Below, piece after piece: positions 1-64,000 of a DNA stretch of 64,000 nt. A program made the position numbers and the translations under genes. This stretch comes from Gallionellaceae bacterium (GTDB lineage: Bacteria; Pseudomonadota; Gammaproteobacteria; Burkholderiales; Thiobacillaceae): contig JAQTLN010000001.1 in the NCBI GenBank assembly GCA_028714875.1, positions 1 through 64,000 of the forward strand. Reading direction: 5' to 3'. Position 1 is the stretch's first letter; each line of letters starts with the position of its first letter. The notes beneath the pieces are model-generated. The model was not told the origin of the DNA. It did not search any database and saw only the letters and a list, made by a program, of their open reading frames with translations.

Positions 1-12
1 GCAACTGGGGGT

Positions 13-73
13 CGTGGTGGTTGTGGACAATTCCCCGGCAAACCCCGCCGAGGAATTGTCCACAACCACCACG
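13..73. repeat. Perfect 22-bp inverted repeat with 17-base loop
   Basis: The arms at 13-34 and 52-73 are exact reverse complements, giving a long stable hairpin. There is no T-tract after the right arm, so it is not an obvious intrinsic terminator. It lies between whatever gene precedes the window and flgK. Its function is not evident. Confidence 0.8.
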
Positions 74-113
74 GCACATATTCAGTTTGAAGAAATTCGA
101 TGGAAAAGAAACA

Positions 114-197
114 TACAAGGGGGATTTCTCCACGGCTTGTGCATGTGCGAGCGTCCAAAAATCCCCCCCAACCCCCCTTTGGAAAAGGGGGGAGGTA
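114..197. repeat. C/G-run palindromic element, left arm truncated
   Basis: The right arm at 161-197 has a C-run, CCCCCCTTTGGAAAAGGGGGG, and matches the right arms of the copies at 3208, 12576, 25375 and 27688. The left arm is reduced to a short AAGGGGGATTT piece near 116-126. It lies just upstream of the flgK promoter. Confidence 0.65.
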
Positions 198-217
198 CCC
201 GCCGCGTCGCGGCGCGG

Positions 218-245
218 TAAAGATTCTTCGGCAGAAAGCCGATAC
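218..245 (+). promoter_or_regulatory. Sigma-28 (FliA) promoter for flgKL
   Basis: TAAAGATT at 218-225 is followed after 12 bases by GCCGATAC at 238-245. This closely matches the sigma-28 consensus (TAAA, about 15 bases, GCCGATAA). It lies about 20 bases before the flgK start. FliA control fits the known late-class expression of hook-associated proteins. Confidence 0.85.
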
Positions 246-266
246 TGAACGCAACAGGAGGTTGCA

Positions 267-1907
267 ATGGCAGCGGGAATTCTTGGAATCGGGGTGACGG
301 GCTTGAATGCCGCGCAGGCGGGCATCCGCACCACCGAGCACAACATCAGCAACGTCAATACCGCCGGCTTTCGTCGCCAGGAGGTGGATTTTTCCGCCCT
401 GCGGCCCAGCTATGCCGGCAAGGACAGTTGGATCGGCAACGGCGTCACGATGGATTCGGTGCGCCAGCAATACAGCCAGTTTCTCGATAACGAGGTGCTG
501 CTCGATCAGTCGCGCCTGTCGCGCTACGACACCTACTCCAACTATGCGAGCCAGGTCGATGGCCTGCTGGGCAAGACCGACAGCAGCCTGATGGGGCCGC
601 TCAACGCCTTCTTTGATGCCACCAACGAAGTGGCCAACGATCCCTCTTCCGGCAGCGCGCGCCAGGTGCTGCTGTCGGCCGGCAACAGCCTGGCCGGCCG
701 GGTCAACTTGCAGGAACAGTCGCTGCGCCAGTTGCGCGACGATTCCAATCTCGCGGTGACCAATCTGGCGACCCGCATCAACAGCTATGCCGGCAAGATC
801 GCCACAGCCAATGACAGCATCACTCGCATTGAGTCCGGCAGCGGCCAGCCGGCCAACGACCTGCGCGATCAGCGCGACCAACTGGTGGGCGAACTGAACA
901 AGCTGGTGAATACCACCACCATCCGCGACAGCAACGGTGGCTACAACGTATTTATCGGTGGCGGCCAGGCACTGGTGCTGGGGAATCGCGCCTACTCGCT
1001 GACCGCCATCACGGACCCCAACAACAGCGATCTGAAAGTCCCCGCGCTGGATTTCGGCGGCTCGACGCAAGCGCTCGATACCAGCCTGATCACCGGCGGC
1101 GAATTGGGGGGCGTGCTGGCGCAACGCGCGGAAGTGCTTACGCCCGCGCTGGACGGGCTCAACCGCATCGCGGCGGCGATCGGCGCGGAAGTGAACCGGG
1201 TGAATCGGGGCGGGCTGCAACTGGATGCGACGACTGCGGGGGGGGATTTCTTCAGTAGCGTGGTGCAGCAGACGGCCGGCACTTCGTGGATTGATCCCAA
1301 CTTCACCAGTAACAGGCTCGCCAATGAGAACTATTCGGTGGCTTACAACAACGCGACTTCGGACTACACCGTCACCCGCTTGTCCGATTCCTCCGCTGTC
1401 ACCGTCGCGGCCGGGGTTGAGGTGAGCCTGGGTGGTGTCGCGCAGGGTTTCAAGATCGCGGCCGGCACGCCGGCGCCGGCACTCGGGGCCACCTGGCAAC
1501 TCAACTTCAAGAACTACGCGCGCGGCATGTCCCTGCAACTGACCAGCGGCGACCAGATCGCCGCCGCCGGCAGCAGCGCGCCGACCGGCCCCGGCGACAA
1601 CCGTAACGCTTTGGCGCTGGCCGCCCTGCGCGTGGGTTCGACGGCGCTCAACAACGGCACTTTCGCCACCGCTTACAACAGCCTGGTCGGCAGCACGGCC
1701 GCTTACGCTTCCGAGGCGGATCTCAGCCGCTCCGCTTATGAGACCCTCACGAAACAGGCCAAGGACGCACAACAGGCGGTTTCCGGCGTCAATCTCGATG
1801 AGGAAGCCGTCAACCTCATTCGCTACCAGCAGGCCTATCAAGCGTCGGCTCGCGCGATCAGCGTGGCCAACACGCTGTTCGACTCCATCCTCGCCATCGG
1901 CCGATAA
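267..1907 (+). CDS. flgK: Flagellar hook-associated protein 1 FlgK
   Basis: FlgK forms the first layer of the junction between the flagellar hook and the filament, outside the cell after export by the flagellar type III apparatus. The N-terminus has the flagellar rod/hook signature (GVTGLNAAQAGIRTTEHNIS), and the C-terminus has the matching helix ending in YQASARAISVANTLFDSIL, the paired ends that form a coiled coil in axial proteins. At 546 residues it is normal for the family. An AGGAGG ribosome site lies 6 bases before ATG. flgL follows after 11 bases, and a sigma-28 promoter precedes. flgJ would be expected just upstream, outside the window. Confidence 0.95.
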   Translation: MAAGILGIGVTGLNAAQAGIRTTEHNISNVNTAGFRRQEVDFSALRPSYAGKDSWIGNGVTMDSVRQQYSQFLDNEVLLDQSRLSRYDTYSNYASQVDGLLGKTDSSLMGPLNAFFDATNEVANDPSSGSARQVLLSAGNSLAGRVNLQEQSLRQLRDDSNLAVTNLATRINSYAGKIATANDSITRIESGSGQPANDLRDQRDQLVGELNKLVNTTTIRDSNGGYNVFIGGGQALVLGNRAYSLTAITDPNNSDLKVPALDFGGSTQALDTSLITGGELGGVLAQRAEVLTPALDGLNRIAAAIGAEVNRVNRGGLQLDATTAGGDFFSSVVQQTAGTSWIDPNFTSNRLANENYSVAYNNATSDYTVTRLSDSSAVTVAAGVEVSLGGVAQGFKIAAGTPAPALGATWQLNFKNYARGMSLQLTSGDQIAAAGSSAPTGPGDNRNALALAALRVGSTALNNGTFATAYNSLVGSTAAYASEADLSRSAYETLTKQAKDAQQAVSGVNLDEEAVNLIRYQQAYQASARAISVANTLFDSILAIGR

Positions 1908-1918
1908 AGGGGTGAACC

Positions 1919-2860
1919 ATGCGCATTAGCTCTTTGACCTATTTCACCAGCAGCCTGGGTGGCATGCAGAACAACCAGGCGCACATCGCCCGCTTGAGCG
2001 AGCAGATCGCCAGCGAGACCGGCATCTTGTCCCCCAAGGACGACCCGCTGGCGACCGGCAAGGTGATCGACCTGTCCAACCGCGTCGCGCTGCGCGACCA
2101 GCATCTGGCCAACCAGCAGAAGGCGGAACTGGACCTCAGTTATGAAAGTACCGTGCTCACCGGCATGCGCGGCGTGCTGGAAAAAGTCACCCAGAACATC
2201 ACGGGCATGGGGCCGAACCAGACCCAGGACCTGCGCGATCAATATGCCGCGACGATCAATGGCGCTTATCTCCAGCTCAAGGATCTGGCCAATACCCGCG
2301 ACCCGGAAGGGCGCTACATCTTCTCGGGTTTCAAGACCAGTAGCGTGCCCTATGACCATACCCAGGCTTACGGTACGGCGACGACGACCAGCCCGGCGGC
2401 GACCTATAGCGGCACTCCCTACACTTCCCTCACCAGTCCGGATGGCGTGCGTTCCATCGAAGTGGCCTCGGGCCGCAACATCCAGGTCAGCGACAACCTG
2501 GATGTCATGTTCCAGAGCAACCAGGGTAACGACGTCCTGCAAGCCCTGGATCAACTGGCGGTCGATCTCAAGGGCACCACCACCCAGGCGCAACTGGATA
2601 CCGCGCTGACCAAGGTCAACTCGGCCCTGACCGCGCTGGGGAAAATGGAAAGCCGTATCGGCGCCGCCCAGGTGGCGTTGAAAGAGGTTGGCACGGTGAC
2701 GCGCAGCCTGCGCCTCGCGGAGCAGAACTCGTTGAACGATCTGCTCCAGCTGGACAAGGCCGCGGCCATCGTTGAACTGCAATCGCGCCAGACCAGCCTG
2801 CAAGCCGCGCAACAGGCTTACGCGCAGACCAGCAAACTGTCACTGTTCAGCTACCTGTAA
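1919..2860 (+). CDS. flgL: Flagellar hook-associated protein 3 FlgL
   Basis: FlgL is the second hook-filament junction protein and sits between FlgK and flagellin. The 313-residue product begins MRISSLTYFTSSLGGMQNNQ, the flagellin-like N-terminal helix, and ends with a helical segment rich in Gln and Ala (SLQAAQQAYAQTSKLSLFSYL is the terminal helix, 21 residues at 293-313). The order flgK-flgL and the short gap indicate one operon expressed from the promoter at 218-245. Nothing unusual is seen in length or composition. Confidence 0.94.
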   Translation: MRISSLTYFTSSLGGMQNNQAHIARLSEQIASETGILSPKDDPLATGKVIDLSNRVALRDQHLANQQKAELDLSYESTVLTGMRGVLEKVTQNITGMGPNQTQDLRDQYAATINGAYLQLKDLANTRDPEGRYIFSGFKTSSVPYDHTQAYGTATTTSPAATYSGTPYTSLTSPDGVRSIEVASGRNIQVSDNLDVMFQSNQGNDVLQALDQLAVDLKGTTTQAQLDTALTKVNSALTALGKMESRIGAAQVALKEVGTVTRSLRLAEQNSLNDLLQLDKAAAIVELQSRQTSLQAAQQAYAQTSKLSLFSYL

Positions 2861-2862
2861 TA

Positions 2863-3171
2863 GTGGTCGATTCCGACGAACTCCTGCGCGCCAAGCTCAA
2901 CGCCGAGACCGGACGCATCGCCTGGGCCGAGTTGCAGCGCCACTTCGCGCGTGGTTCGGTCATCAGCGTCGCGCCCGGCATGGACCTGGTGGAAGTCGCC
3001 CTGAGCATCGCCCGTGACGACAAACCCAGCATCGAAGCCTGGCTCGCAGCCAAGCGAATCAAACGCGCCGACAGCGAAGACGCTCTCGACTGGCACGAAC
3101 GTGGCGCCCAGTTCTGGGCCGTCGTCACCGCGCCCTGGGTGCTGGTGCAGGAAATCGTGGAAGAAATGTAG
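2863..3171 (+). CDS. DUF2288 family protein
   Basis: A 102-residue acidic, soluble protein with no signal peptide or membrane segment. The sequence matches my memory of the DUF2288 family (start LLRAKLNAETGRIAWAEL, Trp-rich ends WHERGAQFWAVV and APWVLVQEI), which has no established function and is common in Gammaproteobacteria, Betaproteobacteria and cyanobacteria. GTG is the start, only two bases after the flgL stop, so it is probably translated from the flgKL message. A C/G-run repeat follows. A functional link to flagella is not implied by the family, so co-transcription may be incidental. Confidence 0.75.
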   Translation: MVDSDELLRAKLNAETGRIAWAELQRHFARGSVISVAPGMDLVEVALSIARDDKPSIEAWLAAKRIKRADSEDALDWHERGAQFWAVVTAPWVLVQEIVEEM

Positions 3172-3207
3172 CGCCAGCTTGTTTTGCTTCGTGAAGAAGA
3201 GCCGGCC

Positions 3208-3296
3208 CCCCCTTTCCCAAAGGGGGGGGTCTCCAGGGGTGGCGCCAGCGCGGCCGTCGCTAAATCCCCCCTAACCCCCCTTTGAAAAAGGGGGGG
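3208..3296. repeat. C/G-run palindromic element, full copy
   Basis: The left arm (C-run, TTTCCCAAA, G-run at 3208-3230) and the right arm (AAATCCCCC to the G-run ending at 3296) are inverted relative to each other around a GC-rich centre. Each arm also folds as its own hairpin. A further partial right end, TTGAAAAAGGGGGGG, follows at about 3339-3354, just before the fccB stop codon. Confidence 0.75.
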
Positions 3297-3357
3297 AACC
3301 ACCGCGCCAACCGCATCACCTGTTAACGGGAAAAGAGCCTTGAAAAAGGGGGGGCGG

Positions 3358-4665
3358 CTAGAACCTGTTGGTGAATCGGTAGCCCTTGGGTAACCCCAGC
3401 GTATCCGCCCAGATGTTCCTGGCCCAGCCGCGCATGTATACGAGTTCCTTCTCGCTTTCTTCGCTGGAAACGCCGCCGCCCGGCTGCACATCCATGCCCT
3501 TGTCCTCCGGGTTGTAACGGAACACGGTTGCCACGTGGAAGGCGGTGTGATCGCTGCTGGCGGAATAGCAGGTGCTGGTGAGCACCGGCGCCGGGTCGGG
3601 CTGGCGGCCGTTGAATATTTCCGACAGCGCCCAGGCGCACAGCTTGCCGCTGTTGTTGGCCAGCGCGGCGGCCTTCGACAGGTTGGACAGGATGGAGTCG
3701 CCCAGGATGTGCACGTTGGGCACCTCGGTGGACTCGAATGAGCGGTAATCCACCGGGCACCAATTGCCGCCGTCTCCTGTGCGCGCGCCGATCAGGGCGG
3801 TGAGGGCGGCGGCGCGCATCGGCGGTACCAGGTTGATCACGTCGCCCTTTACGTCGTCGAATTCGCTGGTCACTTTCATCGCCGCCACGTCGACCGCCAC
3901 AGCCACATTGCCGGGGCGATAGTCGATCAGACTGTTATCAGTGCCGTAGCCGTAGTGCTTTTTCCAGGCGGTCAGGAATAGTTCCTTCTTGGCGATGATG
4001 TCCTGGTTGCCGTCCAGCACAATGATCTTGCTACGTGGCTTGGCCTTCTTCAGATAATTGGCCACCAGACTGATGCGTTCGTAGGGCGCGGGCGGGCAAC
4101 GATAGGGCGCCATCGGAATCGCCATCGTGAACACGCCGCCATCCGGCATTGCCTCCAGTTGCCGGCGCAGCACACCGGTCTGGTCCGGGCTCGCCTTCCA
4201 GGCGTGCTTGATCACCTTGCGCGCCGCCGCGTCATAGCCCTTTATCTGGTCGAACCTCAATTCGATTCCCGCCGCCAGGATCAAACGGTCATAAGCAAAT
4301 TGCTTGCCGCCCGCGGTGGTGACGCTACGTTTGCCGGGGTCTATGGCGACCACGGAATCAGCCACGAAATGATCCACCACCGCCTTGATGCTGTCGTAGG
4401 GGAAGGTGATGTCTTCCATATCGTTCAACCCGGCGATGACCGTGTTGGACATGGGACAGGAGACGAAGCGCGGGTTCGGTTCGATCAGGGTGATTTCCAC
4501 CCGAGGTTCCCAGAGTTTCAGATAGCGCGCACAGGCCGCGCCGCCGTATCCGGCGCCGACGATGACCACCTTGGGCCTGGCCTTTCCGGCGCGCGCGCGG
4601 CTACTCGCGGTGAGGATGCCGGCGGCGGTTGCATAGCGCAGAAAGTCTCGGCGGGGGAGGGACAT
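3358..4665 (-). CDS. fccB: Sulfide dehydrogenase (flavocytochrome c) flavoprotein subunit
   Basis: FccB is the periplasmic FAD subunit that oxidises sulfide to sulfur and passes electrons to a c-type cytochrome. The 435-residue precursor starts with a Tat signal (RRDFLRYATAAG, residues 5-16). A Rossmann FAD motif GAGYGG lies at 37-42. The redox-active cysteine pair is represented by Cys70 (RFVSCPMSN) and Cys303 (NWCPVDYRSFES). ATG is preceded by TAGGAGC. No cytochrome subunit gene (fccA) adjoins it, so its heme partner must be encoded elsewhere, or it acts as a SoxF-like stand-alone subunit. It is divergent from sat. Confidence 0.92.
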   Translation of the reverse strand: MSLPRRDFLRYATAAGILTASSRARAGKARPKVVIVGAGYGGAACARYLKLWEPRVEITLIEPNPRFVSCPMSNTVIAGLNDMEDITFPYDSIKAVVDHFVADSVVAIDPGKRSVTTAGGKQFAYDRLILAAGIELRFDQIKGYDAAARKVIKHAWKASPDQTGVLRRQLEAMPDGGVFTMAIPMAPYRCPPAPYERISLVANYLKKAKPRSKIIVLDGNQDIIAKKELFLTAWKKHYGYGTDNSLIDYRPGNVAVAVDVAAMKVTSEFDDVKGDVINLVPPMRAAALTALIGARTGDGGNWCPVDYRSFESTEVPNVHILGDSILSNLSKAAALANNSGKLCAWALSEIFNGRQPDPAPVLTSTCYSASSDHTAFHVATVFRYNPEDKGMDVQPGGGVSSEESEKELVYMRGWARNIWADTLGLPKGYRFTNRF

Positions 4666-5075
4666 GGCGGTGCTCCTAGGTCAGTCCAGCAATGCCGTCG
4701 GATGTTACCCATCCTGGCGCGTGCCTGGCGTGATACATGCGTTTCCATCGCTGTGCTGGAGTCCGCGTGGAGAAAATTAATCCAGCTCCGTAGGTTGGGC
4801 GCGCTTCGCTTTGCCCAACCTACTCGGCTGATGGGTATCCGAGATAAATAAAATTGGCTGATATAGGCCTCTAAAGACCACCTTGTCGCCCTACGGAGCA
4901 ATGGGCATGCGGCCAGTAGGACAGGCCCAAGCGGGACATTTCCGATACCTTGACCCCAAAAAATTTTTATTTGCAAAGAAATAACACTGATTAGGGTGGC
5001 TCCGACCCCGGTGCTATCCTCGCCGCCCATTCGGTAGCCCAGCCTCCCCATCCTTACATCTATTTAGGAGCGTTC
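4666..5075. other. Divergent intergenic region between fccB and sat
   Basis: This 410-base gap must hold the promoters of fccB and sat. It contains one short palindromic repeat at 4790-4823. I could not identify a convincing promoter pair or riboswitch in it. An AT-rich stretch (AAAAAATTTTTATTTGC) near 4957-4973 is the only compositional break. Confidence 0.6.
4790..4823. repeat. Palindromic repeat, GTAGGTTGGGC family
   Basis: GTAGGTTGGGC and GCCCAACCTAC form the two arms around a loop containing GCGCTTCGCTTT. Copies of the same family occur at 33108-33141 (inverted) and, degenerate, at 9058-9091. Confidence 0.75.
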
Positions 5076-6293
5076 ATGTCCCGTCTCGTCAAACCCCACG
5101 GTGGTGGTGAACTCAAGCCCTTGCTGCTCGAAGGTGCCGCCCGCGAAGCCGAATTGGCCCGTGCCCAGACTCTGCCGAAGGTGAAGATGTCTTCCCGCGA
5201 AACCGGCGACCTGATCATGATGGGCATCGGTGGCTTCACGCCGCTGGAAGGCTTCATGACCCACGCCGACTGGGCTGGTGTGTGTGACGGCTACAAGATG
5301 GCCAACGGCCTGTTCTGGCCGATTCCCGTGACCCTTTCCACCGACACCGCGACCGCCGGCAGCCTTGGCCTGGGCCAGGACATCGCCCTGGTGAGTTGCG
5401 ACAGCGACGAGATCATGGGCACCATGAAGGTCACCGAGATCTACGGTATCGACAAGGGCCACGAGTGCATGATGGTCTACAAGACCACCGACATCGCCCA
5501 CCCCGGCGTCAAGATGGTGATGGATCAGGGCGCGGTGAACTTGGCCGGCCCGGTCAAGGTGCTGTCCACCGGCACCTTCAAGGAAGAGTACGGCGACCAG
5601 TTCATGACCCCCGCCGAGACCCGCGCCGCCTTCGAGAAGGCCGGCTGGTCCAAAGTTGCCGCGTTCCAGACCCGCAACCCGATGCACCGCTCGCATGAAT
5701 ACCTGGCCAAGATCGCCATCGAAACCATGGACGGCGTGCTGATCCATTCTCTGCTGGGCGCGCTGAAGCCGGGTGACATTCCCGCCGAAGTGCGTTCCGA
5801 GGCGATCAGCACCCTGGTCGACAACTACTTCGCCCCGAACACCGTGATCCAGGCCGGTTACCCCCTGGATATGCGCTACGCCGGTCCCCGCGAAGCCCTG
5901 TTGCACGCCCTGTTCCGCCAGAACTACGGCTGCTCGCACCTGATCGTTGGCCGTGACCACGCCGGTGTGGGTGATTACTACGGCCCCTTCGATGCCCAGA
6001 AGATTTTCGACGAGATTCCCGCTGGCTCGCTCGAAACCACCAACATGAACATCGACTGGACCTTCTGGTGCAACAAGTGCGGCGGCATGGCCTCGCAGCG
6101 CACCTGCCCGCACACCAAGGACGACCGCATTCTGCTGTCCGGCACCAAGGTTCGCGCCATGCTCTCCGAGGGCAAGGACCTGCCGGTCGAGTTCAGCCGT
6201 CCCGAAGTCGCCAAGGTGTTGCAGAAGTACTACGCCAGCCTGAGCGAAGAGCAGAACGTCAAGATCGAACTCAAGGGCCACTCGGCGGCTTGA
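5076..6293 (+). CDS. sat: Sulfate adenylyltransferase (ATP sulfurylase), dissimilatory type
   Basis: In sulfur oxidisers this enzyme runs APS plus pyrophosphate to ATP plus sulfate, the last step of sulfite oxidation and a substrate-level phosphorylation. The 405-residue protein is the homo-oligomeric type without an APS kinase domain. The nucleotide-binding motif [13 protein letters not shown] lies near residues 198-210, and [17 protein letters not shown] follows near 295. A TTTAGGAG ribosome site precedes ATG. aprB and aprA follow on the same strand, which completes the reverse APS pathway. A hairpin between sat and aprB could reduce read-through. Confidence 0.96.
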
Positions 6294-6298
6294 TGCGT

Positions 6299-6326
6299 GT
6301 AGCGCCGGCGAGGGCGCCGGCGTTAC
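6299..6326. repeat. GCGCCGGC palindromic repeat
   Basis: GTAGCGCCGGCG, AGGG, CGCCGGCGTTAC form a short hairpin just after the sat stop. It belongs to the same family as the copies at 26041, 31436, 52689 and 58388. Confidence 0.7.
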
Positions 6327-6344
6327 AGGAAAGGAATTTGGAAC

Positions 6345-6404
6345 CCGAGCCCGCCGGAAGCGGATTCGCGATACGCCCCCGGCCAAGGTTGGGCTCGGTT
6401 TTTT
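6345..6404 (+). terminator. Possible long-loop terminator between sat and aprB
   Basis: CCGAGCCC at 6345-6352 pairs with GGGCTCGG at 6391-6398, followed directly by TTTTTT. The loop is long (38 bases), so termination may be partial. This would allow different levels of sat and aprBA transcripts. Confidence 0.5.
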
Positions 6405-6455
6405 CTGAATGGGCCGCGTGAAGAGCGCGGATTGTTAGCTAACAAGGAGTAATGA

Positions 6456-6929
6456 ATGCCTACCTTCGTCCGTACCGACAAGTGCGACGGCTGCAAGGGT
6501 CAAGATAAGACCGCCTGCATGTACATCTGCCCGCACGACCTGATGAAACTGGACCGTGATGGTTCCGAAACCGGCCACGCCATGCGCGCTTTCAACCAGG
6601 AACCCGAGCAGTGCTGGGAGTGCTATTCCTGCGTGAAGATCTGCCCGCAGCAAGCTATCGAGTGCCGCCACTACGCCGACGTCGTGCCCCTGGGCGGTTC
6701 CGTGCAGCCCCTGCGTGGTTCCGACTCCATCATGTGGACCATCAAATTCCGTAACGGCGTGCTGAAGCGCTTCAAGTTCCCGATCCGCACCACGCCTGAG
6801 GGTTCCATCGACTGCTACGGCGGCAAGCCCGCGCCCACGCTGGCCGATATCGAAGTCACCGGCTCGTTCACCCGCGATGTGACTGGTGGCTTCCGCCCTG
6901 GCAACCCCGCTGAACTGATCCGCAAGTAA
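6456..6929 (+). CDS. aprB: Adenylylsulfate (APS) reductase beta subunit
   Basis: AprB is the iron-sulfur electron-transfer subunit of cytoplasmic APS reductase, which here oxidises sulfite and AMP to APS. The 157-residue protein carries two [4Fe-4S] ligand sets: KCDGCKGQDKTACMYICP near residues 8-25 and CWECYSCVKICPQQAIEC near 50-67. The C-terminal tail (after about residue 100) is the usual segment that wraps around AprA. An AAGGAG site precedes ATG, and aprA follows after 24 bases with an AGAGG site, so the two are co-transcribed. Confidence 0.96.
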   Translation: MPTFVRTDKCDGCKGQDKTACMYICPHDLMKLDRDGSETGHAMRAFNQEPEQCWECYSCVKICPQQAIECRHYADVVPLGGSVQPLRGSDSIMWTIKFRNGVLKRFKFPIRTTPEGSIDCYGGKPAPTLADIEVTGSFTRDVTGGFRPGNPAELIRK

Positions 6930-6953
6930 CCGGTTAAACAAGAGGTAATAGAA

Positions 6954-8987
6954 ATGGCTGAATTTGGAAATCCCGATGTCATCCAGGAAGAAGTCGACAT
7001 CCTGATGATCGGCGGCGGCATGGCCTGTTGTGGCGCCGCTTACGAAGTCATGCGTTGGGCCGACGCCGCGAAAGCGGAAAAAGGCGTCGACCTGAAGATC
7101 AAGCTGGTCGACAAGGCCGCCATGGACCGCTCCGGCGCCGTGGCTCAAGGTCTGTCCGCCATCAACACCTACATCGGCACCGAGCAGGACCCCGCCGACT
7201 ACACCCGTATGGTCGCCAACGACCTGATGGGCATCACCCGTGATGACCTGGCCTATGATGTCGGCCGCCACGTGGACGACTCCGTGCACCTGTTCGAAGA
7301 GTGGGGCCTCCCCATCTGGAAAACCGATGCCAACGGTGAGCGTCATGACGGCGCCGCCGCCATCGGCGAAGGCCTGCCCTCCCTGAAGGACGGCGGCAAG
7401 CCCGTGCGCTCCGGCAAGTGGCAGATCATGATCAACGGCGAATCCTACAAGTGGATCGTTGCTGAAGCCGCCAAGAAAGCCCTGGGCATGGATCGTATCG
7501 AAGAGCGTATCTTCATCGTCAAGCTCATCAACGACGCCAACGACAGCAACCGTATCGCCGGTGCCGTCGGCTTCTCCACCCGTAACCACACCCTGCATAT
7601 CTACAAGGCCAAGGCGATCCTGCTGGCCGCCGGTGGTTGCGTGAATATCTTCCGTCCCCGTTCCGTCGGTGAAGGCACCGGCCGTGCCTGGTACCCGGTC
7701 TGGAACGCTGGTTCCACCTACGCCATGGCCGCTGAAGCCGGCGCTGAGCTGACCATGATGGAAAACCGTTTCGTGCCCTGCCGCTTCAAAGACGGTTACG
7801 GCCCGGTCGGCGCCTGGTTCCTGCTGTTCAAGGCCCGCGCCACCAACGGTTATGGCGAAGACTACCTGACCAAGAACAAGGCCATGCTGGACCAGTACCC
7901 CCCGTACGGTCAGGCTGCCGTCCCCGCTTCCTGCCTGCGTAACCACGTCATGCTGAAGGAAATGAAGGAAGGCCGCGGCCCGATCTGGATGGACACCGTG
8001 ACCGCCCTCGGCAAGCTGCGTGACACCCTGTCCCCGCGCGAAGTGAAGCACCTCGAAGCCGAAGCCTGGGAAGACTTCCTGGACATGTGCGTCGGCCAGT
8101 GCGGCATCTGGGTTGGTGAGAACGTCGAGCCGGAGAAGAAGAACTCCGAACTGATGCCCACCGAGCCCTATCTGCTGGGTTCCCACTCCGGTTGCTGCGG
8201 CATCTGGGTTTCCGGCCCGACCGACGTCGGCGCCCCGACCACCGAACTGCACGCCGATGCGGACAAGATTCCCGCGCACCTGCCTTCCGGCTGGAGCTGG
8301 GGCTATCGTGGCATGACCACCGTCAAGGGTCTGTTCACCGCCGGTGACGGCGTTGGCGCCGCCGGCCACAAGTTCTCTTCCGGCTCCCACACCGAAGGTC
8401 GCCTGGCCGCCAAGGCCATGGTCAAGTACTGCATCGACAACAAGGACATGAAAGTCGAGCTGGACACCTCCGTCGAGCAGCTGGTCGAAGACATCTATCG
8501 TCCCGTGCGTACCTACCTTGAGTTCAAGGACTACAGCACCGCGATCGACGTCAACCCCAACTACATCACCCCCAAGATGCTGCAGTTCCGTCTGCAGAAG
8601 ATCATGGACGAGTACGTTGCCGGCGTGGCCACCTACTACAACACCAACGACAAGATGTTGGAAGTTGCGGAAGACAAGCTGAACATGCTGAAGGAAGACG
8701 CCATGAAGATGCGTGCGAAAGACCTGCACGAACTCCTGCGCGCCTGGGAAAACTACCACCGGATATTGACGGCGGAAGCCCACATGAAGCACATCCAGTT
8801 CCGTGAAGAAAGCCGTTACCCCGGCTTCTACTACCGCACCGACAAGAACTTCGTCGATGAGGAAAACTGGAAGTGTTTCGGTAACTCCATCTACGACAAG
8901 ACCACGCAGAAGTGGACCAACTTCAAGCGCGCTCACGTTGACCTGGTGGACAAGTCCAAGCTGTTCAAAGCAGCCGCCCCTCACTAA
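6954..8987 (+). CDS. aprA: Adenylylsulfate (APS) reductase alpha subunit
   Basis: AprA is the FAD-containing catalytic subunit of APS reductase and belongs to the fumarate reductase/succinate dehydrogenase flavoprotein family. The 677-residue protein begins with the FAD-binding strand LMIGGGMACCGAAYE (about residues 14-28) and contains GAVAQGLSAINTYIG near 62-76. A second FAD contact, FTAGDGVGAAGHKFSSGSH, lies near 462-480. It has the length expected of AprA. Codon use is strongly biased to C/G-ending codons, as for a highly expressed gene. No aprM or qmo membrane partner gene lies beside it, so the electron acceptor is not shown here. Confidence 0.97.
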   Translation: MAEFGNPDVIQEEVDILMIGGGMACCGAAYEVMRWADAAKAEKGVDLKIKLVDKAAMDRSGAVAQGLSAINTYIGTEQDPADYTRMVANDLMGITRDDLAYDVGRHVDDSVHLFEEWGLPIWKTDANGERHDGAAAIGEGLPSLKDGGKPVRSGKWQIMINGESYKWIVAEAAKKALGMDRIEERIFIVKLINDANDSNRIAGAVGFSTRNHTLHIYKAKAILLAAGGCVNIFRPRSVGEGTGRAWYPVWNAGSTYAMAAEAGAELTMMENRFVPCRFKDGYGPVGAWFLLFKARATNGYGEDYLTKNKAMLDQYPPYGQAAVPASCLRNHVMLKEMKEGRGPIWMDTVTALGKLRDTLSPREVKHLEAEAWEDFLDMCVGQCGIWVGENVEPEKKNSELMPTEPYLLGSHSGCCGIWVSGPTDVGAPTTELHADADKIPAHLPSGWSWGYRGMTTVKGLFTAGDGVGAAGHKFSSGSHTEGRLAAKAMVKYCIDNKDMKVELDTSVEQLVEDIYRPVRTYLEFKDYSTAIDVNPNYITPKMLQFRLQKIMDEYVAGVATYYNTNDKMLEVAEDKLNMLKEDAMKMRAKDLHELLRAWENYHRILTAEAHMKHIQFREESRYPGFYYRTDKNFVDEENWKCFGNSIYDKTTQKWTNFKRAHVDLVDKSKLFKAAAPH

Positions 8988-9009
8988 TCGGGTGCTGTAG
9001 CTGAAAAAG

Positions 9010-9040
9010 CCGGGCGCTCACAAGGCGCCCGGTTTTTTTT
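9010..9040 (+). terminator. Intrinsic terminator of the sat-apr operon
   Basis: CCGGGCGC (9010-9017), a 7-base loop, GCGCCCGG (9025-9032) and eight T residues form a textbook intrinsic terminator 22 bases after the aprA stop. Confidence 0.93.
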
Positions 9041-9057
9041 ATTGCTGAACGCGGTAC

Positions 9058-9091
9058 GTCGGTTGGGCACGCTTCGTTTCAGCAAACCGAC
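9058..9091. repeat. Degenerate GTAGGTTGGGC-type palindrome
   Basis: GTCGGTTGGGC at the left pairs imperfectly with GCAAACCGAC at the right. It looks like a decayed copy of the repeat at 4790-4823. Confidence 0.5.
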
Positions 9092-9122
9092 ATCAAGCGC
9101 TGTACACCCCGTTCTTCGAACC

Positions 9123-9154
9123 GTCATCCGCAAGAGCGCCCTCTTGCGAATGAC
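9123..9154. repeat. Short inverted repeat upstream of the YkgJ-type gene
   Basis: GTCATCCGCAAGAG and CTCTTGCGAATGAC form 14-base arms with one mismatched pair and a 4-base loop. It lies 54 bases before the next start codon and lacks a T-tract. Confidence 0.6.
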
Positions 9155-9207
9155 GCTTCATCCCCCATATAACCGCTTCTTTCCGCACCGTTTTTTCGAG
9201 GCCGCAC

Positions 9208-10158
9208 ATGGACGAGACCCAATTCAAGAACCTGGCACAGGACGCTCCTTTCGAGCTGAGCCCGGTCATGCCCAACATGCTCGATGGCGACAAGGTCATC
9301 CAGTTCCGTTGCCATCGCGATGTGGGTTGCTGGAACGCCTGTTGCGCCAACATCGACATCACCCTCACCCCTTACGACATCCTGCGTCTGAAGAATCGCC
9401 TGGAGTTGTCCTCCGGCGACTTCCTCAAGCAATATACCGTTCCCTATGAAATGGATCAGGACGGCATGCCCGGCGTGAAATTCCGCCCGGTCGAAGGCGG
9501 CACCGCCTGCCAGTTCATGAAACCGGAAGGTTGCGGGGTCTATGAAGACCGACCCACCGCCTGCCGCTACTATCCCGTGGCGCTGCTCTCCATGCGCCGC
9601 CAGGACGAATTCACCGACCGAGCCGTTTATGCGATGGTCGAGGAAAAGCACTGCCTCGGCCACCAGGAGCCGCGTTCGCTCACCATCGACGACTACCGCA
9701 AGGAACAGGGTGTCGACGAATATGACGAAAAGGGCCGTGGCTGGCGCCAACTGGTCCTCAAGCGCAAATCCGCCGGACCCGGCATCGGCAAGCCGCCCGC
9801 CGTCTCCAATCAATTGTTCTTCATGGCCAGCTACGACATAGACCGCTTCCGTGCCTTTGTTTCCAGCGACTCCTTCAACCGCACCTATGAAATCCCGCTG
9901 GATGTCATGGCGGTCCTGCTGGACAACGATGAAGCCCTTATGGAGTTCGGTTACAACTTCCTTAAACATGCCCTGTTCGGTGAGAAGTTCCTCGCTGAGC
10001 AGCCGGGCGCCTACGAAGCACGCATGGGGCGCCTCAAGGCCAAGACGGAAAAGCTGCGTGAGGAATACCAGGCCAACCGGGATCAACTGGAAGAAGACAA
10101 GTACAGCGAGCCCGGCCGCCCCGGTGACCTCAGTTGCGGCACCAAGGACTGCGGTTGA
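9208..10158 (+). CDS. YkgJ-type cysteine cluster protein
   Basis: A 316-residue cytoplasmic protein with two cysteine groups: Cys35, Cys41, Cys45 and Cys46 (CHRDVGCWNACC) and Cys101, Cys109 and Cys119 (ending YEDRPTACRYYP). This spacing is that of the YkgJ/Fe-S-cluster-containing oxidoreductase family, whose members are thought to bind zinc or an iron-sulfur cluster. The remainder is an extended C-terminal helical half with a charged segment (RLKAKTEKLREEYQ) near 277-290 and a last CGTKDCG. The terminator after aprA separates it from the sulfur operon, so linkage with APS reductase is only positional. The substrate is unknown. Confidence 0.75.
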   Translation: MDETQFKNLAQDAPFELSPVMPNMLDGDKVIQFRCHRDVGCWNACCANIDITLTPYDILRLKNRLELSSGDFLKQYTVPYEMDQDGMPGVKFRPVEGGTACQFMKPEGCGVYEDRPTACRYYPVALLSMRRQDEFTDRAVYAMVEEKHCLGHQEPRSLTIDDYRKEQGVDEYDEKGRGWRQLVLKRKSAGPGIGKPPAVSNQLFFMASYDIDRFRAFVSSDSFNRTYEIPLDVMAVLLDNDEALMEFGYNFLKHALFGEKFLAEQPGAYEARMGRLKAKTEKLREEYQANRDQLEEDKYSEPGRPGDLSCGTKDCG

Positions 10159-10315
10159 CGCAATTACGCAACGATGTGGGCGGGCTGGACTGGTTCATTT
10201 GACCTATATCAAGGCTGATCAATAACCACGCGCTGAGCATGGTCCGGTCCATCGCCCGCCGCTGGTTCTGGATGTTCCGGAACCCGGCGGGTTTTATGAC
10301 CGCCAGGAGATTACC

Positions 10316-10726
10316 ATGCAAAAGTCCATCGCCGTATCGTTCGCCGCCCTACTGCTCACCGCTGTACAACCCGCCATCGCCGCCCCCGCTGACGACGCCT
10401 GCGCCGCCCTCATGGAAGCCCGAGGCCATCTGGTCGCCATGATCGGTTCCACCGACAAAGCCACCCAGGACGACCTCAAGGGCAAAGTCCACGCCGCCAG
10501 CGCCAAGCTCGACGGCACCCTCGCCGCCATGATGAAAAGCTATAACGCCAACGACGAGGCCAAAGTAGCCGCCTTCAAACCCGCCTGGGAAGCCTTCAAA
10601 ACCACCCGCGAAGGCGAAATCATCCCCAACGTCTACGCCGGCAAAATTGCCGAAGCCAAGGCCATCGCCGGCGGCATCCAGGCCGAGCGCATGAAACAAA
10701 TGAAAGGCGCGATGGGCTGCAAGTAA
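10316..10726 (+). CDS. Small exported helical protein, unknown
   Basis: The 136-residue product has a clear Sec signal peptide (MQKSIAVSFAALLLTAVQPAIAA) with cleavage after AIAA near residue 23. The mature part is about 110 residues, Ala/Lys-rich and predicted helical, with two cysteines (near residue 28 and the next-to-last residue) that could form a disulfide. It resembles four-helix periplasmic proteins of the cytochrome c' size class but lacks a CXXCH heme motif. A GGAGATT site precedes ATG and a terminator follows, so it is a single-gene unit. No function is assigned. Confidence 0.7.
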   Translation: MQKSIAVSFAALLLTAVQPAIAAPADDACAALMEARGHLVAMIGSTDKATQDDLKGKVHAASAKLDGTLAAMMKSYNANDEAKVAAFKPAWEAFKTTREGEIIPNVYAGKIAEAKAIAGGIQAERMKQMKGAMGCK

Positions 10727-10750
10727 GAAAGGCTCTTCGATCGAATTCAA

Positions 10751-10775
10751 AACGGCCCCTTACGGGGCCGTTTTT
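10751..10775 (+). terminator. Intrinsic terminator
   Basis: ACGGCCCC, TTAC, GGGGCCGT and a T-run form a compact hairpin 25 bases after the small exported protein gene. Confidence 0.92.
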
Positions 10776-10860
10776 GCATTCCACTGCCCTGTACAGGGTT
10801 GAATTACGTGGTCGTCTGGGTGACATTCCCTCGCATTCCATCACCACTTGAGTCCACCCC

Positions 10861-11673
10861 TTGAACGCGCACAGCCTCGCTCCCGAAGAGCATTACATTC
10901 AGAAAGAACCCTATTACGAAGCCGTCGGCAACGAGATACCCATTTTTCTGGCAGCTTATGCCAACAAGCTGCCGATCCTGCTGAAAGGGCCGACCGGGTG
11001 CGGCAAGACCCGGTTCATGGAACACATGGCCTGGCGTTTGCGGCGGCCGATGATCACGGTTTCCTGCCATGATGACCTGACCGCTTCCGATCTCGTGGGG
11101 CGCTATCTGGTGAAGGGCGGCGAGACGGTCTGGGTCGATGGTCCACTGACCCGCGCGGTGCGGGTAGGGGGCATCTGCTACCTGGACGAGATCGTGGAAG
11201 CGCGCAAGGACACGATGGTGGTGATACACCCCCTGGCCGACGACCGTCGCACCCTGCCGATGGAGAAGCTGGGCCAGTTGCTGGAGGCTTCGGATGATTT
11301 CTGTCTGGCCATCTCCTACAACCCCGGTTACCAGAGCGTGTTGAAAGACCTCAAGCAATCCACCCGGCAACGCTTTGTCGCCCTGGAGTTCGATTACCCG
11401 GCGGCGGAGCTGGAAGCGCGCATCGTCGCCAACGAGTCCGGTGTCGATGCCATCCTGGCGGAGCGCCTGGTGCGCTTCGCCCAGACCACCCGCAACCTCA
11501 AGGGTGCCGGCCTGGAAGAAGGGGCCTCCACGCGACTGCTGGTGCATGCCGGCAAGTTGATTTCCAGCGGTATCGATCCGGTGCTGGCCTGCCAGAGCGC
11601 CGTTGCCCAGGCGATTACCGACGATGGCGACATGCTGGCGGCGATCCAGGAGCTATCTTCTTCGTTGTTCTGA
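10861..11673 (+). CDS. cbbQ: CbbQ-type MoxR AAA+ ATPase (Rubisco activase motor)
   Basis: CbbQ is a hexameric MoxR-class AAA+ ATPase that, with its von Willebrand partner CbbO, removes inhibitory sugar phosphates from Rubisco. The 270-residue protein has Walker A GPTGCGKT at 43-50, Walker B ICYLDE ending at residue 110, and the family segment [20 protein letters not shown] near 155-174. TTG is the only plausible start I found near the conserved N-terminus ([14 protein letters not shown]); the ribosome site is weak. NorQ/NirQ proteins are close relatives, but the neighbouring cbbO and the absence of nor genes favour CbbQ. A toxin-antitoxin pair separates it from cbbO. Confidence 0.87.
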
Positions 11674-11690
11674 TCTGATAGGTGACCCTA

Positions 11691-11704
11691 TACTTGGTCA
11701 AGTA
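11691..11704. promoter_or_regulatory. Candidate operator of the toxin-antitoxin operon
   Basis: TACTTG-GT-CAAGTA is a perfect 6+6 palindrome 24 bases before the antitoxin start. Phd/YefM antitoxins usually repress their own operon by binding such palindromes. The overlap with promoter elements was not resolved. Confidence 0.5.
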
Positions 11705-11715
11705 CATGATCTTGA

Positions 11716-12443
<728 letters not shown>

Positions 12444-12575
12444 TGCGCGCGATGTGGATAGGTGTGCTGTCGCTCTGTAGCGCCGGTTTGATGTCCAGCA
12501 GGGACGGTATCCTTCAGGTCCAGCGGGCTGTTATTAAGACGCAACCAAGTACGCCCGCGCCACATGAGGCGCCAT

Positions 12576-12669
12576 CCCCCTTTTTCAAAGGGGGGGTGGG
12601 GATTCGGCCGCGCGCGCATGGGCAACCGTTGCTGAAATCCCCCCTAACCCCCCTTTGCAAAAGGGGGGG
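12576..12669. repeat. C/G-run palindromic element, full copy
   Basis: Within the 301-base gap between the PIN toxin and cbbO, CCCCCTTTTTCAAAGGGGGG at the left and AAATCCCCCC to the G-run ending at 12669 at the right form an inverted pair around a GC-rich centre. The rest of the gap (12444-12575 and 12670-12744) shows no gene. The element may end transcription from the toxin genes or sit between cbbO and its promoter. Confidence 0.75.
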
Positions 12670-12744
12670 ACTTACCCCCCGCGCGACGCGTGTGTTTCAA
12701 CCGCTGACGCCAACATTGCCACTGAGTGTGGGGAGAGCCGAGGC

Positions 12745-14856
12745 ATGAACAGCGAAGCCATCACCCTTCTGCTGGAAGACTTGCTGGAAGCGGATTTTTC
12801 CTTCCGCAAGGTGGGGCCGGCGGCTGATCTGTTGGCAGCGCTTTCCGAGTCGGAGCAGAACTTTCTGCTCGCTTGGGTGAAGCGCATCGCCAGTACCAAT
12901 CTGGAAGTCGCCTGGCAGTTCACGCGGCGCGCGCCGGCGCTGGTCGGCCGCATGGATCGGCGCCTGATGGAGGCCTGGGCGGTGGGAGCCTGCGATACCT
13001 ACGACCGCGAGGGCTTGCGCCAGGCGCTGCAAGTGCTGGAAGAGGCCGACCATTACGCGGAACGACAACTGGAAATGACGGCCGGGGTGCTGTTCGACGA
13101 TGTGGCCGGGGTGTTGGGTAATTTCGTGCGTGGCCTCTCCGGGCGGCGCCTGCGGGTGGAGCAGGGCGAGGGTCTGTATACCGACACCGAGAAGATTCTG
13201 CTGCCCGGTGTGATAGCCCGCTTTCCCGTGGTGGCGGACAACTTCAAGCTGGCCAAGGCGGCGGTGGCGCTGCTCTGGGCGCAGACCCGTTTCGGCACCT
13301 TCCGCGCCGACCTCGCCGTTGCCTGCTCGGACTTTCCTGACCCGCAACGCGCGTTGCGACAGTTTCACGGCCTGGAAACCCTGCGCCTGTCGGCCTGCAT
13401 CGCGCGCGAGTTGCCCGGGCTGCATCGCGACATGGAGCGCTTGAAAAGCCAGTTGGGCGAGGGACTGCCGGTTGGTTGGGAGGCCATCGCGCAACGCCTG
13501 GCGCAACCGGAAGCGGACCTGGAAGACAGCCTCACCCTCCTGGGCGATGCGCTGCGTCTGCCGGATTTCACCCCTTGGTGCTTCCAGGGCGTACTGAAGC
13601 CGGAGGCCGTGGCCGCAGCCTTCGCCGCGCGCCGGGAAAAGGAAAAGGCGCGTCTGCGCGTGAAGCTGGCCGAGTTGCTGGAAGAGAAACGCGGCCCCCG
13701 TAGCCGGGATGAAGCGCCGCGAAATCCGGAGAATGCAGCACCGGAATTCGCCGCCGAGATCAACGACGAAGACGGTCGCATGGATATGGAAATCACTCTG
13801 GACGGCGCGCCCATCGCCCCACCCGACGATGTGAAGGCGCTGCTCTCCTCGGTCTACCTGGATTTCGGTGAAATCCCCCCGGAATATCTGGTGCCGGCCG
13901 GTGATGGCGAATACGACCCCAGTCTGCTTTACGAGCAGAGCGCCGATCCGGATTCGGTCTGGCAGGGCACTTACCACGAGGAAGGCGCGCTGTTCTATCC
14001 CGAGTGGGACATGGGCCGCGAGCACTACCGCAAGAACTGGTGCGTGATGCGGGAGAAGGACGTGCCGCCCGTGCATGACGGTTTTTGCCGGGAGACCCTG
14101 GCCAAGCACGCCAGCCTGGTGAAACAGTTGCGCAAGAGCTTCGAGGCCATGCGCGATGAAAGCCGCGCGCTGAAACGCCAGACCGATGGCGACGAGGTGG
14201 ATATCGACGCCTTGGTCGAGGCCCTGGCTGACGCCAAGGATGGACGCGAAATGAGCGACCGCCTGTTCGTGCGCCAGCACCGCGCGGAACGCAACATCGC
14301 GGTCGCCTTCATGGTCGACATGAGCGGTTCCACTCGCGGCTGGATCAACGAGGCCGAGCGCGAAGCCCTGTTGTTGTTGTGCGAAGCGCTGGAGCGCCTG
14401 GGCGACCGCTATGCCATCTACGGCTTTTCCGGCACGACCCGGAAGCGCTGCGAGTTGTTTCGCGTCAAGACCTTCGACGAACCCTATGGCGACGAGGTGA
14501 AGGCGCGCATCTCCGGCATCCGCGCCCAGGAATACACGCGCATGGGCTTCGCCATCCGCCACCTTTCGAAACTGCTGAACGAAGTCGATGCCGCGACCAA
14601 GGTGCTGATCACCCTCTCGGATGGTCGTCCCGATGATTACTTCGACGGCTATCGCGGCCAGTACGGCATCGAGGACACCCGCATGGCCCTGCTGGAGTCG
14701 CGCCGCGCCGGCGTGCATCCGTTCTGCATCACCATCGACCGTGAAGCGCGCGACTATCTGCCGCACATGTACGGCGCCGCCCGCTACATCATCCTCGACG
14801 ACGTGCGGCAACTGCCGTTCAAGGTTTCCGACATTTACCGGCGCCTGACCAGGTAA
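12745..14856 (+). CDS. cbbO: CbbO/NorD-type VWA-domain protein (Rubisco activase adaptor)
   Basis: CbbO is the von Willebrand factor A adaptor that recruits the CbbQ ATPase ring to Rubisco. The 703-residue protein has a long helical N-terminal region and a C-terminal VWA domain with an intact metal-ion site, DMSGST near residues 523-528, followed by TRMGFAIRHL and a second acidic loop, LSDGRPDDYFDGY. A charged linker lies near 290-340. ATG at 12745 follows GAGCCGAGG and avoids reading through the repeat just upstream. NorD is the closest alternative name, but the pairing with cbbQ decides. Confidence 0.87.
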   Translation: MNSEAITLLLEDLLEADFSFRKVGPAADLLAALSESEQNFLLAWVKRIASTNLEVAWQFTRRAPALVGRMDRRLMEAWAVGACDTYDREGLRQALQVLEEADHYAERQLEMTAGVLFDDVAGVLGNFVRGLSGRRLRVEQGEGLYTDTEKILLPGVIARFPVVADNFKLAKAAVALLWAQTRFGTFRADLAVACSDFPDPQRALRQFHGLETLRLSACIARELPGLHRDMERLKSQLGEGLPVGWEAIAQRLAQPEADLEDSLTLLGDALRLPDFTPWCFQGVLKPEAVAAAFAARREKEKARLRVKLAELLEEKRGPRSRDEAPRNPENAAPEFAAEINDEDGRMDMEITLDGAPIAPPDDVKALLSSVYLDFGEIPPEYLVPAGDGEYDPSLLYEQSADPDSVWQGTYHEEGALFYPEWDMGREHYRKNWCVMREKDVPPVHDGFCRETLAKHASLVKQLRKSFEAMRDESRALKRQTDGDEVDIDALVEALADAKDGREMSDRLFVRQHRAERNIAVAFMVDMSGSTRGWINEAEREALLLLCEALERLGDRYAIYGFSGTTRKRCELFRVKTFDEPYGDEVKARISGIRAQEYTRMGFAIRHLSKLLNEVDAATKVLITLSDGRPDDYFDGYRGQYGIEDTRMALLESRRAGVHPFCITIDREARDYLPHMYGAARYIILDDVRQLPFKVSDIYRRLTR

Positions 14857-14873
14857 GAGACGTTGGGCAGTTT

Positions 14874-14955
14874 GTAGGATGTGGTGAGCGCGGCGAACCG
14901 CGTCAAGTACGGCGCGCATTGCATGGTGCGGTTCGCCGCGCTCACCACACCCTAC
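14874..14955. repeat. Long palindromic repeat, GTAGGATGTGGTGAGCGC family
   Basis: GTAGGATGTGGTGAGCGCGG at the left pairs with a near-perfect inverted copy ending in CACCACACCCTAC around an 18-26 base centre. The same element occurs at 33262-33342. It lies between cbbO and the next gene. Confidence 0.8.
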
Positions 14956-15067
14956 GTCCACTTGCGGCACGATTGTGTCCTGGTGTTTCAACCTGCGCCC
15001 CAACTGAGGCCGCTTGCTAATCAGGAAGTACTATAAGGTTTCGTCACTACGAGTTCGGCTCAACCCC

Positions 15068-18000
15068 ATGACCACCGTCACCTTGCAACAGGTACTCAAT
15101 CCCGCGGTTCATACCGTGGTGGCGGCCACCCCGCTGGCCGAGGTGTGGCGGCGCATGGAAGAACTGCGCATCAGTTGCGTGGTGGTGCTGGATGGACGGA
15201 CACCGATAGGCATCTTCACCGAGCGTGACAGTGTGACGCTGGTGGCGAACGGCGGCTGGCGGGGCAACGAAGCGATCGCCAGCTACATGCGGGAGCCCTT
15301 GCTCGCCAGCAACCCGGGCATGGACATTCATCGCGCCTATCAACTGATGGCGGCGCGCAATGTGCGGCAACTGGTGCTGGTGGATGCGTCGGGCGCGCTG
15401 TCCGGCCTGGTCACCGAAGGCGATTTGCTGCACTACATCGGCCTGGAACAGATGGTGCAGCCGCGCAGCGTGGCGTCGGCCATGACCGGGAAAGTCGTCA
15501 CCCTGAATGTGCAACAAAGCCTGCTGGCCGCCGCCCGCATCATGTCGGAGCGGGTGTTGAGTTGCGTGGTGGTGGTGAGCGAGGGGCTTCCGGTGGGCAT
15601 GCTCACGGAGCGTGATGTGGTTCACCTCTCCCGGCAAGGCGGTGACCCGGCCCTGCGCCTGCTGGGCGACGTGATGAGCCGGCCACTACTGACGATTCAG
15701 GCCGATGCCTTCCTGGCCGTCGCCATGCAGCGCATGGAGCAGAGTGGAATCCGCCGCCTGGTGGTGCTGGATGCCTCCGGCGCGATGGTCGGCCTGCTCA
15801 CCCGGCATGACGTGGTCAAGGCCTTGCAGGCGCATTACGTCGACATCCTTCAGGAAACCATCGAGCGCCTGGAACAGAACCTGCATCTCACGCGCGATCG
15901 CCTGGAGTCGGCGGAAAACCGTTTGCTGCGGCACAGCGTCATGGATCAAGTGAACGATGCGGTGTTCGTGGTGGCCATGGAAAGCGGTCGTCTGGTGGAG
16001 GCCAACGAGTCGCTCGGCGATATGCTGGGATACAGCCGCGACGAATTGCTCAACCTTTACTGTTATGACTTCGCCGAACTCTGCGGCGGCTCTGCGGGTT
16101 GGCCGCAATGGTCCGCTGCCTTCGCGGAGCGCGGCATCCTGACCGAGGAATCACGTTTTCGCCGCAAGGAGGGGGCGGGCCTTCCGGTCGAACTTAGCCT
16201 GCGCCTGGTGCATAGCGAAGGCGAGACTTATCTGGTTGCGGTTGCCCGCGATATTTCCCAGCGCAAGCGCAATGAAGCGCGTATCCGGCTGGATCGCGAG
16301 CAGCAACATGTGTTGCGAGAAATTCTCGAAATCGGCATCGGCGACGGCACCCTGGAACTGCGGCTGGAGCGCTGCCTGGCGCGCCTGCTCGAAGTTTCCT
16401 GGCTGACCCTGCTGCCCAGAGGCGGTATTTTCGTCAGGGAAGCGGATGGCCTGCGTCTGCTGGTCAACCGCAATTTTTCGCCGGAAATTCGCGCCAGTTG
16501 CGCGCGCGTGAAGATGGGGCATTGCCTCTGCGGACGCGCCGCCGAGACCGGCACCACCCTTTACGCGGAGTGCGTCGACCACCGCCATGACATTACCTAT
16601 GGCGGCATGACCGAGCACGGCCATTACAACCTGCCGCTCAAGGCCGGGGGCGAGGTGCTGGGAGTACTGGTTCTGTACCTGCCGGCGGGGCATCCGCGCA
16701 TCGCGGAAGAACAGTATTTCCTGGAGGCTGTCAGCGATGCCCTGGCCGGCGTGCTCCGGCGTGATCGCGTGGAACAGGCGGTTTCCGCCAAGGAGGCGGA
16801 AATCCACCTGCTGCTGGATTCCACCGCCGAGGCGATTTTCGGTGTGGATATGGAGAGCCGCTGCACCTTCATCAATCGCGCCTGCCTGGAACTGCTGGGC
16901 TACGACAGCGCGGAGGAACTGTTGGGGCAGCCGATCCACGATCGCATCCATCACAGCCACGCCGATGGCCGTCCTTATCCGGAGAACGAGTGTCCGGCGC
17001 TGCCCGGCACGCATCTGCGCGAGAAAAAACACGTCGACAGCGAGGTGTTCTGGCGCAAGGACGGCGGCGCCATGCCGGTCGAATATTGGTCGCACCCGGT
17101 GATTCAGGATGGAAAGCTGGTCGGCGCGGTGATCACTTTTCTCGACATCAGCCAGCGCAAGGCCGCCGAGGAGAAACTGCGCCTGGCCGCCAAGGTATTC
17201 GACAGCACGCTCGAAGGCGTGATGGTGACCGACGCCAAAACCCACATTTTGTTCGTCAACCGCGCCTTCACCACGATCACCGGCCTCAGCGAGGCCGAAG
17301 TCTTCGGCAAGACCCCGCGTTATCTCAGCTCCGGCCGTCACGATGACGCGTTCTATCGCGAACTCTGGCGCGAGATCGCCGCGAACGGCGGCTGGCAGGG
17401 CGAAATCTGGAATCGCAACAAGGCCGGCGAGGAGTATCCGGAATGGCTGTCGATCAGCGCCGTGCATGACGACAGCGGCCAGGTGGTGAATTACGTCGGC
17501 GTGTTCGCCGACATCAGCCAGATCAAGCACTCGGAAGCGCAACTCGAACATCTGGCGCATCACGATCCGCTCACCACCTTGCCCAACCGCACGCTGTTCC
17601 AGGCGCGTCTGGCCCACGCCATCAATGTCTCGCAGCGCCACGGCACGGGCCTGGGGCTGTTGTTCATGGACCTGGACGGCTTCAAGAACATCAACGACAG
17701 CCTTGGCCACCCGGCCGGCGATGAATTGTTGCAGGCCATTGCCCGGCGCCTCTCCGCCAATCTGCGCACGGCGGATACCCTGGCGCGTCTGGGGGGCGAT
17801 GAATTCGTCGTGCTCCTGGAGGATCTCGACGGACCCAACGAAGCCGCCGTGGTCGCCCAAACCCTGCTCGCCCTGCTGCGCCAACCGTTCCATTTGACTG
17901 GCGGCCAGGAGGTGTTCAGCGGCGCCAGCATCGGCATCAGCCTGTTCCCGGAGGACGCGAGCGATGCCACCCAGTTGGTGCGCAATGCCGATGCCGCGCT

Positions 18001-18847
18001 ATACCAGGCCAAGTCGCAGGGGCGCGACACCTATCGTTTCTATACCGAAGCGCTCACTCGCGTCGCCAACGAGCGTATGCAACTGGAATCGCGCCTGCGC
18101 GGCGCCCTGGAGCGCGGTGAATTCGTCGTCCACTACCAGCCCCAGGTCGCCACCCGCGACGGCCGTCTGCTCGGCGCTGAAGCCCTGGTGCGCTGGCTGA
18201 CGCCGGAGGGTGAACTGGTGCCGCCGGACCGCTTCATACCGCTGGCGGAAGAGACCGGCCTGATCCGTCCCCTCGGAGAGTGGGTTCTGCGTGAGTCGTG
18301 TACCCAGTTTCGCGCCTGGTTCGATGCCGGCATGGAACCGCTGCGATTGTCCGTGAACCTGTCCTCACGCCAGTTCGAGCAACGCGATCTGGTCGAGCGG
18401 CTGCACGCCGTGCTGGAGGAAACCGGGTTCCCCGCGCATCTCCTGGAGTTGGAAATCACCGAAAGCGCCATCATGGCTCAGGGCAGCCAGGCCTCCGCCG
18501 CGCTTGCCGCGTTGAAGGGGCTGGGGGTAAGCCTCGCCATCGACGACTTCGGCACCGGCTATTCCTCTCTGGCCTATCTCAAACGCTTCTCGGTCGACAA
18601 ACTCAAGATCGACCGCGGTTTCATGCGGGACATCCCACAGGACATCAATGATGTGGAGATCGCCGCCACCATCATCGCGATGGCGAAAAACCTGAAACTG
18701 AAAGTCCTCGCCGAAGGCGTGGAAACAGAGGAACAACTAGCCTTTCTGCAAATACACGACTGCGACGCCTATCAGGGCTATTTCTACAGTCGCCCGCTGC
18801 CGGCCAAGGCATTTCTTGAGATGTGGCGGAAGCAACAATATAGATAG
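15068..18847 (+). CDS. CBS-PAS-GAF-PAS-PAS-GGDEF-EAL cyclic-di-GMP signalling protein
   Basis: A 1259-residue cytoplasmic protein without membrane segments. Two tandem CBS pairs occupy about residues 1-260 (repeats of the type PIGIFTERD, LSGLVTEGD, PVGMLTERD and MVGLLTRHD), then a coiled linker, PAS (about 285-400), GAF (about 410-560), two PAS domains (about 570-810), GGDEF with an intact RLGGDEFV near 909, and EAL with EALVRW near 1038. Both catalytic signatures are kept, so it could make and degrade cyclic-di-GMP. CBS domains usually bind adenosine nucleotides. ATG at 15068 is chosen because an earlier TTG lacks a ribosome site. The ligand is unknown. Confidence 0.88.
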   Translation: MTTVTLQQVLNPAVHTVVAATPLAEVWRRMEELRISCVVVLDGRTPIGIFTERDSVTLVANGGWRGNEAIASYMREPLLASNPGMDIHRAYQLMAARNVRQLVLVDASGALSGLVTEGDLLHYIGLEQMVQPRSVASAMTGKVVTLNVQQSLLAAARIMSERVLSCVVVVSEGLPVGMLTERDVVHLSRQGGDPALRLLGDVMSRPLLTIQADAFLAVAMQRMEQSGIRRLVVLDASGAMVGLLTRHDVVKALQAHYVDILQETIERLEQNLHLTRDRLESAENRLLRHSVMDQVNDAVFVVAMESGRLVEANESLGDMLGYSRDELLNLYCYDFAELCGGSAGWPQWSAAFAERGILTEESRFRRKEGAGLPVELSLRLVHSEGETYLVAVARDISQRKRNEARIRLDREQQHVLREILEIGIGDGTLELRLERCLARLLEVSWLTLLPRGGIFVREADGLRLLVNRNFSPEIRASCARVKMGHCLCGRAAETGTTLYAECVDHRHDITYGGMTEHGHYNLPLKAGGEVLGVLVLYLPAGHPRIAEEQYFLEAVSDALAGVLRRDRVEQAVSAKEAEIHLLLDSTAEAIFGVDMESRCTFINRACLELLGYDSAEELLGQPIHDRIHHSHADGRPYPENECPALPGTHLREKKHVDSEVFWRKDGGAMPVEYWSHPVIQDGKLVGAVITFLDISQRKAAEEKLRLAAKVFDSTLEGVMVTDAKTHILFVNRAFTTITGLSEAEVFGKTPRYLSSGRHDDAFYRELWREIAANGGWQGEIWNRNKAGEEYPEWLSISAVHDDSGQVVNYVGVFADISQIKHSEAQLEHLAHHDPLTTLPNRTLFQARLAHAINVSQRHGTGLGLLFMDLDGFKNINDSLGHPAGDELLQAIARRLSANLRTADTLARLGGDEFVVLLEDLDGPNEAAVVAQTLLALLRQPFHLTGGQEVFSGASIGISLFPEDASDATQLVRNADAALYQAKSQGRDTYRFYTEALTRVANERMQLESRLRGALERGEFVVHYQPQVATRDGRLLGAEALVRWLTPEGELVPPDRFIPLAEETGLIRPLGEWVLRESCTQFRAWFDAGMEPLRLSVNLSSRQFEQRDLVERLHAVLEETGFPAHLLELEITESAIMAQGSQASAALAALKGLGVSLAIDDFGTGYSSLAYLKRFSVDKLKIDRGFMRDIPQDINDVEIAATIIAMAKNLKLKVLAEGVETEEQLAFLQIHDCDAYQGYFYSRPLPAKAFLEMWRKQQYR

Positions 18848-18868
18848 GCAGATCGGGCCAGTGGCGGC

Positions 18869-19186
18869 ATGGCGAACAACTCAGGAACTCCCGGTATGAA
18901 CCAGCAGGTCAGCATCCCCTTCGATATTCGCGCGGGGGGCAATTACAGCAATGGCGCTTACGGACGCGCCTGGGGCGTGCGCCAGGTGATCGACTTCTCG
19001 CTCGATGCCGAAAGCGGCGAGGAAACCGTGCGTTTCAAGGGCATCGCCGGCACCTGCCGGCGCAAAACCGGGCAGTGCACTCTCGATGAGTTCCGTAAAT
19101 GGGCGCGTTACGAAGTCGCCCTCAACGAAAACTCCTGGCAACGCATCGGCTATTACGAAGAGGAATTCCCGGAACAGGAGGTGTAG
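18869..19186 (+). CDS. Conserved hypothetical protein
   Basis: A 105-residue soluble protein I do not recognise. The start is uncertain: ATG at 18869 or the internal ATG at 18896 (MNQQVSIPFDIRAGGNYS). It has two cysteines (TCRRKTGQC, spaced by six residues) and a Glu-rich tail. It follows the signalling gene by 21 bases and ends just before a terminator shared with the convergent OmpA-like gene, so it may be the last gene of that transcript. Confidence 0.6.
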   Translation: MANNSGTPGMNQQVSIPFDIRAGGNYSNGAYGRAWGVRQVIDFSLDAESGEETVRFKGIAGTCRRKTGQCTLDEFRKWARYEVALNENSWQRIGYYEEEFPEQEV

Positions 19187-19206
19187 GCGTCCCGCCCGCG
19201 CAAAGA

Positions 19207-19231
19207 AAAACCGCCCCGAAGGGCGGTTTTT
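19207..19231. terminator. Bidirectional intrinsic terminator
   Basis: AAAAACCGCCC, CGAA, GGGCGGTTTTT has A- and T-runs on both sides of a GC stem, so it can end transcription from both converging genes. Confidence 0.93.
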
Positions 19232-19251
19232 CTGGATCAAACGCGGCCGCT

Positions 19252-20871
19252 TTATTTTGCCTTGCCGATGATCTCGATTTCCACGCGGCGGTTGGGCGCG
19301 TGGCAAGCCTTCAGTTCCGCGCTCACCAGGTTCTTGTCGCACTGGGTCACCGGCTGGGTGTCGCCCATGCCGCTGGTGATGATGACACCGGGCTTCACAC
19401 CCTTGGCCACCAGATAGGACCTGACCGACTTGGCGCGCGCTTCCGACAGCGCCTGGTTGGACTTGGCCTTGCCGGTGGGATCGGCATGGCCGATCACCTT
19501 GATCTGCTCGATGTCGCCCATGGCCTTGATCTTGGCCACGATCTCATCCAGGCGAGTCTTGCCGTCTTTGGACAGGTTTTTGATTCCGGATTTGCCGGAC
19601 ATGAACAGCGCGTCGCCGGCCAGGATCACCTTGTTGCTTTCCACGGCCGGGGTGGCGACAGGCACGGCCACCACGACCGGCGTCGGCACGGCGACCACTT
19701 TCACCTCGGCTTTGGCGGCGGCGGCCACGGCCTTGGTCGGCTCGGCGGGCTTGGCGGCGGGGGCAGCTTTGGCTTCCGGCGCCGGCGCGGCGGCTACTTT
19801 CACCTCAGCCTTGGGGGCTGCCGCCACGGTCTTGGTTGGCTCGGCCGGCTTGGCGGCGGCGACGGCCTGGACTTCCGGCGCCGGCGCGGCGGCTTCCACT
19901 ACAGGCTTGGTTACTGCAACCGCTTTGGCCGGTTCGGCGGGTTTTGCCGCCTCGACGGTGGCGGGCGGCGTGGCAACGACGGCCTTGGCGGCGGGGGCCG
20001 GGGTCGCGGCGGGCGTGTAGGCCGCGTTCGGGTTGAAGGCCGGAGCGGTCACCGGGAAGGTCGGCATGGTAATGGTGGGAAGGCCGATGTTCGGCAGCGT
20101 CGGCAGCGCGGACAGGTTGATGCCGGGAACGAAGCCGGACAGGTTGCCCAGCATGGCGACCGGGTCCCACATGGCGAAGCTGCCGGCGCCCTGCACGGAG
20201 GGCTGCGGCGCCCAGGTCAGCCAACTGTTGCCGCCTTGGCCGTAGGAGTTCGGGTTCACCACGGCGCCCAGCATGCCGGTGTAAAGCGCCGGGTTGGCCA
20301 TCGTGCCCGCCAGGTTCCAGGCGCGCGGATCGAGACCGGCCATGCCCCAGCGGATATAGGTGTTGGGGTTGATCGTGGACAACAGGGTGTTCAACAACTT
20401 CGGGTCAAGTGGCAGCATGCCCCAGCGCATCAGCTTGCCGGGGTCGCCGAGTTGGGTGAGCAGGGCGATGGTGAAGTTGGGGTCAGCGCTGGCGGCGGCC
20501 CACTTGAGATAGATGTTGGGGTCGGCGAACTGGACCAGGTTGCGCACGGCATCGGGATGCGCGGCGCTATTCATCATGTTCAGCCAGCCGCCCGGGTCCA
20601 TCATGCCGTTCATCATGGCGACATAGAAACCCGGTTCGGTCACGGCGTTGGCCCAGGGCACGAACACCTTGGGGTCCTTGAACGCGGACAGGTTGCGCGA
20701 GAAGTCGGTCATGCGCGCCAGCCACGCTTCCGGGGTCTGCGGCATGTCGCTCTTGGCGGCCGCTTTGGCGGCGGCCTGGCCGGCGAAGGTCGGAATGTCG
20801 GTGGTGCCCATCGCGGCCAGGGCCGGAGTCGCCGCAAGGGCGATCACGACAGTGATCAGCTTCAGTTTCAT
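19252..20871 (-). CDS. OmpA-family protein with repeated N-terminal region
   Basis: The 539-residue precursor has a Sec signal (MKLKLITVVIALAATPALA). Residues about 50-210 contain degenerate repeats of roughly 17-20 residues, each with a DP or NP followed by aromatic residues (FKDPKVFVPW, FADPNIYLKW, GDPGKLMRW, INPNTYIRW, VNPNSYG). Residues about 285-420 form an Ala/Lys/Pro-rich linker with KPAEPTK repeats. The C-terminal 115 residues are an OmpA/MotB peptidoglycan-binding domain (VIGHADPTGKAKSNQALSEA). This suggests a periplasmic or outer-membrane protein anchored to the wall; the repeat region is unlike standard OmpA beta-barrels and I do not recognise it. Confidence 0.8.
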   Translation of the reverse strand: MKLKLITVVIALAATPALAAMGTTDIPTFAGQAAAKAAAKSDMPQTPEAWLARMTDFSRNLSAFKDPKVFVPWANAVTEPGFYVAMMNGMMDPGGWLNMMNSAAHPDAVRNLVQFADPNIYLKWAAASADPNFTIALLTQLGDPGKLMRWGMLPLDPKLLNTLLSTINPNTYIRWGMAGLDPRAWNLAGTMANPALYTGMLGAVVNPNSYGQGGNSWLTWAPQPSVQGAGSFAMWDPVAMLGNLSGFVPGINLSALPTLPNIGLPTITMPTFPVTAPAFNPNAAYTPAATPAPAAKAVVATPPATVEAAKPAEPAKAVAVTKPVVEAAAPAPEVQAVAAAKPAEPTKTVAAAPKAEVKVAAAPAPEAKAAPAAKPAEPTKAVAAAAKAEVKVVAVPTPVVVAVPVATPAVESNKVILAGDALFMSGKSGIKNLSKDGKTRLDEIVAKIKAMGDIEQIKVIGHADPTGKAKSNQALSEARAKSVRSYLVAKGVKPGVIITSGMGDTQPVTQCDKNLVSAELKACHAPNRRVEIEIIGKAK

Positions 20872-21148
20872 GTCGATTCCTTTTCGAAAAATACTTGAAA
20901 AAACAGGGTATTAGATATTTGTTGCATTCTAACAACAGCCGCTTTGTCGGGTAAACCGGGAGTCGATTCCAATGGTTAATTAGCGGCTGCGGTGTTGCGG
21001 ATTGTTTCGCCATGGACCCGATTCCCTGTGGCCGCGTCTGATTTCCGCGGGAAATCGCGGTTCCTCCTAAAGATTTTCCGTGACGCGCCGATTAAGGCGC
21101 CATCAATACGCGCAGCGTTCCATCAACAGAAACAACGGAGATTTCCGC

Positions 21149-21718
21149 ATGGAAGAGAACAGCAGTTTCACGGTTCCCCCCTCTACCGCCGCGCGCCCCG
21201 ACCTCGACTGGAGCCAGGTGCGCGAGACCATCATGATGCTCAACCTGGCGGTGGCCCAGATCGAGATGGCGCTGAAGGAGTCGAGTGGTTCGGTCGACGT
21301 GCTCACCAATTCCTTTACCGACATCTACGGTAACCTCATGGCGCTGGTGCAGGAGGCCAAGTTGCTGCCGGATTCGCCGGTGAAGCAGACCATCGAGGAA
21401 AGTGGCGCCACCGCCTCCGGGCAGATGCAGCATGTCATCGTCGCCTTTCAGTTTTATGACCGCCTCTCGCAGCGGCTTTCCCATGTCTGCCGCAGCCTCG
21501 ACGACCTCACCGGCATCGTCAACGAGCCCGCCCGACTCTATAACCCGTTTGCCTGGCATGCGTTGCAACAGAAAATTCGCTCCAAGTACACGATGGAAGA
21601 CGAAAAGCTGATGTTCGACACCCTGCTCCAGACTGGAGACGTGCAGGCCGCGCTGGACAAATTCGTTTCCGTCAAACAACACGAGGCCGGCGATTCGTCG
21701 GATATCGAGCTGTTCTAA
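21149..21718 (+). CDS. Conserved helical protein, unknown
   Basis: A 189-residue soluble, mostly helical protein. A central segment, HVIVAFQFYDRLSQRLSHV (about 97-115), looks like a conserved core, but I cannot assign it to a named family. The helical, Gln-rich character resembles proteins that contact chemotaxis or signalling partners; this is only an impression. The ATG at 21149 has an ACGGAGAT site 5 bases upstream, which favours it over a longer reading. It stands alone between the OmpA-like gene and nudB. Confidence 0.65.
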   Translation: MEENSSFTVPPSTAARPDLDWSQVRETIMMLNLAVAQIEMALKESSGSVDVLTNSFTDIYGNLMALVQEAKLLPDSPVKQTIEESGATASGQMQHVIVAFQFYDRLSQRLSHVCRSLDDLTGIVNEPARLYNPFAWHALQQKIRSKYTMEDEKLMFDTLLQTGDVQAALDKFVSVKQHEAGDSSDIELF

Positions 21719-21795
21719 TTCGTCTGAAATCGCTAGGTGTTGGCAACGCCAAGCGGAGATAGTCCGGGCCTACCCACCACCCTTCGTGAGGTCCG

Positions 21796-22230
21796 ATGTT
21801 CAAGATTCCCGTTTCCGTCCTGGTCGTCCTCCATACCCCGGACTTGCAAGTGTTGCTACTGGAGCGCGCCGATGCGCCCGGTTTCTGGCAATCGGTCACT
21901 GGCAGTCAGGATGCCGGCGAAACCCTGCGTGAAACGGCCGTCCGCGAAGTGCGCGAAGAGACCGGGCTGGATGCCGCGCAATTCGTGTTGAGCGACTGGA
22001 ACCAGCAAAACCAGTTTGAAATCTACGCGCGCTGGCGCCACCGCTACGCACCCGGCGTCACCCACAACAGCGAGCATGTATTCGGCCTGCTGCTGCCCGA
22101 AGTGTTGTCAATCACCCTCTCCCCGCGCGAACACCTGGACCAGCTCTGGCTACCCTGGCGGGAAGCGGCGGAGAAGTGTTTTTCCTGGAGCAACGCGGAA
22201 GCGATACGCAAGCTGGGCGAGGGGCGATAG
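21796..22230 (+). CDS. nudB: Dihydroneopterin triphosphate diphosphatase NudB
   Basis: NudB removes pyrophosphate from dihydroneopterin triphosphate, an early step of folate synthesis. The 144-residue protein is a single Nudix domain. The Nudix box runs from GSQDAGETL to REVREETGL (about residues 35-57) with the catalytic glutamates of REVREE. The start MFKIPVSVLVVLHTPD and the segment FWQSVTGS match NudB rather than other Nudix hydrolases. A C/G-run repeat follows the stop directly. Confidence 0.85.
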   Translation: MFKIPVSVLVVLHTPDLQVLLLERADAPGFWQSVTGSQDAGETLRETAVREVREETGLDAAQFVLSDWNQQNQFEIYARWRHRYAPGVTHNSEHVFGLLLPEVLSITLSPREHLDQLWLPWREAAEKCFSWSNAEAIRKLGEGR

Positions 22231-22237
22231 CCGGTCT

Positions 22238-22280
22238 CCCCCCTTTCCCAAAGGGGGGCGGGGGGGGATTTCTCGGGTGA
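22238..22280. repeat. C/G-run palindromic element, left part
   Basis: CCCCCCTTTCCCAAAGGGGGG followed by a second G-run and ATTTCTC matches the left arm of the full copies. The right arm is not recognisable further on, so this is a partial copy between nudB and comF. Confidence 0.65.
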
Positions 22281-22340
22281 TGGCGGCGCGCGTTCCCCCA
22301 TCTCCAGCCGTTCCCCTCCGGGTAATGGGATGCACTCTGT

Positions 22341-23072
22341 CTATCTGTGATGTTCCAACGTCCGCGCCACCACCCAGGCTCTGACCTCCACCGCGCCGGC
22401 GCGGCGCGCGGCTTTCGCTAGCTCATTCAGGCTGCTGCCGCTGGTCATGACATCGTCGAGCAGGGCGATGCGTTTTCCCGTGAGGTCTTCATCACAGACG
22501 AAGGCGCCGCGCAGGTTGCGCTTTCTCGCCTTGAGGTCGAGGCCGGCTTGCGGCGATGTTGCACGCACGCGCCGGCAGGCGTGGTGGCAGGGCAGGTTCA
22601 GCCGCTCGCCCAGGCGCCGCGCGATTTCCAGCGCCTGGTTGAAGCCGCGTTCACGCAGCCGGGCAGGGTGCAGCGGCATCGGGACGATGAGGTCGGGAAG
22701 CGGTCGCTTCGCCAGGCGCAGCGCCAGCGCTTCGGCGAACGGTTCCGCCAGTTCCTGCGCGCCGCCGTACTTGCAATGCTGAATCAGCACATCGAGCGGG
22801 AAAGCGTAGCGGTAAACCGCCTCGCAATACTCGAACAGCGGCGGTTTCTTCATGCAGGCGCCGCAGAGCAGGCCGCCGGGGGAGGGCAGGGCGCATTGCG
22901 GGCAGCGTTCCGCCGGTAAATGCGGCAAGTCGTCGGCGCAGGCGGCACAGAGCAACTTGCCGCGTACCCGAGCGCCACACAGCACACAGGGTTGCGCAAT
23001 GCCTGTCTGCATAATATGTAGGCAGTTGTTCAGAAGTGTTGCTACCGGGTTTGACAAGCATCCTCCCTTCAC
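22341..23072 (-). CDS. comF: ComF family phosphoribosyltransferase-like protein
   Basis: ComF proteins are linked to DNA uptake and single-strand DNA handling in transformable bacteria. The 243-residue protein has an N-terminal four-cysteine zinc finger (CVLCGARVRGKLLCAAC, then CPQCALP and CGAC) and a C-terminal PRPP-binding loop (IALLDDVMTSGSS near 200-212). The GTG start given makes the longest product; the ATG at 23010-23012 (MQTGIAQPCVLCG) is also possible and sits closer to the zinc finger. It is convergent with nudB and divergent from the next gene. Confidence 0.85.
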   Translation of the reverse strand: MKGGCLSNPVATLLNNCLHIMQTGIAQPCVLCGARVRGKLLCAACADDLPHLPAERCPQCALPSPGGLLCGACMKKPPLFEYCEAVYRYAFPLDVLIQHCKYGGAQELAEPFAEALALRLAKRPLPDLIVPMPLHPARLRERGFNQALEIARRLGERLNLPCHHACRRVRATSPQAGLDLKARKRNLRGAFVCDEDLTGKRIALLDDVMTSGSSLNELAKAARRAGAVEVRAWVVARTLEHHR

Positions 23073-23120
23073 GCACCATGCCGCGCCTTGAATTCCGACT
23101 TTTCCATGTACAGGCCCTCA

Positions 23121-23567
23121 ATGTCCGAGAACGAGAAACAACTCATCACGGCGGCATCCTGCCTGCGCAGTTCACGCATGTTCAATTATCTGGCGGTCGG
23201 CACCACGATGTTGTCGGCGTCGCTGTTCAGTCTGGGCCTGATGATCGCCGACAAGAAGATGGCATTCCTGCCGATGGCGATGTCGCTGCCGCCGGTCATG
23301 ATCTGGCTGGCGTTTTCCATTTTTGTTTACGCCGCGATTGCCCACCATCCCGACCCGATTGTGCGTCATTACACCAAGTGGGCAGGCTATCGCTACTACG
23401 CCGTGGTGGGCACGCTGGTGGTGTTTGCCAACGACCTCGCCCATTTGCCTACCGGCTGGCCCGGGGTATACGCGCTGATGGTGGTCACGCTGGTGCCCTG
23501 GGCACTGTATGACATCTGGAAAGCCGGTCGCGAGGACTGGAAAGACATTGAAGTGGAGAAGCATTGA
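23121..23567 (+). CDS. Integral membrane protein, unknown
   Basis: A 148-residue protein with about four hydrophobic segments ([44 protein letters not shown] and [14 protein letters not shown]) and a charged C-terminus. I do not recognise the family. The start could instead be ATG 23106 or TTG 23088; the chosen one has AGG 10 bases upstream. Its stop overlaps the bioB start (TGATG), so it is translationally coupled to biotin synthesis, but no role in it is implied by the sequence. Confidence 0.65.
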
Positions 23568-24553
23568 TGACCGACCTATCTCAACCCGTTGCCGCCAAGG
23601 CCTGGTCTTTGGCCGAGGTGGAAGCGCTTTACGCGCTGCCGTTCAACGACCTGCTGTTCCAGGCACAAAACATCCACCGCCAGACTTTCGACCCCAACGC
23701 GGTGCAGCTTTCCACCCTGTTGTCGATCAAGACCGGTGGTTGTTCCGAGGATTGCGGTTACTGCTCGCAATCCGCGCGCCACGATACCGGCCTGGAACGG
23801 GAGAAATTGCTCGATGTGCCGGCCGTGGTGGAGGCCGCGAAGGCCGCCAAGGAGGCCGGTGCCACCCGTTTTTGCATGGGCGCGGCCTGGCGCGGCCCGA
23901 AGGACAAGGACCTCGGCGCCGTCGCCGAGATGGTGCGCGAGGTCAAAGCGCTGGGTATGGAAACCTGCGTCACCCTGGGTATGCTGAAGCCCGGTCAGGC
24001 GGAACAACTCAAGGAAGCCGGGCTCGATTATTACAACCACAATCTGGATACCGCCGCCGAGTTCTACGGCCAGGTCATCACCACCCACACCCACAATGAC
24101 CGCCTGAATACCCTGACCCAGGTGCGCGAGGCCGGCATTCATGTCTGCTGCGGCGGCATCATCGGCATGGGCGAGAGCCGCCGGATTCGCGCCGGGCTGG
24201 TCATGGAACTGGCCAACCTGAACCCGCAGCCGGAATCGGTGCCGATCAATATGCTGGTCAAGGTGCCGGGCACGCCGATGGCGCAAGGCGCGGACCTCGA
24301 CCCGTTCGAGTTCGTGCGCACCGTCGCCGTGGCGCGCATCACCATGCCGGCCTCGCATGTCCGCCTCTCCGCCGGCCGCCAGGAACTGGGTGAGGCGGTG
24401 CAGGCCCTGTGCTTTCTGGCCGGCGCCAATTCGATTTTTTGCGGTGACCGCCTGCTCACCACCGGCAACCCGGAAGCCGACGCCGATAACGCCCTGTTCA
24501 GCAAACTCGGCCTGCATGGCGAGCCGGTCCAGGGCCGGCGCTGCGCGAGCTGA
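23567..24553 (+). CDS. bioB: Biotin synthase BioB
   Basis: BioB is the radical SAM enzyme that inserts sulfur into dethiobiotin. The 328-residue protein carries the radical SAM cluster motif CSEDCGYC near residue 50, then [10 protein letters not shown] near 103 and the family segment [11 protein letters not shown] near 160. ATG at 23567 follows GGAGAAGC and overlaps the previous stop. bioF, bioH, bioC and bioD follow on the same strand, interrupted by repeats, so the pathway from pimeloyl-ACP methyl ester to biotin is encoded here, although bioA is not in the window. Confidence 0.96.
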
Positions 24554-24556
24554 CTT

Positions 24557-24660
24557 TCTCCCTCTCCCTCCGGGAGAGGGCCGGGGTGAGGGAACGGCGG
24601 TTGGTTTGAACAGCCCGTGTTCCCTCTCCCCCAGCCCCTCCCCCGGAGGGGGAGGGGAGC
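24557..24660. repeat. CCCTCTCCC-type palindromic repeat between bioB and bioF
   Basis: TCTCCCTCTCCCTCCGGGAG at the left is followed by GAGGGCCGGGGTGAGGG, and TTCCCTCTCCCCCAGCCCC with CCCCCGGAGGGGGAGGGG at the right. The two halves are inverted copies, each a hairpin. This type is common between genes in many proteobacteria. Confidence 0.7.
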
Positions 24661-24670
24661 TACCCTCCCC

Positions 24671-25962
24671 ATGCTCCCCAGCCAACTCCAATCCGCTCTC
24701 GTTGATCTCGACACGCAAGGCCTGCGCCGTCGCCGCCGCATGCTGGACGGCACCCAGGGCGCGCGGGTGACGGTGGACGGACGCGAATACCTGTCCTTCT
24801 CCAGCAACGATTACCTGGGCCTGGCCGGGCATCCGACCATCGCCGAGGCGGCGCGCCAGGCCGCAGCCGCCGTCGGCGTGGGTGCCGGCGCCGCGCATCT
24901 GCTCACCGGCCACCACCGCCTGCATCACGAACTGGAACTGGAACTCGCGGCTTTTGTGGGCATGCCGGCGGCACTACTGTTTTCCACCGGCTACATGGCC
25001 AATCTGGGCGTGATCCAGGCCTTGCTCGACCGCTACGGCGAAGTGTTCGAGGATCGTCTCAACCACGCTTCCCTGGTCGATGCCGCCCGCTTGTCACGCG
25101 CCAAGCTGACCCGTTATCCGCACCTGGATTTGGTGACCCTGGAGCGGCAACTCGCCGGCAGTAGCGCGAAGGTGAAACTCATCGCCACAGACACAGTATT
25201 CAGCATGGATGGCGACCTCGCCCCGGTGGCCGAACTGCTGGCCTTGGCGGAGCGTTACGACGCCTGGCTCTATCTGGATGACGCGCATGGCTTCGGGGTG
25301 CTGGGGGAGGCGGGCGAGGGCGCTACTTCGCTGTTGGTCGTTCAAGGTCGGGAGATCGCGCCAAGCGAGACGTTCCCCCCCCTTTCCCAAAGGGGGGGTG
25401 GGGGGGGTTTCTTCAACGGTGGCGTGACCACGAAAGTCGCTAAAACCCCCCCCCCCCCTTTGGAAAAGGGGGGGGCTTCCCGCCACGCCTCATCTACCTC
25501 GCCACCCTCGGCAAGGCGGCCGGCGTTTCCAGCGCTTTCGTGGCGGGTAGTGGCGAGCTGATCGAGTGGCTGGTAAACAAGGCGCGCACTTATGTTTACA
25601 CCACCGCGCAGCCGCCTTTGCTGGCGGCGGCGGTGAGCGCCAGCCTCAAGCTGATTGCCGGTGAAACCTGGCGGCGCGAACGCTTGCGCGAACTTGTCAC
25701 CCGCCTGAAAGCTGGGGTAGTGGGACTACCCTGGCCGTTGATGCCTTCCGATACACCGATACAGCCCTTGCTGGTGGGCGATCAACACGCCGCCCTGGCG
25801 TTGGCCGAGGGGTTGAAACAGCGCGGCATCCTGATTCCCGCCATCCGCCCGCCGACCGTGCCTCAGGGTTCCGCGCGTCTGCGCATTTCGCTGTCCGCCG
25901 CGCATACGCTCGTGGATGTGGATGAATTGCTGACCGCCCTGCATGAGTTGGCGCATGACTGA
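24671..25962 (+). pseudogene. bioF: 8-amino-7-oxononanoate synthase BioF, interrupted by a repeat and frameshifted
   Basis: BioF condenses pimeloyl-ACP with alanine, a PLP-dependent step. The first part from ATG 24671 has FSSNDYLGL, the HLLTGHHRLHHELE segment and LDDAHGFGVLGE (PLP-binding Asp and His). The second part, in the other frame, has LATLGKAAGVSSAFVAGS, which includes the PLP lysine, and runs to the stop at 25960-25962. Between them a C/G-run element (25375-25475) has inserted, and the reading frame shifts by -1; both frames are open within 25444-25475 through a 13-base C-run and an 8-base G-run. It is either a pseudogene, expressed by slippage on the homopolymers, or intact with a base-count error in the assembly. 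The bioH start overlaps the end by 8 bases. Confidence 0.85.
25375..25475. repeat. C/G-run palindromic element inserted in bioF
   Basis: This copy has CCCCCCCCTTTCCCAAAGGG at the left and a 13-base C-run, TTTGGAAAA and an 8-base G-run at the right. It lies between the PLP-contact segment DDAHGFG and the PLP lysine segment of BioF, where family members have a variable loop. Its centre, AAAGTCGCTAAAAC, resembles the GTCGCTAAATC of the copy at 3208. Confidence 0.85.
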
Positions 25963-26704
25963 TACGGTGTTTCTGCATGGCTGGGGGCTTTCCAGTGTGG
26001 TCTGGGCCGAGACCCTCACCACACTGCGTGGTGAGGGCTCGCCGGCGAGGGCGCCGGCGCTACATCCCGATCTGCCCGGCTATGGTGCCGCGCCGAGTGT
26101 GTTGCCCTACAGCGCCGAATCCCTGGCCGACGCCCTGGCGGAGAACATCGCCGCTCCGATCAATCTGGTCGGCTGGTCCATGGGCGGCATGGTCGCGCTG
26201 GCGCTGGCGGCGCGGCATCCGGACAAGGTGGCGCGACTGGTGCTGGTGGGCACTTCGCCCGCCTTCGCCGCACGCGCCGACTGGCCGCACGGCATGGCGC
26301 CGGACGTCCTGGGCGAGTTCGCGCGTTCCCTGGCCCAGGACTATCGCGCCACCTTGCTGCGTTTCCTTTCCTTGCAGGCGCGCGGCGGCGACGCGGCGCG
26401 GGCGGTGATCGTCCAGTTGCGCGCGCGCATGCAGGCCCAGGCCGAGCCGAATCCGGAGGTGCTGGCCGCCGGCCTGGAATTGCTGCGCGCAGTCGATCTG
26501 CGCGATCAGGTCGCGCAAGTGCGCTGCCCCACACTGGTGGTGCACGGCGCCTATGACACGCTGTGCGCGCCCGAAGCCGGCGCCTGGCTGGCGGAGCATC
26601 TGCCGAATGGCCGCCTGGCCCCGCATGAACGCGCCTCCCATGCGCCATTCCTGTCGCACCCGGACTGGTTTGTCGCCACCCTCAAGGAATTTCTGCATGG
26701 ATGA
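25955..26704 (+). CDS. bioH: Pimeloyl-ACP methyl ester carboxylesterase BioH
   Basis: BioH removes the methyl ester from pimeloyl-ACP to release the BioF substrate. The 249-residue alpha/beta hydrolase has the nucleophile elbow GWSMGG near residue 66, FLHGWGL as the oxyanion strand, and the catalytic His in ERASHAPFLSHP near 228. The region between VVWAETL and DLPGYG is longer than in other BioH proteins because two hairpin sequences at 26013-26037 and 26041-26063 are read in frame. ATG at 25955 overlaps bioF, and the stop overlaps bioC by 8 bases. Confidence 0.88.
   Translation: MTDTVFLHGWGLSSVVWAETLTTLRGEGSPARAPALHPDLPGYGAAPSVLPYSAESLADALAENIAAPINLVGWSMGGMVALALAARHPDKVARLVLVGTSPAFAARADWPHGMAPDVLGEFARSLAQDYRATLLRFLSLQARGGDAARAVIVQLRARMQAQAEPNPEVLAAGLELLRAVDLRDQVAQVRCPTLVVHGAYDTLCAPEAGAWLAEHLPNGRLAPHERASHAPFLSHPDWFVATLKEFLHG
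26013..26063. repeat. Two palindromes within the bioH coding region
   Basis: CCCTCACCAC-ACTGC-GTGGTGAGGG at 26013-26037 is a perfect 10-base inverted repeat. It is followed at 26041-26063 by GCCGGCGAGGGCGCCGGCGC with TAC, which belongs to the GCGCCGGC family at 6299, 31436, 52689 and 58388. Both are translated in frame in BioH. Confidence 0.75.
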
Positions 26705-27599
26705 CCGCCTGAAGCGTGCCATCCGCCGTTCCTTTGAACGCGCCGCGACGACTTATGACGAGGCCGCCTTCCTGCAACAGGAAGTGGCGCGCCGCCTGGA
26801 CGACCATCTCGATGGCGTGAAAGTCGATCCCGCATTGATTCTGGATGCCGGTTGCGGTACCGGCTTTGCCTTTGATCTGCTGAAAGCCCGCTTCCCCAAG
26901 GCCCATGTCATCGGCCTGGACATCGCCCACGCCATGCTCCGTCAGGCCCATGCCCGTCACGGCCGACCGAGCGGCTGGCGTGGCATCCTCTCGCGCTTCA
27001 CCGACAGCACTCGCCTCACGCCGGTCTGCGCCGACCTGGAACGCCTGCCGCTGAAAAGCAACAGCATCGACCTGGCCTGGTCCAGCCTCGCCTTGCAGTG
27101 GATGGACGATCTGGAAGCGACCTTCCGCGGCGTGCATCGGGTCATGAAGCCGGGAGGCCTGTTCCTGTTCGCCAGCTTCGGGCCGGACACCTTGAAGGAA
27201 TTGCGCGCGGCTTCCAGCGGCGTCGATGGCCATCACCACGTCAACCACTTCATCGATATGCACGATGTCGGCGACGCCCTGGTGCATGCCGGGTTCAGCC
27301 ATCCAGTGATGGAGATGGAGCACGTCACCCTGACCTACACCGAGTTGAACGGCCTCATGCGCGACCTCAAGGCGATCGGCGCCCACACCGTCAAACAGGG
27401 CGCGCGCAGCGGCTTGATGGGAAAAACAGTGTGGCGCCGGCTGGCGGAAAATTACGAACGCTTCCGCCAGGATGGCCGCCTGCCCGCCACCTACGAAGTG
27501 GTCTACGGCCACGCCTGGGCCGGCGCGAAAGACCGCCTGGAAGACGGCCGCCAGATCATTCAGATGAAGATGACCAGCCGGAAAGGCGGGCTGCGCTGA
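26697..27599 (+). CDS. bioC: Malonyl-ACP O-methyltransferase BioC
   Basis: BioC methylates malonyl-ACP so that fatty acid synthesis can build the pimeloyl chain. The 300-residue class I methyltransferase begins RAIRRSFERAATTYDEAAFLQ, the typical BioC N-terminus. Its SAM motif LDAGCGTG lies near residue 49, and LPLKSNSIDLAWSSLALQWM lies near 117. ATG at 26697 overlaps the end of bioH. C/G-run repeats follow and precede bioD. Confidence 0.92.
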   Translation: MDDRLKRAIRRSFERAATTYDEAAFLQQEVARRLDDHLDGVKVDPALILDAGCGTGFAFDLLKARFPKAHVIGLDIAHAMLRQAHARHGRPSGWRGILSRFTDSTRLTPVCADLERLPLKSNSIDLAWSSLALQWMDDLEATFRGVHRVMKPGGLFLFASFGPDTLKELRAASSGVDGHHHVNHFIDMHDVGDALVHAGFSHPVMEMEHVTLTYTELNGLMRDLKAIGAHTVKQGARSGLMGKTVWRRLAENYERFRQDGRLPATYEVVYGHAWAGAKDRLEDGRQIIQMKMTSRKGGLR

Positions 27600-27687
27600 T
27601 GCCTCATGTCTCGCGGTGTATTCACCCTTGCAAGGTGCCATATGTGTTGACGGTTGCTATGAGTGAAAGCGCTTGGCGGCGTGGCTT

Positions 27688-27783
27688 CCCCCTTTTTCAA
27701 AGGGGGATTGAGGGGGATTTAGCGACGTTCGCCAGCGCGGCGGCCTCAGAAATCTCCCCCAACCCCCCTTTGAAAAAGGGGGG
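27688..27783. repeat. C/G-run palindromic element, best-preserved full copy
   Basis: The left arm CCCCCTTTTTCAAAGGGGG with ATTGAGGGGGATTT and the right arm AAATCTCCCCC to TTTGAAAAAGGGGGGA are near-perfect reverse complements over about 33 bases around a 30-base centre. It lies between bioC and bioD. Confidence 0.85.
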
Positions 27784-27825
27784 AGTCATGGCTCACGTCC
27801 GCCTGGGAAATAAAAGGGGGGAAGC

Positions 27826-28542
27826 GTGTTGAACTCACCGCACGGTTTCTTCATCGCCGGCACCGACACCCATATCGGCAAGAGCCTGGTTGCCGCCGCG
27901 CTGCTGCATGCTTATGCCGGCCTCGGCTACCGCGTGCTCGGCATGAAGCCGGTGGCGGCGGGGGCGGAGCTGATCGACGGGGTTTGGGTGAACGAGGACG
28001 TGGTCATGCTGCGCGCCGCCGCTAATGTCCAGGCCGCGCCGGAGTTGCTCAACCCTTACCTGTTCCGCGAAGCGATCGCGCCGCACATCGCCGCCGAGCA
28101 CAAAGGGGTGCGCATCGAGATACCCCGCATCCGCGCGGCCTATGACGAGCTTGCCGCGCGGGCCGATGTGGTGCTGGTGGAAGGGGTGGGCGGCCTGCTG
28201 GTGCCGCTGTCGGAGCACAAGGACGCGGCCGATCTCGCCGTGGCTTTGAATCTGCCGCTGATACTGGTGGTGGGCATGCGTCTGGGCTGCATCAACCATG
28301 CCTTGCTGACGCTGGAAGCCATCGCCGCGCGCGGCTTGAAACTGGCCGGCTGGGTGGCCAATCGCGTGGACCCCGCGATGGCGGCTTACCACGAGAATCT
28401 GGCCACATTGAGCAAGCGCCTGCCGGCGCCGCTGCTGGCGGAATTGCCGCATATGGAGAACGCCGATCCGCAACGGGCGGCGCATTTTTTATCCCCGCTA
28501 AAGTTGACCGCCATGCTCAACAATATAAGCAAGCCCGAATAA
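27826..28542 (+). CDS. bioD: Dethiobiotin synthetase BioD
   Basis: BioD closes the ureido ring of dethiobiotin from diaminopelargonic acid, CO2 and ATP. The 238-residue P-loop protein has the family motif FFIAGTDTHIGKSLVAAALL near residues 8-27, with T/GK of the phosphate loop, and VVLVEGVGGLLVPL near 113-126. The start is GTG, 5 bases after AGGGGGGAA, a G-run that serves as the ribosome site. A short hairpin and the coxB gene follow. Confidence 0.94.
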   Translation: MLNSPHGFFIAGTDTHIGKSLVAAALLHAYAGLGYRVLGMKPVAAGAELIDGVWVNEDVVMLRAAANVQAAPELLNPYLFREAIAPHIAAEHKGVRIEIPRIRAAYDELAARADVVLVEGVGGLLVPLSEHKDAADLAVALNLPLILVVGMRLGCINHALLTLEAIAARGLKLAGWVANRVDPAMAAYHENLATLSKRLPAPLLAELPHMENADPQRAAHFLSPLKLTAMLNNISKPE

Positions 28543-28554
28543 ACTCATATATAG

Positions 28555-28577
28555 ATCAGTGACTTATCTACACTGAT
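28555..28577. promoter_or_regulatory. Inverted repeat between bioD and coxB
   Basis: ATCAGTG at 28555-28561 and CACTGAT at 28571-28577 form perfect 7-base arms with a 9-base AT-rich centre. It could be an operator for the oxidase operon or a weak terminator of bioD; only TGCTTGCTTTT follows. Confidence 0.4.
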
Positions 28578-28673
28578 TGCTTGCTTTTGGCCGATACCTG
28601 ACTACCTTCAGCAGTGCGTGGCCAATTCCGAGTGAATTACTTGGTTATGGCCGTGCCCTTTGGAGAAAAGGAC

Positions 28674-29798
28674 ATGCGGCTGGGGCGACGACAGGTGGTG
28701 ATGGCGTGTTGGCTAGGCTGGATTCAGCCGGCGGCGGCCGATTGGGCGCTGAATCTGCCGGCGCCGAAGTCCGACATCGCGGCGCGCATCTATGACATTC
28801 ACACCCTGATTCTGCTGGTCTGCCTGGGTATCTTTGTCGTGGTGTTCGGCGCGATGTTCTATGCGCTGTTCAAGCACCGGAAAAGCGTCGGCCATGAAGC
28901 CCACCATTTCCACGAGCACACCACTGTCGAGGTGATCTGGACGGTGATTCCCTTGCTGATTCTGGTCGGCATGGCCTGGCCGGCGACCCGCGCGGTGCTG
29001 GATCAGAAGGACACCACCAATCCCGATCTCACCATCAAGGTCACCGGCTATCAGTGGAAGTGGGAATACGACTACCTGCAGGATGGTGTGAAGTTCATCA
29101 GCGCATCCTCCACCCCCGCCGATCAGATCGCCAACAAGGTGGCGAAGGGCGCGCACTACCTGCTGGAAGTGGATGAACCGATGGTGGTGCCGGTCGGCAA
29201 GAAGGTGCGCATTCTGCTGACCTCGCATGACGTGATTCATGCCTGGTGGGTGTCCGAACTGGGCGTGAAACAGGACGCCATTCCCGGCTTCATTCGCGAT
29301 ACCTGGTTCCGCGCCAATGAAATCGGCACTTACCGCGGTCAGTGCGCCGAACTGTGCGGGCGCGGCCATGCCTTCATGCCTATCGTCGTCGAGGTGAAGA
29401 GCGAGGCCGATTACCAGACCTGGTTGGCGGCCAAGCAGGCCGGCAAGCAGGCCAAAGCCGTCGCGGCGGTGGCGGCCGTCAGCAAGACCTACAGCGCGGA
29501 GGAACTCAAGGCGAGCGGCGAGAAAATCTACGCGGCCAACTGCGCCGCCTGCCACCAGGCCGATGGCAAAGGCCTGCCCGGCGTGTTCCCGGCCCTGGCC
29601 GGCTCAAAGGTGGCCAATGGCCCCGCCGCCGCGCATATCGACCGTGTGCTGCATGGCAAGGACGGCACCGCGATGTCGGCATTCCAGGATCAGTTGGACG
29701 ATGCCGATCTCGCCGCCGTGATTACCTGGGAGCGCACGGCCTGGGGCAATAAGGGGTCGCCGGTACAGCCGGCGGATGTGAAGGCGCAGCGCAAGTAA
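28674..29798 (+). CDS. coxB: Cytochrome c oxidase subunit II with fused cytochrome c (caa3 type)
   Basis: CoxB accepts electrons at the periplasmic CuA site. The 374-residue protein has a signal peptide, two transmembrane helices (LLVCLGIFVVVFGAMFYAL and VIWTVIPLLILVGMAW), and a CuA domain with CAELCGRGHAFM near 225-236. A C-terminal class I cytochrome c domain has the heme motif CAACH near 294 and an axial Met probably in GTAMSAFQ. This fused layout defines caa3-type oxidases. ATG at 28674 follows GGAGAAAAGG. coxA follows after 12 bases. Confidence 0.94.
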   Translation: MRLGRRQVVMACWLGWIQPAAADWALNLPAPKSDIAARIYDIHTLILLVCLGIFVVVFGAMFYALFKHRKSVGHEAHHFHEHTTVEVIWTVIPLLILVGMAWPATRAVLDQKDTTNPDLTIKVTGYQWKWEYDYLQDGVKFISASSTPADQIANKVAKGAHYLLEVDEPMVVPVGKKVRILLTSHDVIHAWWVSELGVKQDAIPGFIRDTWFRANEIGTYRGQCAELCGRGHAFMPIVVEVKSEADYQTWLAAKQAGKQAKAVAAVAAVSKTYSAEELKASGEKIYAANCAACHQADGKGLPGVFPALAGSKVANGPAAAHIDRVLHGKDGTAMSAFQDQLDDADLAAVITWERTAWGNKGSPVQPADVKAQRK

Positions 29799-29810
29799 CC
29801 GGACAAAAAC

Positions 29811-31391
29811 ATGGAAGCCACTCTTGCCCCCTCCTTGCCGGATGAACATCACGCCGCCCCCACCGGGCTGTGGCGCTGGCTGACCACCACCAACCACAAG
29901 GACATCGGCACGCTGTATTTCTGGTTCGCCGCGACCATGTTCCTGATCGGCGGGCTGATGGCGATGCTGATCCGCGCCGAACTGTTCCAGCCCGGCCTGC
30001 AACTGGTGCAGCCGGAAGTATTCAACCAGCTCACCACGCTGCACGGGCTGATCATGATCTTCGGCGTGATCATGCCGGCCTTCACCGCTTTCGCGAACTG
30101 GCAGGTGCCGCTGATGATCGGCGCGCCGGACATGGCGTTTCCGCGCATGAACAACTGGAGCTTCTGGCTGCTGCCGGTGGCCGGGATGTTCCTGGTCGGC
30201 TCCCTGTTTCTGCCCGGCGGCGCGGTGGCGGGCGGCTGGACCATGTACCCGCCGTTGTTCATGCAGGGCGGCATCAGCTATGACCTGACCATCTTCGCCA
30301 TCCACATCATGGGCGCGAGTTCGATCATGGGTTCGATCAACATCGCCACCACCATCCTCAACATGCGGGCGCCGGGCATGACGTTGATGAAAATGCCGCT
30401 GTTCGTGTGGACCTGGCTGATTACCGCTTTTCTTCTGATCGCGGTGATGCCGGTGCTGGCCGGGGCGGTGACCATGCTGCTGGCCGACCGCAATTTCGGT
30501 ACCCATTTCTTCGATGCGGCTGGCGGCGGCGATCCGGTGATGTTCCAGCATGTGTTCTGGTTCTTCGGCCACCCGGAGGTGTACATCCTGATCCTGCCGG
30601 CGTTCGGCATCATCTCCTCGGTGATTCCCACCTTCTCGCGCAAGCCGCTGTTCGGCTATGCCTCGATGGTCTACGCCACCGCGTCCATCGCCATCCTGTC
30701 GTTCCTGGTCTGGGGGCATCACATGTTCACCGTCGGCATGCCGGCGGCGGCGCAGCTGTATTTCATGTACGCCACCTTGCTGATCGCGGTGCCCACCGGG
30801 GTCAAGGTGTTCAACTGGGTGGCGACCATGTGGCGCGGTTCGCTGACCTTTGAGACGGCGATGTTGTTCGCGGTGGCCTTTGTCTGTCTCTTCACCATCG
30901 GCGGTTTCTCCGGGCTGGTGCTGGCGATGGTGCCGGTGGACATTCAGTTGCAGGACACCTATTACGTGGTGGCGCATTTCCATTACGTGCTGGTCACCGG
31001 CGCGCTGTTCTCCATCTATGCCGGCATCTATTACTGGCTGCCAAAGTGGACCGGTCATATGGTCAACGAGACCTGGGGGCGCTGGCATTTCTGGCTGTCG
31101 GCGATCTCGGTCAACGTGCTGTTCTTCCCGATGCACTTCCTCGGCCTGGCCGGCATGCCCCGGCGCATCCCGGATTACGCGCTGCAATTCGCCGACTTCA
31201 ACCGCGTCGCCTCACTCGGCGGTTTCGTCTTCGGCGCCAGCCAGATTCTGCTGCTGATCGTGATCCTGAAATGTATACGCGGCGGCGTGAAAGCCGAGGC
31301 GCGCGCCTGGGAGGGCGCCGAGGGGCTGGAATGGACAGTGCCTTCGCCGGCGCCATATCACACGTTCGTGGTCCCGCCGGAGGTGAAATGA
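29811..31391 (+). CDS. coxA: Cytochrome c oxidase subunit I
   Basis: CoxA holds heme a, heme a3 and CuB and reduces O2 while pumping protons. The 526-residue protein starts with the family segment WLTTTNHKDIGTLYFWFA. It has HPEVYILILPAFGIIS near 253 (CuB His and the His-Tyr pair), HHMFTVGMP near 302 and YYVVAHFHYVLVTGALFSI near 385 (heme a and a3 ligands). About twelve membrane helices are visible. Its stop overlaps the upstream candidate start of ctaG (ATGA). Confidence 0.97.
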   Translation: MEATLAPSLPDEHHAAPTGLWRWLTTTNHKDIGTLYFWFAATMFLIGGLMAMLIRAELFQPGLQLVQPEVFNQLTTLHGLIMIFGVIMPAFTAFANWQVPLMIGAPDMAFPRMNNWSFWLLPVAGMFLVGSLFLPGGAVAGGWTMYPPLFMQGGISYDLTIFAIHIMGASSIMGSINIATTILNMRAPGMTLMKMPLFVWTWLITAFLLIAVMPVLAGAVTMLLADRNFGTHFFDAAGGGDPVMFQHVFWFFGHPEVYILILPAFGIISSVIPTFSRKPLFGYASMVYATASIAILSFLVWGHHMFTVGMPAAAQLYFMYATLLIAVPTGVKVFNWVATMWRGSLTFETAMLFAVAFVCLFTIGGFSGLVLAMVPVDIQLQDTYYVVAHFHYVLVTGALFSIYAGIYYWLPKWTGHMVNETWGRWHFWLSAISVNVLFFPMHFLGLAGMPRRIPDYALQFADFNRVASLGGFVFGASQILLLIVILKCIRGGVKAEARAWEGAEGLEWTVPSPAPYHTFVVPPEVK

Positions 31392-32056
31392 ACCCGAATG
31401 GTCCATCAGCCGAGCCTCTGGAAGCGGCCCCGAATGTAGCGCCGGCGTCTCGCCGGCCTTGTGGGCCTGATCAGATGGACGAAGCCGGCGAGACGCCGGC
31501 GCTACATGCCCGCCTCGGCTATGGGCGATCCGGGATGAGCGCCGCCGGCAACCAACGCACCTCCAGGTGGCTGGTCGTCCTGGCGCTGGCGATGTTCGCC
31601 TTCGGCTTCGCGCTGGTGCCGCTCTATGACGTGTTCTGCGATATCACCGGCCTGAACCGCGACGCGGCCCAGGCCCTGGCCAACAACACCCAGGTCGATG
31701 CCAGCCGGAAAGTGCGTATCGAACTGGTGGCCAATGTGCGGGATGAAGCGCTTTGGCGTTTCGCCGCGCCGAGTCAACCGGTGGACGTACATCCCGGAGA
31801 ACTGGTGCAAGTGGAGTACGAGTTGGAGAACCTTACCAATCGGCCCCTGATCGGCCGCGCCGTGCCCAGCTACGCGCCGCTGGCCGCCGCCGCCCATTTC
31901 AAGAAGATCGACTGCTTCTGCTTCCGCGAACAACGTCTGGCACCGTATGAAACAGTGCGCCTGCCGGTGCTGTTCGTGCTGGATCGGGGTGTGGCGAGGG
32001 ACATGAAAGTGGTGACCCTGTCCTACACCTTCTTCGCGCTGGGGAAACGTACATGA
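31388..32056 (+). CDS. ctaG: Cytochrome c oxidase assembly protein CtaG/Cox11
   Basis: CtaG delivers copper to the CuB site of subunit I. The conserved part has one membrane helix (WLVVLALAMFAFGFALVPLYDVFCDITG begins at about residue 60), and the copper-binding motif CFCFREQ lies near 178-184. ATG at 31388 overlaps the coxA stop, but the first 49 residues read through a 70-base palindromic repeat (31436-31505) and look nonsensical; ATG at 31535 (MSAAGNQRTSRW) gives a product of normal length. I report the longer frame and consider the shorter start likely. Confidence 0.85.
   Translation: MNPNGPSAEPLEAAPNVAPASRRPCGPDQMDEAGETPALHARLGYGRSGMSAAGNQRTSRWLVVLALAMFAFGFALVPLYDVFCDITGLNRDAAQALANNTQVDASRKVRIELVANVRDEALWRFAAPSQPVDVHPGELVQVEYELENLTNRPLIGRAVPSYAPLAAAAHFKKIDCFCFREQRLAPYETVRLPVLFVLDRGVARDMKVVTLSYTFFALGKRT
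31436..31505. repeat. GCGCCGGC palindrome at the ctaG start
   Basis: GTAGCGCCGGCGTCTCGCCG at the left and its exact reverse complement ending at 31505 form 21-base arms around a 28-base centre. It lies between the two possible starts of ctaG and is in frame with it. Confidence 0.85.
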
Positions 32057-32223
32057 ATGCCTGGCGCGCGGTGTTCTGGAGTTTCTTCGGCGTGCGCCGG
32101 GGCCGCGATCTGGAGCGCGATGCGGGCGAATTGAACCTGGCGCAGGTCGTCATCGCGGGGTTGCTCGGCGCGCTGGCGTTGGTGCTCGCCCTGCTTGGCC
32201 TGGTCCATCTGGTGACGCGATGA
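32053..32223 (+). CDS. DUF2970 small membrane protein
   Basis: A 56-residue protein that begins MNAWRAVFWSFFGVRRG and has one hydrophobic helix (VVIAGLLGALALVLALLGLV). Size, the aromatic start, charged RGRDLERD and location between ctaG and coxC match the DUF2970 family of betaproteobacteria and gammaproteobacteria. The ATG overlaps the ctaG stop. Its role in oxidase assembly or stability is presumed from position only. Confidence 0.85.
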   Translation: MNAWRAVFWSFFGVRRGRDLERDAGELNLAQVVIAGLLGALALVLALLGLVHLVTR

Positions 32224-32233
32224 AGGAGCGGCG

Positions 32234-33085
32234 ATGAATACCCAGCCCGGCGGTTATTACCTGCCCGCGCCGTCCCACTGGCCCCTGGTGGGGTCACTGG
32301 CCCTGATGAGCACAGCCCTCGGCGCGACCCTGCTGATCCACAATCTGGCCGGTGGCGGCTGGTTGCTGACGGCGGGTGGAGCGGGACTGGCCACGATGCT
32401 GGTCGGCTGGTTCGGCAAAGTGATCCGGGAAAGCGAGAGCGGCCTGCACGGCGCCCAGGTAGACCAGTCTTTCCGCTGGGGTATGGGCTGGTTCATTTTC
32501 TCCGAGGTGATGTTCTTCGCCGCATTCTTCGGCGCGCTGTTCTATGGCCGCATGATTTCGGTGCCCGACCTGGCCGGCGGCGAGCAGTTGCGTTTGCTCT
32601 GGCCAGGTTACAGCGGCGGCTGGCCGACCACCGGGCCGGGTATCGAAGCGGCCTTTACCCCAATGTCGCCCTGGGGCATTCCGGCCTTGAATACCTTGCT
32701 GCTGCTGAGTTCCGGCGCCACGGTGACCTGGGCACACTGGGGTCTGAAACGCGGCCGGCGCGGCCAACTGATCCTGGGCCTGGCGCTGACCGTGGCTTTG
32801 GGTCTGACTTTCCTGGGCTTCCAGGCCTATGAATACCATCACGCCTATACGGCCCTGGGCCTGACCCTGGGGGCCGGCATCTACGGCGCCACCTTCTTCA
32901 TGCTGACCGGCTTCCACGGTCTGCACGTCACCATTGGTTCCCTGATGTTGTTGGTGATACTGGGGCGTTCCCTGGCCGGGCATTTCCGGCCGGATCACCA
33001 TTTCGCTTTCGAAGCGGTGTCCTGGTACTGGCACTTCGTGGATGTGGTGTGGCTGCTGCTGTTTATCTTTGTGTACTGGTTGTAA
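32234..33085 (+). CDS. coxC: Cytochrome c oxidase subunit III
   Basis: Subunit III stabilises the oxidase core and carries no metal. The 283-residue protein has seven membrane segments and the family features MGWFIFSEVMFFAAFFGALF near 86-105, TGFHGLHVTIG near 222 and SWYWHFVDVVWLLLFIFVYWL as its C-terminus. It is followed by a repeat-filled gap and the divergent DUF2909 gene. Confidence 0.95.
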   Translation: MNTQPGGYYLPAPSHWPLVGSLALMSTALGATLLIHNLAGGGWLLTAGGAGLATMLVGWFGKVIRESESGLHGAQVDQSFRWGMGWFIFSEVMFFAAFFGALFYGRMISVPDLAGGEQLRLLWPGYSGGWPTTGPGIEAAFTPMSPWGIPALNTLLLLSSGATVTWAHWGLKRGRRGQLILGLALTVALGLTFLGFQAYEYHHAYTALGLTLGAGIYGATFFMLTGFHGLHVTIGSLMLLVILGRSLAGHFRPDHHFAFEAVSWYWHFVDVVWLLLFIFVYWL

Positions 33086-33107
33086 CCAAACACGCTGGAA
33101 CGGAAAA

Positions 33108-33342
33108 GTAGGTTGGGCAAAGCGAAGCGTGCCCAACCTACGACGGGCTGTAGGTCGGGTTAGCGGCCTTATCGCGTAACCCGACAACGCCGCCATTGTT
33201 GGGTTACGGCGCGAAAGGCCGCGCCTAACCCAACCTACGTGTTGACGGTTAACGCAGGGCCGTAGGATGTGGTGAGCGCAGCGAACCGCATCAACCACGG
33301 TTGCGCTATTTGATGCGGTTCGCTGCGCTCACCACATCCTAC
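33108..33342. repeat. Cluster of four palindromic repeats after coxC
   Basis: The gap after coxC holds, in order, a GTAGGTTGGGC palindrome (33108-33141), a GTCGGGTTA/TAACCCGAC palindrome (33154-33185), a related GTTGGGTTACGGCGCG pair (33198-33239) and the GTAGGATGTGGTGAGCGC palindrome (33262-33342) also seen at 14874. No gene is visible there. Confidence 0.75.
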
Positions 33343-33348
33343 GTGGGC

Positions 33349-33546
33349 TTACAGCCCGGCCGGTTGCAACAGACCGAGGTAATGCCCCGCCATCAACGCC
33401 AGGAACAGGACGATGGACAGGCCGATGCGCCAGGTCAGCGCCTTCACCGCGCGCTCGCCCTGGCCGCGATCGCGGATCAGATAGACCAGGCCGCTGAGCA
33501 GGCTGAACAGGATCAGGACGAGAAGGAGAGCAACGAAGATGCGCAT
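33349..33546 (-). CDS. DUF2909 twin-transmembrane protein
   Basis: A 65-residue protein with two hydrophobic helices (IFVALLLVLILFSLLSGLVYLI and IGLSIVLFLALMAGHYLGLL) separated by a short charged loop. It matches the DUF2909 family that in betaproteobacteria lies on the opposite strand between the coxC and surf1 genes. Its start codon shares the palindrome ATGCGCAT with the start of surf1. No ribosome site is obvious upstream. Function unknown. Confidence 0.8.
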   Translation of the reverse strand: MRIFVALLLVLILFSLLSGLVYLIRDRGQGERAVKALTWRIGLSIVLFLALMAGHYLGLLQPAGL

Positions 33547-34297
33547 GGATGGTGAATCAGGAATATTGGCCGTGAGTGTAGCGCCACCCCGCGCCACACG
33601 GACGCGCCGGCGGCCGGCCTGGCTGCCGACGCTCGCGGCCCTGTTCTTCGCCGGGCTGACCTTCTGGCTGGGGCAGTGGCAACTCGGCCGGGCGGAGGAA
33701 AAGCGCGCCAAACAGGCTGCTTTCGATGTGGCGGCGACCTTGCCGGCGGTGGATATTTCCGCCTTGCCCGTGTCAGCAGCCCCATTCAGCCGGGTGCAAG
33801 TGACCGGGCAATTCGCCGCCGCCTATCAGATTTATCTTGATAACCGCCTGCTTCAGGGCCGCGCCGGTTATCACGTGATCGTCCCACTGGCTTACCAGGG
33901 CGGTGTGGTGCTGGTGAACCGGGGCTGGCTGGCGGCGGCGAGTGACCGCGCCATTCGCCCTGACGCGCCTTTGACCTCTGCGCCGGTGACGTTGGAAGGG
34001 CTGCTGGTGCCCGCGCAAAGCCGCTATCTCGAACTCTCCGAGCAAGGCGTCGCGGGGTCGGTCTGGCAGAACCTGAGCCTGGCGCGTTACCGCGAGTGGT
34101 ATCGCGGTGATCTGCCGGACCGGATGTTGTTGCAGACTTCGCCCGCCGCCGACGGCCTGGCGCGCGACTGGCCGCGGCCGGATAGCGGCGTCGAACGGCA
34201 TCTCGGCTATGCCGTGCAATGGTTCGCGATGACGGCGGCGATCTTCGTGCTGTATGCCTATTACGGCCTCTGGAGGCGTTTTCATGCACCGACCTGA
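33539..34297 (+). CDS. SURF1 family oxidase assembly protein
   Basis: SURF1 helps insert heme a into subunit I. The 252-residue protein has N- and C-terminal membrane helices (LPTLAALFFAGLTFWLGQWQLGRAEEK and YAVQWFAMTAAIFVLYAYYG regions) around a periplasmic domain with YLDNRLLQGRAGYHVIVP and VLVNRGWL, both typical. AAGGAG lies 9 bases before ATG 33539, while ATG 33545 is also possible. The 5' end overlaps the divergent DUF2909 gene by 8 bases. Confidence 0.9.
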   Translation: MRMDGESGILAVSVAPPRATRTRRRPAWLPTLAALFFAGLTFWLGQWQLGRAEEKRAKQAAFDVAATLPAVDISALPVSAAPFSRVQVTGQFAAAYQIYLDNRLLQGRAGYHVIVPLAYQGGVVLVNRGWLAAASDRAIRPDAPLTSAPVTLEGLLVPAQSRYLELSEQGVAGSVWQNLSLARYREWYRGDLPDRMLLQTSPAADGLARDWPRPDSGVERHLGYAVQWFAMTAAIFVLYAYYGLWRRFHAPT

Positions 34298-34817
34298 CCG
34301 CATCAAGCTGCTCCTGCTGATGAGCCTGTTCGCGGCGCCGGCATTGGCGGCCTGGGTCGTCCACCAGGTCTGGCAACCGACGACCGTGGCCAGTTATGGC
34401 GAACTGCTGCCGCCCGCCATGCCCCGCTTTATCGGCATGACCGACGCCGCCGGGCAACCCGCTGATCTGGCTTCTTTGCAAGGGCGTTGGCTCTTGCTCA
34501 CCGTGGTCAACGGTGATTGCGGCCCCGACTGTCGTCAACAGGTTTATCTCGCCCGCCAGGTGCGAGTCGCGCAGGGACGCGAGCAGGAGAGGGTGGCGCA
34601 AGCGCTGATCCAGGCCGATGGCGCCATGCCCGTCGAGCAAGCGGGACTGCTTGCTTACCGTGTGCCCAACTCGGCGCTGGCCGACTGGCCGGACCCGGTT
34701 CGCACCTACATCGTCGATCCCCTCGGCCGGGTGATGCTGCGCTTTCCGGTGGCGGCGGACGGCAAGGGCATGTTGCGCGACCTGCGCCAATTATTGAAAG
34801 CTTCAAAGATCGGATGA
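34284..34817 (+). CDS. Sco-like membrane-anchored thioredoxin-fold protein
   Basis: The 177-residue protein has an N-terminal membrane anchor (IKLLLLMSLFAAPALAAWVV) and a thioredoxin-like domain. The motif GDCGPDCRQQ (cysteines spaced by three residues) resembles the copper site of Sco proteins, and GRWLLLTVVNGDC matches the preceding strand. Residues RTYIVDPLGRVML follow the Sco order. Its position between surf1 and ctaA implies a role in CuA or oxidase maturation. It overlaps surf1 by 14 bases and has TGGAGG upstream of ATG. A second, more typical Sco is at 37302. Confidence 0.8.
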   Translation: MHRPDRIKLLLLMSLFAAPALAAWVVHQVWQPTTVASYGELLPPAMPRFIGMTDAAGQPADLASLQGRWLLLTVVNGDCGPDCRQQVYLARQVRVAQGREQERVAQALIQADGAMPVEQAGLLAYRVPNSALADWPDPVRTYIVDPLGRVMLRFPVAADGKGMLRDLRQLLKASKIG

Positions 34818-35848
34818 CGCTGCCGCGCCCCCTACTCCTGTTCACGACCGGCCTCGCCTTCGCGGTGGTGCTCCTGGGCGCCTATGTGCGGCTGTCCGAC
34901 GCGGGCCTCGGCTGCCCCGACTGGCCCGGCTGCTACGGCCAGATCTCGCCCTGGCATGCCGACGCGCGGATCGCGGATGCCCACAGCGCCGATCCTTTGG
35001 GGCCGGTGTCCCATGCCAAGGCCTGGAAGGAAATGCTGCATCGTTATCTGGCCGGCAGTCTGGGTTTGCTGATTCTGGCCATCGCCCTCCTGGCCTGGCG
35101 CCGCCTGCCGCCAGCCCACCGCGTCCTGCCCGGTGTGTTGCTGGCGCTGGTGGTGTTCCAGGCGCTGCTGGGTATGTGGACGGTCACCCAGCAACTCAAA
35201 CCGATGATCGTCGCGGCGCATCTGCTGGGCGGCATGACCACGCTGGCGCTGCTGGCCTGGCTGCTGTTGCGTGAGCGCGCCGCTTCGTTGCCTGCTACGC
35301 GAGCGCCGATCCCGCTGGCGCGCGGCCTCTTGTTGCTGGTGCTGGCGCAGATCGCGCTGGGTGGCTGGGTGAGCGCCAACTATGCGGCCCTGGCCTGTCC
35401 CGATTTCCCCACCTGCCAGGGCGCCTGGTGGCCACAGGCGGATTTCGCCGCCGGCTTCGGCTTGCACCATCCTCTTGGTGGCCTGAGCGGCGAGGCGTTG
35501 ACCGCCATCCACTTGCTGCATCGCCTGGGCGCCGTGCTGGTGCTGGCGGGCGCGCTTCTGCTCGCGGCGCGGCTGGCGCCGACGTCGGCGGGCGCCGCCG
35601 CCTGTCTGCTGGGTATCGCCGGGAGCCAGTTTCTGCTGGGTATGGCCAATGTGTTGCTGGGCCTGCCGCTGCCGGTCGCGGTGGCGCATAACGCCGGCGC
35701 GGCCGCCCTGCTGTTGTGTCTGGTCTGGGTCAATGTCCGCCTCTCAAGTCGTTCGCCGGGCCGCCCCAAGAACGACTTGGCCCCCTCGGGGGGCGACTCG
35801 GGCGTTTTTTCCGAGCCGGGGGCAAAGCTAAACAGGAGGTCACCATGA
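34814..35848 (+). CDS. ctaA: Heme A synthase CtaA/Cox15
   Basis: CtaA oxidises the C8 methyl of heme O to the formyl group of heme A. The 344-residue protein has eight membrane helices and conserved [10 protein letters not shown] near 32 and [16 protein letters not shown] near 196 (the paired cysteine loops), plus heme-ligand histidines in AHLLGGM and [10 protein letters not shown] overlaps the preceding stop. The last 30 residues are read from a CGGGCCGCCCCAAG-type intergenic repeat and are probably not functional. Confidence 0.92.
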
Positions 35849-36741
35849 GCAGCCTTGCACTGCATCACGCCAGTTGGCATTTGCGCGAGTTTCTCGAACT
35901 AACCAAGCCGCGTGTCGTCGCGATGATCGTGTTCACAGCCATGATCGGCATGTTCCTGGCTTCGCCGGTTTTGCCCGATCCGCTTCGGTTTCTTGTCGCC
36001 AGTCTTGGCATTGCGCTGGCCACCGCCGGCGCCGCCGTCTGCAACTGCCTGGCCGAGCGGCGCATCGACGCGGTCATGGCGCGTACCCGCGCGCGGCCAT
36101 TGCCGCGCGGCGGAGTGAGCCCGCGCGAAACCGCATGGTTTGCCGCCACGCTGGCCGGCCTCGGCCTGGGCTTGCTCTACTGGTGGGTGAACCCGTTGAC
36201 CGCGTGGCTGACGGCGTTCACTTTCTTCGGCTATGCGGTGGTCTATACCCGCTGGCTGAAACCGGCGACGCCGCAGAACATCGTCATCGGCGGTGCTTCC
36301 GGGGCGATGCCGCCGGTGCTCGGTTGGGCGGCCATGACCGGGGGCGTGGGGCACGAGGCGCTACTGCTGTTCCTGATCATCTACGCCTGGACGCCGCCGC
36401 ATTTCTGGGCGCTGGCGCTGTACCGGCGCGAGGAATACGCCCGCGCCGGCTTGCCGATGCTGCCGGTCACCCACGGTGAGCGCTATACCCTGCTCTCGAT
36501 CCTGCTCTATACGGGCATCCTGACGGCTGTCAGCCTGCTGCCGCTGGCGGTGGGCATGTCCGGCTGGATCTATCTTCCTGCCGTTCTGCTGCTCGATGCC
36601 TACTATCTGTTCCTGGCCTGGCGCCTGTTTCGCCACTATTCTGATGCGCTGGCTCGACATGCTTTTGCTTGGTCCATCCTCTACCTGGGGCTGCTGTTCG
36701 CAGCCCTGCTTTTTGATCATTTTTTGTTGTTCCCCTTCTGA
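35845..36741 (+). CDS. ctaB: Protoheme IX farnesyltransferase CtaB
   Basis: CtaB adds a farnesyl group to heme B to make heme O, the CtaA substrate. The 298-residue UbiA-family protein has the prenyl-diphosphate motif [21 protein letters not shown] (residues 67-87), then [21 protein letters not shown] starting near 134 and [20 protein letters not shown] near 181. About nine membrane helices follow. An ideal AGGAGGT site precedes ATG 35845. It closes the caa3 cluster. Confidence 0.95.
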
Positions 36742-36787
36742 TTTATAAAAAGGCTTTGCGCGGGATCACGTTTGGCTTTGATAATTC

Positions 36788-36803
36788 AAGACATAAATGT
36801 CTT
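36788..36803. promoter_or_regulatory. Candidate Rrf2 operator
   Basis: AAGACATAAATGTCTT is a perfect 7+7 palindrome with AA in the centre, 13 bases before the Rrf2-family gene. The half-site resembles known NsrR/Rrf2 targets (AAGATG-type), suggesting autoregulation. Confidence 0.5.
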
Positions 36804-36816
36804 TGGAGAGATTTAT

Positions 36817-37278
36817 ATGGTCTTGTCACGCACCAGTCAGTACGCCGTCCAGGCGCTGATCTACATCGCCACCCAGCCGCCTGGCGAGCCGGTGCTGAAT
36901 CGGGATATCGCGGATCGCCTCAATGTGCCGGCCGCGTATCTGGCAAAAATTCTGCAGAATCTGTGCAAGCAGGGCGTCCTGGATTCATTCCGCGGCCGCC
37001 TCGGTGGCTTCTGTCTGCGCGAAGGCATGCATCGCACCACGTTGATGCAGGTACTGCTGCTCACCGAAGGTCCGGACTTCACCAAGAATTGCATCCTGGG
37101 CTTGAAGGAATGTTCCGACGCCACGGCCTGCCCGATGCACTTCAAGTGGATCCCGGTGAAGAAGAAGATTCTTTCGCTGCTCAATGAGATGAATCTGGAC
37201 GAACTGGCCAAGGCCGTATTGACCGGCAAATACCGTCTCTCCGATTTACCCGCCGGCGCGCTGCCGCAGGCGGCCTGA
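36817..37278 (+). CDS. Rrf2 family iron-sulfur transcription regulator
   Basis: The 153-residue winged-helix protein starts MVLSRTSQYAVQALIYIAT, a standard Rrf2 N-terminus, with the recognition helix LNVPAAYLAKILQNL near 40-54. Three cysteines in KNCILGLKECSDATACPMH (about 86-104) form the expected [2Fe-2S] or [4Fe-4S] ligand set. Family members include NsrR (nitric oxide), IscR and others; which signal is read here is not decided. GGAGAG precedes ATG. Its place between ctaB and a Sco gene upstream of the cbb3 cluster suggests control of respiration genes. Confidence 0.88.
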   Translation: MVLSRTSQYAVQALIYIATQPPGEPVLNRDIADRLNVPAAYLAKILQNLCKQGVLDSFRGRLGGFCLREGMHRTTLMQVLLLTEGPDFTKNCILGLKECSDATACPMHFKWIPVKKKILSLLNEMNLDELAKAVLTGKYRLSDLPAGALPQAA

Positions 37279-37301
37279 AGTTTTTGAAGAAGTACCCGCG
37301 A

Positions 37302-37904
37302 ATGCGACGCTGGCTCGTGCTTACGTTGGCGCTCGGATTGGTGTTGAGCCTGGTCGGCTGCGATCAGTCACAGAAGCCGGCGTTCCGTGGCAGTGACATC
37401 ACTGGCGCAAATTTTGGCTTGCGCCTCGATTTGACCGATCACAATGGCCGCGCGGTCACGCTGGAGTCCTTCAAGGGTAAGCTGGTGGTGCTGTTTTTCG
37501 GCTACACCCACTGCCCGGATGTGTGTCCGACCACGCTCTCCGATATGGCCGCGGCCCTCAAACTGATGCCAGAAGGGGCGTCGGACAAGGTGCAAGTACT
37601 GTTCGTCTCGGTGGATCCGGAACGGGACACGCCGGAAATCCTCAAAGCCTATGTGCCTTATTTCCATCCGTCATTCCTTGGTCTGCATGGCAGCCCGGAG
37701 CAGGTGGCGCAAGCGGCCCGGGATTTCCGCGTCGTCTACCGTCGGCATGTGGAGCCGGGCGCCGAAGGCTATCTGGTCGACCATTCGGCGGGTAGTTATG
37801 TGTTGGATGGTCATGGGCGACTGCGTCTTTACCTGCCCTTCGGCCACACGCCACGGGATATCGCCGACGACCTGTTGACATTGCTCAAGGCGGATTCGGC
37901 GTGA
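37302..37904 (+). CDS. SCO1/SenC family copper chaperone lipoprotein
   Basis: Sco proteins deliver copper to oxidase CuA or CuB sites. The 200-residue precursor has a lipoprotein signal ending LVLSLVGC (lipobox at residue 20 or so), so it should be membrane-anchored on the periplasmic side. The copper motif is GYTHCPDVCPTTL near 70-82 and the third ligand is in VDHSAGSYVLD near 158. ATG 37302 is preferred because it directly precedes the signal; TTG at 37284 would add six residues. It follows the Rrf2 gene closely and probably shares its transcript. Confidence 0.9.
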   Translation: MRRWLVLTLALGLVLSLVGCDQSQKPAFRGSDITGANFGLRLDLTDHNGRAVTLESFKGKLVVLFFGYTHCPDVCPTTLSDMAAALKLMPEGASDKVQVLFVSVDPERDTPEILKAYVPYFHPSFLGLHGSPEQVAQAARDFRVVYRRHVEPGAEGYLVDHSAGSYVLDGHGRLRLYLPFGHTPRDIADDLLTLLKADSA

Positions 37905-37911
37905 TTCGTTC

Positions 37912-37940
37912 TTGTCGGCCGGCGGCCCTGCGTCTATACT
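37912..37940 (+). promoter_or_regulatory. Sigma-70 promoter of the cbb3 oxidase operon
   Basis: TTGTCG at 37912-37917, a 17-base spacer and TATACT at 37935-37940 form a good vegetative promoter, with a leader of about 90 bases before ccoN. No FNR-type TTGAT-N4-ATCAA site is visible near it. Confidence 0.65.
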
Positions 37941-38037
37941 CGCCCGGCTTTTTTGCAGGCGTTTTTATTACCAGTTTTTGCGTTGAAACGACGTTCCGGG
38001 ATGGTGCCCGGGCGGTGCGGTGACCCTAGGAGGCGTT

Positions 38038-39483
38038 ATGTCTGCAACCAATCAGGCTGCGGCCGAGCAGTACGATTACGACATCATCAAGAAGTTCTCC
38101 ATCATGGCGGTTGTGTGGGCTGTGGTGGGCATGTTCGTCGGCGTGTATATCGCGTCGGAACTGGCCTGGCCCTTTTTGAACTTCGATAGTCCCTACTTCT
38201 CGTTTGGCCGCTTCCGCCCCGTGCATACCGGCGCGGTGATCTTCGGCTTCGGCGGTTCCGCGCTGTTCGCCACCTCGTACTATGTGGTTCAGCGCACCTG
38301 CCAGACCCGTTTGTTCGCGCCCGGCCTCGCCACTTTCACCTTCTGGGGTTGGCAAGCCATCATCGTGATGGCCGCCACCTCTTATGTACTGGGTTACAGC
38401 CAGGGCCGTGAATATGCGGAGATGGAATGGCCCATCGACATCCTGATCGAGATCGTCTGGGTGTCCTATCTGGCGGTCTATGTCGGCACCCTGATGCGGC
38501 GCAAGCAGGCGCACATCTATGTCGCCAACTGGTTCTACCTCTCGTTCATCCTGGCGACCGCGCTGCTGCATACCTTCAACAACCTCGCGGTGCCGGTGAG
38601 TATGTTCACCCTCAAGTCCTACAGCCTGTTCTCCGGCACGCAGGACGCGATGACCCAGTGGTGGTACGGCCACAACGCGGTGGGCTTCTTCCTGACCGCG
38701 GCCTTCCTGGGGATGATGTATTACTTCGTGCCCAAGCACGCCGGCCGTCCGGTCTACTCCTATCGCCTGTCCATCGTCCACTTCTGGGCGCTGTCGTTCA
38801 TGTACATGTGGGTAGGTACCCATCACCTGCACTGGACCGCGCTGCCCGACTGGGCTTCCACACTCGGCGCCACTTTCTCCATCATGCTGTTGCTGCCTTC
38901 CTGGGGCGGCATGATCAACGGCATCATGACCCTGTCCGGCGCCTGGGATAAATTGCGTACCGACCCGATCATGCGCTTCATGATCGTGGCCCTGTCGTTC
39001 TACGGCATGTCCACCTTCGAGGGCCCGCTGATGTCCCTGAAGGACGTGAACGCGCTGTCGCATTACACCGACTGGACCGTGGGCCATGTGCACTCCGGCG
39101 CGCTGGGTTGGGTGGCGATGATCTCCTTTGGCTCGCTGTATCACATGATTCCGCGACTGTGGAAAACCGAGATGTTCAGCGTCAAGTTGATCAACATGCA
39201 TTTCTGGCTGGCGACCATTGGCACCTTGCTGTACATCACCGCGATGTGGATTTCCGGCATTTCCCAGGGCTTGATGTGGCGCGCCTTCGATGACTTCGGC
39301 AACCTGCAATACTCCTTTGTGGAATCGGTCGCCGCCATGCACCCCTTCTATGCCATGCGCGCCATCGGCGGCATGTTCTTCCTGACGGGGATGTTGCTGA
39401 TGGCTTACAACGTCTACCAGACCATCCGCCAGGGTGTGCGCGCCGAAGTGGCCAGCGCACGCGCTGCCGCCGCCACCGCCTGA
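38038..39483 (+). CDS. ccoN: cbb3-type cytochrome c oxidase subunit I CcoN
   Basis: CcoN is the catalytic heme b/b3-CuB subunit of the high-affinity cbb3 oxidase. The 481-residue protein has [22 protein letters not shown] (heme-ligand His, residues about 55-76), [26 protein letters not shown] near 205 and [20 protein letters not shown] near 340. It has twelve membrane segments. ATG 38038 follows TAGGAGG. ccoO, ccoQ and ccoP follow in the normal order. Confidence 0.97.
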
Positions 39484-39501
39484 CGCGAACGAGGTTAGGA
39501 A

Positions 39502-40242
39502 ATGAGCTTCAAACACGAAATCGTCGAAACCAACGCCGGTGTTCTTCTGGTGTTGACCATGATGGCCATCAGCGTGGGTGGCCTGGTTGAAATCGCGCCG
39601 CTGTTCTTCATCAAGGACACGACCGAAAAGGTCGATGGCGTGCGCCCTTACACGCCGCTGGAATCACGCGGTCGCGACCTCTACGTTCGCGAGGGTTGCT
39701 ATCTCTGCCACTCGCAGATGATCCGCCCGTTCCGTGATGAGCAACTCCGTTATGGCCACTATTCCCTGGCGGCGGAATCCAAGTACGACCACCCCTTCCA
39801 GTGGGGCTCCAAGCGGACCGGCCCCGACCTGGCGCGTGTGGGCGGCAAGTACTCCAATGAATGGCATGTGCAGCACTTGTTGAGCCCGCGCTCCGTCGTG
39901 CCCGAATCGGTGATGCCCAACTATCCGTGGCTGCTGGAGACCAAGCTGGATATTTCCGACGTGGGTGACCGCATGCGCGCGCTGCGCGTCGTCGGCGTGC
40001 CCTACTCGGCCAACCAGGAAGAGTACGACCGCAACGTCAAACAATTCGGCGAGAAGGTTGCCAAGACGCTGGTGATCGCGGATGCCCAGAAGAATCTGGT
40101 CGCCCAGGCGCAGGAAGGCAACTATGACGGCGATCGTTCCAGCGTTTCCGAGATGGACGCCCTGGTCGCCTATCTTCAGGTGCTGGGCACGATGGTTGAT
40201 TTCAGCAAGATCAAACCCGAAGAATTGGTGAAGTTCCGCTGA
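39502..40242 (+). CDS. ccoO: cbb3-type oxidase monoheme subunit CcoO
   Basis: CcoO is a membrane-anchored c-type cytochrome that passes electrons to CcoN. The 246-residue protein has one N-terminal helix ([23 protein letters not shown]), the heme motif CYLCH near 70, [18 protein letters not shown] after it, and the axial-Met segment [13 protein letters not shown] near 133. Its stop shares one base with the ccoQ start. Confidence 0.96.
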
Positions 40243-40424
40243 TGGAATGGTTTGCCGACCCGGAAAACGCCAGGCCGCTTGGCCTGCTGATTTTTTTCAT
40301 CACCTTCTGCCTGATCGTTTTCTGGGTGTATGGCAGCAGGAAGCGGGGCGCCAAGCTGGAAGAGTACAAGAACATCCCTTTTCTTGATGACGACGAAGTG
40401 AAGAAGGACAAGTCCAATGGCTGA
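40242..40424 (+). CDS. ccoQ: cbb3-type oxidase component CcoQ/FixQ
   Basis: CcoQ is a small subunit thought to stabilise the cbb3 complex. The 60-residue protein has one membrane helix (LGLLIFFITFCLIVFWVYG) and a charged tail ending DDDEVKKDKSNG, typical of the family. It overlaps ccoO by one base and ccoP by eight, consistent with coupled translation. Confidence 0.9.
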   Translation: MEWFADPENARPLGLLIFFITFCLIVFWVYGSRKRGAKLEEYKNIPFLDDDEVKKDKSNG

Positions 40425-41355
40425 CAACTCCAAAAACCCGGCGACAAACCCGGCGACGACCCAGGTGCAGACCACAGGACACGTGTGGGACGACGACCTG
40501 CAGGAGTTCAACAATCCTCTGCCGGTGTGGTGGACCTACACGTTTTACGTGACCATGGTGTTCGCGCTGGTTTATTGGGTTGTCTATCCGTCCTGGCCGA
40601 TCGGCAAGGGTTTCCTGACGGGCGTCAACACCATTACCTACAAGAACGCCGAAGGCCAGGATGAATCCTGGCACTGGAATACCCGCGCCAAGTTGCTCAA
40701 GGAAATGCAGGACGCCACGCTGGCTCAGAAGCCGTATTTCGACAAGCTGACCGCGCTGCCCTACGACAAGATCGCCAAGGATCCGGAACTCAGCAGTTTC
40801 GTGGTGTCCGCCGGCAAAACCCTGTTTTCGGATAACTGCGCGCCCTGCCATCAGTCCGGCGGACAAGGCAAGATCGGCTTCTTCCCGAACCTGACCGACG
40901 ATGACTGGATCTACGGTGGTTCCTACGACAAGATCAACGAGACGATCAGCAATGGCCGACACGGCTATATGCCTCCCTTCGGCGAGGCATTGGAGGCCGA
41001 TCAGATCGACGACCTGGCCAACTACGTCGCCACCTTGTCCGGTTTGAAGGCGGATGCCGCGAAGGCCGCCAAGGGCAAGGAGCTGTTCCACGGCCAGACC
41101 GGCGCCTGCTACTACTGCCACAACAATGATGGCAAGGGGCGCAAGGATATCGGTTCCGCCAATCTGACCGACAAGGTCTGGCTCTGGGCCGATGTGCCCG
41201 GCGCCGCCGACGATGCCGGCAAGGTCGCGGCGATACGCAAGACCATCAGCACGGGTGTGAACAAGGGCGTGATGCCGGCCTGGAATGGTCGTTTGAGCGA
41301 GAAGCAGATCAAACTGCTGACCGAGTATGTCCACGAGCTGGGCGGCGGCAAGTAA
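40417..41355 (+). CDS. ccoP: cbb3-type oxidase diheme subunit CcoP
   Basis: CcoP is the diheme cytochrome c that first receives electrons from soluble cytochromes. The 312-residue protein has the WDDDLQEFNNPLPVWWTYTF segment and an N-terminal helix, then heme motifs CAPCH near 145 and CYYCH near 231. The axial methionines are likely in GYMPPFG and GVMPAW. A strong terminator follows. Confidence 0.96.
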   Translation: MADNSKNPATNPATTQVQTTGHVWDDDLQEFNNPLPVWWTYTFYVTMVFALVYWVVYPSWPIGKGFLTGVNTITYKNAEGQDESWHWNTRAKLLKEMQDATLAQKPYFDKLTALPYDKIAKDPELSSFVVSAGKTLFSDNCAPCHQSGGQGKIGFFPNLTDDDWIYGGSYDKINETISNGRHGYMPPFGEALEADQIDDLANYVATLSGLKADAAKAAKGKELFHGQTGACYYCHNNDGKGRKDIGSANLTDKVWLWADVPGAADDAGKVAAIRKTISTGVNKGVMPAWNGRLSEKQIKLLTEYVHELGGGK

Positions 41356-41379
41356 AGCCTGGCTCGCCACGAGTGCAAG

Positions 41380-41404
41380 AACCCCGGCTTGCCGGGGTTT
41401 TTGG
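41380..41404 (+). terminator. Intrinsic terminator after ccoNOQP
   Basis: AACCCCGG, CTTG, CCGGGGTTTTT forms a compact hairpin with a T-run 25 bases after the ccoP stop. Confidence 0.92.
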
Positions 41405-41510
41405 TTTTGGCGGTGCTGGATCGGCATCGCGGGTAACCCGGACGAATGAACGTCCTTCTGACTAGCCTGCCCACCGGGTCAACCGTAGGTCGGGCCAAAG
41501 GGTAACAAGC

Positions 41511-42932
41511 GTGCAAGAGCAACAGCCTGGCGGCGACCTTTATTTCAAACGCATCCCCATTATTCCGCGCTCAATCAAGGGCCCGTTTCGCCGCTTCAAG
41601 AGCGCCATTCTCTGGCTGAGTTTCGCGGTCTACTTCCTGTTGCCGTGGTTGCCCTGGTCACGGCCGGATGCGCCCGCGCAGGCGGTCATGTTCGATATTC
41701 CCGGACGCCGCTACCTGATTTTCAATCTGGTGGTGTATCCGCAGGACATCTTCTGGCTATCCATGCTGTTGTTCATCGCGGCGGTACTGCTGTTCTTCAT
41801 CACAGCGCTGTTTGGGCGCGCCTTTTGCGGTTATTTCTGCTTCCAGACCATCTGGACCGACGCATTCATCTTTCTGGAAAAATGGTTTCAGGGCGAGCGC
41901 CCCGCCCGCCAGCGTTTGTTGCGCGAGCCCTGGAGCAAGGGCGAAAAGCTGCTCAAGGTGGGGGGGACGCGGGTCGCCTGGGTGCTCCTGTCGTTCTGGA
42001 CGGCGCTGACTTTCGTGCTGTATTTCGGCTATGCGCCGGAGTTGCTGCGCGCGATATTCACCGGGGAAGCCCCCGCCGCCGCCTATATTTCCACCCTCGC
42101 GCTGAGCATCAGCACGTATGCCGCCGCCGCTCTGCTACGTGAGCATGTGTGTACCTTCATTTGTCCCTATGGCCGTTTCCAGAGCGCCATGTACGAGCCG
42201 GAAACTTTGACCGTGCATTACGACAAGAAGCGCGGCGAGGGTGAGGCGGGGAGGATTCTGGCGCGCGCGGGGCTGCGCGATCGTGGCGAGCGGCAAGGGA
42301 AGGGGCACGGTGACTGCGTGGATTGCGGCCTCTGCGTGCAGGTGTGCCCGGTCGGCATCGATATCCGCGATGGCCTGCAATACACCTGCATTTCCTGCGG
42401 CCTGTGCGTGGATGCCTGCAACAGCATCATGGACAAGATGGGCTATCCGCGCGGTTTGATTCGTTATGACTCGGAAACCAACCTGTCGAAACCTCGGCCG
42501 GAGCCGGTACGTCTGCACTGGAAGAACCTCAAGGTATTGGGCTACGGTGTATCGCTGATCCTGATGTGCGCCTATCTGTTTTACGACATCGGCCATCGCA
42601 ACACCTTTGAGCACAGTATTCAGCAGATCCGGCAACCTCTGTTTGTGATGCTGTCGGACGGCAGCATCCGCAACCGCTACCAGATTCGTCTGACCAACAT
42701 CTCCGGAGGCGAAGAACTCTATTCGATCAGCGCGCATGGACTGCCGGAGGGGGCGTTGGACCTGGGTAATTTCCAGCAAGTCCATATCCGCAACGGCAAG
42801 AGCGTGATTATTCAGGCCAGTGTGCAACTCGACCCCGTTCGCGCCGCAAAGCTGCATGAGTTCGAATTCCATATCCACAGCGGCAAGGGCGACACCGTGA
42901 TCGACACCGCGCGTTTCTTCACCAGCAAATAA
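41511..42932 (+). CDS. ccoG: Cytochrome c oxidase accessory protein CcoG
   Basis: CcoG is a membrane iron-sulfur protein that reduces Cu(II) for cbb3 oxidase assembly. The 473-residue protein has several membrane helices, FGRAFCGYFCFQTIWTDAF near 100 and FICPYGRFQSAMYE near 218. Two ferredoxin-type [4Fe-4S] clusters are formed by CVDCGLCVQVCPVGIDI (near 268) and CISCGLCVDACN (near 290). The C-terminal third is a periplasmic Ig-like domain. GTG is the start. The previous terminator implies a separate promoter or partial read-through. Confidence 0.94.
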   Translation: MQEQQPGGDLYFKRIPIIPRSIKGPFRRFKSAILWLSFAVYFLLPWLPWSRPDAPAQAVMFDIPGRRYLIFNLVVYPQDIFWLSMLLFIAAVLLFFITALFGRAFCGYFCFQTIWTDAFIFLEKWFQGERPARQRLLREPWSKGEKLLKVGGTRVAWVLLSFWTALTFVLYFGYAPELLRAIFTGEAPAAAYISTLALSISTYAAAALLREHVCTFICPYGRFQSAMYEPETLTVHYDKKRGEGEAGRILARAGLRDRGERQGKGHGDCVDCGLCVQVCPVGIDIRDGLQYTCISCGLCVDACNSIMDKMGYPRGLIRYDSETNLSKPRPEPVRLHWKNLKVLGYGVSLILMCAYLFYDIGHRNTFEHSIQQIRQPLFVMLSDGSIRNRYQIRLTNISGGEELYSISAHGLPEGALDLGNFQQVHIRNGKSVIIQASVQLDPVRAAKLHEFEFHIHSGKGDTVIDTARFFTSK

Positions 42933-42949
42933 CCCTTAGGCCAGCCTCG

Positions 42950-43726
42950 ATGAACCTGCTCATTACCATTTTCGGCGGCATGCTGTTGACCGCGCTGCTC
43001 TACGGGGCGGCGCGTCTCATCAAGCTGTCCAACTTCTGGGCGGCGGTGGCGGCGGCGGGACTGCCCAGCGCGGCCTATCTTTTTTATGCGTTCTCGCATT
43101 GGGCTGGTCTGGATGTGGTGACCATGCACGTGGTCGCCTATCCGACGGTCGCGTTGCTGTTTTATCTGCTTTATGAAAGCAAGCCCGGCAAGGATCTGCA
43201 TGTCCACTGGGTACCACAGTTGCTGATCGGCTTCTTTGTCGTGCTCACGGTGCTGCTTGGCGGCTTCGTCTATGTGGCCGTTAATGGCTTGCCGGCGGTG
43301 TTGGCCGAGCGACTGCTTCCCAACGCCAAGGGCAAGACACTGCATACCGGCTTTGCCGGGATCGTCGAGCATGGTGAGGAAGCGGCCAAGAGCATCGCGC
43401 AGCATCGCGATATCGATGCTCGTCTGGCAAGGCTGGGCTGGAACGTCGAAGTAGACGGGCTCGACGCCCTCAACCGCGGGCGCGGCAGCGAAGTGAAAGT
43501 ATTGCTGCGCCGGGCTGATGGCGCCGGCGTCTCCGGCCAGATTGTGCGCTTCGTCCTGTCTCGCCCTGGCCAGCCCGTGTCAGCGGGCCAGCCCATGAAC
43601 GAAGTCGCAAGTGGCGATTACCGCGCCAATGTCTCGCTACCGGCGGCGGGTGCCTGGCTGGCGATGATCAGCTTCTCCGCCGCGGGAAAAAATATCGTTC
43701 TGGAACACCCTGTGGGAAGCGAGTGA
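42950..43726 (+). CDS. FixH-like protein with extra N-terminal membrane region
   Basis: FixH proteins help assemble cbb3 oxidase. The 258-residue protein has three hydrophobic helices in the first 90 residues and a fourth (VPQLLIGFFVVLTVLLGGFVYVAVNGLPAV region) that resembles the FixH membrane anchor, followed by a periplasmic domain ending GDYRANVSLPAAGAWLAMISFSA, a good match to FixH. Ordinary FixH is about 150-170 residues, so the N-terminal addition is notable. It directly follows ccoG, as fixH does in other genomes. No ccoI or ccoS is present here. Confidence 0.75.
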   Translation: MNLLITIFGGMLLTALLYGAARLIKLSNFWAAVAAAGLPSAAYLFYAFSHWAGLDVVTMHVVAYPTVALLFYLLYESKPGKDLHVHWVPQLLIGFFVVLTVLLGGFVYVAVNGLPAVLAERLLPNAKGKTLHTGFAGIVEHGEEAAKSIAQHRDIDARLARLGWNVEVDGLDALNRGRGSEVKVLLRRADGAGVSGQIVRFVLSRPGQPVSAGQPMNEVASGDYRANVSLPAAGAWLAMISFSAAGKNIVLEHPVGSE

Positions 43727-43802
43727 TCGCGCGGGCTGGTCGATCCGACAAGGCCGAAGGTGGTTCGGGAGTGAAACGTCTTTAGCCGCCTGTCGGAGAG
43801 AT

Positions 43803-43857
43803 TGCTGATCTAGTGTATACTCAGCAAGTTTTCTACGGGCTTCGCGCCCTTTTTTTA
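43803..43857 (+). promoter_or_regulatory. Candidate rimP promoter region with palindrome and terminator-like stem
   Basis: TTGCTGA (43803-43809) and TCAGCAA (43821-43827) flank a TATACT -10-like box; no good -35 was found. It is followed by GGGC, TTCGC, GCCC and seven T residues (43837-43856), which looks like a small terminator 12 bases before the rimP start and may act as an attenuator. Confidence 0.45.
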
Positions 43858-43867
43858 TTTCCTAATC

Positions 43868-44317
43868 ATGGATTTGCAGACACTAATCGAACCAATCCTG
43901 GCCGGCATGGGCTACGAACTGGTCACCCTGGAGCGGGCTGGCCGGGGCTTGTTGCGCGTGTTCATCGATAGCCCGAACGGCATTCTCGTGGACGATTGCG
44001 TGAAAGTGAGCAATCAGTTGACGCGCGTATTCATGGTCGAGAACGTCGATTACGACCGTCTCGAAGTGTCCTCGCCGGGAACCGATCGGCCGTTGGTCAA
44101 GGAGGCGGACTTCGTGCGCTTCAATGGTGAACGCGCGCTGGTCAAGTTGCATGCCCCGCTTGATGGGCGCAAGCGCTTTACCGGCTTGCTCAAGGGATTG
44201 CGGGATGGCGTGTTGCAAATGGATGTGGATGGTGTGTTGGTGTCGATTCCACTTGTTGAAGTGGATTCGGCTCACCTGGCGCCACTATTAGAGGGTTCAA
44301 CCCGGAGGGTGCGATGA
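43868..44317 (+). CDS. rimP: Ribosome maturation factor RimP
   Basis: RimP is needed for 30S subunit maturation. The 149-residue protein has the segments [23 protein letters not shown] and [20 protein letters not shown], with the conserved [16 protein letters not shown] core near residues 57-72. The length and position before nusA match the family. Its stop overlaps the nusA start (ATGA). Confidence 0.94.
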
Positions 44318-45795
44318 GTCGGGAAGTCTTGATGCTGGCCGATGTGCTGGCGCGTGAGAAAAATGTGGAACCCGAGGTGGTGTTCGGTGCCTTGGAAGCC
44401 GCTTTGGCCCATGCCACCAAGAAGCGTTACCTCGACGATGTGGATATTCGTGTCGAGATCGATCGCCGCACCGGTGAATACCAGGCCTTCCGTTGCTGGG
44501 AAGTTTTGCCCGATGAAGCCGGTCTGGAGTTCCCTGATCGCCAATACCTTCTGTTCGAAGCCCGCGAGATCAAGCCCGATATCGAGGTGGGCGAGTTCAT
44601 CGAGGAATCCGTGGAAGCGGTGGACTTCGGCCGCATCGGCGCCCAGGCCGCCAAGCAGGTGATTCTGCAAAGGATTCGCGACGCCGAGCGCGAACAACTG
44701 CTGAACGATTTCCTGGCGCGCAACGACACCCTGGTCTCCGGCACGATCAAGCGCATGGAGCGGGGCGCCGCCATCATCGAGTCCGGGCGCATCGAAGGCC
44801 GCCTGGAAAAGGATCAGATGATTCCCAAGGAAAACCTGCGTATCGGCGACCGTGTGCGTGCCTATATGGTGCGCGCCGAACGCGCCGCGCGTGGGCCGCA
44901 GCTGGTGCTGTCACGCACCGCGCCGGAATTCATCATGAAGCTGTTCGAGCTGGAAGTGCCCGAGGTCGAGGAAGGCGTCATCGAGATCAAGGCCGCCGCG
45001 CGCGACCCTGGCATGCGCGCCAAGATCGCGGTCAAGTCCAACGACCCGCGCATGGATCCGCAAGGCGCCTGTATCGGTGTGCGTGGCACCCGCGTGACGG
45101 CCGTGACCAACGAACTCAACGGCGAGCGCGTCGACATCGTGTTGTGGGCCGCCGATCCCGCCCAGTTTGTGATCAACGCGCTTTCTCCCGCGCAAATCAG
45201 CAGCATCGTGATGGATGAAGACAAACACGCGATGGATGTGGCGGTGGACCCCGATCAGGTCGACGTGGCGATTGGCCGTTACGGCCAGAACGTGCGCTTG
45301 GCGGCTGAACTGACCGGTTGGGAAATCAATATCCTGTCAGTGGACGAGGCCGAGCAGAAACACGAGCAGGAAGCCTCGGGCATTCGCGAGATGTTCATGG
45401 AAAAGCTGGACGTCGACGAGGACGTGGCCGAGGTGCTGGTGCAGGAAGGTTTCTCCACGCTGGAGGAAGTGGCCTATGTGCCGCTGGCCGAGATGCTGGA
45501 GATCGAATCCTTCGACGAAGACACGGTCAACGAGCTGCGTTCGCGCGCGCGTGACGCCCTGCTCACCGATGCCATCGTGCATGAAGAAGAAATGGAGTCC
45601 GCCGCCGCCGACCTGATGAGTGTCGCCGGCATGGATGAAGAAACCGCCGCCCAACTCACCGCGCAAGGGGTGAATACGGCGGAGGACCTGGCCGATCTGG
45701 CCGTGGACGAGTTGATGGAACTCGTCGGCATGGATGAGGATCGCGCCAAGGCGCTGATCATGACAGCGCGGGCGCCCATGCTGGCGGGCGTCTGA
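44314..45795 (+). CDS. nusA: Transcription termination/antitermination factor NusA
   Basis: NusA binds RNA polymerase and modulates pausing, termination and antitermination. The 493-residue protein has the polymerase-binding N-domain (to about 125), S1 ([21 protein letters not shown] near 145), two KH domains ([20 protein letters not shown] near 230 and [25 protein letters not shown] near 312) and two acidic C-terminal repeats ending [17 protein letters not shown], as in E. coli. infB follows after 11 bases. Confidence 0.97.
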
Positions 45796-45806
45796 ACGGG
45801 GGTAGC

Positions 45807-48563
45807 ATGAACGTCGAACAATTCGCCACTGAACTCAAGGTTGCGCCCACGCTGTTGGTGGAGCAGTTGCAATCCGCCGGTGTAACCGTCCAGGGAATCG
45901 GCGATGTCCTCTCCGACCAGGACAAGTCGCGCTTGCTGGATTACCTGCGCGGCAAGCATGGCGCCAAAGAGGGCAAGACCAAAATTACGCTGACACGCAA
46001 GCAGACCAGTGAGATCAAGACTGCCGACAGTAGCGGCCGCACCCGCACCGTGCAGGTGGAAATGCGCAAGAAGCGCACGCTGATCAAGCGAGAAGTGGGG
46101 CACGGCGATGCCGCCGCCCACGACAAGGTGGCGGAAGCGCCGGAAGAGGTACTGGAGCCGGTGATGCCGGTTGAGGTCGAGGTGGCCGAGACCGCGTCGG
46201 TTCAGCCGGAGCCGGTGGTGGAAGTGGCGCCCGAGCCTGAAGTAGATGAACCTGTGGTTGCGGCTCCGGTCGAGACGATCGTCGAGGTAGTGGTCGAGGC
46301 GACGCCGGTCCAGGAAGCGACGGAGGCGGTCGGCGCGGAAGAAGTGGCCGAAGAGAAAGCCGAGCGGCCGGTCATCAAGCGCCCGGTCTCCGTGATCGAC
46401 GATGCCGAACGCCAGGCGCGAGAGCAGGAAGCCAAGCGCCACGCCACTTTGCGCGCCATCCAGGAAGCCGAACACAAGGCCAAGCAGGAGCGCGAAGCCG
46501 CGCGCCGACAGGCCGAACTGGACGCCAAGGCGGCGCTGGCGCGTGGACCGGAAGTCGCCGCGACGAGCGCCACACCCGCGTCAGCCGGTGAAGCCACGCC
46601 CGCCGAAGCCAAGCCCGCCGTCAAACCCGCCGTTAAGCCCAAGGTAGCCAAGCCCGCCGCCAAGAAAGGCAAGGTCGAACCGGTCACCGGCAAGCGCCCA
46701 GGCCTCAAGACCCGCGGCGCCACGGAGGGTGATGGTTGGCGTTCGCGCAAGGGACGCCACCACAAGAGCGAACATGAGCAATCTCAGCAACTGCCGGTTG
46801 AAGCGGTGGTGCGTGAGGTGCTGGTTCCGGAAACCATCAGCGTCGCCGATCTGGCGCACAAGATGTCGGTGAAAGCGGCGGAAGTGATCAAGGCGCTCAT
46901 GAAGATGGGCTCGATGGTCACCATCAACCAGGTACTGGACCAGGACACCGCCATGATACTGGTGGAAGAAATGGGCCATATCGCCAAGCCGGCACCCACC
47001 GACAGCCCGGAGTCCTATCTGGAAGACGAGGAGTTGGCAAGAGAAGTGGAATTCCTGCCGCGCGCCCCGGTGGTGACGGTGATGGGTCACGTCGACCACG
47101 GCAAGACCTCATTGCTCGACCGTATCCGCAAGGCCCGCGTGGCGGCGGGCGAAGCGGGTGGCATTACCCAGCACATCGGCGCCTACCATGTGGAAACCTC
47201 GAAGGGCATGGTCACCTTCCTCGACACCCCCGGCCACGAAGCGTTTACCGCCATGCGGGCGCGTGGTGCCAAGGTGACCGACCTGGTGATCCTGGTCGTC
47301 GCGGCCGATGACGGCGTCATGCCGCAGACGCGGGAAGCCATCCACCACGCGAAGGCCGGCAATGTGCCGGTCATTGTCGCGGTCAACAAGATCGACAAGC
47401 CGGGCGCCAACCCGGAAAAAATTCGTCAGGAAGTCTCCAACGAAGGCGTGGTGCCGGAAGAATGGGGCGGTGACGCCATGTTCGTGGACGTGTCCGCGAA
47501 GACCGGCGCGGGCATCGACGCGCTGCTCGATGCCATCCTGCTGCAAGCTGAAGTGCTGGAACTCAAGGCGCCGGTCGATACCCTGGCCAAGGGTGTCGTC
47601 GTGGAATCACGCCTGGACAAGGGGCGTGGCCCGGTTGCCACGGTGCTGGTGCAATCCGGCACCCTGAAACGCGGCGACATCGTGCTCGCCGGTTCCGCCT
47701 TCGGTCGCGTGCGCGCCATGCTGGACGAGGACGGCAAGCCCATATCCCAGGCCGGTCCCGCCATTCCGGTGGAAATCCAGGGCCTGTCCGACGTGCCGGG
47801 CGCGGGCGTGGATGTACTGGTCCTGCACGACGAGAAGAAGGCGCGCGAAATCGCCCTGTTCCGTCAAGGCATGTTCCGTGACGTGAAACTCGCCAAGCAA
47901 CAGGCCTCCAAGCTGGAAAACATCTTCGACCAGATGGGCGAAGGTGAAGTGAAGTCTCTGCCGCTGATCCTGAAGGCCGACGTGCAAGGCTCTTACGAAG
48001 GCTTGGCGCATGCCCTGAACAAGCTTTCCACAGCGGAGGTGAAGGTCAACCTGATCCACTCCGCGGTCGGTTCGATTTCCGAATCCGACGTCAACCTGGC
48101 CATCGCCTCCAAGGCCGTGATCATCGGCTTCAACGTGCGCGCCGATGCCCAGAGCCGCAAGCTGGCCGAATCCGCCGGAGTCGACATCCGTTACTACAAC
48201 ATCATTTACGAAGCCGTGGATGACGTGAAAGCCGCGCTGGGTGGCCTGCTCTCTCCGGAGAAGAAGGAAAACGCCCTCGGTCTGGCCGAGATCCGCCAGG
48301 TGTTCCGCATCACCAAGGTGGGCGCGGTCGCCGGTTGTTTCGTGCTCGAAGGCCAGTTGAAGCGCTCCGCCCGTGTCCGTGTGCTGCGCGACCACGTGGT
48401 GGTACATGACGGCGAGCTGGACTCCCTCAAACGCTTCAAGGATGACGTGAAGGATGTGAAGGCGGGCTTCGAATGCGGCCTGAACCTGAAGAACTTCAAT
48501 GACATCCAGGAAGGCGACCAGCTCGAATGCTATGAGGTGGTCGAGGTTGCGAGAACCCTTTGA
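45807..48563 (+). CDS. infB: Translation initiation factor IF-2
   Basis: IF-2 is the GTPase that places initiator tRNA on the 30S subunit and promotes subunit joining. The 918-residue protein has the IF2 N-terminal subdomain, a long acidic and Ala/Lys-rich linker (about 110-330), a second conserved start ([20 protein letters not shown]) and the G domain with GHVDHGKT at 427-434, DTPGHE and NKID. Domains II to IV follow. An internal start producing a shorter isoform, known for E. coli, cannot be decided here. Confidence 0.97.
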
Positions 48564-48566
48564 ACT

Positions 48567-48621
48567 AGCGAGGACTGAGTGCTGAGTAGCGAGTACTCAG
48601 CACTTGGCACTCAGCACTCAT
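48567..48621. repeat. ACTGAGTGCTGAG repeat between infB and rbfA
   Basis: Nested copies of GACTGAGTGCTGAGT, AGTACTCAGCACT and GGCACTCAGCACTCA form inverted and direct repeats filling the whole gap. It displaces any normal ribosome site before rbfA; only TCCTCCT, the anti-complement, precedes the ATG. Confidence 0.7.
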
Positions 48622-48627
48622 CCTCCT

Positions 48628-49008
48628 ATGGCCAATCAAAGAAACCTTCGTGTAGCCGAACAGATCCGCCAGGAACTGGCGGACATCCATGCGCGCGAAA
48701 TGAAAGATCCGCGCGTGGTCGGCGTCACGTTCACCGCCGTGAATGTCACCACCGATCTGGAGCATGCCAAGGTCTGGTTCACCGTATTCAGCGGCGACCA
48801 TGAGGCCGCGCGCAAGGGATTGGGCAGCGCCGCCGGTTTTCTGCGCAGCGAACTCGCGAAACGCATGACCCTGCGTACCGTGCCCAAACTTACCTTCGTC
48901 TACGACGCCTCGGTGGAGCGCGGCGCCCATTTGTCCGAACTTATCGACAAAGCCGTGGCGGAAGACCGCAAGCATCATCAGGGCGATGCGCCGGACAGCG
49001 ACAGTTAA
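48628..49008 (+). CDS. rbfA: Ribosome-binding factor A
   Basis: RbfA is a cold-shock 30S maturation factor with a KH-like fold. The 126-residue protein starts NQRNLRVAEQIRQELADI and has the AARKGLGSAAGFLRSELAKRM and PKLTFVYDASVERGAHL segments, typical of RbfA. The ATG at 48628 is fixed by the conserved N-terminus, but no Shine-Dalgarno sequence precedes it because a repeat fills the gap. Confidence 0.93.
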   Translation: MANQRNLRVAEQIRQELADIHAREMKDPRVVGVTFTAVNVTTDLEHAKVWFTVFSGDHEAARKGLGSAAGFLRSELAKRMTLRTVPKLTFVYDASVERGAHLSELIDKAVAEDRKHHQGDAPDSDS

Positions 49009-49034
49009 CCGCGCGTTTGTTCTCGAATATCAGC

Positions 49035-50018
49035 ATGGTTGACGAACAGGGTGCGCGGGCCGGCTCTCAGCCCGAGGGCGAGTCGCCTCGGCGTTCACGG
49101 GTGTCTGCCGCCTCGCGGGCGAACAAAATCGTCAAACGCGCCATTTCCGGCGTGCTTTTGCTCGACAAGGCCGCCGGCTTCACTTCCAACGCCGCCTTGC
49201 AGAAAGCCAAGTGGCTGTACCGCGCGCAAAAGGCCGGCCATACCGGCACCCTTGATCCCTTCGCCACCGGTCTGCTTCCCCTATGCCTGGGTGAAGCCAC
49301 CAAGTTCTCGCAATTCCTGCTCGATGCCGACAAGGTTTATCGCGCCGAAATCCGCTTCGGCATTCGTACTTCCAGTGGCGACCTGGATGGCGAGGTGATT
49401 GCCGAACGGCCGGTCAACTTCGGCACAACGGCGCTGGAGCAGGCGCTGGAGCGCTTTCGCGGCGAAATCGAGCAAGTGCCGCCGATGCACTCCGCCCTGA
49501 AACATGCCGGTCGGCCGCTATATGAATATGCGCGCCAGGGCATCGAGATCGAACGGGCGGCACGCCGTGTGACCGTGTACGACCTGGAACTGGAAAACTT
49601 CGACGGCACTCATGCCAGCGTGCGTGTGCACAGCAGCAAAGGTTTCTATGTGCGCGCGCTCGCCGACGACCTGGGTGAAGTCCTTGGTTGTGGTGGACAT
49701 CTGGTCGGGCTCGATCGTCTGCAAGTCGGTCCCTACCACCTGGATGACGCAATCAGCCTGGAAGCCCTGGCGGAACTCACGGAGGAAGCGCGCGACGCGC
49801 GCCTGCTGCCCGCCGACAATCTCGCCCTCGATCTGCCGCGCATCGACCTCGATCTCGAAGCCGCCTGGCAGATCAGCCACGGCCAGGCCATCTGGCGCGC
49901 CGGCCTGCATGTCGGGGAGTTGCTGCGTCTCTATGCTCCGGATGGCCGCTTTCTTGGCGTGGCGGAAGTCGATCAAGATGGTAAAGCCGCGCCGAAACGC
50001 CTTGTTTCCAGTGAATGA
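49035..50018 (+). CDS. truB: tRNA pseudouridine(55) synthase TruB
   Basis: TruB makes pseudouridine 55 in tRNA. The 327-residue protein has the catalytic segment [20 protein letters not shown] (Asp nucleophile), [20 protein letters not shown] before it, and [19 protein letters not shown] near 206. The N-terminus has about 30 residues beyond the usual start; GTG at about 49100 is an alternative. It lies in the standard rbfA-truB-rpsO order. Confidence 0.93.
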
Positions 50019-50078
50019 GGCAAGCCGGTGGGCAGACGACCACCAGCACTCTATCCCGTTCTCAGCCCCATGAATTGC

Positions 50079-50108
50079 TTGAGAAATTCCTTGTCCCGCG
50101 CGTAGAAT
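50079..50108 (+). promoter_or_regulatory. Sigma-70 promoter of rpsO
   Basis: TTGAGA at 50079-50084, an 18-base spacer and TAGAAT at 50103-50108 form a plausible promoter 27 bases before the rpsO start. A separate rpsO promoter is known from E. coli. Confidence 0.65.
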
Positions 50109-50134
50109 GCGCGTTTTTCGTTGGAGTAGCCAAG

Positions 50135-50404
50135 ATGGCCGTCACCACCCCTCAGAAAGCTCAGATCGTTGAAGACTATCAGCGCGCCGCCGCCGATACC
50201 GGCTCCCCGGAAGTTCAGGTTGCCCTGCTCACCGCCCGTATCAATGACCTGACCGGTCACTTCAAAACCCATGCCAAGGATCACCATTCCCGCCGCGGCC
50301 TGCTCAAGATGGTCAGCCGTCGTCGCCGTCTGCTGGACTACCTCAAGTCCAAGAATGCCGACAGCTACACCAATCTGATCAAGCGCCTCGGTTTGCGTAA
50401 GTAA
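50135..50404 (+). CDS. rpsO: 30S ribosomal protein S15
   Basis: S15 binds 16S rRNA in the platform of the 30S subunit. The 89-residue protein (standard length) has [21 protein letters not shown] and [20 protein letters not shown], the family signature. ATG follows TTGGAG. pnp starts 69 bases downstream, as in most proteobacteria. Confidence 0.97.
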
Positions 50405-50473
50405 TTACACGCAAGCAATCCATCTGGCAGGCAGCACCCAGAAACAAGACAGCAAATATAGGAAAAAGTCAGC

Positions 50474-52594
50474 GTGAATCCGGTCAAGAAGACATTTCAA
50501 TACGGTCGCCATCAAGTCACCCTGGAAACCGGCGAGATCGCTCGCCAGGCCGACGGTGCCGTGATCGTCAACATGGACGACACCGTGGTGCTGGTCACCG
50601 TGGTAGCGAAAAACGAAGTGAAACCGGGCCAGGATTTCTTCCCGCTGACTGTCGATTACCAGGAAAAGGCCTATGCCGCCGGCCGCATTCCCGGCGGTTT
50701 CCTGAAGCGCGAGTCGAACAACTCCACCAGGGAAACGCTGATTTGCCGCCTGATCGACCGTCCGATCCGCCCGCTGTTTCCGGATGGCTTCTTCAATGAA
50801 GTGCAGGTCGTCGCGCTGGTGATTTCGGCCAACCCGGAAGTCGATCCCGATATTCCCGCGCTGATCGGCGCTTCCGCCGCGCTGGCGCTGTCCGGTCTGC
50901 CGTTCGACGGCCCGGTGGGTGCCGCCCGCGTTGGCTACATTGACGGCCAGTATGTCCTGAACCCGACCACGACGGAGCTGAAAACCTCCAAGCTGGATCT
51001 GGTCGTGGCCGGTACCGAGTCCGCCGTGCTGATGGTGGAGTCGGAAGCCGACCAGTTGTCGGAAGAAGTGATGCTGGGCGCCGTGGTGTTCGGCCACGAG
51101 CAGATGCAGGTCGCCATCGACGCGATCAATGATCTCGCCGACGAAGCCGGCAAGGACGCCTGGGACTGGAGCGCGCCGGAAACCGACGCCGCCATGCTTG
51201 AAAAGATGAGCGGCCTCTGCGCCGACGCGCTTGCCGCCGCCTATTCGATCAAGCAGAAGCAGGCGCGCGTGACCGAAGTCGACGCCATTCGCGGCCGAGT
51301 CATGGCCGAGTTGCTCAGCCCGGACCTGGATACCACCCAGGTCAACGCGATCAAGGACATGTTCCACACCCTGGAAGCCAAGGTCGTGCGCAGCCGCATC
51401 CTGGCCGGCGAGCCGCGTATCGATGGTCGCGACACCCGCACCGTGCGCCCCATCAGCATTCGCACCGGCGTGCTGCCGCGCGCCCACGGTTCCGCGCTGT
51501 TTACCCGTGGCGAGACGCAAGCGCTGGTGGTTGCCACCCTGGGCACCGGCCGCGACGAGCAGACTATTGAATCGCTCACCGGCAATTACAGCGACCATTT
51601 CCTGCTGAATTACAACATGCCTCCCTTCGCCACCGGCGAAACCGGGCGCATGGGCGCACCCAAGCGCCGCGAAGTCGGCCACGGCCGCCTCGCCAAGCGC
51701 GCCCTGACGGCTTGTCTGCCGACCAAGGAAGAATTCGGCTACACCATCCGTCTGGTCTCCGAAGTCACTGAATCCAACGGCTCCTCCTCCATGGCTTCCG
51801 TCTGCGGCGGCAGCCTGGCGATGATGGACGCCGGCGTACCCATGAAAGATCACGTGGCCGGCATCGCCATGGGTTTGATCAAGGAAGGCAACCGCTTTGC
51901 CGTGTTGACCGACATCCTGGGCGACGAAGATCACCTGGGCGACATGGACTTCAAGGTCGCCGGCACCAAAAACGGCATCAATGCCCTGCAGATGGACATC
52001 AAGATCCAGGGCATCACCAAGGAAATCATGCAAGTTGCGCTGAGCCAGGCGAGCGAGGCCCGCATGCATATCCTCGGCATCATGGAGCAGGCCGAGGCCG
52101 CCCCGCACGAACTGAGTGCCTACGCGCCGCGCATCATCACCATGAAGATCAATCCGGAAAAAATCCGCGATGTGATCGGCAAGGGTGGCGCAGTCATTCG
52201 CGCGCTGACCGAAGAGACTGGCACCCAGATCGACATCGACGAGAGCGGCACCATCAAGATCGCCTGCACCACCACTGAATCCGGTGAACTGGCGCGGAAG
52301 CGGATCGAGGACATCACCGCCGAGGTCGAAGTGGGCCGCACCTACGATGGCACCGTGCTGAAGATTCTCGACTTCGGCGCCATCGTCAACGTGCTGCCGG
52401 GCAAGGATGGCCTCCTGCATATCTCGCAGATCGCCCACCAGCGTGTCAACGCGGTCACCGACTTCCTCAAGGAAGGCCAGGCCGTGCAGGTCAAGGTGTT
52501 GGAGACCGACGAGAAAGGCCGCATGCGTCTGTCCATGAAGGCTTTGATCGAAGTGCCGGTACCGCAGGCGCCCACCGAGCCCGCCGCCGAGTAA
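50474..52594 (+). CDS. pnp: Polyribonucleotide nucleotidyltransferase (PNPase)
   Basis: PNPase degrades RNA from the 3' end by phosphorolysis, with RNase E in the degradosome. The 706-residue protein has two RNase PH domains ([21 protein letters not shown] near 55 and the [20 protein letters not shown] catalytic region near 438), a KH domain ([20 protein letters not shown] near 563) and a C-terminal S1 domain ([21 protein letters not shown]). GTG is the start, as commonly annotated for this gene in related genomes. A strong terminator follows. Confidence 0.97.
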
Positions 52595-52610
52595 TCGGCG
52601 CGGACAAGAA

Positions 52611-52637
52611 AAAAGCGGCCTGCGGGCCGCTTTTTTC
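52611..52637 (+). terminator. Intrinsic terminator of the rimP-pnp region
   Basis: AAAGCGGCC, TGCG, GGCCGCTTTTTT forms a stable hairpin 17 bases after the pnp stop. Confidence 0.94.
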
Positions 52638-52688
52638 TTAGATTGGGTAAGGTCTGGATTGGCGCGAATGCTTGATTTCGTGCCTTGC

Positions 52689-52745
52689 TAGCGCCGGCTT
52701 CCAGCCGGCTGTTCGAACAGACGCCGGCAAGGGTGCCGGCGCTAC
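52689..52745. repeat. GCGCCGGC palindromic repeat pair
   Basis: TAGCGCCGGCTTCCAGCCGG and CCGGCAAGGGTGCCGGCGC with TAC form a composite inverted repeat in the convergent gap between pnp and the next gene. Confidence 0.75.
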
Positions 52746-52764
52746 GGCAGACGCATTGCCGCGC

Positions 52765-53241
52765 TCAGTTCGCCCCGATCAGATCCAGGAAACCCTGCCA
52801 CCAGCGCTTCCGATTTTGCGGGACGAGGTGGCTGGGGGAGAGGTCGGAAGGCGGCAATTTCGACATTACCCAGCCGGGCAGGATGCGGTGTTTGCTGGAA
52901 CCGCACGAGGTTCCCAGATGATTGGGGTCGTAGATCTTGATGATGCTGGGGGCGTCGAGATTGTCGGCGTAGACGATGCCGCAGTAGTCCTCGTGATGTT
53001 CACGGCGCAGCAGTACGTCGATCTCGCGGGTGAAGGCGGCGACGTGTTCCGCGTCGGCCGGCTCGCTCGGGCGTTCCTCGCCGAGGGCGTAGAGATACCA
53101 GCCGGCCCCGGTGTCCAGGCGCTCCCAGAAGGCGGTGAGCTGTTGCCAGGACAGCAGGCTGTAGAGGGTGCCGTTGAACAGCTGGTCGAATTCGGAGTGT
53201 TGGGAACTGAGTTGGGAGCTGACTTGGGCGGTGGACTGCAT
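52765..53241 (-). CDS. Conserved hypothetical protein
   Basis: A 158-residue soluble protein I do not recognise. It is rich in aromatic residues (WERLDTGAGWYLYALGEERP near 38, NRKRWWQGFLDLIGAN at the end) and has REHHEDYCGIVYADNLDAP near 80-98. There is no signal peptide. It diverges from cbbY, with 82 bases between the starts, and the conserved-looking core suggests a real gene rather than an artefact. Confidence 0.65.
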   Translation of the reverse strand: MQSTAQVSSQLSSQHSEFDQLFNGTLYSLLSWQQLTAFWERLDTGAGWYLYALGEERPSEPADAEHVAAFTREIDVLLRREHHEDYCGIVYADNLDAPSIIKIYDPNHLGTSCGSSKHRILPGWVMSKLPPSDLSPSHLVPQNRKRWWQGFLDLIGAN

Positions 53242-53323
53242 GTGGCGCCCTCTAGGCGACGGTGGGGCGCGAATTGTAACTGTCTGAATCGTTTTGAAAA
53301 ACCTGTAAATTCAAGGAATTGCC

Positions 53324-54082
53324 ATGCTTAAAGCACTGTTGTTCGACGTCGATGGAACCCTGGCCGATACCGAGCGCGATGGTCATCGCCCGGCCTTCAA
53401 CGCGGCATTTCGCGAGTTCGGCATGGATTGGGATTGGGATGTGCCGCTCTACGGCGAATTGCTGGCGGTCACCGGCGGCAAGGAACGGATGAAATATTAC
53501 GTCGAACACTTCCGTCCCGATTACGTGAAGCCCGCCAATTTCGACGAACTGGTTGCCCAACTGCACCAGGCCAAGACCCGCCACTACACCCAGTTGCTGG
53601 CCGCGGGCGGCATACCGCTGCGCCCCGGTGTCGAGCGCCTGTTGCGCGAAGCGCGCGCCGCCGGCCTGATCCTGGGCGTGGCCACCACCACCACCCCGGA
53701 AAACGTCACCGCCCTGTTACGTTACAGCCTGGCCGAGGATGGCGCCGACTGGTTCACGGTGATCGCCGCCGGTGACATCGTCCCGGCCAAGAAGCCCGCC
53801 GCCGACATCTACGTCTGGGCCCTGCAACAACTCGGCCTGAGCCCCGAGGAATGCCTCGCGTTCGAGGATTCCGAGAACGGCATCCGTTCTTCGCTGGGCG
53901 CCGGCCTGAAGACCGTGGTGACGATCAACGATTACACCCGCGATCATGACTTCACCGGCGCGCTGGCGGTTCTGACCGATCTGGGCGAGGCGGGCGCCCC
54001 TTACCGCCGTCTCGATGTTGCTGGAGAGGGAGAGCGGGGTTATGTCGATGTGGCGGCCCTGCGCGCCTGGCACGCCCGCTGA
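53324..54082 (+). CDS. cbbY: CbbY-type HAD phosphatase
   Basis: CbbY dephosphorylates xylulose-1,5-bisphosphate, an inhibitory misfire product of Rubisco. The 252-residue HAD protein has the nucleophile motif FDVDGTLADTERDGHRPAFN (Asp8, Asp10), LGVATTTTPENVTAL near 113 (motif II Thr) and EECLAFEDSENGIRSSLGAG near 177 (motif IV). The residues after the nucleophile match CbbY better than general beta-phosphoglucomutases. A role with cbbQ/cbbO in Rubisco maintenance is likely. Confidence 0.88.
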   Translation: MLKALLFDVDGTLADTERDGHRPAFNAAFREFGMDWDWDVPLYGELLAVTGGKERMKYYVEHFRPDYVKPANFDELVAQLHQAKTRHYTQLLAAGGIPLRPGVERLLREARAAGLILGVATTTTPENVTALLRYSLAEDGADWFTVIAAGDIVPAKKPAADIYVWALQQLGLSPEECLAFEDSENGIRSSLGAGLKTVVTINDYTRDHDFTGALAVLTDLGEAGAPYRRLDVAGEGERGYVDVAALRAWHAR

Positions 54083-54131
54083 CTCGGCCGGTGTCGCTGG
54101 TAGTTTCGATGAATATCATTCCCGCTGAGGT

Positions 54132-56246
54132 GTGAGGAGAATCCAGGCTATACCGCCAGACGACACAGGAGCACTTCCCGCCGTGGCTCACCCTGTAGCA
54201 ACGCCCACCTCGGGCGCGCAGTCCAAGGCGCTGTCCAGCTTCATATCGGCAGCCTTCCTTTGCGCCGGCTTCCTGTTGCATGCCGGGCTGGCGCAAGGGG
54301 CGGAATCGGTGGTGTTGCAGTTGCGTTGGCTGCACCAGTTCCAGTTCGCCGGCTACTACGCGGCGCTGGAAAAGGGCTACTACGCGCGGGAAGGGCTGAA
54401 CGTCGCAATACGTGAGGCCGGCCCGCATCGGCCGACGCCGCTGGACGAGGTGCTGAATGGCCACGCGCAATATGGTGTCGGCAATTCCGGCCTGGTCGCG
54501 GCTTACCAGCGTGGCAGGCCGGTAGTGGCGCTGGCCGCGCTGTTTCAACGCTCCCCCAATATCTGGCTGGTTTTGGAGAAGAGTGGAATCCACACCCCAC
54601 AGGATCTGGCCAGCCGGCGTTTGATGATGACCCGCAGTGTGGAAAACGCGGAATTGCTGGTGCTGCTTTCCAATGAAGGGGTCCGCATCGACCATCTGAA
54701 CCTCATTCCCAGCAGTTTCAATGTCCAGGATCTGATCGACGGCAAGGCCGACGCCTTCAACGCCTATTCCAGCAACGAGCCTTATTTCCTGAAACAGCGC
54801 GGCATTTCCTACCGGATCATCGACCCGCACAGCTACGGCGTGGATTTCTATAGCGACGTGCTGTTCACCAGCCAGGACGAACTGCGCGTCCATCCGGAGC
54901 GGGTTGCCGCTTTTCGCCGCGCCAGCATGGCGGGCTGGGACTACGCGCTTGCGCACCCGGAGGAAATCGTCGACCTGATTCTCGCGAGATACAGCCGGGC
55001 CAAGAGCCGCGAGCACCTATTGTTCGAAGCCCAGGCCATCCGCGCGCTCATGCAACCCGACCTGATCGAGGTCGGCCACATGAATCCCGGACGCTGGAAG
55101 CGTATTGAAACCGCCTATGCCAACCTTGGCCTGAGCGAGACGACCCGCACACTGGACGATTTCCTCTACCGCTCGCCCAGGTCCGATTGGCGCTGGCTGA
55201 TCTGGACCAGCGTGGTTCTTGCGCTGACCACGTTGGTAGCCGCCTTGATCGCGCTCATGGTCGGCCGTTTCAACCGCCAGTTGCGGCGGGAAGTGGCCGA
55301 CAAGGAAATTGCCCGCGCCGCGCTCAACGATGCCAACCAGATATTTTTCAACGTGTTGGAAGGCGTCGATGTCGCCCTGTATGTGGTCGACGCCGCCAGC
55401 CTGAAAGTGATGTTCGCCAATGCCAGCGCGCGCAATCAGTTTGGCGACTTGCTCGGGCAAACCTGCCATCAGGCCCTGCTTGATCGCCTTGAACCTTGCT
55501 CGAATTGCGTGCCCGAGGCGCAGACTCCTGTGCGCGAGGCCATGCTTGGTGTCCCTCCTTGCGTCGGGAGCGACTTCGATTTTCCGCACCCCGCCACGGG
55601 ACGCTGGTATCACGTCTCGAACCGGCAAGCCCGCTGGCTGGATGGACGCGCCGTCCTGGTGGGCGCGGCGGTGGACATCACCGGCCGCAAGCAACGGGAA
55701 AACGAACAGGAATGGCTCGCCAACCACGATCCACTGACGGCGCTGCCCAACCGCAGCCTTCTCGCGGATCGTCTGAAAAGCACGCTGGCGCTGGCGCGCC
55801 GGGGCCAATCGCTGGTGGGCGTGCTGTTTCTCGATCTGGACGGTTTCAAACCGGTGAACGACCGCTATGGCCATGCCGTGGGCGACGAGCTCCTGGAAGG
55901 CCTGGCGCGGCGTCTGGAGAGCCGCTTGCGCGGTAGCGATACCCTGGCCCGTCTGGGGGGGGACGAGTTCGTGATGGTGGTGGCGATCTCACGCTGCGAG
56001 GAACTTCGGGAAATCGTCCATCGCCTGGCCGACGACCTGCACGAACCCATCACCTTGAGCGAGGGCGTGGTCCAGATCGACGGCAGCATCGGCATCGCCG
56101 TCTACCCGCGCGACGGCGACAGCGCCGATGCGCTGCTACGTCAGGCCGACGAGGCCATGTACGCGGTCAAGCGAGCCGGGCGTGGCGGCTATGCCATGCG
56201 TGCAACACCTGACGCACTTTTGACGGTCACTCACTGGCGCCGCTGA
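54132..56246 (+). CDS. Membrane diguanylate cyclase with NMT1/THI5-like periplasmic sensor
   Basis: The 704-residue protein has a signal-type helix (FISAAFLCAGFLLHAGLAQG near 36-55), a periplasmic NMT1/THI5-like solute-binding domain (QLRWLHQFQFAGYYAALEKG to about 355), a membrane helix (VVLALTTLVAALIALMVG), a PAS-like domain with cysteines CHQALLDRLEPCSNC near 442-456, and a GGDEF domain with RLGGDEFVMVV near 608. The GGDEF motif is intact; no EAL domain is present. Such solute-binding domains bind pyrimidine precursors in transporters, so a metabolite is probably sensed. GTG 54132 or GTG 54183 may be the start. Confidence 0.85.
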   Translation: MRRIQAIPPDDTGALPAVAHPVATPTSGAQSKALSSFISAAFLCAGFLLHAGLAQGAESVVLQLRWLHQFQFAGYYAALEKGYYAREGLNVAIREAGPHRPTPLDEVLNGHAQYGVGNSGLVAAYQRGRPVVALAALFQRSPNIWLVLEKSGIHTPQDLASRRLMMTRSVENAELLVLLSNEGVRIDHLNLIPSSFNVQDLIDGKADAFNAYSSNEPYFLKQRGISYRIIDPHSYGVDFYSDVLFTSQDELRVHPERVAAFRRASMAGWDYALAHPEEIVDLILARYSRAKSREHLLFEAQAIRALMQPDLIEVGHMNPGRWKRIETAYANLGLSETTRTLDDFLYRSPRSDWRWLIWTSVVLALTTLVAALIALMVGRFNRQLRREVADKEIARAALNDANQIFFNVLEGVDVALYVVDAASLKVMFANASARNQFGDLLGQTCHQALLDRLEPCSNCVPEAQTPVREAMLGVPPCVGSDFDFPHPATGRWYHVSNRQARWLDGRAVLVGAAVDITGRKQRENEQEWLANHDPLTALPNRSLLADRLKSTLALARRGQSLVGVLFLDLDGFKPVNDRYGHAVGDELLEGLARRLESRLRGSDTLARLGGDEFVMVVAISRCEELREIVHRLADDLHEPITLSEGVVQIDGSIGIAVYPRDGDSADALLRQADEAMYAVKRAGRGGYAMRATPDALLTVTHWRR

Positions 56247-56328
56247 GGAAGCTCGTGGCGGTGGGAGAGCCAACGTGGCGACTGCGCATTTTCATATCCG
56301 CCGCACAACAGGCTGTGGCGCTTCCGGT

Positions 56329-56616
56329 TCAGACATCGATCGGCCGGTAACAGAACACGAAACGGCCCAGGCCGAAGTTGACCATGAGGGCGCCGCCGCG
56401 ATTACTGGCGTAGTCCTGCCAGCCGGGGATGGGGCACTGGAAGTGGCATTCCGAAACGCCATGCGGTGATTCCAGTCCACGATCGTTATCCCAGAATGAC
56501 AGCAACATGGCGCCGCCTTGCTTAACGAGCAGGTGGTCGGCGGCCTGGTTGGCGAGCTTCAGGCACTGGTCGAAGTTCAGATCGAGTTCATCGGCGTTGA
56601 GGTGCAGGGTTTTCAT
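56329..56616 (-). CDS. Small conserved protein (possible AF1514-like/DUF5619)
   Basis: A 95-residue soluble protein starting MKTLHLNADELDLNFDQCLK, with FWDNDRGLESPHGVSECHFQ near 41-60 and a C-terminal FGLGRFVFCYRPIDV. It recalls the AF1514-type family (DUF5619), but I hold this weakly. The start at 56616 is chosen from the conserved-looking N-terminus; a longer reading to 56679 would add 21 residues. It diverges from the next gene with 102 bases between starts. Confidence 0.55.
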   Translation of the reverse strand: MKTLHLNADELDLNFDQCLKLANQAADHLLVKQGGAMLLSFWDNDRGLESPHGVSECHFQCPIPGWQDYASNRGGALMVNFGLGRFVFCYRPIDV

Positions 56617-56718
56617 GTTCAGGGTTCCGTGCTGGGGAGTGCGGGCGATGATAAGCCGCGCAAGACGCGCGGGCGCCAATGCTATACATTAGCGACTTCT
56701 AATATTCCGGAGCCTCGC

Positions 56719-57201
56719 ATGAACACGGATGACAAGGCCGGCCTCGCGCAGATCGCCTACGACAAGGCGCTGAAATACGAACTGGATTACGGCTGCTGTC
56801 CGCAATGCGTACTGGCCGCCGTGCAGGAAACCGTGGGCGTGATCGAGGACAGCGTGATCAAGGCGAGCCATGGCCTATCCGGTGGCGGTGGCCTTTCCGG
56901 CGTGGGCGCCTGCGGCGCGCTCACCGGCGGCCTGATGGCGCTATCGGCGCGGCGCGGGCGTGAGCGCGACAAGCTGGACAAGGGCCGTTTCATCAACAAC
57001 TTCAAGAAAGGCCAGGAACTGGTGGATCGCTTTCGCGATGAATTCGGCGGCGTCACCTGCCAGGAACTGCAACAGCAGTTCACCGGCAAGACCTACGACA
57101 TGTGGAACCCGGAGGAATACAAGGCCTTCGATAGCGCGCGCGGCGAGCAATGCGCGCGGGCGACCGCGACGGTGACCAAGTGGGTGGTGGAAATGATGTA
57201 A
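56719..57201 (+). CDS. C_GCAxxG_C_C family probable redox protein
   Basis: The 160-residue protein has YGCCPQCVLAAVQE near 25-38, then GVGACGALTGGLMAL near 61-75 and two later cysteines (GGVTCQELQQQF and RGEQCARATA). This is the signature of the C_GCAxxG_C_C family (also Redox_active_C_n), thought to be redox-active; the reaction is unknown. GGAGCC precedes ATG. It sits upstream of a phosphofructokinase on the same strand but 78 bases away. Confidence 0.82.
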   Translation: MNTDDKAGLAQIAYDKALKYELDYGCCPQCVLAAVQETVGVIEDSVIKASHGLSGGGGLSGVGACGALTGGLMALSARRGRERDKLDKGRFINNFKKGQELVDRFRDEFGGVTCQELQQQFTGKTYDMWNPEEYKAFDSARGEQCARATATVTKWVVEMM

Positions 57202-57278
57202 GTCATCCCGTGCGCTGGCCTTGACGCCGCGCCCGAATGACAATGCGGCGGCATTTCCAACCTACGGCGGCATTTCCC

Positions 57279-58373
57279 ATGACCCAAAGCATCGGCATTC
57301 TCACCTCCGGCGGCGACAGTCCCGGCCTCAACGCGGCGATTCGTGGCGTCGGCAAGGCCTGTGTGTCGCATTACGGCATGCACATCATCGGCATTCGCGA
57401 CGGTTTTCGCGGCCTCATGGAAAATCGCACCATGCCGCTGGAAGGCGAGCAGCTTTCCGGCATCCTCACCCTGGGCGGCACCATCCTCGGCACCAGCCGC
57501 GACAAGCCGCACAAAATGCCGGTGAACGGCAAGGTGCAGGACATGACCGAGACCATCGTCGCCAACTACCACGCCAATGGCCTCGATTGCCTGGTCTGCC
57601 TGGGCGGTGGTGGCACCCAGAAGAACGCGCTGCGCTTGCAGCAGGCCGGCCTCAACGTGGTGACTCTGCCGAAGACCATCGACAACGACGTGGCGTTGAC
57701 CGATACCACCTTCGGTTTCGACACCGCCCTGGGCATCGCCACCGACGCCATCGACCGCCTGCACAGCACCGCGCACAGCCATCACCGCATCATCGTGGTC
57801 GAGATCATGGGCCACCGCGCCGGCTGGCTGGCGCTGGGCGCGGGCATTGCCGGCGGCGCCGACGTAATTCTGGTGCCGGAGATTCCCTACGACGTGGACG
57901 TGGTGGCCGATGCCATCAAGGCGCGCAAACGCAAAGGCAAGCCGTTCAGTATCGTCGCCGTGGCCGAAGGCGCGATTTCCCGGCAGGAGTTCGCCGCGCA
58001 GATGGCTGCCGCCGCGAAAAAGAAGGACAAGAAGTCCGCCGTGGTGGAAGCGGAACTGGTCTATGCCGAACGCACCCTGCGTCTGGCGCAGCAACTCGAA
58101 CATCTCACCGGCCTGGAAGCTCGCGTCACCATCCTCGGCCACCTGCAACGCGGCGGCACCCCTTCCGCCGCCGACCGTCTGCTCGCCACCCGCCTCGGCA
58201 CCGCCGCCGCCGACCTGATCGAGCAACGCCAATACGGCTTCATGGTCGCGGCGCGCGGCGAATCCAGCGAGCCGGTGCGCCTGGAAGACGTCGCCGGCCA
58301 GGTCAAGACCGTGCCGCCCGACCACCCCTGGGTGGCTAGCGCGCGCGGGGTCGGCACCAGTTTCGGGGACTGA
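57279..58373 (+). CDS. 6-phosphofructokinase, phosphoryl donor uncertain
   Basis: This enzyme interconverts fructose 6-phosphate and fructose 1,6-bisphosphate. The 364-residue protein has the donor-site motif [18 protein letters not shown] at the start, [14 protein letters not shown] near 101 and LPKTIDND near 128 (catalytic Asp). The Lys in PKTIDND is typical of pyrophosphate-dependent enzymes, while the Gly after GG resembles ATP-dependent ones, and the usual Asp of GGDG is a Gly here. In autotrophic sulfur and methane oxidisers a pyrophosphate enzyme is common. ATG 57279 ([13 protein letters not shown]) is the best start. Confidence 0.88.
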
Positions 58374-58387
58374 AGCCGGCCGCGCTT

Positions 58388-58411
58388 GTAGCGCCGGCTT
58401 CCAGCCGGCTG
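58388..58411. repeat. GCGCCGGC palindromic repeat, half copy
   Basis: GTAGCGCCGGCTTCCAGCCG followed by GCTG is identical to the left half of the element at 52689. It lies after the phosphofructokinase stop. Confidence 0.7.
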
Positions 58412-58571
58412 TTTTCATTCAGTCCGCGCGACAGGGGCGTGGCAGGATTCGGCGCCACCGCGATTCAACGCCGACCCAGCCGCGCGGCGGGAGCTTGTTC
58501 CCGTGGAAAAAATAAAGTTTTTCCCGCGATGGCCGATAGCGCCCCACCACCGTTTGAAGGGGCGCCCGACC

Positions 58572-59702
58572 ATGTTTTTCCGATCAGGACAAAAACTCGC
58601 GGAATTGCGGGAACACTTGCAAACCCTACAGTCCGAAAACGAGACCCTGCGAGGGGAATTGACGGTGAAACGAGAGGCGCTCAATGCCATGCGCTCCGCG
58701 CCGGCCGTCATGCGGGACCAGGGCAGCCCACTGACGGGGATGGTCCCCCACATCGGCAGTTTCAGCGATTCGCTCAAGGAATCCCAGGGCTCGCTCGCCA
58801 CGCTGGCCCAGGCCATGCGCCAGGAGACGGAACGCGTGGTCAAGGCCTGCCATACCGTGGGCGACAACCTGGGCATCATCGAGCGCATGGCCAACAGCCT
58901 GGAAAGCTTCACCGAGCGGCTCAATTCCACCTCGGAGGAGGTGGGCAAGCTGCACGACCGCACCGGTGAGATCGGCGGCATCGTCAAACTGATTCAGGGC
59001 ATCGCCGAACAGACCAATCTTCTCGCCCTCAACGCGGCCATCGAGGCGGCGCGGGCCGGCGAGTACGGGCGCGGTTTCGCGGTCGTGGCAGACGAAGTCC
59101 GCAAACTGGCCGACCGCACCCGAAGCGCCACCAACGAGATTTCCAGCCTGGTGCAGACGGTGCAGAACGAGGCAACCCAGGTACGCGACCAGGTTCAGGT
59201 GGACCCGGAAAGCACCCGCTTGTTCAAACAGGATGGGCAGCAGGCCTACCTCGGCATGAAGGGCCTGATGGATTCCTCGGATCAGATGATCGGCACCATC
59301 GCCGCCAGCGCCCTGCGCAGTTTCGTGGAAACCGCCAAGGTGGATCACCTGGTGTTCAAGATGGACATCTACAAGGTATTTCTCGGACTCTCGAACAAGC
59401 AGGATAGCGAATTCGCCGGCCATACCAACTGCCGTCTCGGCAAGTGGTACTACGAAGGTGACGGCAAGAGCTGCTTTTCCAAACTGCCCGGCTATCAGGC
59501 CATTGAGCCCCCCCATGTGGCGGTGCACCGACACGGGGTAAATGCCGTGCGGCATTTTCACGCGGGTGAAATGAATGCCGGTCTGGATGAACTGGGCAAA
59601 ATGGAAGCCGCCAGCCTGCAAGTCCTGCGCAACCTGGAAGTCATGGCGGAAAGCGGCCAGAAAGACCCCGGCATCCTGTGCGCCGAGTTGCACCTGCATT
59701 GA
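58572..59702 (+). CDS. Soluble chemoreceptor with C-terminal zinc-binding CZB domain
   Basis: The 376-residue protein has no membrane helix. It starts with a coiled-coil ([18 protein letters not shown]) and a methyl-accepting signalling domain with the conserved hairpin tip ([20 protein letters not shown] near 146-165, then [18 protein letters not shown]). The C-terminal part has the CZB pattern ([17 protein letters not shown], then [15 protein letters not shown] and [10 protein letters not shown]), where three His and one Cys bind zinc. TlpD of Helicobacter is the model; it reports on oxidants such as hypochlorite. It would send signals to CheA from the cytoplasm. Confidence 0.9.
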
Positions 59703-59742
59703 CCGGCGCTCATGAAGAAATTCAATCTAACCAATTGATTAT

Positions 59743-59798
59743 GTAGGGTGCGCCGTGCGCACCGATTTACTCCCGATGGTGCGCAAGGCGTACCCTAC
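59743..59798. repeat. GTAGGGTGCGCC palindromic repeat
   Basis: GTAGGGTGCGCCGTGCGCACCG region at the left and GGTGCGCAAGGCGTACCCTAC at the right form an imperfect inverted repeat. It is a further short repeat family, seen once in this window. Confidence 0.7.
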
Positions 59799-59810
59799 GG
59801 TGTTCCATCG

Positions 59811-59960
59811 GCGCAACTCGTACAACGCCTCCAGCGCCTGTTTCGGGCTGAGTTCGTCCGGGTCGATTCCCGCCAGGCGGTCGAGCATGGGGCTGGAGGC
59901 CCGTTCCGGGGTGGGGACGATCTGGGCGAACAACATGTAGGCACGGTGCGGCGCAAAGAA
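59811..59960 (-). pseudogene. Decayed copy of the mutS 3' end
   Basis: Bases 59811-59867 are identical to 63571-63627 of mutS, and similarity continues to about 59936. The reading on the minus strand has [18 protein letters not shown] like MutS. Near 59930 the sequence jumps to match mutS about 63950, so about 270 bases are missing; the join falls where the two MutS segments YTLFATH and DLFAQII share LFA. It has no separate stop and cannot encode MutS. The 326-base gap from 59703 holds this remnant, one palindromic repeat and the promoter region of the following gene. Confidence 0.85.
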
Positions 59961-59970
59961 AATAACAACC

Positions 59971-59994
59971 TTGTTGTGCAACAGTGTTGTTGTG
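59971..59994. promoter_or_regulatory. Candidate control site upstream of the ATPase pair
   Basis: TGTTG-TG-CAACA (59972-59983) is a perfect palindrome, and TTGTTGTG occurs twice (59971-59978 and 59987-59994). It lies about 35-60 bases before the first ATPase start. No convincing promoter boxes could be fixed. Confidence 0.4.
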
Positions 59995-60028
59995 TTACTG
60001 TTTATCCAGTAAATCTGGAGACATCGCG

Positions 60029-61165
60029 ATGACCTGCTTCGACCGCACCCAAGAAACCGCCAACCTCTGGAGACACTTCAACGAAGGCCGCAACCTGCTG
60101 ATGCTCGCCCCGCGCCGCATCGGCAAGACCGTCCTGCTCAACCGCCTGCGCGATGGCGCCGCAGAGCAAGGCTTTCGCGCCATCGTCCTCGACGTGGAGG
60201 GCTTTCGCGAGGAGAAGGACTTCTTCCGCCAATGCTGCGCCGCCATCCAGGAAGAACTGAGCACCGGCGCCAGTGTGATGGTCGCCCTGGGCGAACGCCT
60301 TTCCCGCGTCCTGCACGGCAAAGCCGAAGGCGGCGACTGGCGGCAATGGCTGTTGCAGACCGACTGGCGCGAGTTCGCCGACCATCTGCTGGCTCACCTG
60401 GACGATCATGCCGACGGACCGCCCTGGCTGATCCTGGTGGACGAACTGCCGGTCTTCCTTCAGGGCCTGCAATACCGCGACGGCGACCGCGCCATCGGCG
60501 ACTTCCTCTACTGGCTGCGCAACATGCGCCAGAAATACCGCCATGTGCGCTGGCTCTACACCGGCTCCATCGGCCTCGACAGCATCGCCCGGCGGCACAG
60601 CGTGGAAGGCGCACTGAACGACCTGGAACCGTTCCCGCTCAGTCCCTTCGACCCACCCACCGCGCGCGGCTTCCTCTCCGACATTGCCCGGCGGCGCGGC
60701 TGCCTCCTGGAAGAAGCGGCCGGCGAAATCATCCTGCGCCGCCTGGGGTGGCTCTCCCCCTACTACCTGGAAAAGATCGCTGAGGACGCCTGCGCTCAAG
60801 CCGGCCCAGGCGGCGTGCTCGATTCGGCGCGTGCCGACGCGGCGATGGACAACATGCTGGACCTGTCCAAGCGCACCTACTGGAGCACCTGGCGTGAACA
60901 CCTTGACCGCAACTTCCCGGAACCGGAAAGGAGCCGCCTCTATAGCGTGCTGGAAACCGTGGCACGCGACGAAACCGGCGCCGCCGGCGACACCCTGCTC
61001 AGCACGCTCAGTCGGGGCGGCGGCGAGCCAGTGGGCCAGGCCGAACTACGCAAGCTGCTCGATACCCTGTTGACCGACGGTTACCTGGAAGTCAACGACG
61101 AACACCGCTACCGCTTCCGCATGAATCTGCTGCGTGAATGGTGGCTGCGCTATGTGGTGCTCTGA
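60029..61165 (+). CDS. AAA ATPase, archaeal-ATPase-like, first gene of a two-gene module
   Basis: The 378-residue protein has a P-loop APRRIGKT at 27-34, a Walker B WLILVDE at 133-139 and a sensor-like strand RWLYTGSIGLDSIARR at 175-190, a pattern seen in the archaeal ATPase/STAND-related clade. The C-terminal third (about 230-378) has the winged-helix-like HTH end RKLLDTLLTDGYLEVNDEHRYRFR and finishes LREWWLRYVVL. There is no signal peptide. GGAGACA precedes ATG. It is followed after 9 bases by a larger ATPase gene. I cannot name a function; control, defence or mobile-element roles are possible. Confidence 0.8.
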   Translation: MTCFDRTQETANLWRHFNEGRNLLMLAPRRIGKTVLLNRLRDGAAEQGFRAIVLDVEGFREEKDFFRQCCAAIQEELSTGASVMVALGERLSRVLHGKAEGGDWRQWLLQTDWREFADHLLAHLDDHADGPPWLILVDELPVFLQGLQYRDGDRAIGDFLYWLRNMRQKYRHVRWLYTGSIGLDSIARRHSVEGALNDLEPFPLSPFDPPTARGFLSDIARRRGCLLEEAAGEIILRRLGWLSPYYLEKIAEDACAQAGPGGVLDSARADAAMDNMLDLSKRTYWSTWREHLDRNFPEPERSRLYSVLETVARDETGAAGDTLLSTLSRGGGEPVGQAELRKLLDTLLTDGYLEVNDEHRYRFRMNLLREWWLRYVVL

Positions 61166-61174
61166 GGAATAGAC

Positions 61175-63514
61175 ATGGGCAATCTGATGAACCTCGCGGT
61201 CTACAACCCCGCCATCCTCTCCGACGCTGATTTCCTCACCGGCTTCGTCGCCCGCAATGATCTGACGGAAGGCTTGCAGGGCCGCCTGCGCGAAATTACC
61301 CCGAACGGACTGGCCAGGCACCACCTCATCCTCGGCCAGCGCGGCATGGGCAAGACCAGCCTGCTGCGCCGCTTGGCGCTGGGCGTGCGTGACGACCCCA
61401 AGCTCGCGGAAGTGCTGTTGCCGCTCACCTTCCGCGAGGAGCAATACAACGTCCACAACCTGCATACCTTCTGGATGAACTGCCTGGACGCATTGGGCGA
61501 CTGGTTCGAGAAACATGATTTTCCGGACAAGGCCGAGGCCCTCGACCGCGACGTCGCCGCCCTGGCGCAAGGCGACCCGGACGGCGAAGCCGCGCTGGAA
61601 GCCTTCAAGCGCTGGAGCAAGGCCGAAGGCCGCCGCCCCCTGCTCCTGCTCGACAACATCGATCTGATCCTGGACGGCCTGGCCGAGCAGGACTGGAGCC
61701 TGCGCCGGGCCATGCAGGAAGCCGGCGGCATCGTCGTTGTCGGCGCCACCGCCGGCTACCTCGAAGCCACCGCCGACCCCCAGGCCGCGTTCTATGATTT
61801 CTTCCAGGTCAGCGTCCTGGAACGCCTGGGCCAGGACGAACTCCTCGCCTGCCTGCGCCGCCTGGCCGAAGCACGCGGCGAGGAAGGCAAACGGGTGCGC
61901 GAAGTCATCGCCCGCGACCCCGGCCGCATCCGCACCCTCTACGACCTCACCGGCGGCAACCCGCGCACCCTGGTTCTGCTCTACCTGTTGCTGGAACTGG
62001 ATAGCGACGGCGACGTGATGAGTGACCTGGAACGCCTGCTCGACCAAGTCACCGTGCTCTACAAGGCGCGGGTGGAAGACCTCGCCCCGCAGGCCCGCGT
62101 GGTGCTCGACGCCCTGGCCCTGAATTGGAACCCCGCCACCGCCGCCGACATCGCCCGATTAACCGGCCTGGAAACCGCCGCCACCTCCACCCAACTCGAC
62201 CGCCTGCAGAAGGCCGGCATCGTCGAGAAGGTGCAGATATCCACCAGCACCCGGGCCGCCTTTCAGTTGGGCGAGCGGTTCTTCAACATCTGGTATTTGA
62301 TGCGGCATGGGCCGAGGCGGCAAAGGACAAGGTTGCGCTGGCTGACCGGCTTTCTCCGCAGTTTCTATTCGCCGGAGCAGTTGCGGGAAAGGGGGAAGAC
62401 CTTGCTGATACGTGGGGAAGGCGGCGACGGTTCCGATTACGACTACCGGCTGGCGTTGGGGGAGGCCATTGACTCATCCGGTCTGCGTTTGCTGCTTTGT
62501 CAGTCCGCAAGAGAGGGCATGGAACGATTTGCCGCCGCCAATGGCAAACGCCTGGAAGATCTGTCTGACCCAAGCGATCTACCCGAGCCGAAGACGGGAA
62601 AGGACTGGTTCAACATGGCTTGGTGGCTAGATGTGGAATTGGCTCGATACAAGGAGGCTGAGGCCGCCTACCATCATGCAATTGAACTCAATTCCAAGGA
62701 CGCTGGTGCTTGGAACAACCTGGGAATTCTGCTCATGAACCAACTGGGACGCCCAGATGAAGCTGAGGTGGCATACCGACACTCCATCGAGATCGACCCA
62801 AAATTCGCATATCCCTGGAGCAACCTAGGCGTCCTATTAAAGACCTATTTGGGTCGTCCCGATGAGGCGGAGACCGCGTTCCAACGTGCTATTGAGATTG
62901 CCCCCACTTACGCTTCTCCTTGGAACGGTCTAGGTGCTTTGCTTGCCGATCATTTTGGAAGCTGTAAGGAGGCTGAGTCAGCATATAGCCAAGCTCTGAA
63001 GCTGGATTCACGTAAGGTAACCACAGAAACCAACATGGTCTTTCTGCTCCTCAGTCAACCTGCTCGCCAAGTTGAGGCCGAGACCAGGTTTCTAATGCTC
63101 CTGCCCCGCCTGCCTGCCTATGCCGCCGGCCTGCTCACCGCCTTCCGCGCCCTGATCCAGGACAACTTCGGCGCAGCCATCACGGCCCTTAAGGCCGCCT
63201 TGGAGACCGATCACCCAGCCCTGTTCACCACCCACCACGACGACGTGCTACGCGTCCTCCGCCTAGCCGCCCAACGCAGCTATGGAGACAAGCTGCTGGC
63301 CTGGCTGGACGAACAAGGACTCAGCGACCGCCATTGGCCCCTGCGCGCCGCGTTCGACGCCTACCTGCACGGCGAGGAAAAGCTGCTGGACGTGAACCCG
63401 GAAGTGCGCGGCGCGGCGAAGCGCATCTACGACTGGCTGGATGCACCCCGCCGCCACGCCGCCAAGTCGGCGGAACCGGCCAAAACTAAAAGGCGCCAAA
63501 GGGCGGCGGCGTAG
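61175..63514 (+). CDS. STAND-like ATPase with C-terminal tetratricopeptide repeats
   Basis: The 779-residue protein has Walker A GQRGMGKT at 54-61, Walker B PLLLLDNID at 155-163, a later winged-helix segment (ATAADIARLTGLETAATSTQL near 320-340, then KAGIVEKVQISTSTRAAFQL) and, from about 477 to 614, four TPR-like units such as AWNNLGILLMNQLGRPDEAE and PWSNLGVLLKTYLGRPDEAE. A helical region and a basic tail (KTKRRQRAAA) end it. Bases 62641-62700 have 31 G/C of 60, against 41 of 60 at 61621-61680, so the repeat segment differs in composition. The stop lies at the edge of a palindromic repeat. Function unknown; it fits an ATPase sensor with its upstream partner. Confidence 0.8.
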   Translation: MGNLMNLAVYNPAILSDADFLTGFVARNDLTEGLQGRLREITPNGLARHHLILGQRGMGKTSLLRRLALGVRDDPKLAEVLLPLTFREEQYNVHNLHTFWMNCLDALGDWFEKHDFPDKAEALDRDVAALAQGDPDGEAALEAFKRWSKAEGRRPLLLLDNIDLILDGLAEQDWSLRRAMQEAGGIVVVGATAGYLEATADPQAAFYDFFQVSVLERLGQDELLACLRRLAEARGEEGKRVREVIARDPGRIRTLYDLTGGNPRTLVLLYLLLELDSDGDVMSDLERLLDQVTVLYKARVEDLAPQARVVLDALALNWNPATAADIARLTGLETAATSTQLDRLQKAGIVEKVQISTSTRAAFQLGERFFNIWYLMRHGPRRQRTRLRWLTGFLRSFYSPEQLRERGKTLLIRGEGGDGSDYDYRLALGEAIDSSGLRLLLCQSAREGMERFAAANGKRLEDLSDPSDLPEPKTGKDWFNMAWWLDVELARYKEAEAAYHHAIELNSKDAGAWNNLGILLMNQLGRPDEAEVAYRHSIEIDPKFAYPWSNLGVLLKTYLGRPDEAETAFQRAIEIAPTYASPWNGLGALLADHFGSCKEAESAYSQALKLDSRKVTTETNMVFLLLSQPARQVEAETRFLMLLPRLPAYAAGLLTAFRALIQDNFGAAITALKAALETDHPALFTTHHDDVLRVLRLAAQRSYGDKLLAWLDEQGLSDRHWPLRAAFDAYLHGEEKLLDVNPEVRGAAKRIYDWLDAPRRHAAKSAEPAKTKRRQRAAA

Positions 63515-63551
63515 GTCGGGTTAGGCGCGTCTTTTTGCGCCGTAACCCGAC
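63515..63551. repeat. GTCGGGTTA palindromic repeat
   Basis: GTCGGGTTAGGCGCG and CGCCGTAACCCGAC flank a TCTTTTTG loop. It matches the family at 33154-33185 and separates the ATPase gene from mutS. Confidence 0.75.
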
Positions 63552-63558
63552 ATGGCAT

Positions 63559-64000
63559 CTACAGCAACCCGCGCAACTCGTACAACGCCTCCAGCGCCTG
63601 TTTCGGGCTGAGTTCGTCCGGGTCGATCTCGCTCAGGCGGTCGAGGGCGGGGCTGGCGGGCGGTTCAGGGGTGGGGATGATCTGGGCGAACAGATCGCCC
63701 TGGCCGGAGGGGGCGATCTGCTGGTTTTCCAGCATCACCAGCTTGCGCCGCGCGGCGTTGATGACCGGCGCCGGCACGCCGGCCAGGCGGGCGACCTGGA
63801 GGCCGTAGCTTTGCGAGGCGGGGCCGTCTTCCACGGCGTGCAGGAAGGTGAGGCCGCCGTTTTTGCCGACACTTTCCACCGCGTCCAGGTGCACGTTGGC
63901 CAGGGCGCGGAATTCCTGGTTGAGCTGGGTCAGCTCGAAATAATGGGTGGCGAACAGGGTGTAGGCGCGGGTCTTCTCGGCCATGTGGCGGGCCACCGCC
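63559..64000 (-). CDS. mutS: DNA mismatch repair protein MutS, C-terminal part
   Basis: MutS recognises mismatches and recruits MutL. Only the last 147 residues or so are in the window; the gene continues past 64000. The visible segment has [11 protein letters not shown], typical of the MutS ATPase core (switch loop with the conserved THY), [13 protein letters not shown], and the C-terminal dimer region ending [21 protein letters not shown]. It is transcribed away from the window edge towards the ATPase module. A damaged copy of its 3' end lies at 59811-59960. Confidence 0.95.

What the first reader, a model, noticed from the sequence alone, without database searches (positions are those of the whole stretch)
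60029..63514. Two-gene ATPase module with a TPR sensor, candidate undescribed system
Two P-loop ATPases are encoded 9 bases apart: a 378-residue archaeal-ATPase-like protein and a 779-residue STAND-like protein with winged-helix and TPR segments. The layout (small ATPase plus large ATPase with repeats as possible sensor) is that of NLR-like control or defence modules, but I recognise no known system. It is bounded by a mutS remnant and the real mutS, which looks like an inserted cassette. The function is inference only.
Basis: partly seen in the sequence, partly recalled or inferred. Interest (0 to 1): 0.78.

Follow-up and report, generated by a model that had tools for sequence, protein, structure and literature searches.

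The report
Mobile paired ATPases with shuffled sensor
Two neighbouring bacterial genes make a matched pair of immune-receptor-like ATPases, one carrying a fast-changing sensor, and they travel together, usually with a characteristic DNA repeat in front, between unrelated bacteria, probably as an undescribed defence module.

Summary
In detail: P1 (378 aa, 60029-61165) and P2 (779 aa, 61175-63514) lie 9 bases apart and are inserted between MCP and mutS genes that adjoin in a congener.

P1 matches archaeal ATPases of known structure. P2 is a STAND/NLR-like core with winged helix and TPRs. The two cores are homologous. A P1 match accompanies P2 in 73 of 80 loci, mostly with overlapping genes; paired loci bear ten phylum labels. 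In 369 class genomes, the same 11 carry both, adjacent. No third gene family recurs in more than 8 of 80 loci.

Two features were new here:
- P2's core is nearly fixed, but its repeats span 0 to 876 aa. They turn over much faster than core and P1, and in recently duplicated arrays amino-acid changes concentrate at TPR ligand-facing positions.
- Before P1, 48 of 67 loci carry repeats with a 16-bp period (13 of 351 control upstreams). Sequence differs by lineage, the period persists. I read this as a self-operator.

Best reading: a mobile, probably self-regulated NLR-like pair, likeliest anti-phage or anti-element. Self-regulation, defence and the killing step are inferred. No effector domain was found. 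PADLOC, NCBIfam, PHROGs and my paper searches showed no such system.

The parts
59962..59993 (+). Operator-like array: two palindrome-containing repeats at 16-bp spacing (ATAACAACCTTGTTGT GCAACAGTGTTGTTGT), positions -67 to -36 from the P1 start
   Evidence: Block conserved in all 9 aligned sequences (window and 8 relatives) while flanks are not. Lag-16 repeats in 48 of 67 P1 upstreams against 13 of 351 control upstreams, 0 of 66 inside P1 and 0 of 71 downstream of P2. Single site in own genome at up to 3 mismatches.
60029..61165 (+). P1, 378 aa: AAA+/STAND ATPase of the archaeal ATPase kind with C-terminal winged-helix-like region; Walker A about residues 27-34, D138 E139 invariant
   Evidence: profile match to 2FNA and 2QEN; model pLDDT 89.9 with Foldseek best hits 2QEN and 2FNA.
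61175..63514 (+). P2, 779 aa: STAND-like ATPase, winged helix, TPR repeats and C-terminal cap
61175..62494 (+). P2 fixed core (about residues 1-440): P-loop 54-61, D160-N161, GGNPR 260-264, winged helix 303-353, invariant ERFFNIWYLMR 367-377
   Evidence: Invariant columns over 74 sequences; exact motif in 80 of 80 loci and in a plasmid homologue at about 30% identity; AAA_16 in 74 of 74, NACHT in 56 of 74.
62597..63244 (+). P2 variable TPR segment (about residues 475-690); codon usage breaks here: GC3 0.58 over about residues 443-666 against 0.87 in the core
   Evidence: turnover; TRF arrays in relatives.
63245..63511 (+). P2 C-terminal cap with PEVR-type motif, recognisable even in homologues without repeats, though less conserved than the core
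59811..59954 (-). Remnant of a mutS 3' end (direct duplication of the true mutS 3' part, internally shortened)
63559..63999 (-). 3' part of the intact mutS (right flank; runs off the window)
   Evidence: MutS_V Pfam match; 868-aa frame in the genome.
58503..59702 (+). Left flank: chemoreceptor (MCP signal plus CZB) gene, adjacent to mutS in the congener without the cassette

Best explanation
A mobile two-gene STAND/NLR-like module, most likely a defence against phages or other invading elements. SHOWN by comparison: (a) P1 and P2 are homologous P-loop ATPases inherited as one unit with overlapping or closely spaced genes. (b) The unit is sporadic, appears in changing surroundings and on plasmids. 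(c) P2 has a fixed core and a repeat segment that is exchanged, and in some copies re-diversified on its ligand-binding face. (d) Most copies carry a 16-bp-spaced repeat array just before P1. INFERRED: in the resting cell the ADP-bound pair, through the winged helix of P2 and possibly of P1, sits on the 16-bp array and keeps its own expression low. A foreign protein or assembly binds the concave face of the TPR superhelix, which frees the P2 core to exchange ADP for ATP. P2 then recruits P1, which keeps the complete Walker B (DE) that P2 lacks (DN), into a mixed oligomer, as a sensor/helper NLR pair. The oligomer releases the operator, so that more pair is made, and halts the infected cell. 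Since neither protein has a recognisable effector domain and no third gene recurs widely, the effector step must come from the ATPase assembly itself (for example on DNA) or from a host partner. This step is the least certain.
For: Pairing: a P1 match over 70 bits in 73 of 80 loci; 67 of these 73 have P1 stop to P2 start between -14 and +32 bases, 30 of them -4. In 369 genomes of the class, P2 is in 11 and strong P1 in the same 11, adjacent in all. Mobility: 2 of 23 genus genomes have it; one empty and one differently filled site in congeners; phylum labels are mixed on the tree; plasmid copies in Moraxella osloensis, one about 3 kb downstream of Qat antiphage genes, another with a short P1 next to an IS5 transposase gene. 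STAND kind: profile matches to 2FNA/2QEN for P1, NACHT and nSTAND for P2, P1-P2 homology with hhalign E 9e-14, best Foldseek hit of P2 by E-value is Avs3 bound to terminase. Sensor: repeat segment 0-876 aa in the 47 of 81 proteins with both landmarks; L017/L018 have core 98% and P1 99% identical but repeats 70% and 409 against 584 aa; concentration of amino-acid changes at positions 2, 5, 9, 12, 13. Array. Defence neighbours: BilC/BilD, type I and IIG restriction genes in L019, L020, L089, L022.
Against: No effector domain seen in either protein and no widely recurrent third gene. Most neighbours look ordinary, and the neighbour scan gives no count of distinct proteins, so enrichment over the control is not proven; the control itself held one very strong defence match, DpdJ. 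No P2-core match in 50,697 phage records or by pattern scan in IMG/VR. Seven of 80 loci lack a clear P1 (one of them at a contig edge). At the ligand-facing positions pN does not exceed pS over all 10 arrays (0.209 against 0.274); it does over the 7 with three or more unit pairs (0.224 against 0.167) and most in four arrays chosen after a first look (0.280 against 0.052). Nineteen of 67 upstreams miss the lag-16 threshold, 4 of 9 further survey loci do, and two intact Moraxella plasmid copies have a different repeat spacing.
Confidence: 0.6

Rival explanations
1. A STAND transcription regulator pair of the MalT or AfsR sort: TPRs sense a metabolite or partner protein, and the winged helix on the 16-bp repeats controls transcription; no immunity.
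For: STAND proteins with TPR sensors are known in transcription activators (MalT and AfsR papers seen in the listing; abstract of PMC6468293). P2 has a MarR-like winged helix and a repeat array sits upstream of P1.
Against: The array occurs once in the own genome at up to 3 mismatches, so no regulon is visible at that stringency. Fast sensor turnover, sporadic presence and plasmid copies do not fit a metabolic regulator. The DNA-binding domain of MalT is a separate C-terminal LuxR domain (recalled); none was among the 25 of 30 Pfam rows shown for P2.
Confidence: 0.15
2. A toxin-antitoxin-like addiction pair: P1 and P2 form a self-repressing complex on the 16-bp array, and the effect is growth arrest when the complex is disturbed, for element maintenance rather than immunity.
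For: Two tightly linked genes, often with ATGA overlap, repeats before the first gene, mobility.
Against: Both products are large, homologous ATPases, not an unstable antidote plus a toxin. A variable ligand-facing sensor is not a toxin-antitoxin feature that I know. P2 homologues without a clear P1 exist in 7 of 80 loci.
Confidence: 0.13
3. An allorecognition or population self/non-self system, as fungal NLRs with highly similar repeats are, whose sensors detect kin or competitor proteins rather than phages.
For: Recently duplicated TPR units with varied concave positions parallel fungal NLRs (passages of PMC4986451). A passage of PMC10907252 draws the parallel to fungal heterokaryon incompatibility for bacterial STAND sensors (seen cut off).
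Against: None of the seven recurrent neighbour clusters looks like a delivery or exchange gene by eye; no direct test.
Confidence: 0.07
4. An accessory regulator of a transposable or integrative element, since P2 cores weakly match TniB and ORC/Cdc6-like ATPases.
For: TniB in 3 of 74 and ORC-CDC6-like in 45 of 74 P2 cores; ORC structures among Foldseek hits. Single loci have transposase genes nearby (L088; plasmids).
Against: None of the seven recurrent neighbour clusters looks like a transposase or integrase by eye. The matches are weak and shared by the whole ATPase class.
Confidence: 0.05

Closest known systems
Avs / AVAST (antiviral STAND), e.g. Avs3 and Avs5
   Same: P2: STAND-like ATPase followed by TPR-type C-terminal sensor; best Foldseek hit by E-value is Avs3 with phage terminase (8dgc; TM-score low, 0.25).
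   Different: No N-terminal effector domain; two homologous ATPases in place of one protein; no PADLOC Avs model among the matches at E up to 1; sensor with recently duplicated, ligand-side-varied TPRs in some copies.
Archaeal ATPases SSO1545 (2FNA) and PABY2304 (2QEN), Pfam ATPase_2
   Same: Fold and core motifs of P1; 25 of 66 P1 proteins match ATPase_2.
   Different: Identity about 16-17% in the Foldseek alignment; a P2-like partner of these was not looked for.
Fungal NLRs with highly conserved TPR/ANK/WD repeats (HiC; PMC4986451, passages read)
   Same: NOD core plus near-identical tandem TPRs, repeat-number changes and variation on the concave side.
   Different: Different NOD family and domain order; fungal ones carry N-terminal effectors, none was found here.
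Plant sensor/helper NLR pairs (abstracts in the listing)
   Same: Two homologous NOD ATPases, one with the sensor; plant NLR structures are among P1's Foldseek hits.
   Different: Analogy only: no shared sensor type or executioner domain, and no ring assembly has been shown here.
MalT / PH0952 / AfsR (STAND with TPR sensor)
   Same: STAND core with TPR sensor; DNA binding is likely.
   Different: Two ATPases, no separate DNA-binding domain seen beyond the core winged helix, no regulon seen.
DGR-diversified STAND sensors (PMC10907252, passages read)
   Same: Bacterial STAND proteins with a hypervariable sensor.
   Different: Here TPR arrays; the variable sites are not adenine-restricted. I did not search for a linked reverse transcriptase.

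Membership tests
STAND / NLR-like ATPase superfamily | P-loop NOD core with Walker A and B and a GxP-type motif before a winged helix (motif definition recalled) | tested here: met
   Invariant G57, G59, K60, D160, G261, R264 in P2 and R29, R30, G32, K33, D138, E139 in P1, with nearly invariant P263 (P2) and P244 (P1). NACHT 56 of 74, nSTAND_NTPase5 66 of 74, AAA_16 74 of 74 at E up to 0.001, mostly weak.
STAND / NLR-like ATPase superfamily | Inducer-driven oligomerisation with ADP/ATP switch | not testable with these tools
   Needs biochemistry.
Avs (AVAST) | N-terminal effector domain (nuclease, Sir2, protease etc.) in the STAND protein | tested here: not met
   P2 begins directly with the ATPase core; no other N-terminal domain in P1 or P2. 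Tripartite definition from passages of PMC12931631.
Avs (AVAST) | C-terminal repeat sensor | tested here: met
   TPR repeats 487-611, helical repeats in the model; used as sensor only by inference.
Avs (AVAST) | Match to curated Avs protein models | tested here: not met
   PADLOC-DB 2.0.0: only weak hits to other families for P1 and P2 and for 66 P1 proteins. The P2 homologues were not scanned.
MADS (mad8) | mad8 ATPase within the MADS gene cluster | tested here: inconclusive
   P1 matches mad8 only at 3.2e-5 and 16 of 66 P1 proteins do at E up to 0.001. The genes beside the pair (MCP, PFK, mutS and others, by eye) are not MADS genes; the rest of the window was not scanned.
MalT-type transcription activator | Separate DNA-binding effector domain and several target promoters | tested here: not met
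   No LuxR or SARP domain among the Pfam rows shown (25 of 30 for P2); one array site in own genome at up to 3 mismatches.
Toxin-antitoxin module | Two-gene operon with operator repeats and opposing toxic/antidote activity | tested here: inconclusive
   Gene order and repeats met; activities untested.
Anti-phage defence system | Measured protection against phage | not testable with these tools
   Only indirect: some defence neighbours, mobility, sensor turnover.
DGR-diversified sensor | Adenine-restricted variable sites and linked reverse transcriptase | tested here: not met
   In four arrays, at codon positions 1 and 2 of ligand-side codons, columns with major base A vary in 14 of 37 and columns with other bases in 17 of 27. 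The reverse transcriptase was not searched for.

The most novel reading that the evidence does not exclude
A bacterial paired (sensor/helper) NLR without any effector domain: two homologous STAND ATPases that are held on, and act through, a 16-bp-periodic DNA array that travels with them, with a TPR sensor renewed by repeat exchange and selection of its ligand face. It would be an innate receptor with built-in receptor diversification and a self-operator, spread over ten phyla.
Probability: 0.35. Interest if true: 0.9.

Novelty: new variant of a known kind. Interest (0 to 1): 0.76.

Why it matters
If it is immunity, it adds a paired-NLR layout, which I know only from plants and animals, to bacteria, in a unit of only two genes. 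It also offers natural experiments: nearly identical cores and partners with different TPR sensors (L017/L018, L011/L012/L013, L048/L050), so that sensor specificity can be swapped and mapped. The 16-bp array gives a handle on which protein binds DNA and on how such receptors keep themselves quiet. The repeat diversification parallels fungal NLRs and would let one ask whether receptor repertoires arise the same way in bacteria.

Tried and rejected
Site-specific integration at the mutS 3' end: the flanking direct duplication looked like att sites, but no integrase is seen between the flanks and capture by recombination is enough; left open. DGR hypermutation of the repeats: rejected, variable sites are not adenine-limited. 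A third conserved effector gene: the 502 neighbour ORFs of 80 loci gave no cluster in more than 8 loci; the largest look like membrane signalling (8 loci) and ABC-type (7 loci) proteins by eye, and a CobQ-like cluster of 4 loci, three of them titled Dechloromonas, may be common descent. Same-strand genes close downstream mostly differ. Phage cargo: P2 core found in neither phage collection. Reading the GC3 drop of the TPR segment as plain foreign DNA: unsure, because codon-matched GC3 is significantly lower in 27 of 41 proteins (window included) and higher in none, so the direction is systematic. TPR control in the own genome: of nine loci printed, one is P2 itself; five other clean TPR frames show no internal dip, two of them being lower throughout (0.69, 0.48); L189, whose TPR lies at its end, falls there from 0.85 to 0.64; two printed frames were on the wrong strand and say nothing. 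A control line for L002-L005 read the wrong frames and was not used. A plain acceleration of amino-acid change in the repeats between species: not so, dS rises too (window/L010 dS about 2.2, saturated, in repeats against 0.54 in core), which points to exchange of repeat blocks. Assigning the array to P1 or to P2: the P1-less loci are split (L020 scores 13, L019, L067 and L071 10, L023 and L089 8), so undecided. VIA-align second look: not available.
Full report
OBSERVATION. The two ORFs are at the stated places, 9 bases apart. The small ATPase, P1, is 60029-61165 (378 aa). The large one, P2, is 61175-63514 (779 aa). Pfam supports P1 as AAA_22 just over its cut-off. In P2 the MarR-type winged helix (303-353) and TPRs (487-611) pass, and the ATPase matches are below cut-off. 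NCBIfam and PHROGs give P1 nothing and P2 only matches that lie over its TPR and winged-helix stretches (one weak ATPase match aside). PADLOC gives only weak matches, for P1 mad8 at 3.2e-5.

THE SITE. The pair lies between an MCP/CZB chemoreceptor gene and mutS. 59811-59932 repeats the 3' part of mutS in direct orientation at 91% over 123 bp. Of 23 genomes of the genus, 22 have the mutS match. I fetched the mutS flank of 19 congeners. A close homologue of the same MCP gene lies beside mutS in two of the 19; in five others the PFK gene lies within about 4 kb of mutS; the rest differ or end early. In G022 (L125) the gap between mutS and MCP is about 0.1 kb with no insert. In G011 (L121) a different insert of about 2 kb sits there, with a metalloprotease-like PEP-CTERM protein by eye. 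So this is a variable spot and the cassette is an insertion. Two short palindromic, repeated elements also flank it: 59743-59798 has six partial relatives elsewhere in the genome, and 63512-63556 has two in the window.

DISTRIBUTION AND PAIRING. A pattern scan of one genome per species with the P2 core gave 303 relatives, of which the best 80 were kept. A P1 homologue (over 70 bits, some of them fragments) is present in 73 of the 80. In 67 of these 73 the spacing is between -14 and +32 bases, in 30 the ATGA-type overlap of -4. The six others are 55, 119, 155, 345, 375 and 1381; in the last, two transposase-like ORFs lie between; three of the six (155, 345, 375) involve broken or fragmentary frames. 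Starts were chosen by a script. Without clear P1: L019, L020, L023, L066 (contig edge), L067 (19-bit fragment), L071, L089. A survey of 369 genomes of the class found the P2 core in 11. The P1 profile matched 30 genomes at 1e-8, but strongly (124 bits or more) only the same 11, adjacent on the same strand in all; the other P1 matches are 55 bits or less, apart from one 193-bit piece on another contig of G407. In the nearest 101 genomes only the own genome and G021, same genus, have it, with one weak match (G087) besides. No neighbour family occurs in more than 8 of 80 loci among 502 neighbour ORFs.

MOBILITY. A tree of 62 P2 cores with P1 bears ten phylum labels, taken from record titles. It puts the window copy with L010 (the same contig as G021's, by length and place), then Competibacteraceae, then with a group that includes Desulfocapsa. 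Pseudomonadota need at least 8 label changes on starred branches; MAG binning errors may add to this. Plasmid records: P1 in 5. Adjacent pairs are on Moraxella osloensis pNP7-2, about 3 kb downstream of a QueC-type gene and qatD, with a kinase, a transposase and a small gene between, and on pSKB0120-2. On p4, P1 is short, next to an IS5 transposase gene. The pNP7-2 P2 keeps ERFFNIWYLMR at about 30% identity. No P2-core match in 50,697 phage records, none in the IMG/VR pattern scan; P1 was not sought there.

WHAT THE PROTEINS ARE. P1 as a profile matches the solved archaeal ATPases 2FNA (4.3e-9) and 2QEN (4.9e-8). Its model (pLDDT 89.9) has the same two as best Foldseek hits, then ORC proteins, with plant NLRs from rank 21. 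P2's model (pLDDT 88.3, pTM 0.71) has Avs3 bound to a phage terminase as best hit by E-value (3.4e-7, low TM 0.25), then TPR proteins and ORC. P1 and P2 cores are homologous to each other (hhalign probability 98%, E 9e-14), so this is a pair of related ATPases. P1 keeps D138-E139. P2 has D160-N161, thus lacks the usual Walker B glutamate, and has invariant E88/Q90 after strand 2. The block E367-R377 (ERFFNIWYLMR) is invariant in 74 of 74 aligned cores and present letter for letter in 80 of 80 loci. It stands right after the winged-helix hairpin, where NLRs have the MHD motif (that equivalence is recalled).

THE SENSOR. P2 has a fixed core (about 440 residues), a repeat segment and a C-terminal cap. 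In the 47 of 81 proteins where both landmarks were found the repeat segment is 0 to 876 aa, median 314. Units are mostly 35 aa (105 bp), or 43 aa in L030, L031, L032 and L038. Several arrays are nearly identical copies: L054 8.4 copies at 90%, L025 6.2 at 90%, L088 5.7 at 93%. Close pairs show the turnover: L017/L018 core 97.9%, P1 98.7%, cap 94.7%, but repeats 70% and 409 against 584 aa; L043/L056 core 90%, repeats 48%; L048/L050 core 87%, repeats 335 against 0 aa; window/L010 core 87%, P1 85%, repeats 62%. The cap also diverges in several pairs (72% in window/L010, about 80% in L011/L012/L013). Synonymous divergence is raised as well, so blocks are exchanged. Among 31 arrays the most variable unit positions are 2, 35, 9, 5, 14, 13, 12. 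Positions 2, 5, 9, 12, 13 are the concave ligand-facing ones in TPRs (recalled; for fungal NLR TPRs the concave side is stated in passages of PMC4986451). Over unit pairs at least 85% identical, these 5 of 35 positions hold 39% of the amino-acid-changing differences in all 10 arrays that have such pairs (14 of 20,000 random position sets reach this; pN 0.209, pS 0.274), 41% in the 7 arrays with three or more pairs (3 of 20,000; pN 0.224, pS 0.167), and 57% in four arrays that I chose after seeing (0 of 20,000; pN 0.280, pS 0.052; elsewhere pN 0.038, pS 0.136). Singly, with a wider set of 8 positions, L025, L054, L088 and L052 show pN over pS and the other five arrays tested do not. So change is concentrated on the ligand side overall, and looks like diversifying selection in some arrays.

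CODON USAGE. In the window the repeat segment has GC3 0.58 against 0.87 in the core and 0.81 in the cap. Matched for amino acids, z is -10.6. In 41 proteins, window included, z is below -3 in 27 and above +3 in none. I have no good explanation for the constant direction.

THE ARRAY. The 200 bases around and before the P1 start in the window and eight relatives align upstream only in one block, ACAACAAnnnTGTTGyrCAACAnnnTTGTTGT. Looking at all, the sequence differs by lineage (TATATACATTTTTGTA in L062, ACGTACGTTAATATTG in L213), but the period is 16. Autocorrelation peaks at lag 16 (0.334) and 32 (0.293) against 0.264 plus or minus 0.004 in shuffles. With at least 13 of 18 matches at lag 16, 48 of 67 P1 upstreams of 150 bases stand against 13 of 351 upstreams of neighbouring genes called by a simple script; with 14, 32 against 3. 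The 67 include the window; five loci with uncertain P1 start and two with under 150 bases upstream were dropped. The best lag-16 stretch is also more palindromic: 66% against 15% reach a dyad score of 12 (150 of the controls sampled). Inside P1: 0 of 66. Downstream of P2: 0 of 71. Shuffled: 0.42 of 66. No other lag from 10 to 30 exceeds 2 at the 14 threshold. In nine survey loci that share no DNA with the first 80, 5 of 9 pass and 4 do not (which replaces a partial count of 5 of 7). Of plasmid copies, the Segatella P1-like gene passes (15; its partner, 298 aa, was not tested as a P2), and the two intact Moraxella pairs do not (10). The window array is the only site of its kind in the 4.08-Mb genome at up to 3 mismatches. 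It ends 35 bases before the start codon. A consensus promoter was not recognised. The plain reading is a self-operator that co-evolves with its binder; binding is not shown.

DEFENCE CONTEXT. Families hit were 126, 47 and 134 in the three neighbour batches (25 shown each) and 23 in the control, but one protein can hit dozens of models, and the tool does not give distinct proteins, so I claim no enrichment. The neighbour lists include restriction, Bil, Dpd, Zorya-type helicase, PsyrT and PD-T4-6 models. The control has a very strong DpdJ and helicase-type hits. Named cases: BilD and BilC in L019, BilD in L020, type I S and M in L089, type IIG in L022; the other four picked neighbours gave none or only a weak repeat-type hit. 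Qat genes stand near the plasmid pair.

LITERATURE. Ten searches in an open-licence library showed no such pair in the listings; one (92) returned nothing. I read passages of PMC7159879, PMC4986451, PMC10907252, PMC12931631 and PMC13092281, and the abstract of PMC6468293. DefensePredictor (PMC13092281) lists many new systems in figures that I could not see, so a member could be hidden there. PADLOC-DB is of 2023; newer DefenseFinder models were not available.

VERDICT. Ordinary parts, unusual whole. Pair, mobility, sensor turnover and array are well supported. Defence is the likeliest purpose (about 0.6). The effector step is open.

Noticed in passing
L121 (congener G011), about 2700-4850: A different insert of about 2 kb between the same mutS and MCP genes, with a metalloprotease-like PEP-CTERM protein and a second ORF, so the spot is variable across the genus.
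   Followed up: partly
window 59743-59798 and 63512-63556: Two different short palindromic repeated elements (REP-like) flank the cassette; the second overlaps the stop codon of P2. Partial copies occur elsewhere in genome and window.
   Followed up: partly
P2 repeat segment, window about 62501-63172, and 27 of 41 proteins compared: Codon-matched GC3 is significantly lower in the repeat segment than in core and P1, never significantly higher; the constant direction is unexplained.
   Followed up: partly
L019 3102-5041 and L020 2547-4600: P2 homologues without P1 lie beside BilC/BilD-type genes.
   Followed up: partly
L030, L031, L032, L038: A subgroup of P2 has 43-aa instead of 35-aa repeats in its sensor.
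   Followed up: no
L220 and L222 (Moraxella osloensis plasmids), about 120 bases before P1: Instead of 16-bp repeats, AACTATAAAATTATAGTT-type palindromes with other spacing precede P1.
   Followed up: no
L221 (Agrobacterium plasmid pAtCFBP7129a) 4269-7505: A single ATP-binding protein resembling part of P2 stands beside ThiF and two adenylate/guanylate cyclase-type genes and a Tn3 transposase.
   Followed up: no
L010 8557-9933: A further 458-aa ATPase, weakly similar to P2, follows the pair in the nearest relative (G021); no PADLOC match at 1e-20.
   Followed up: partly
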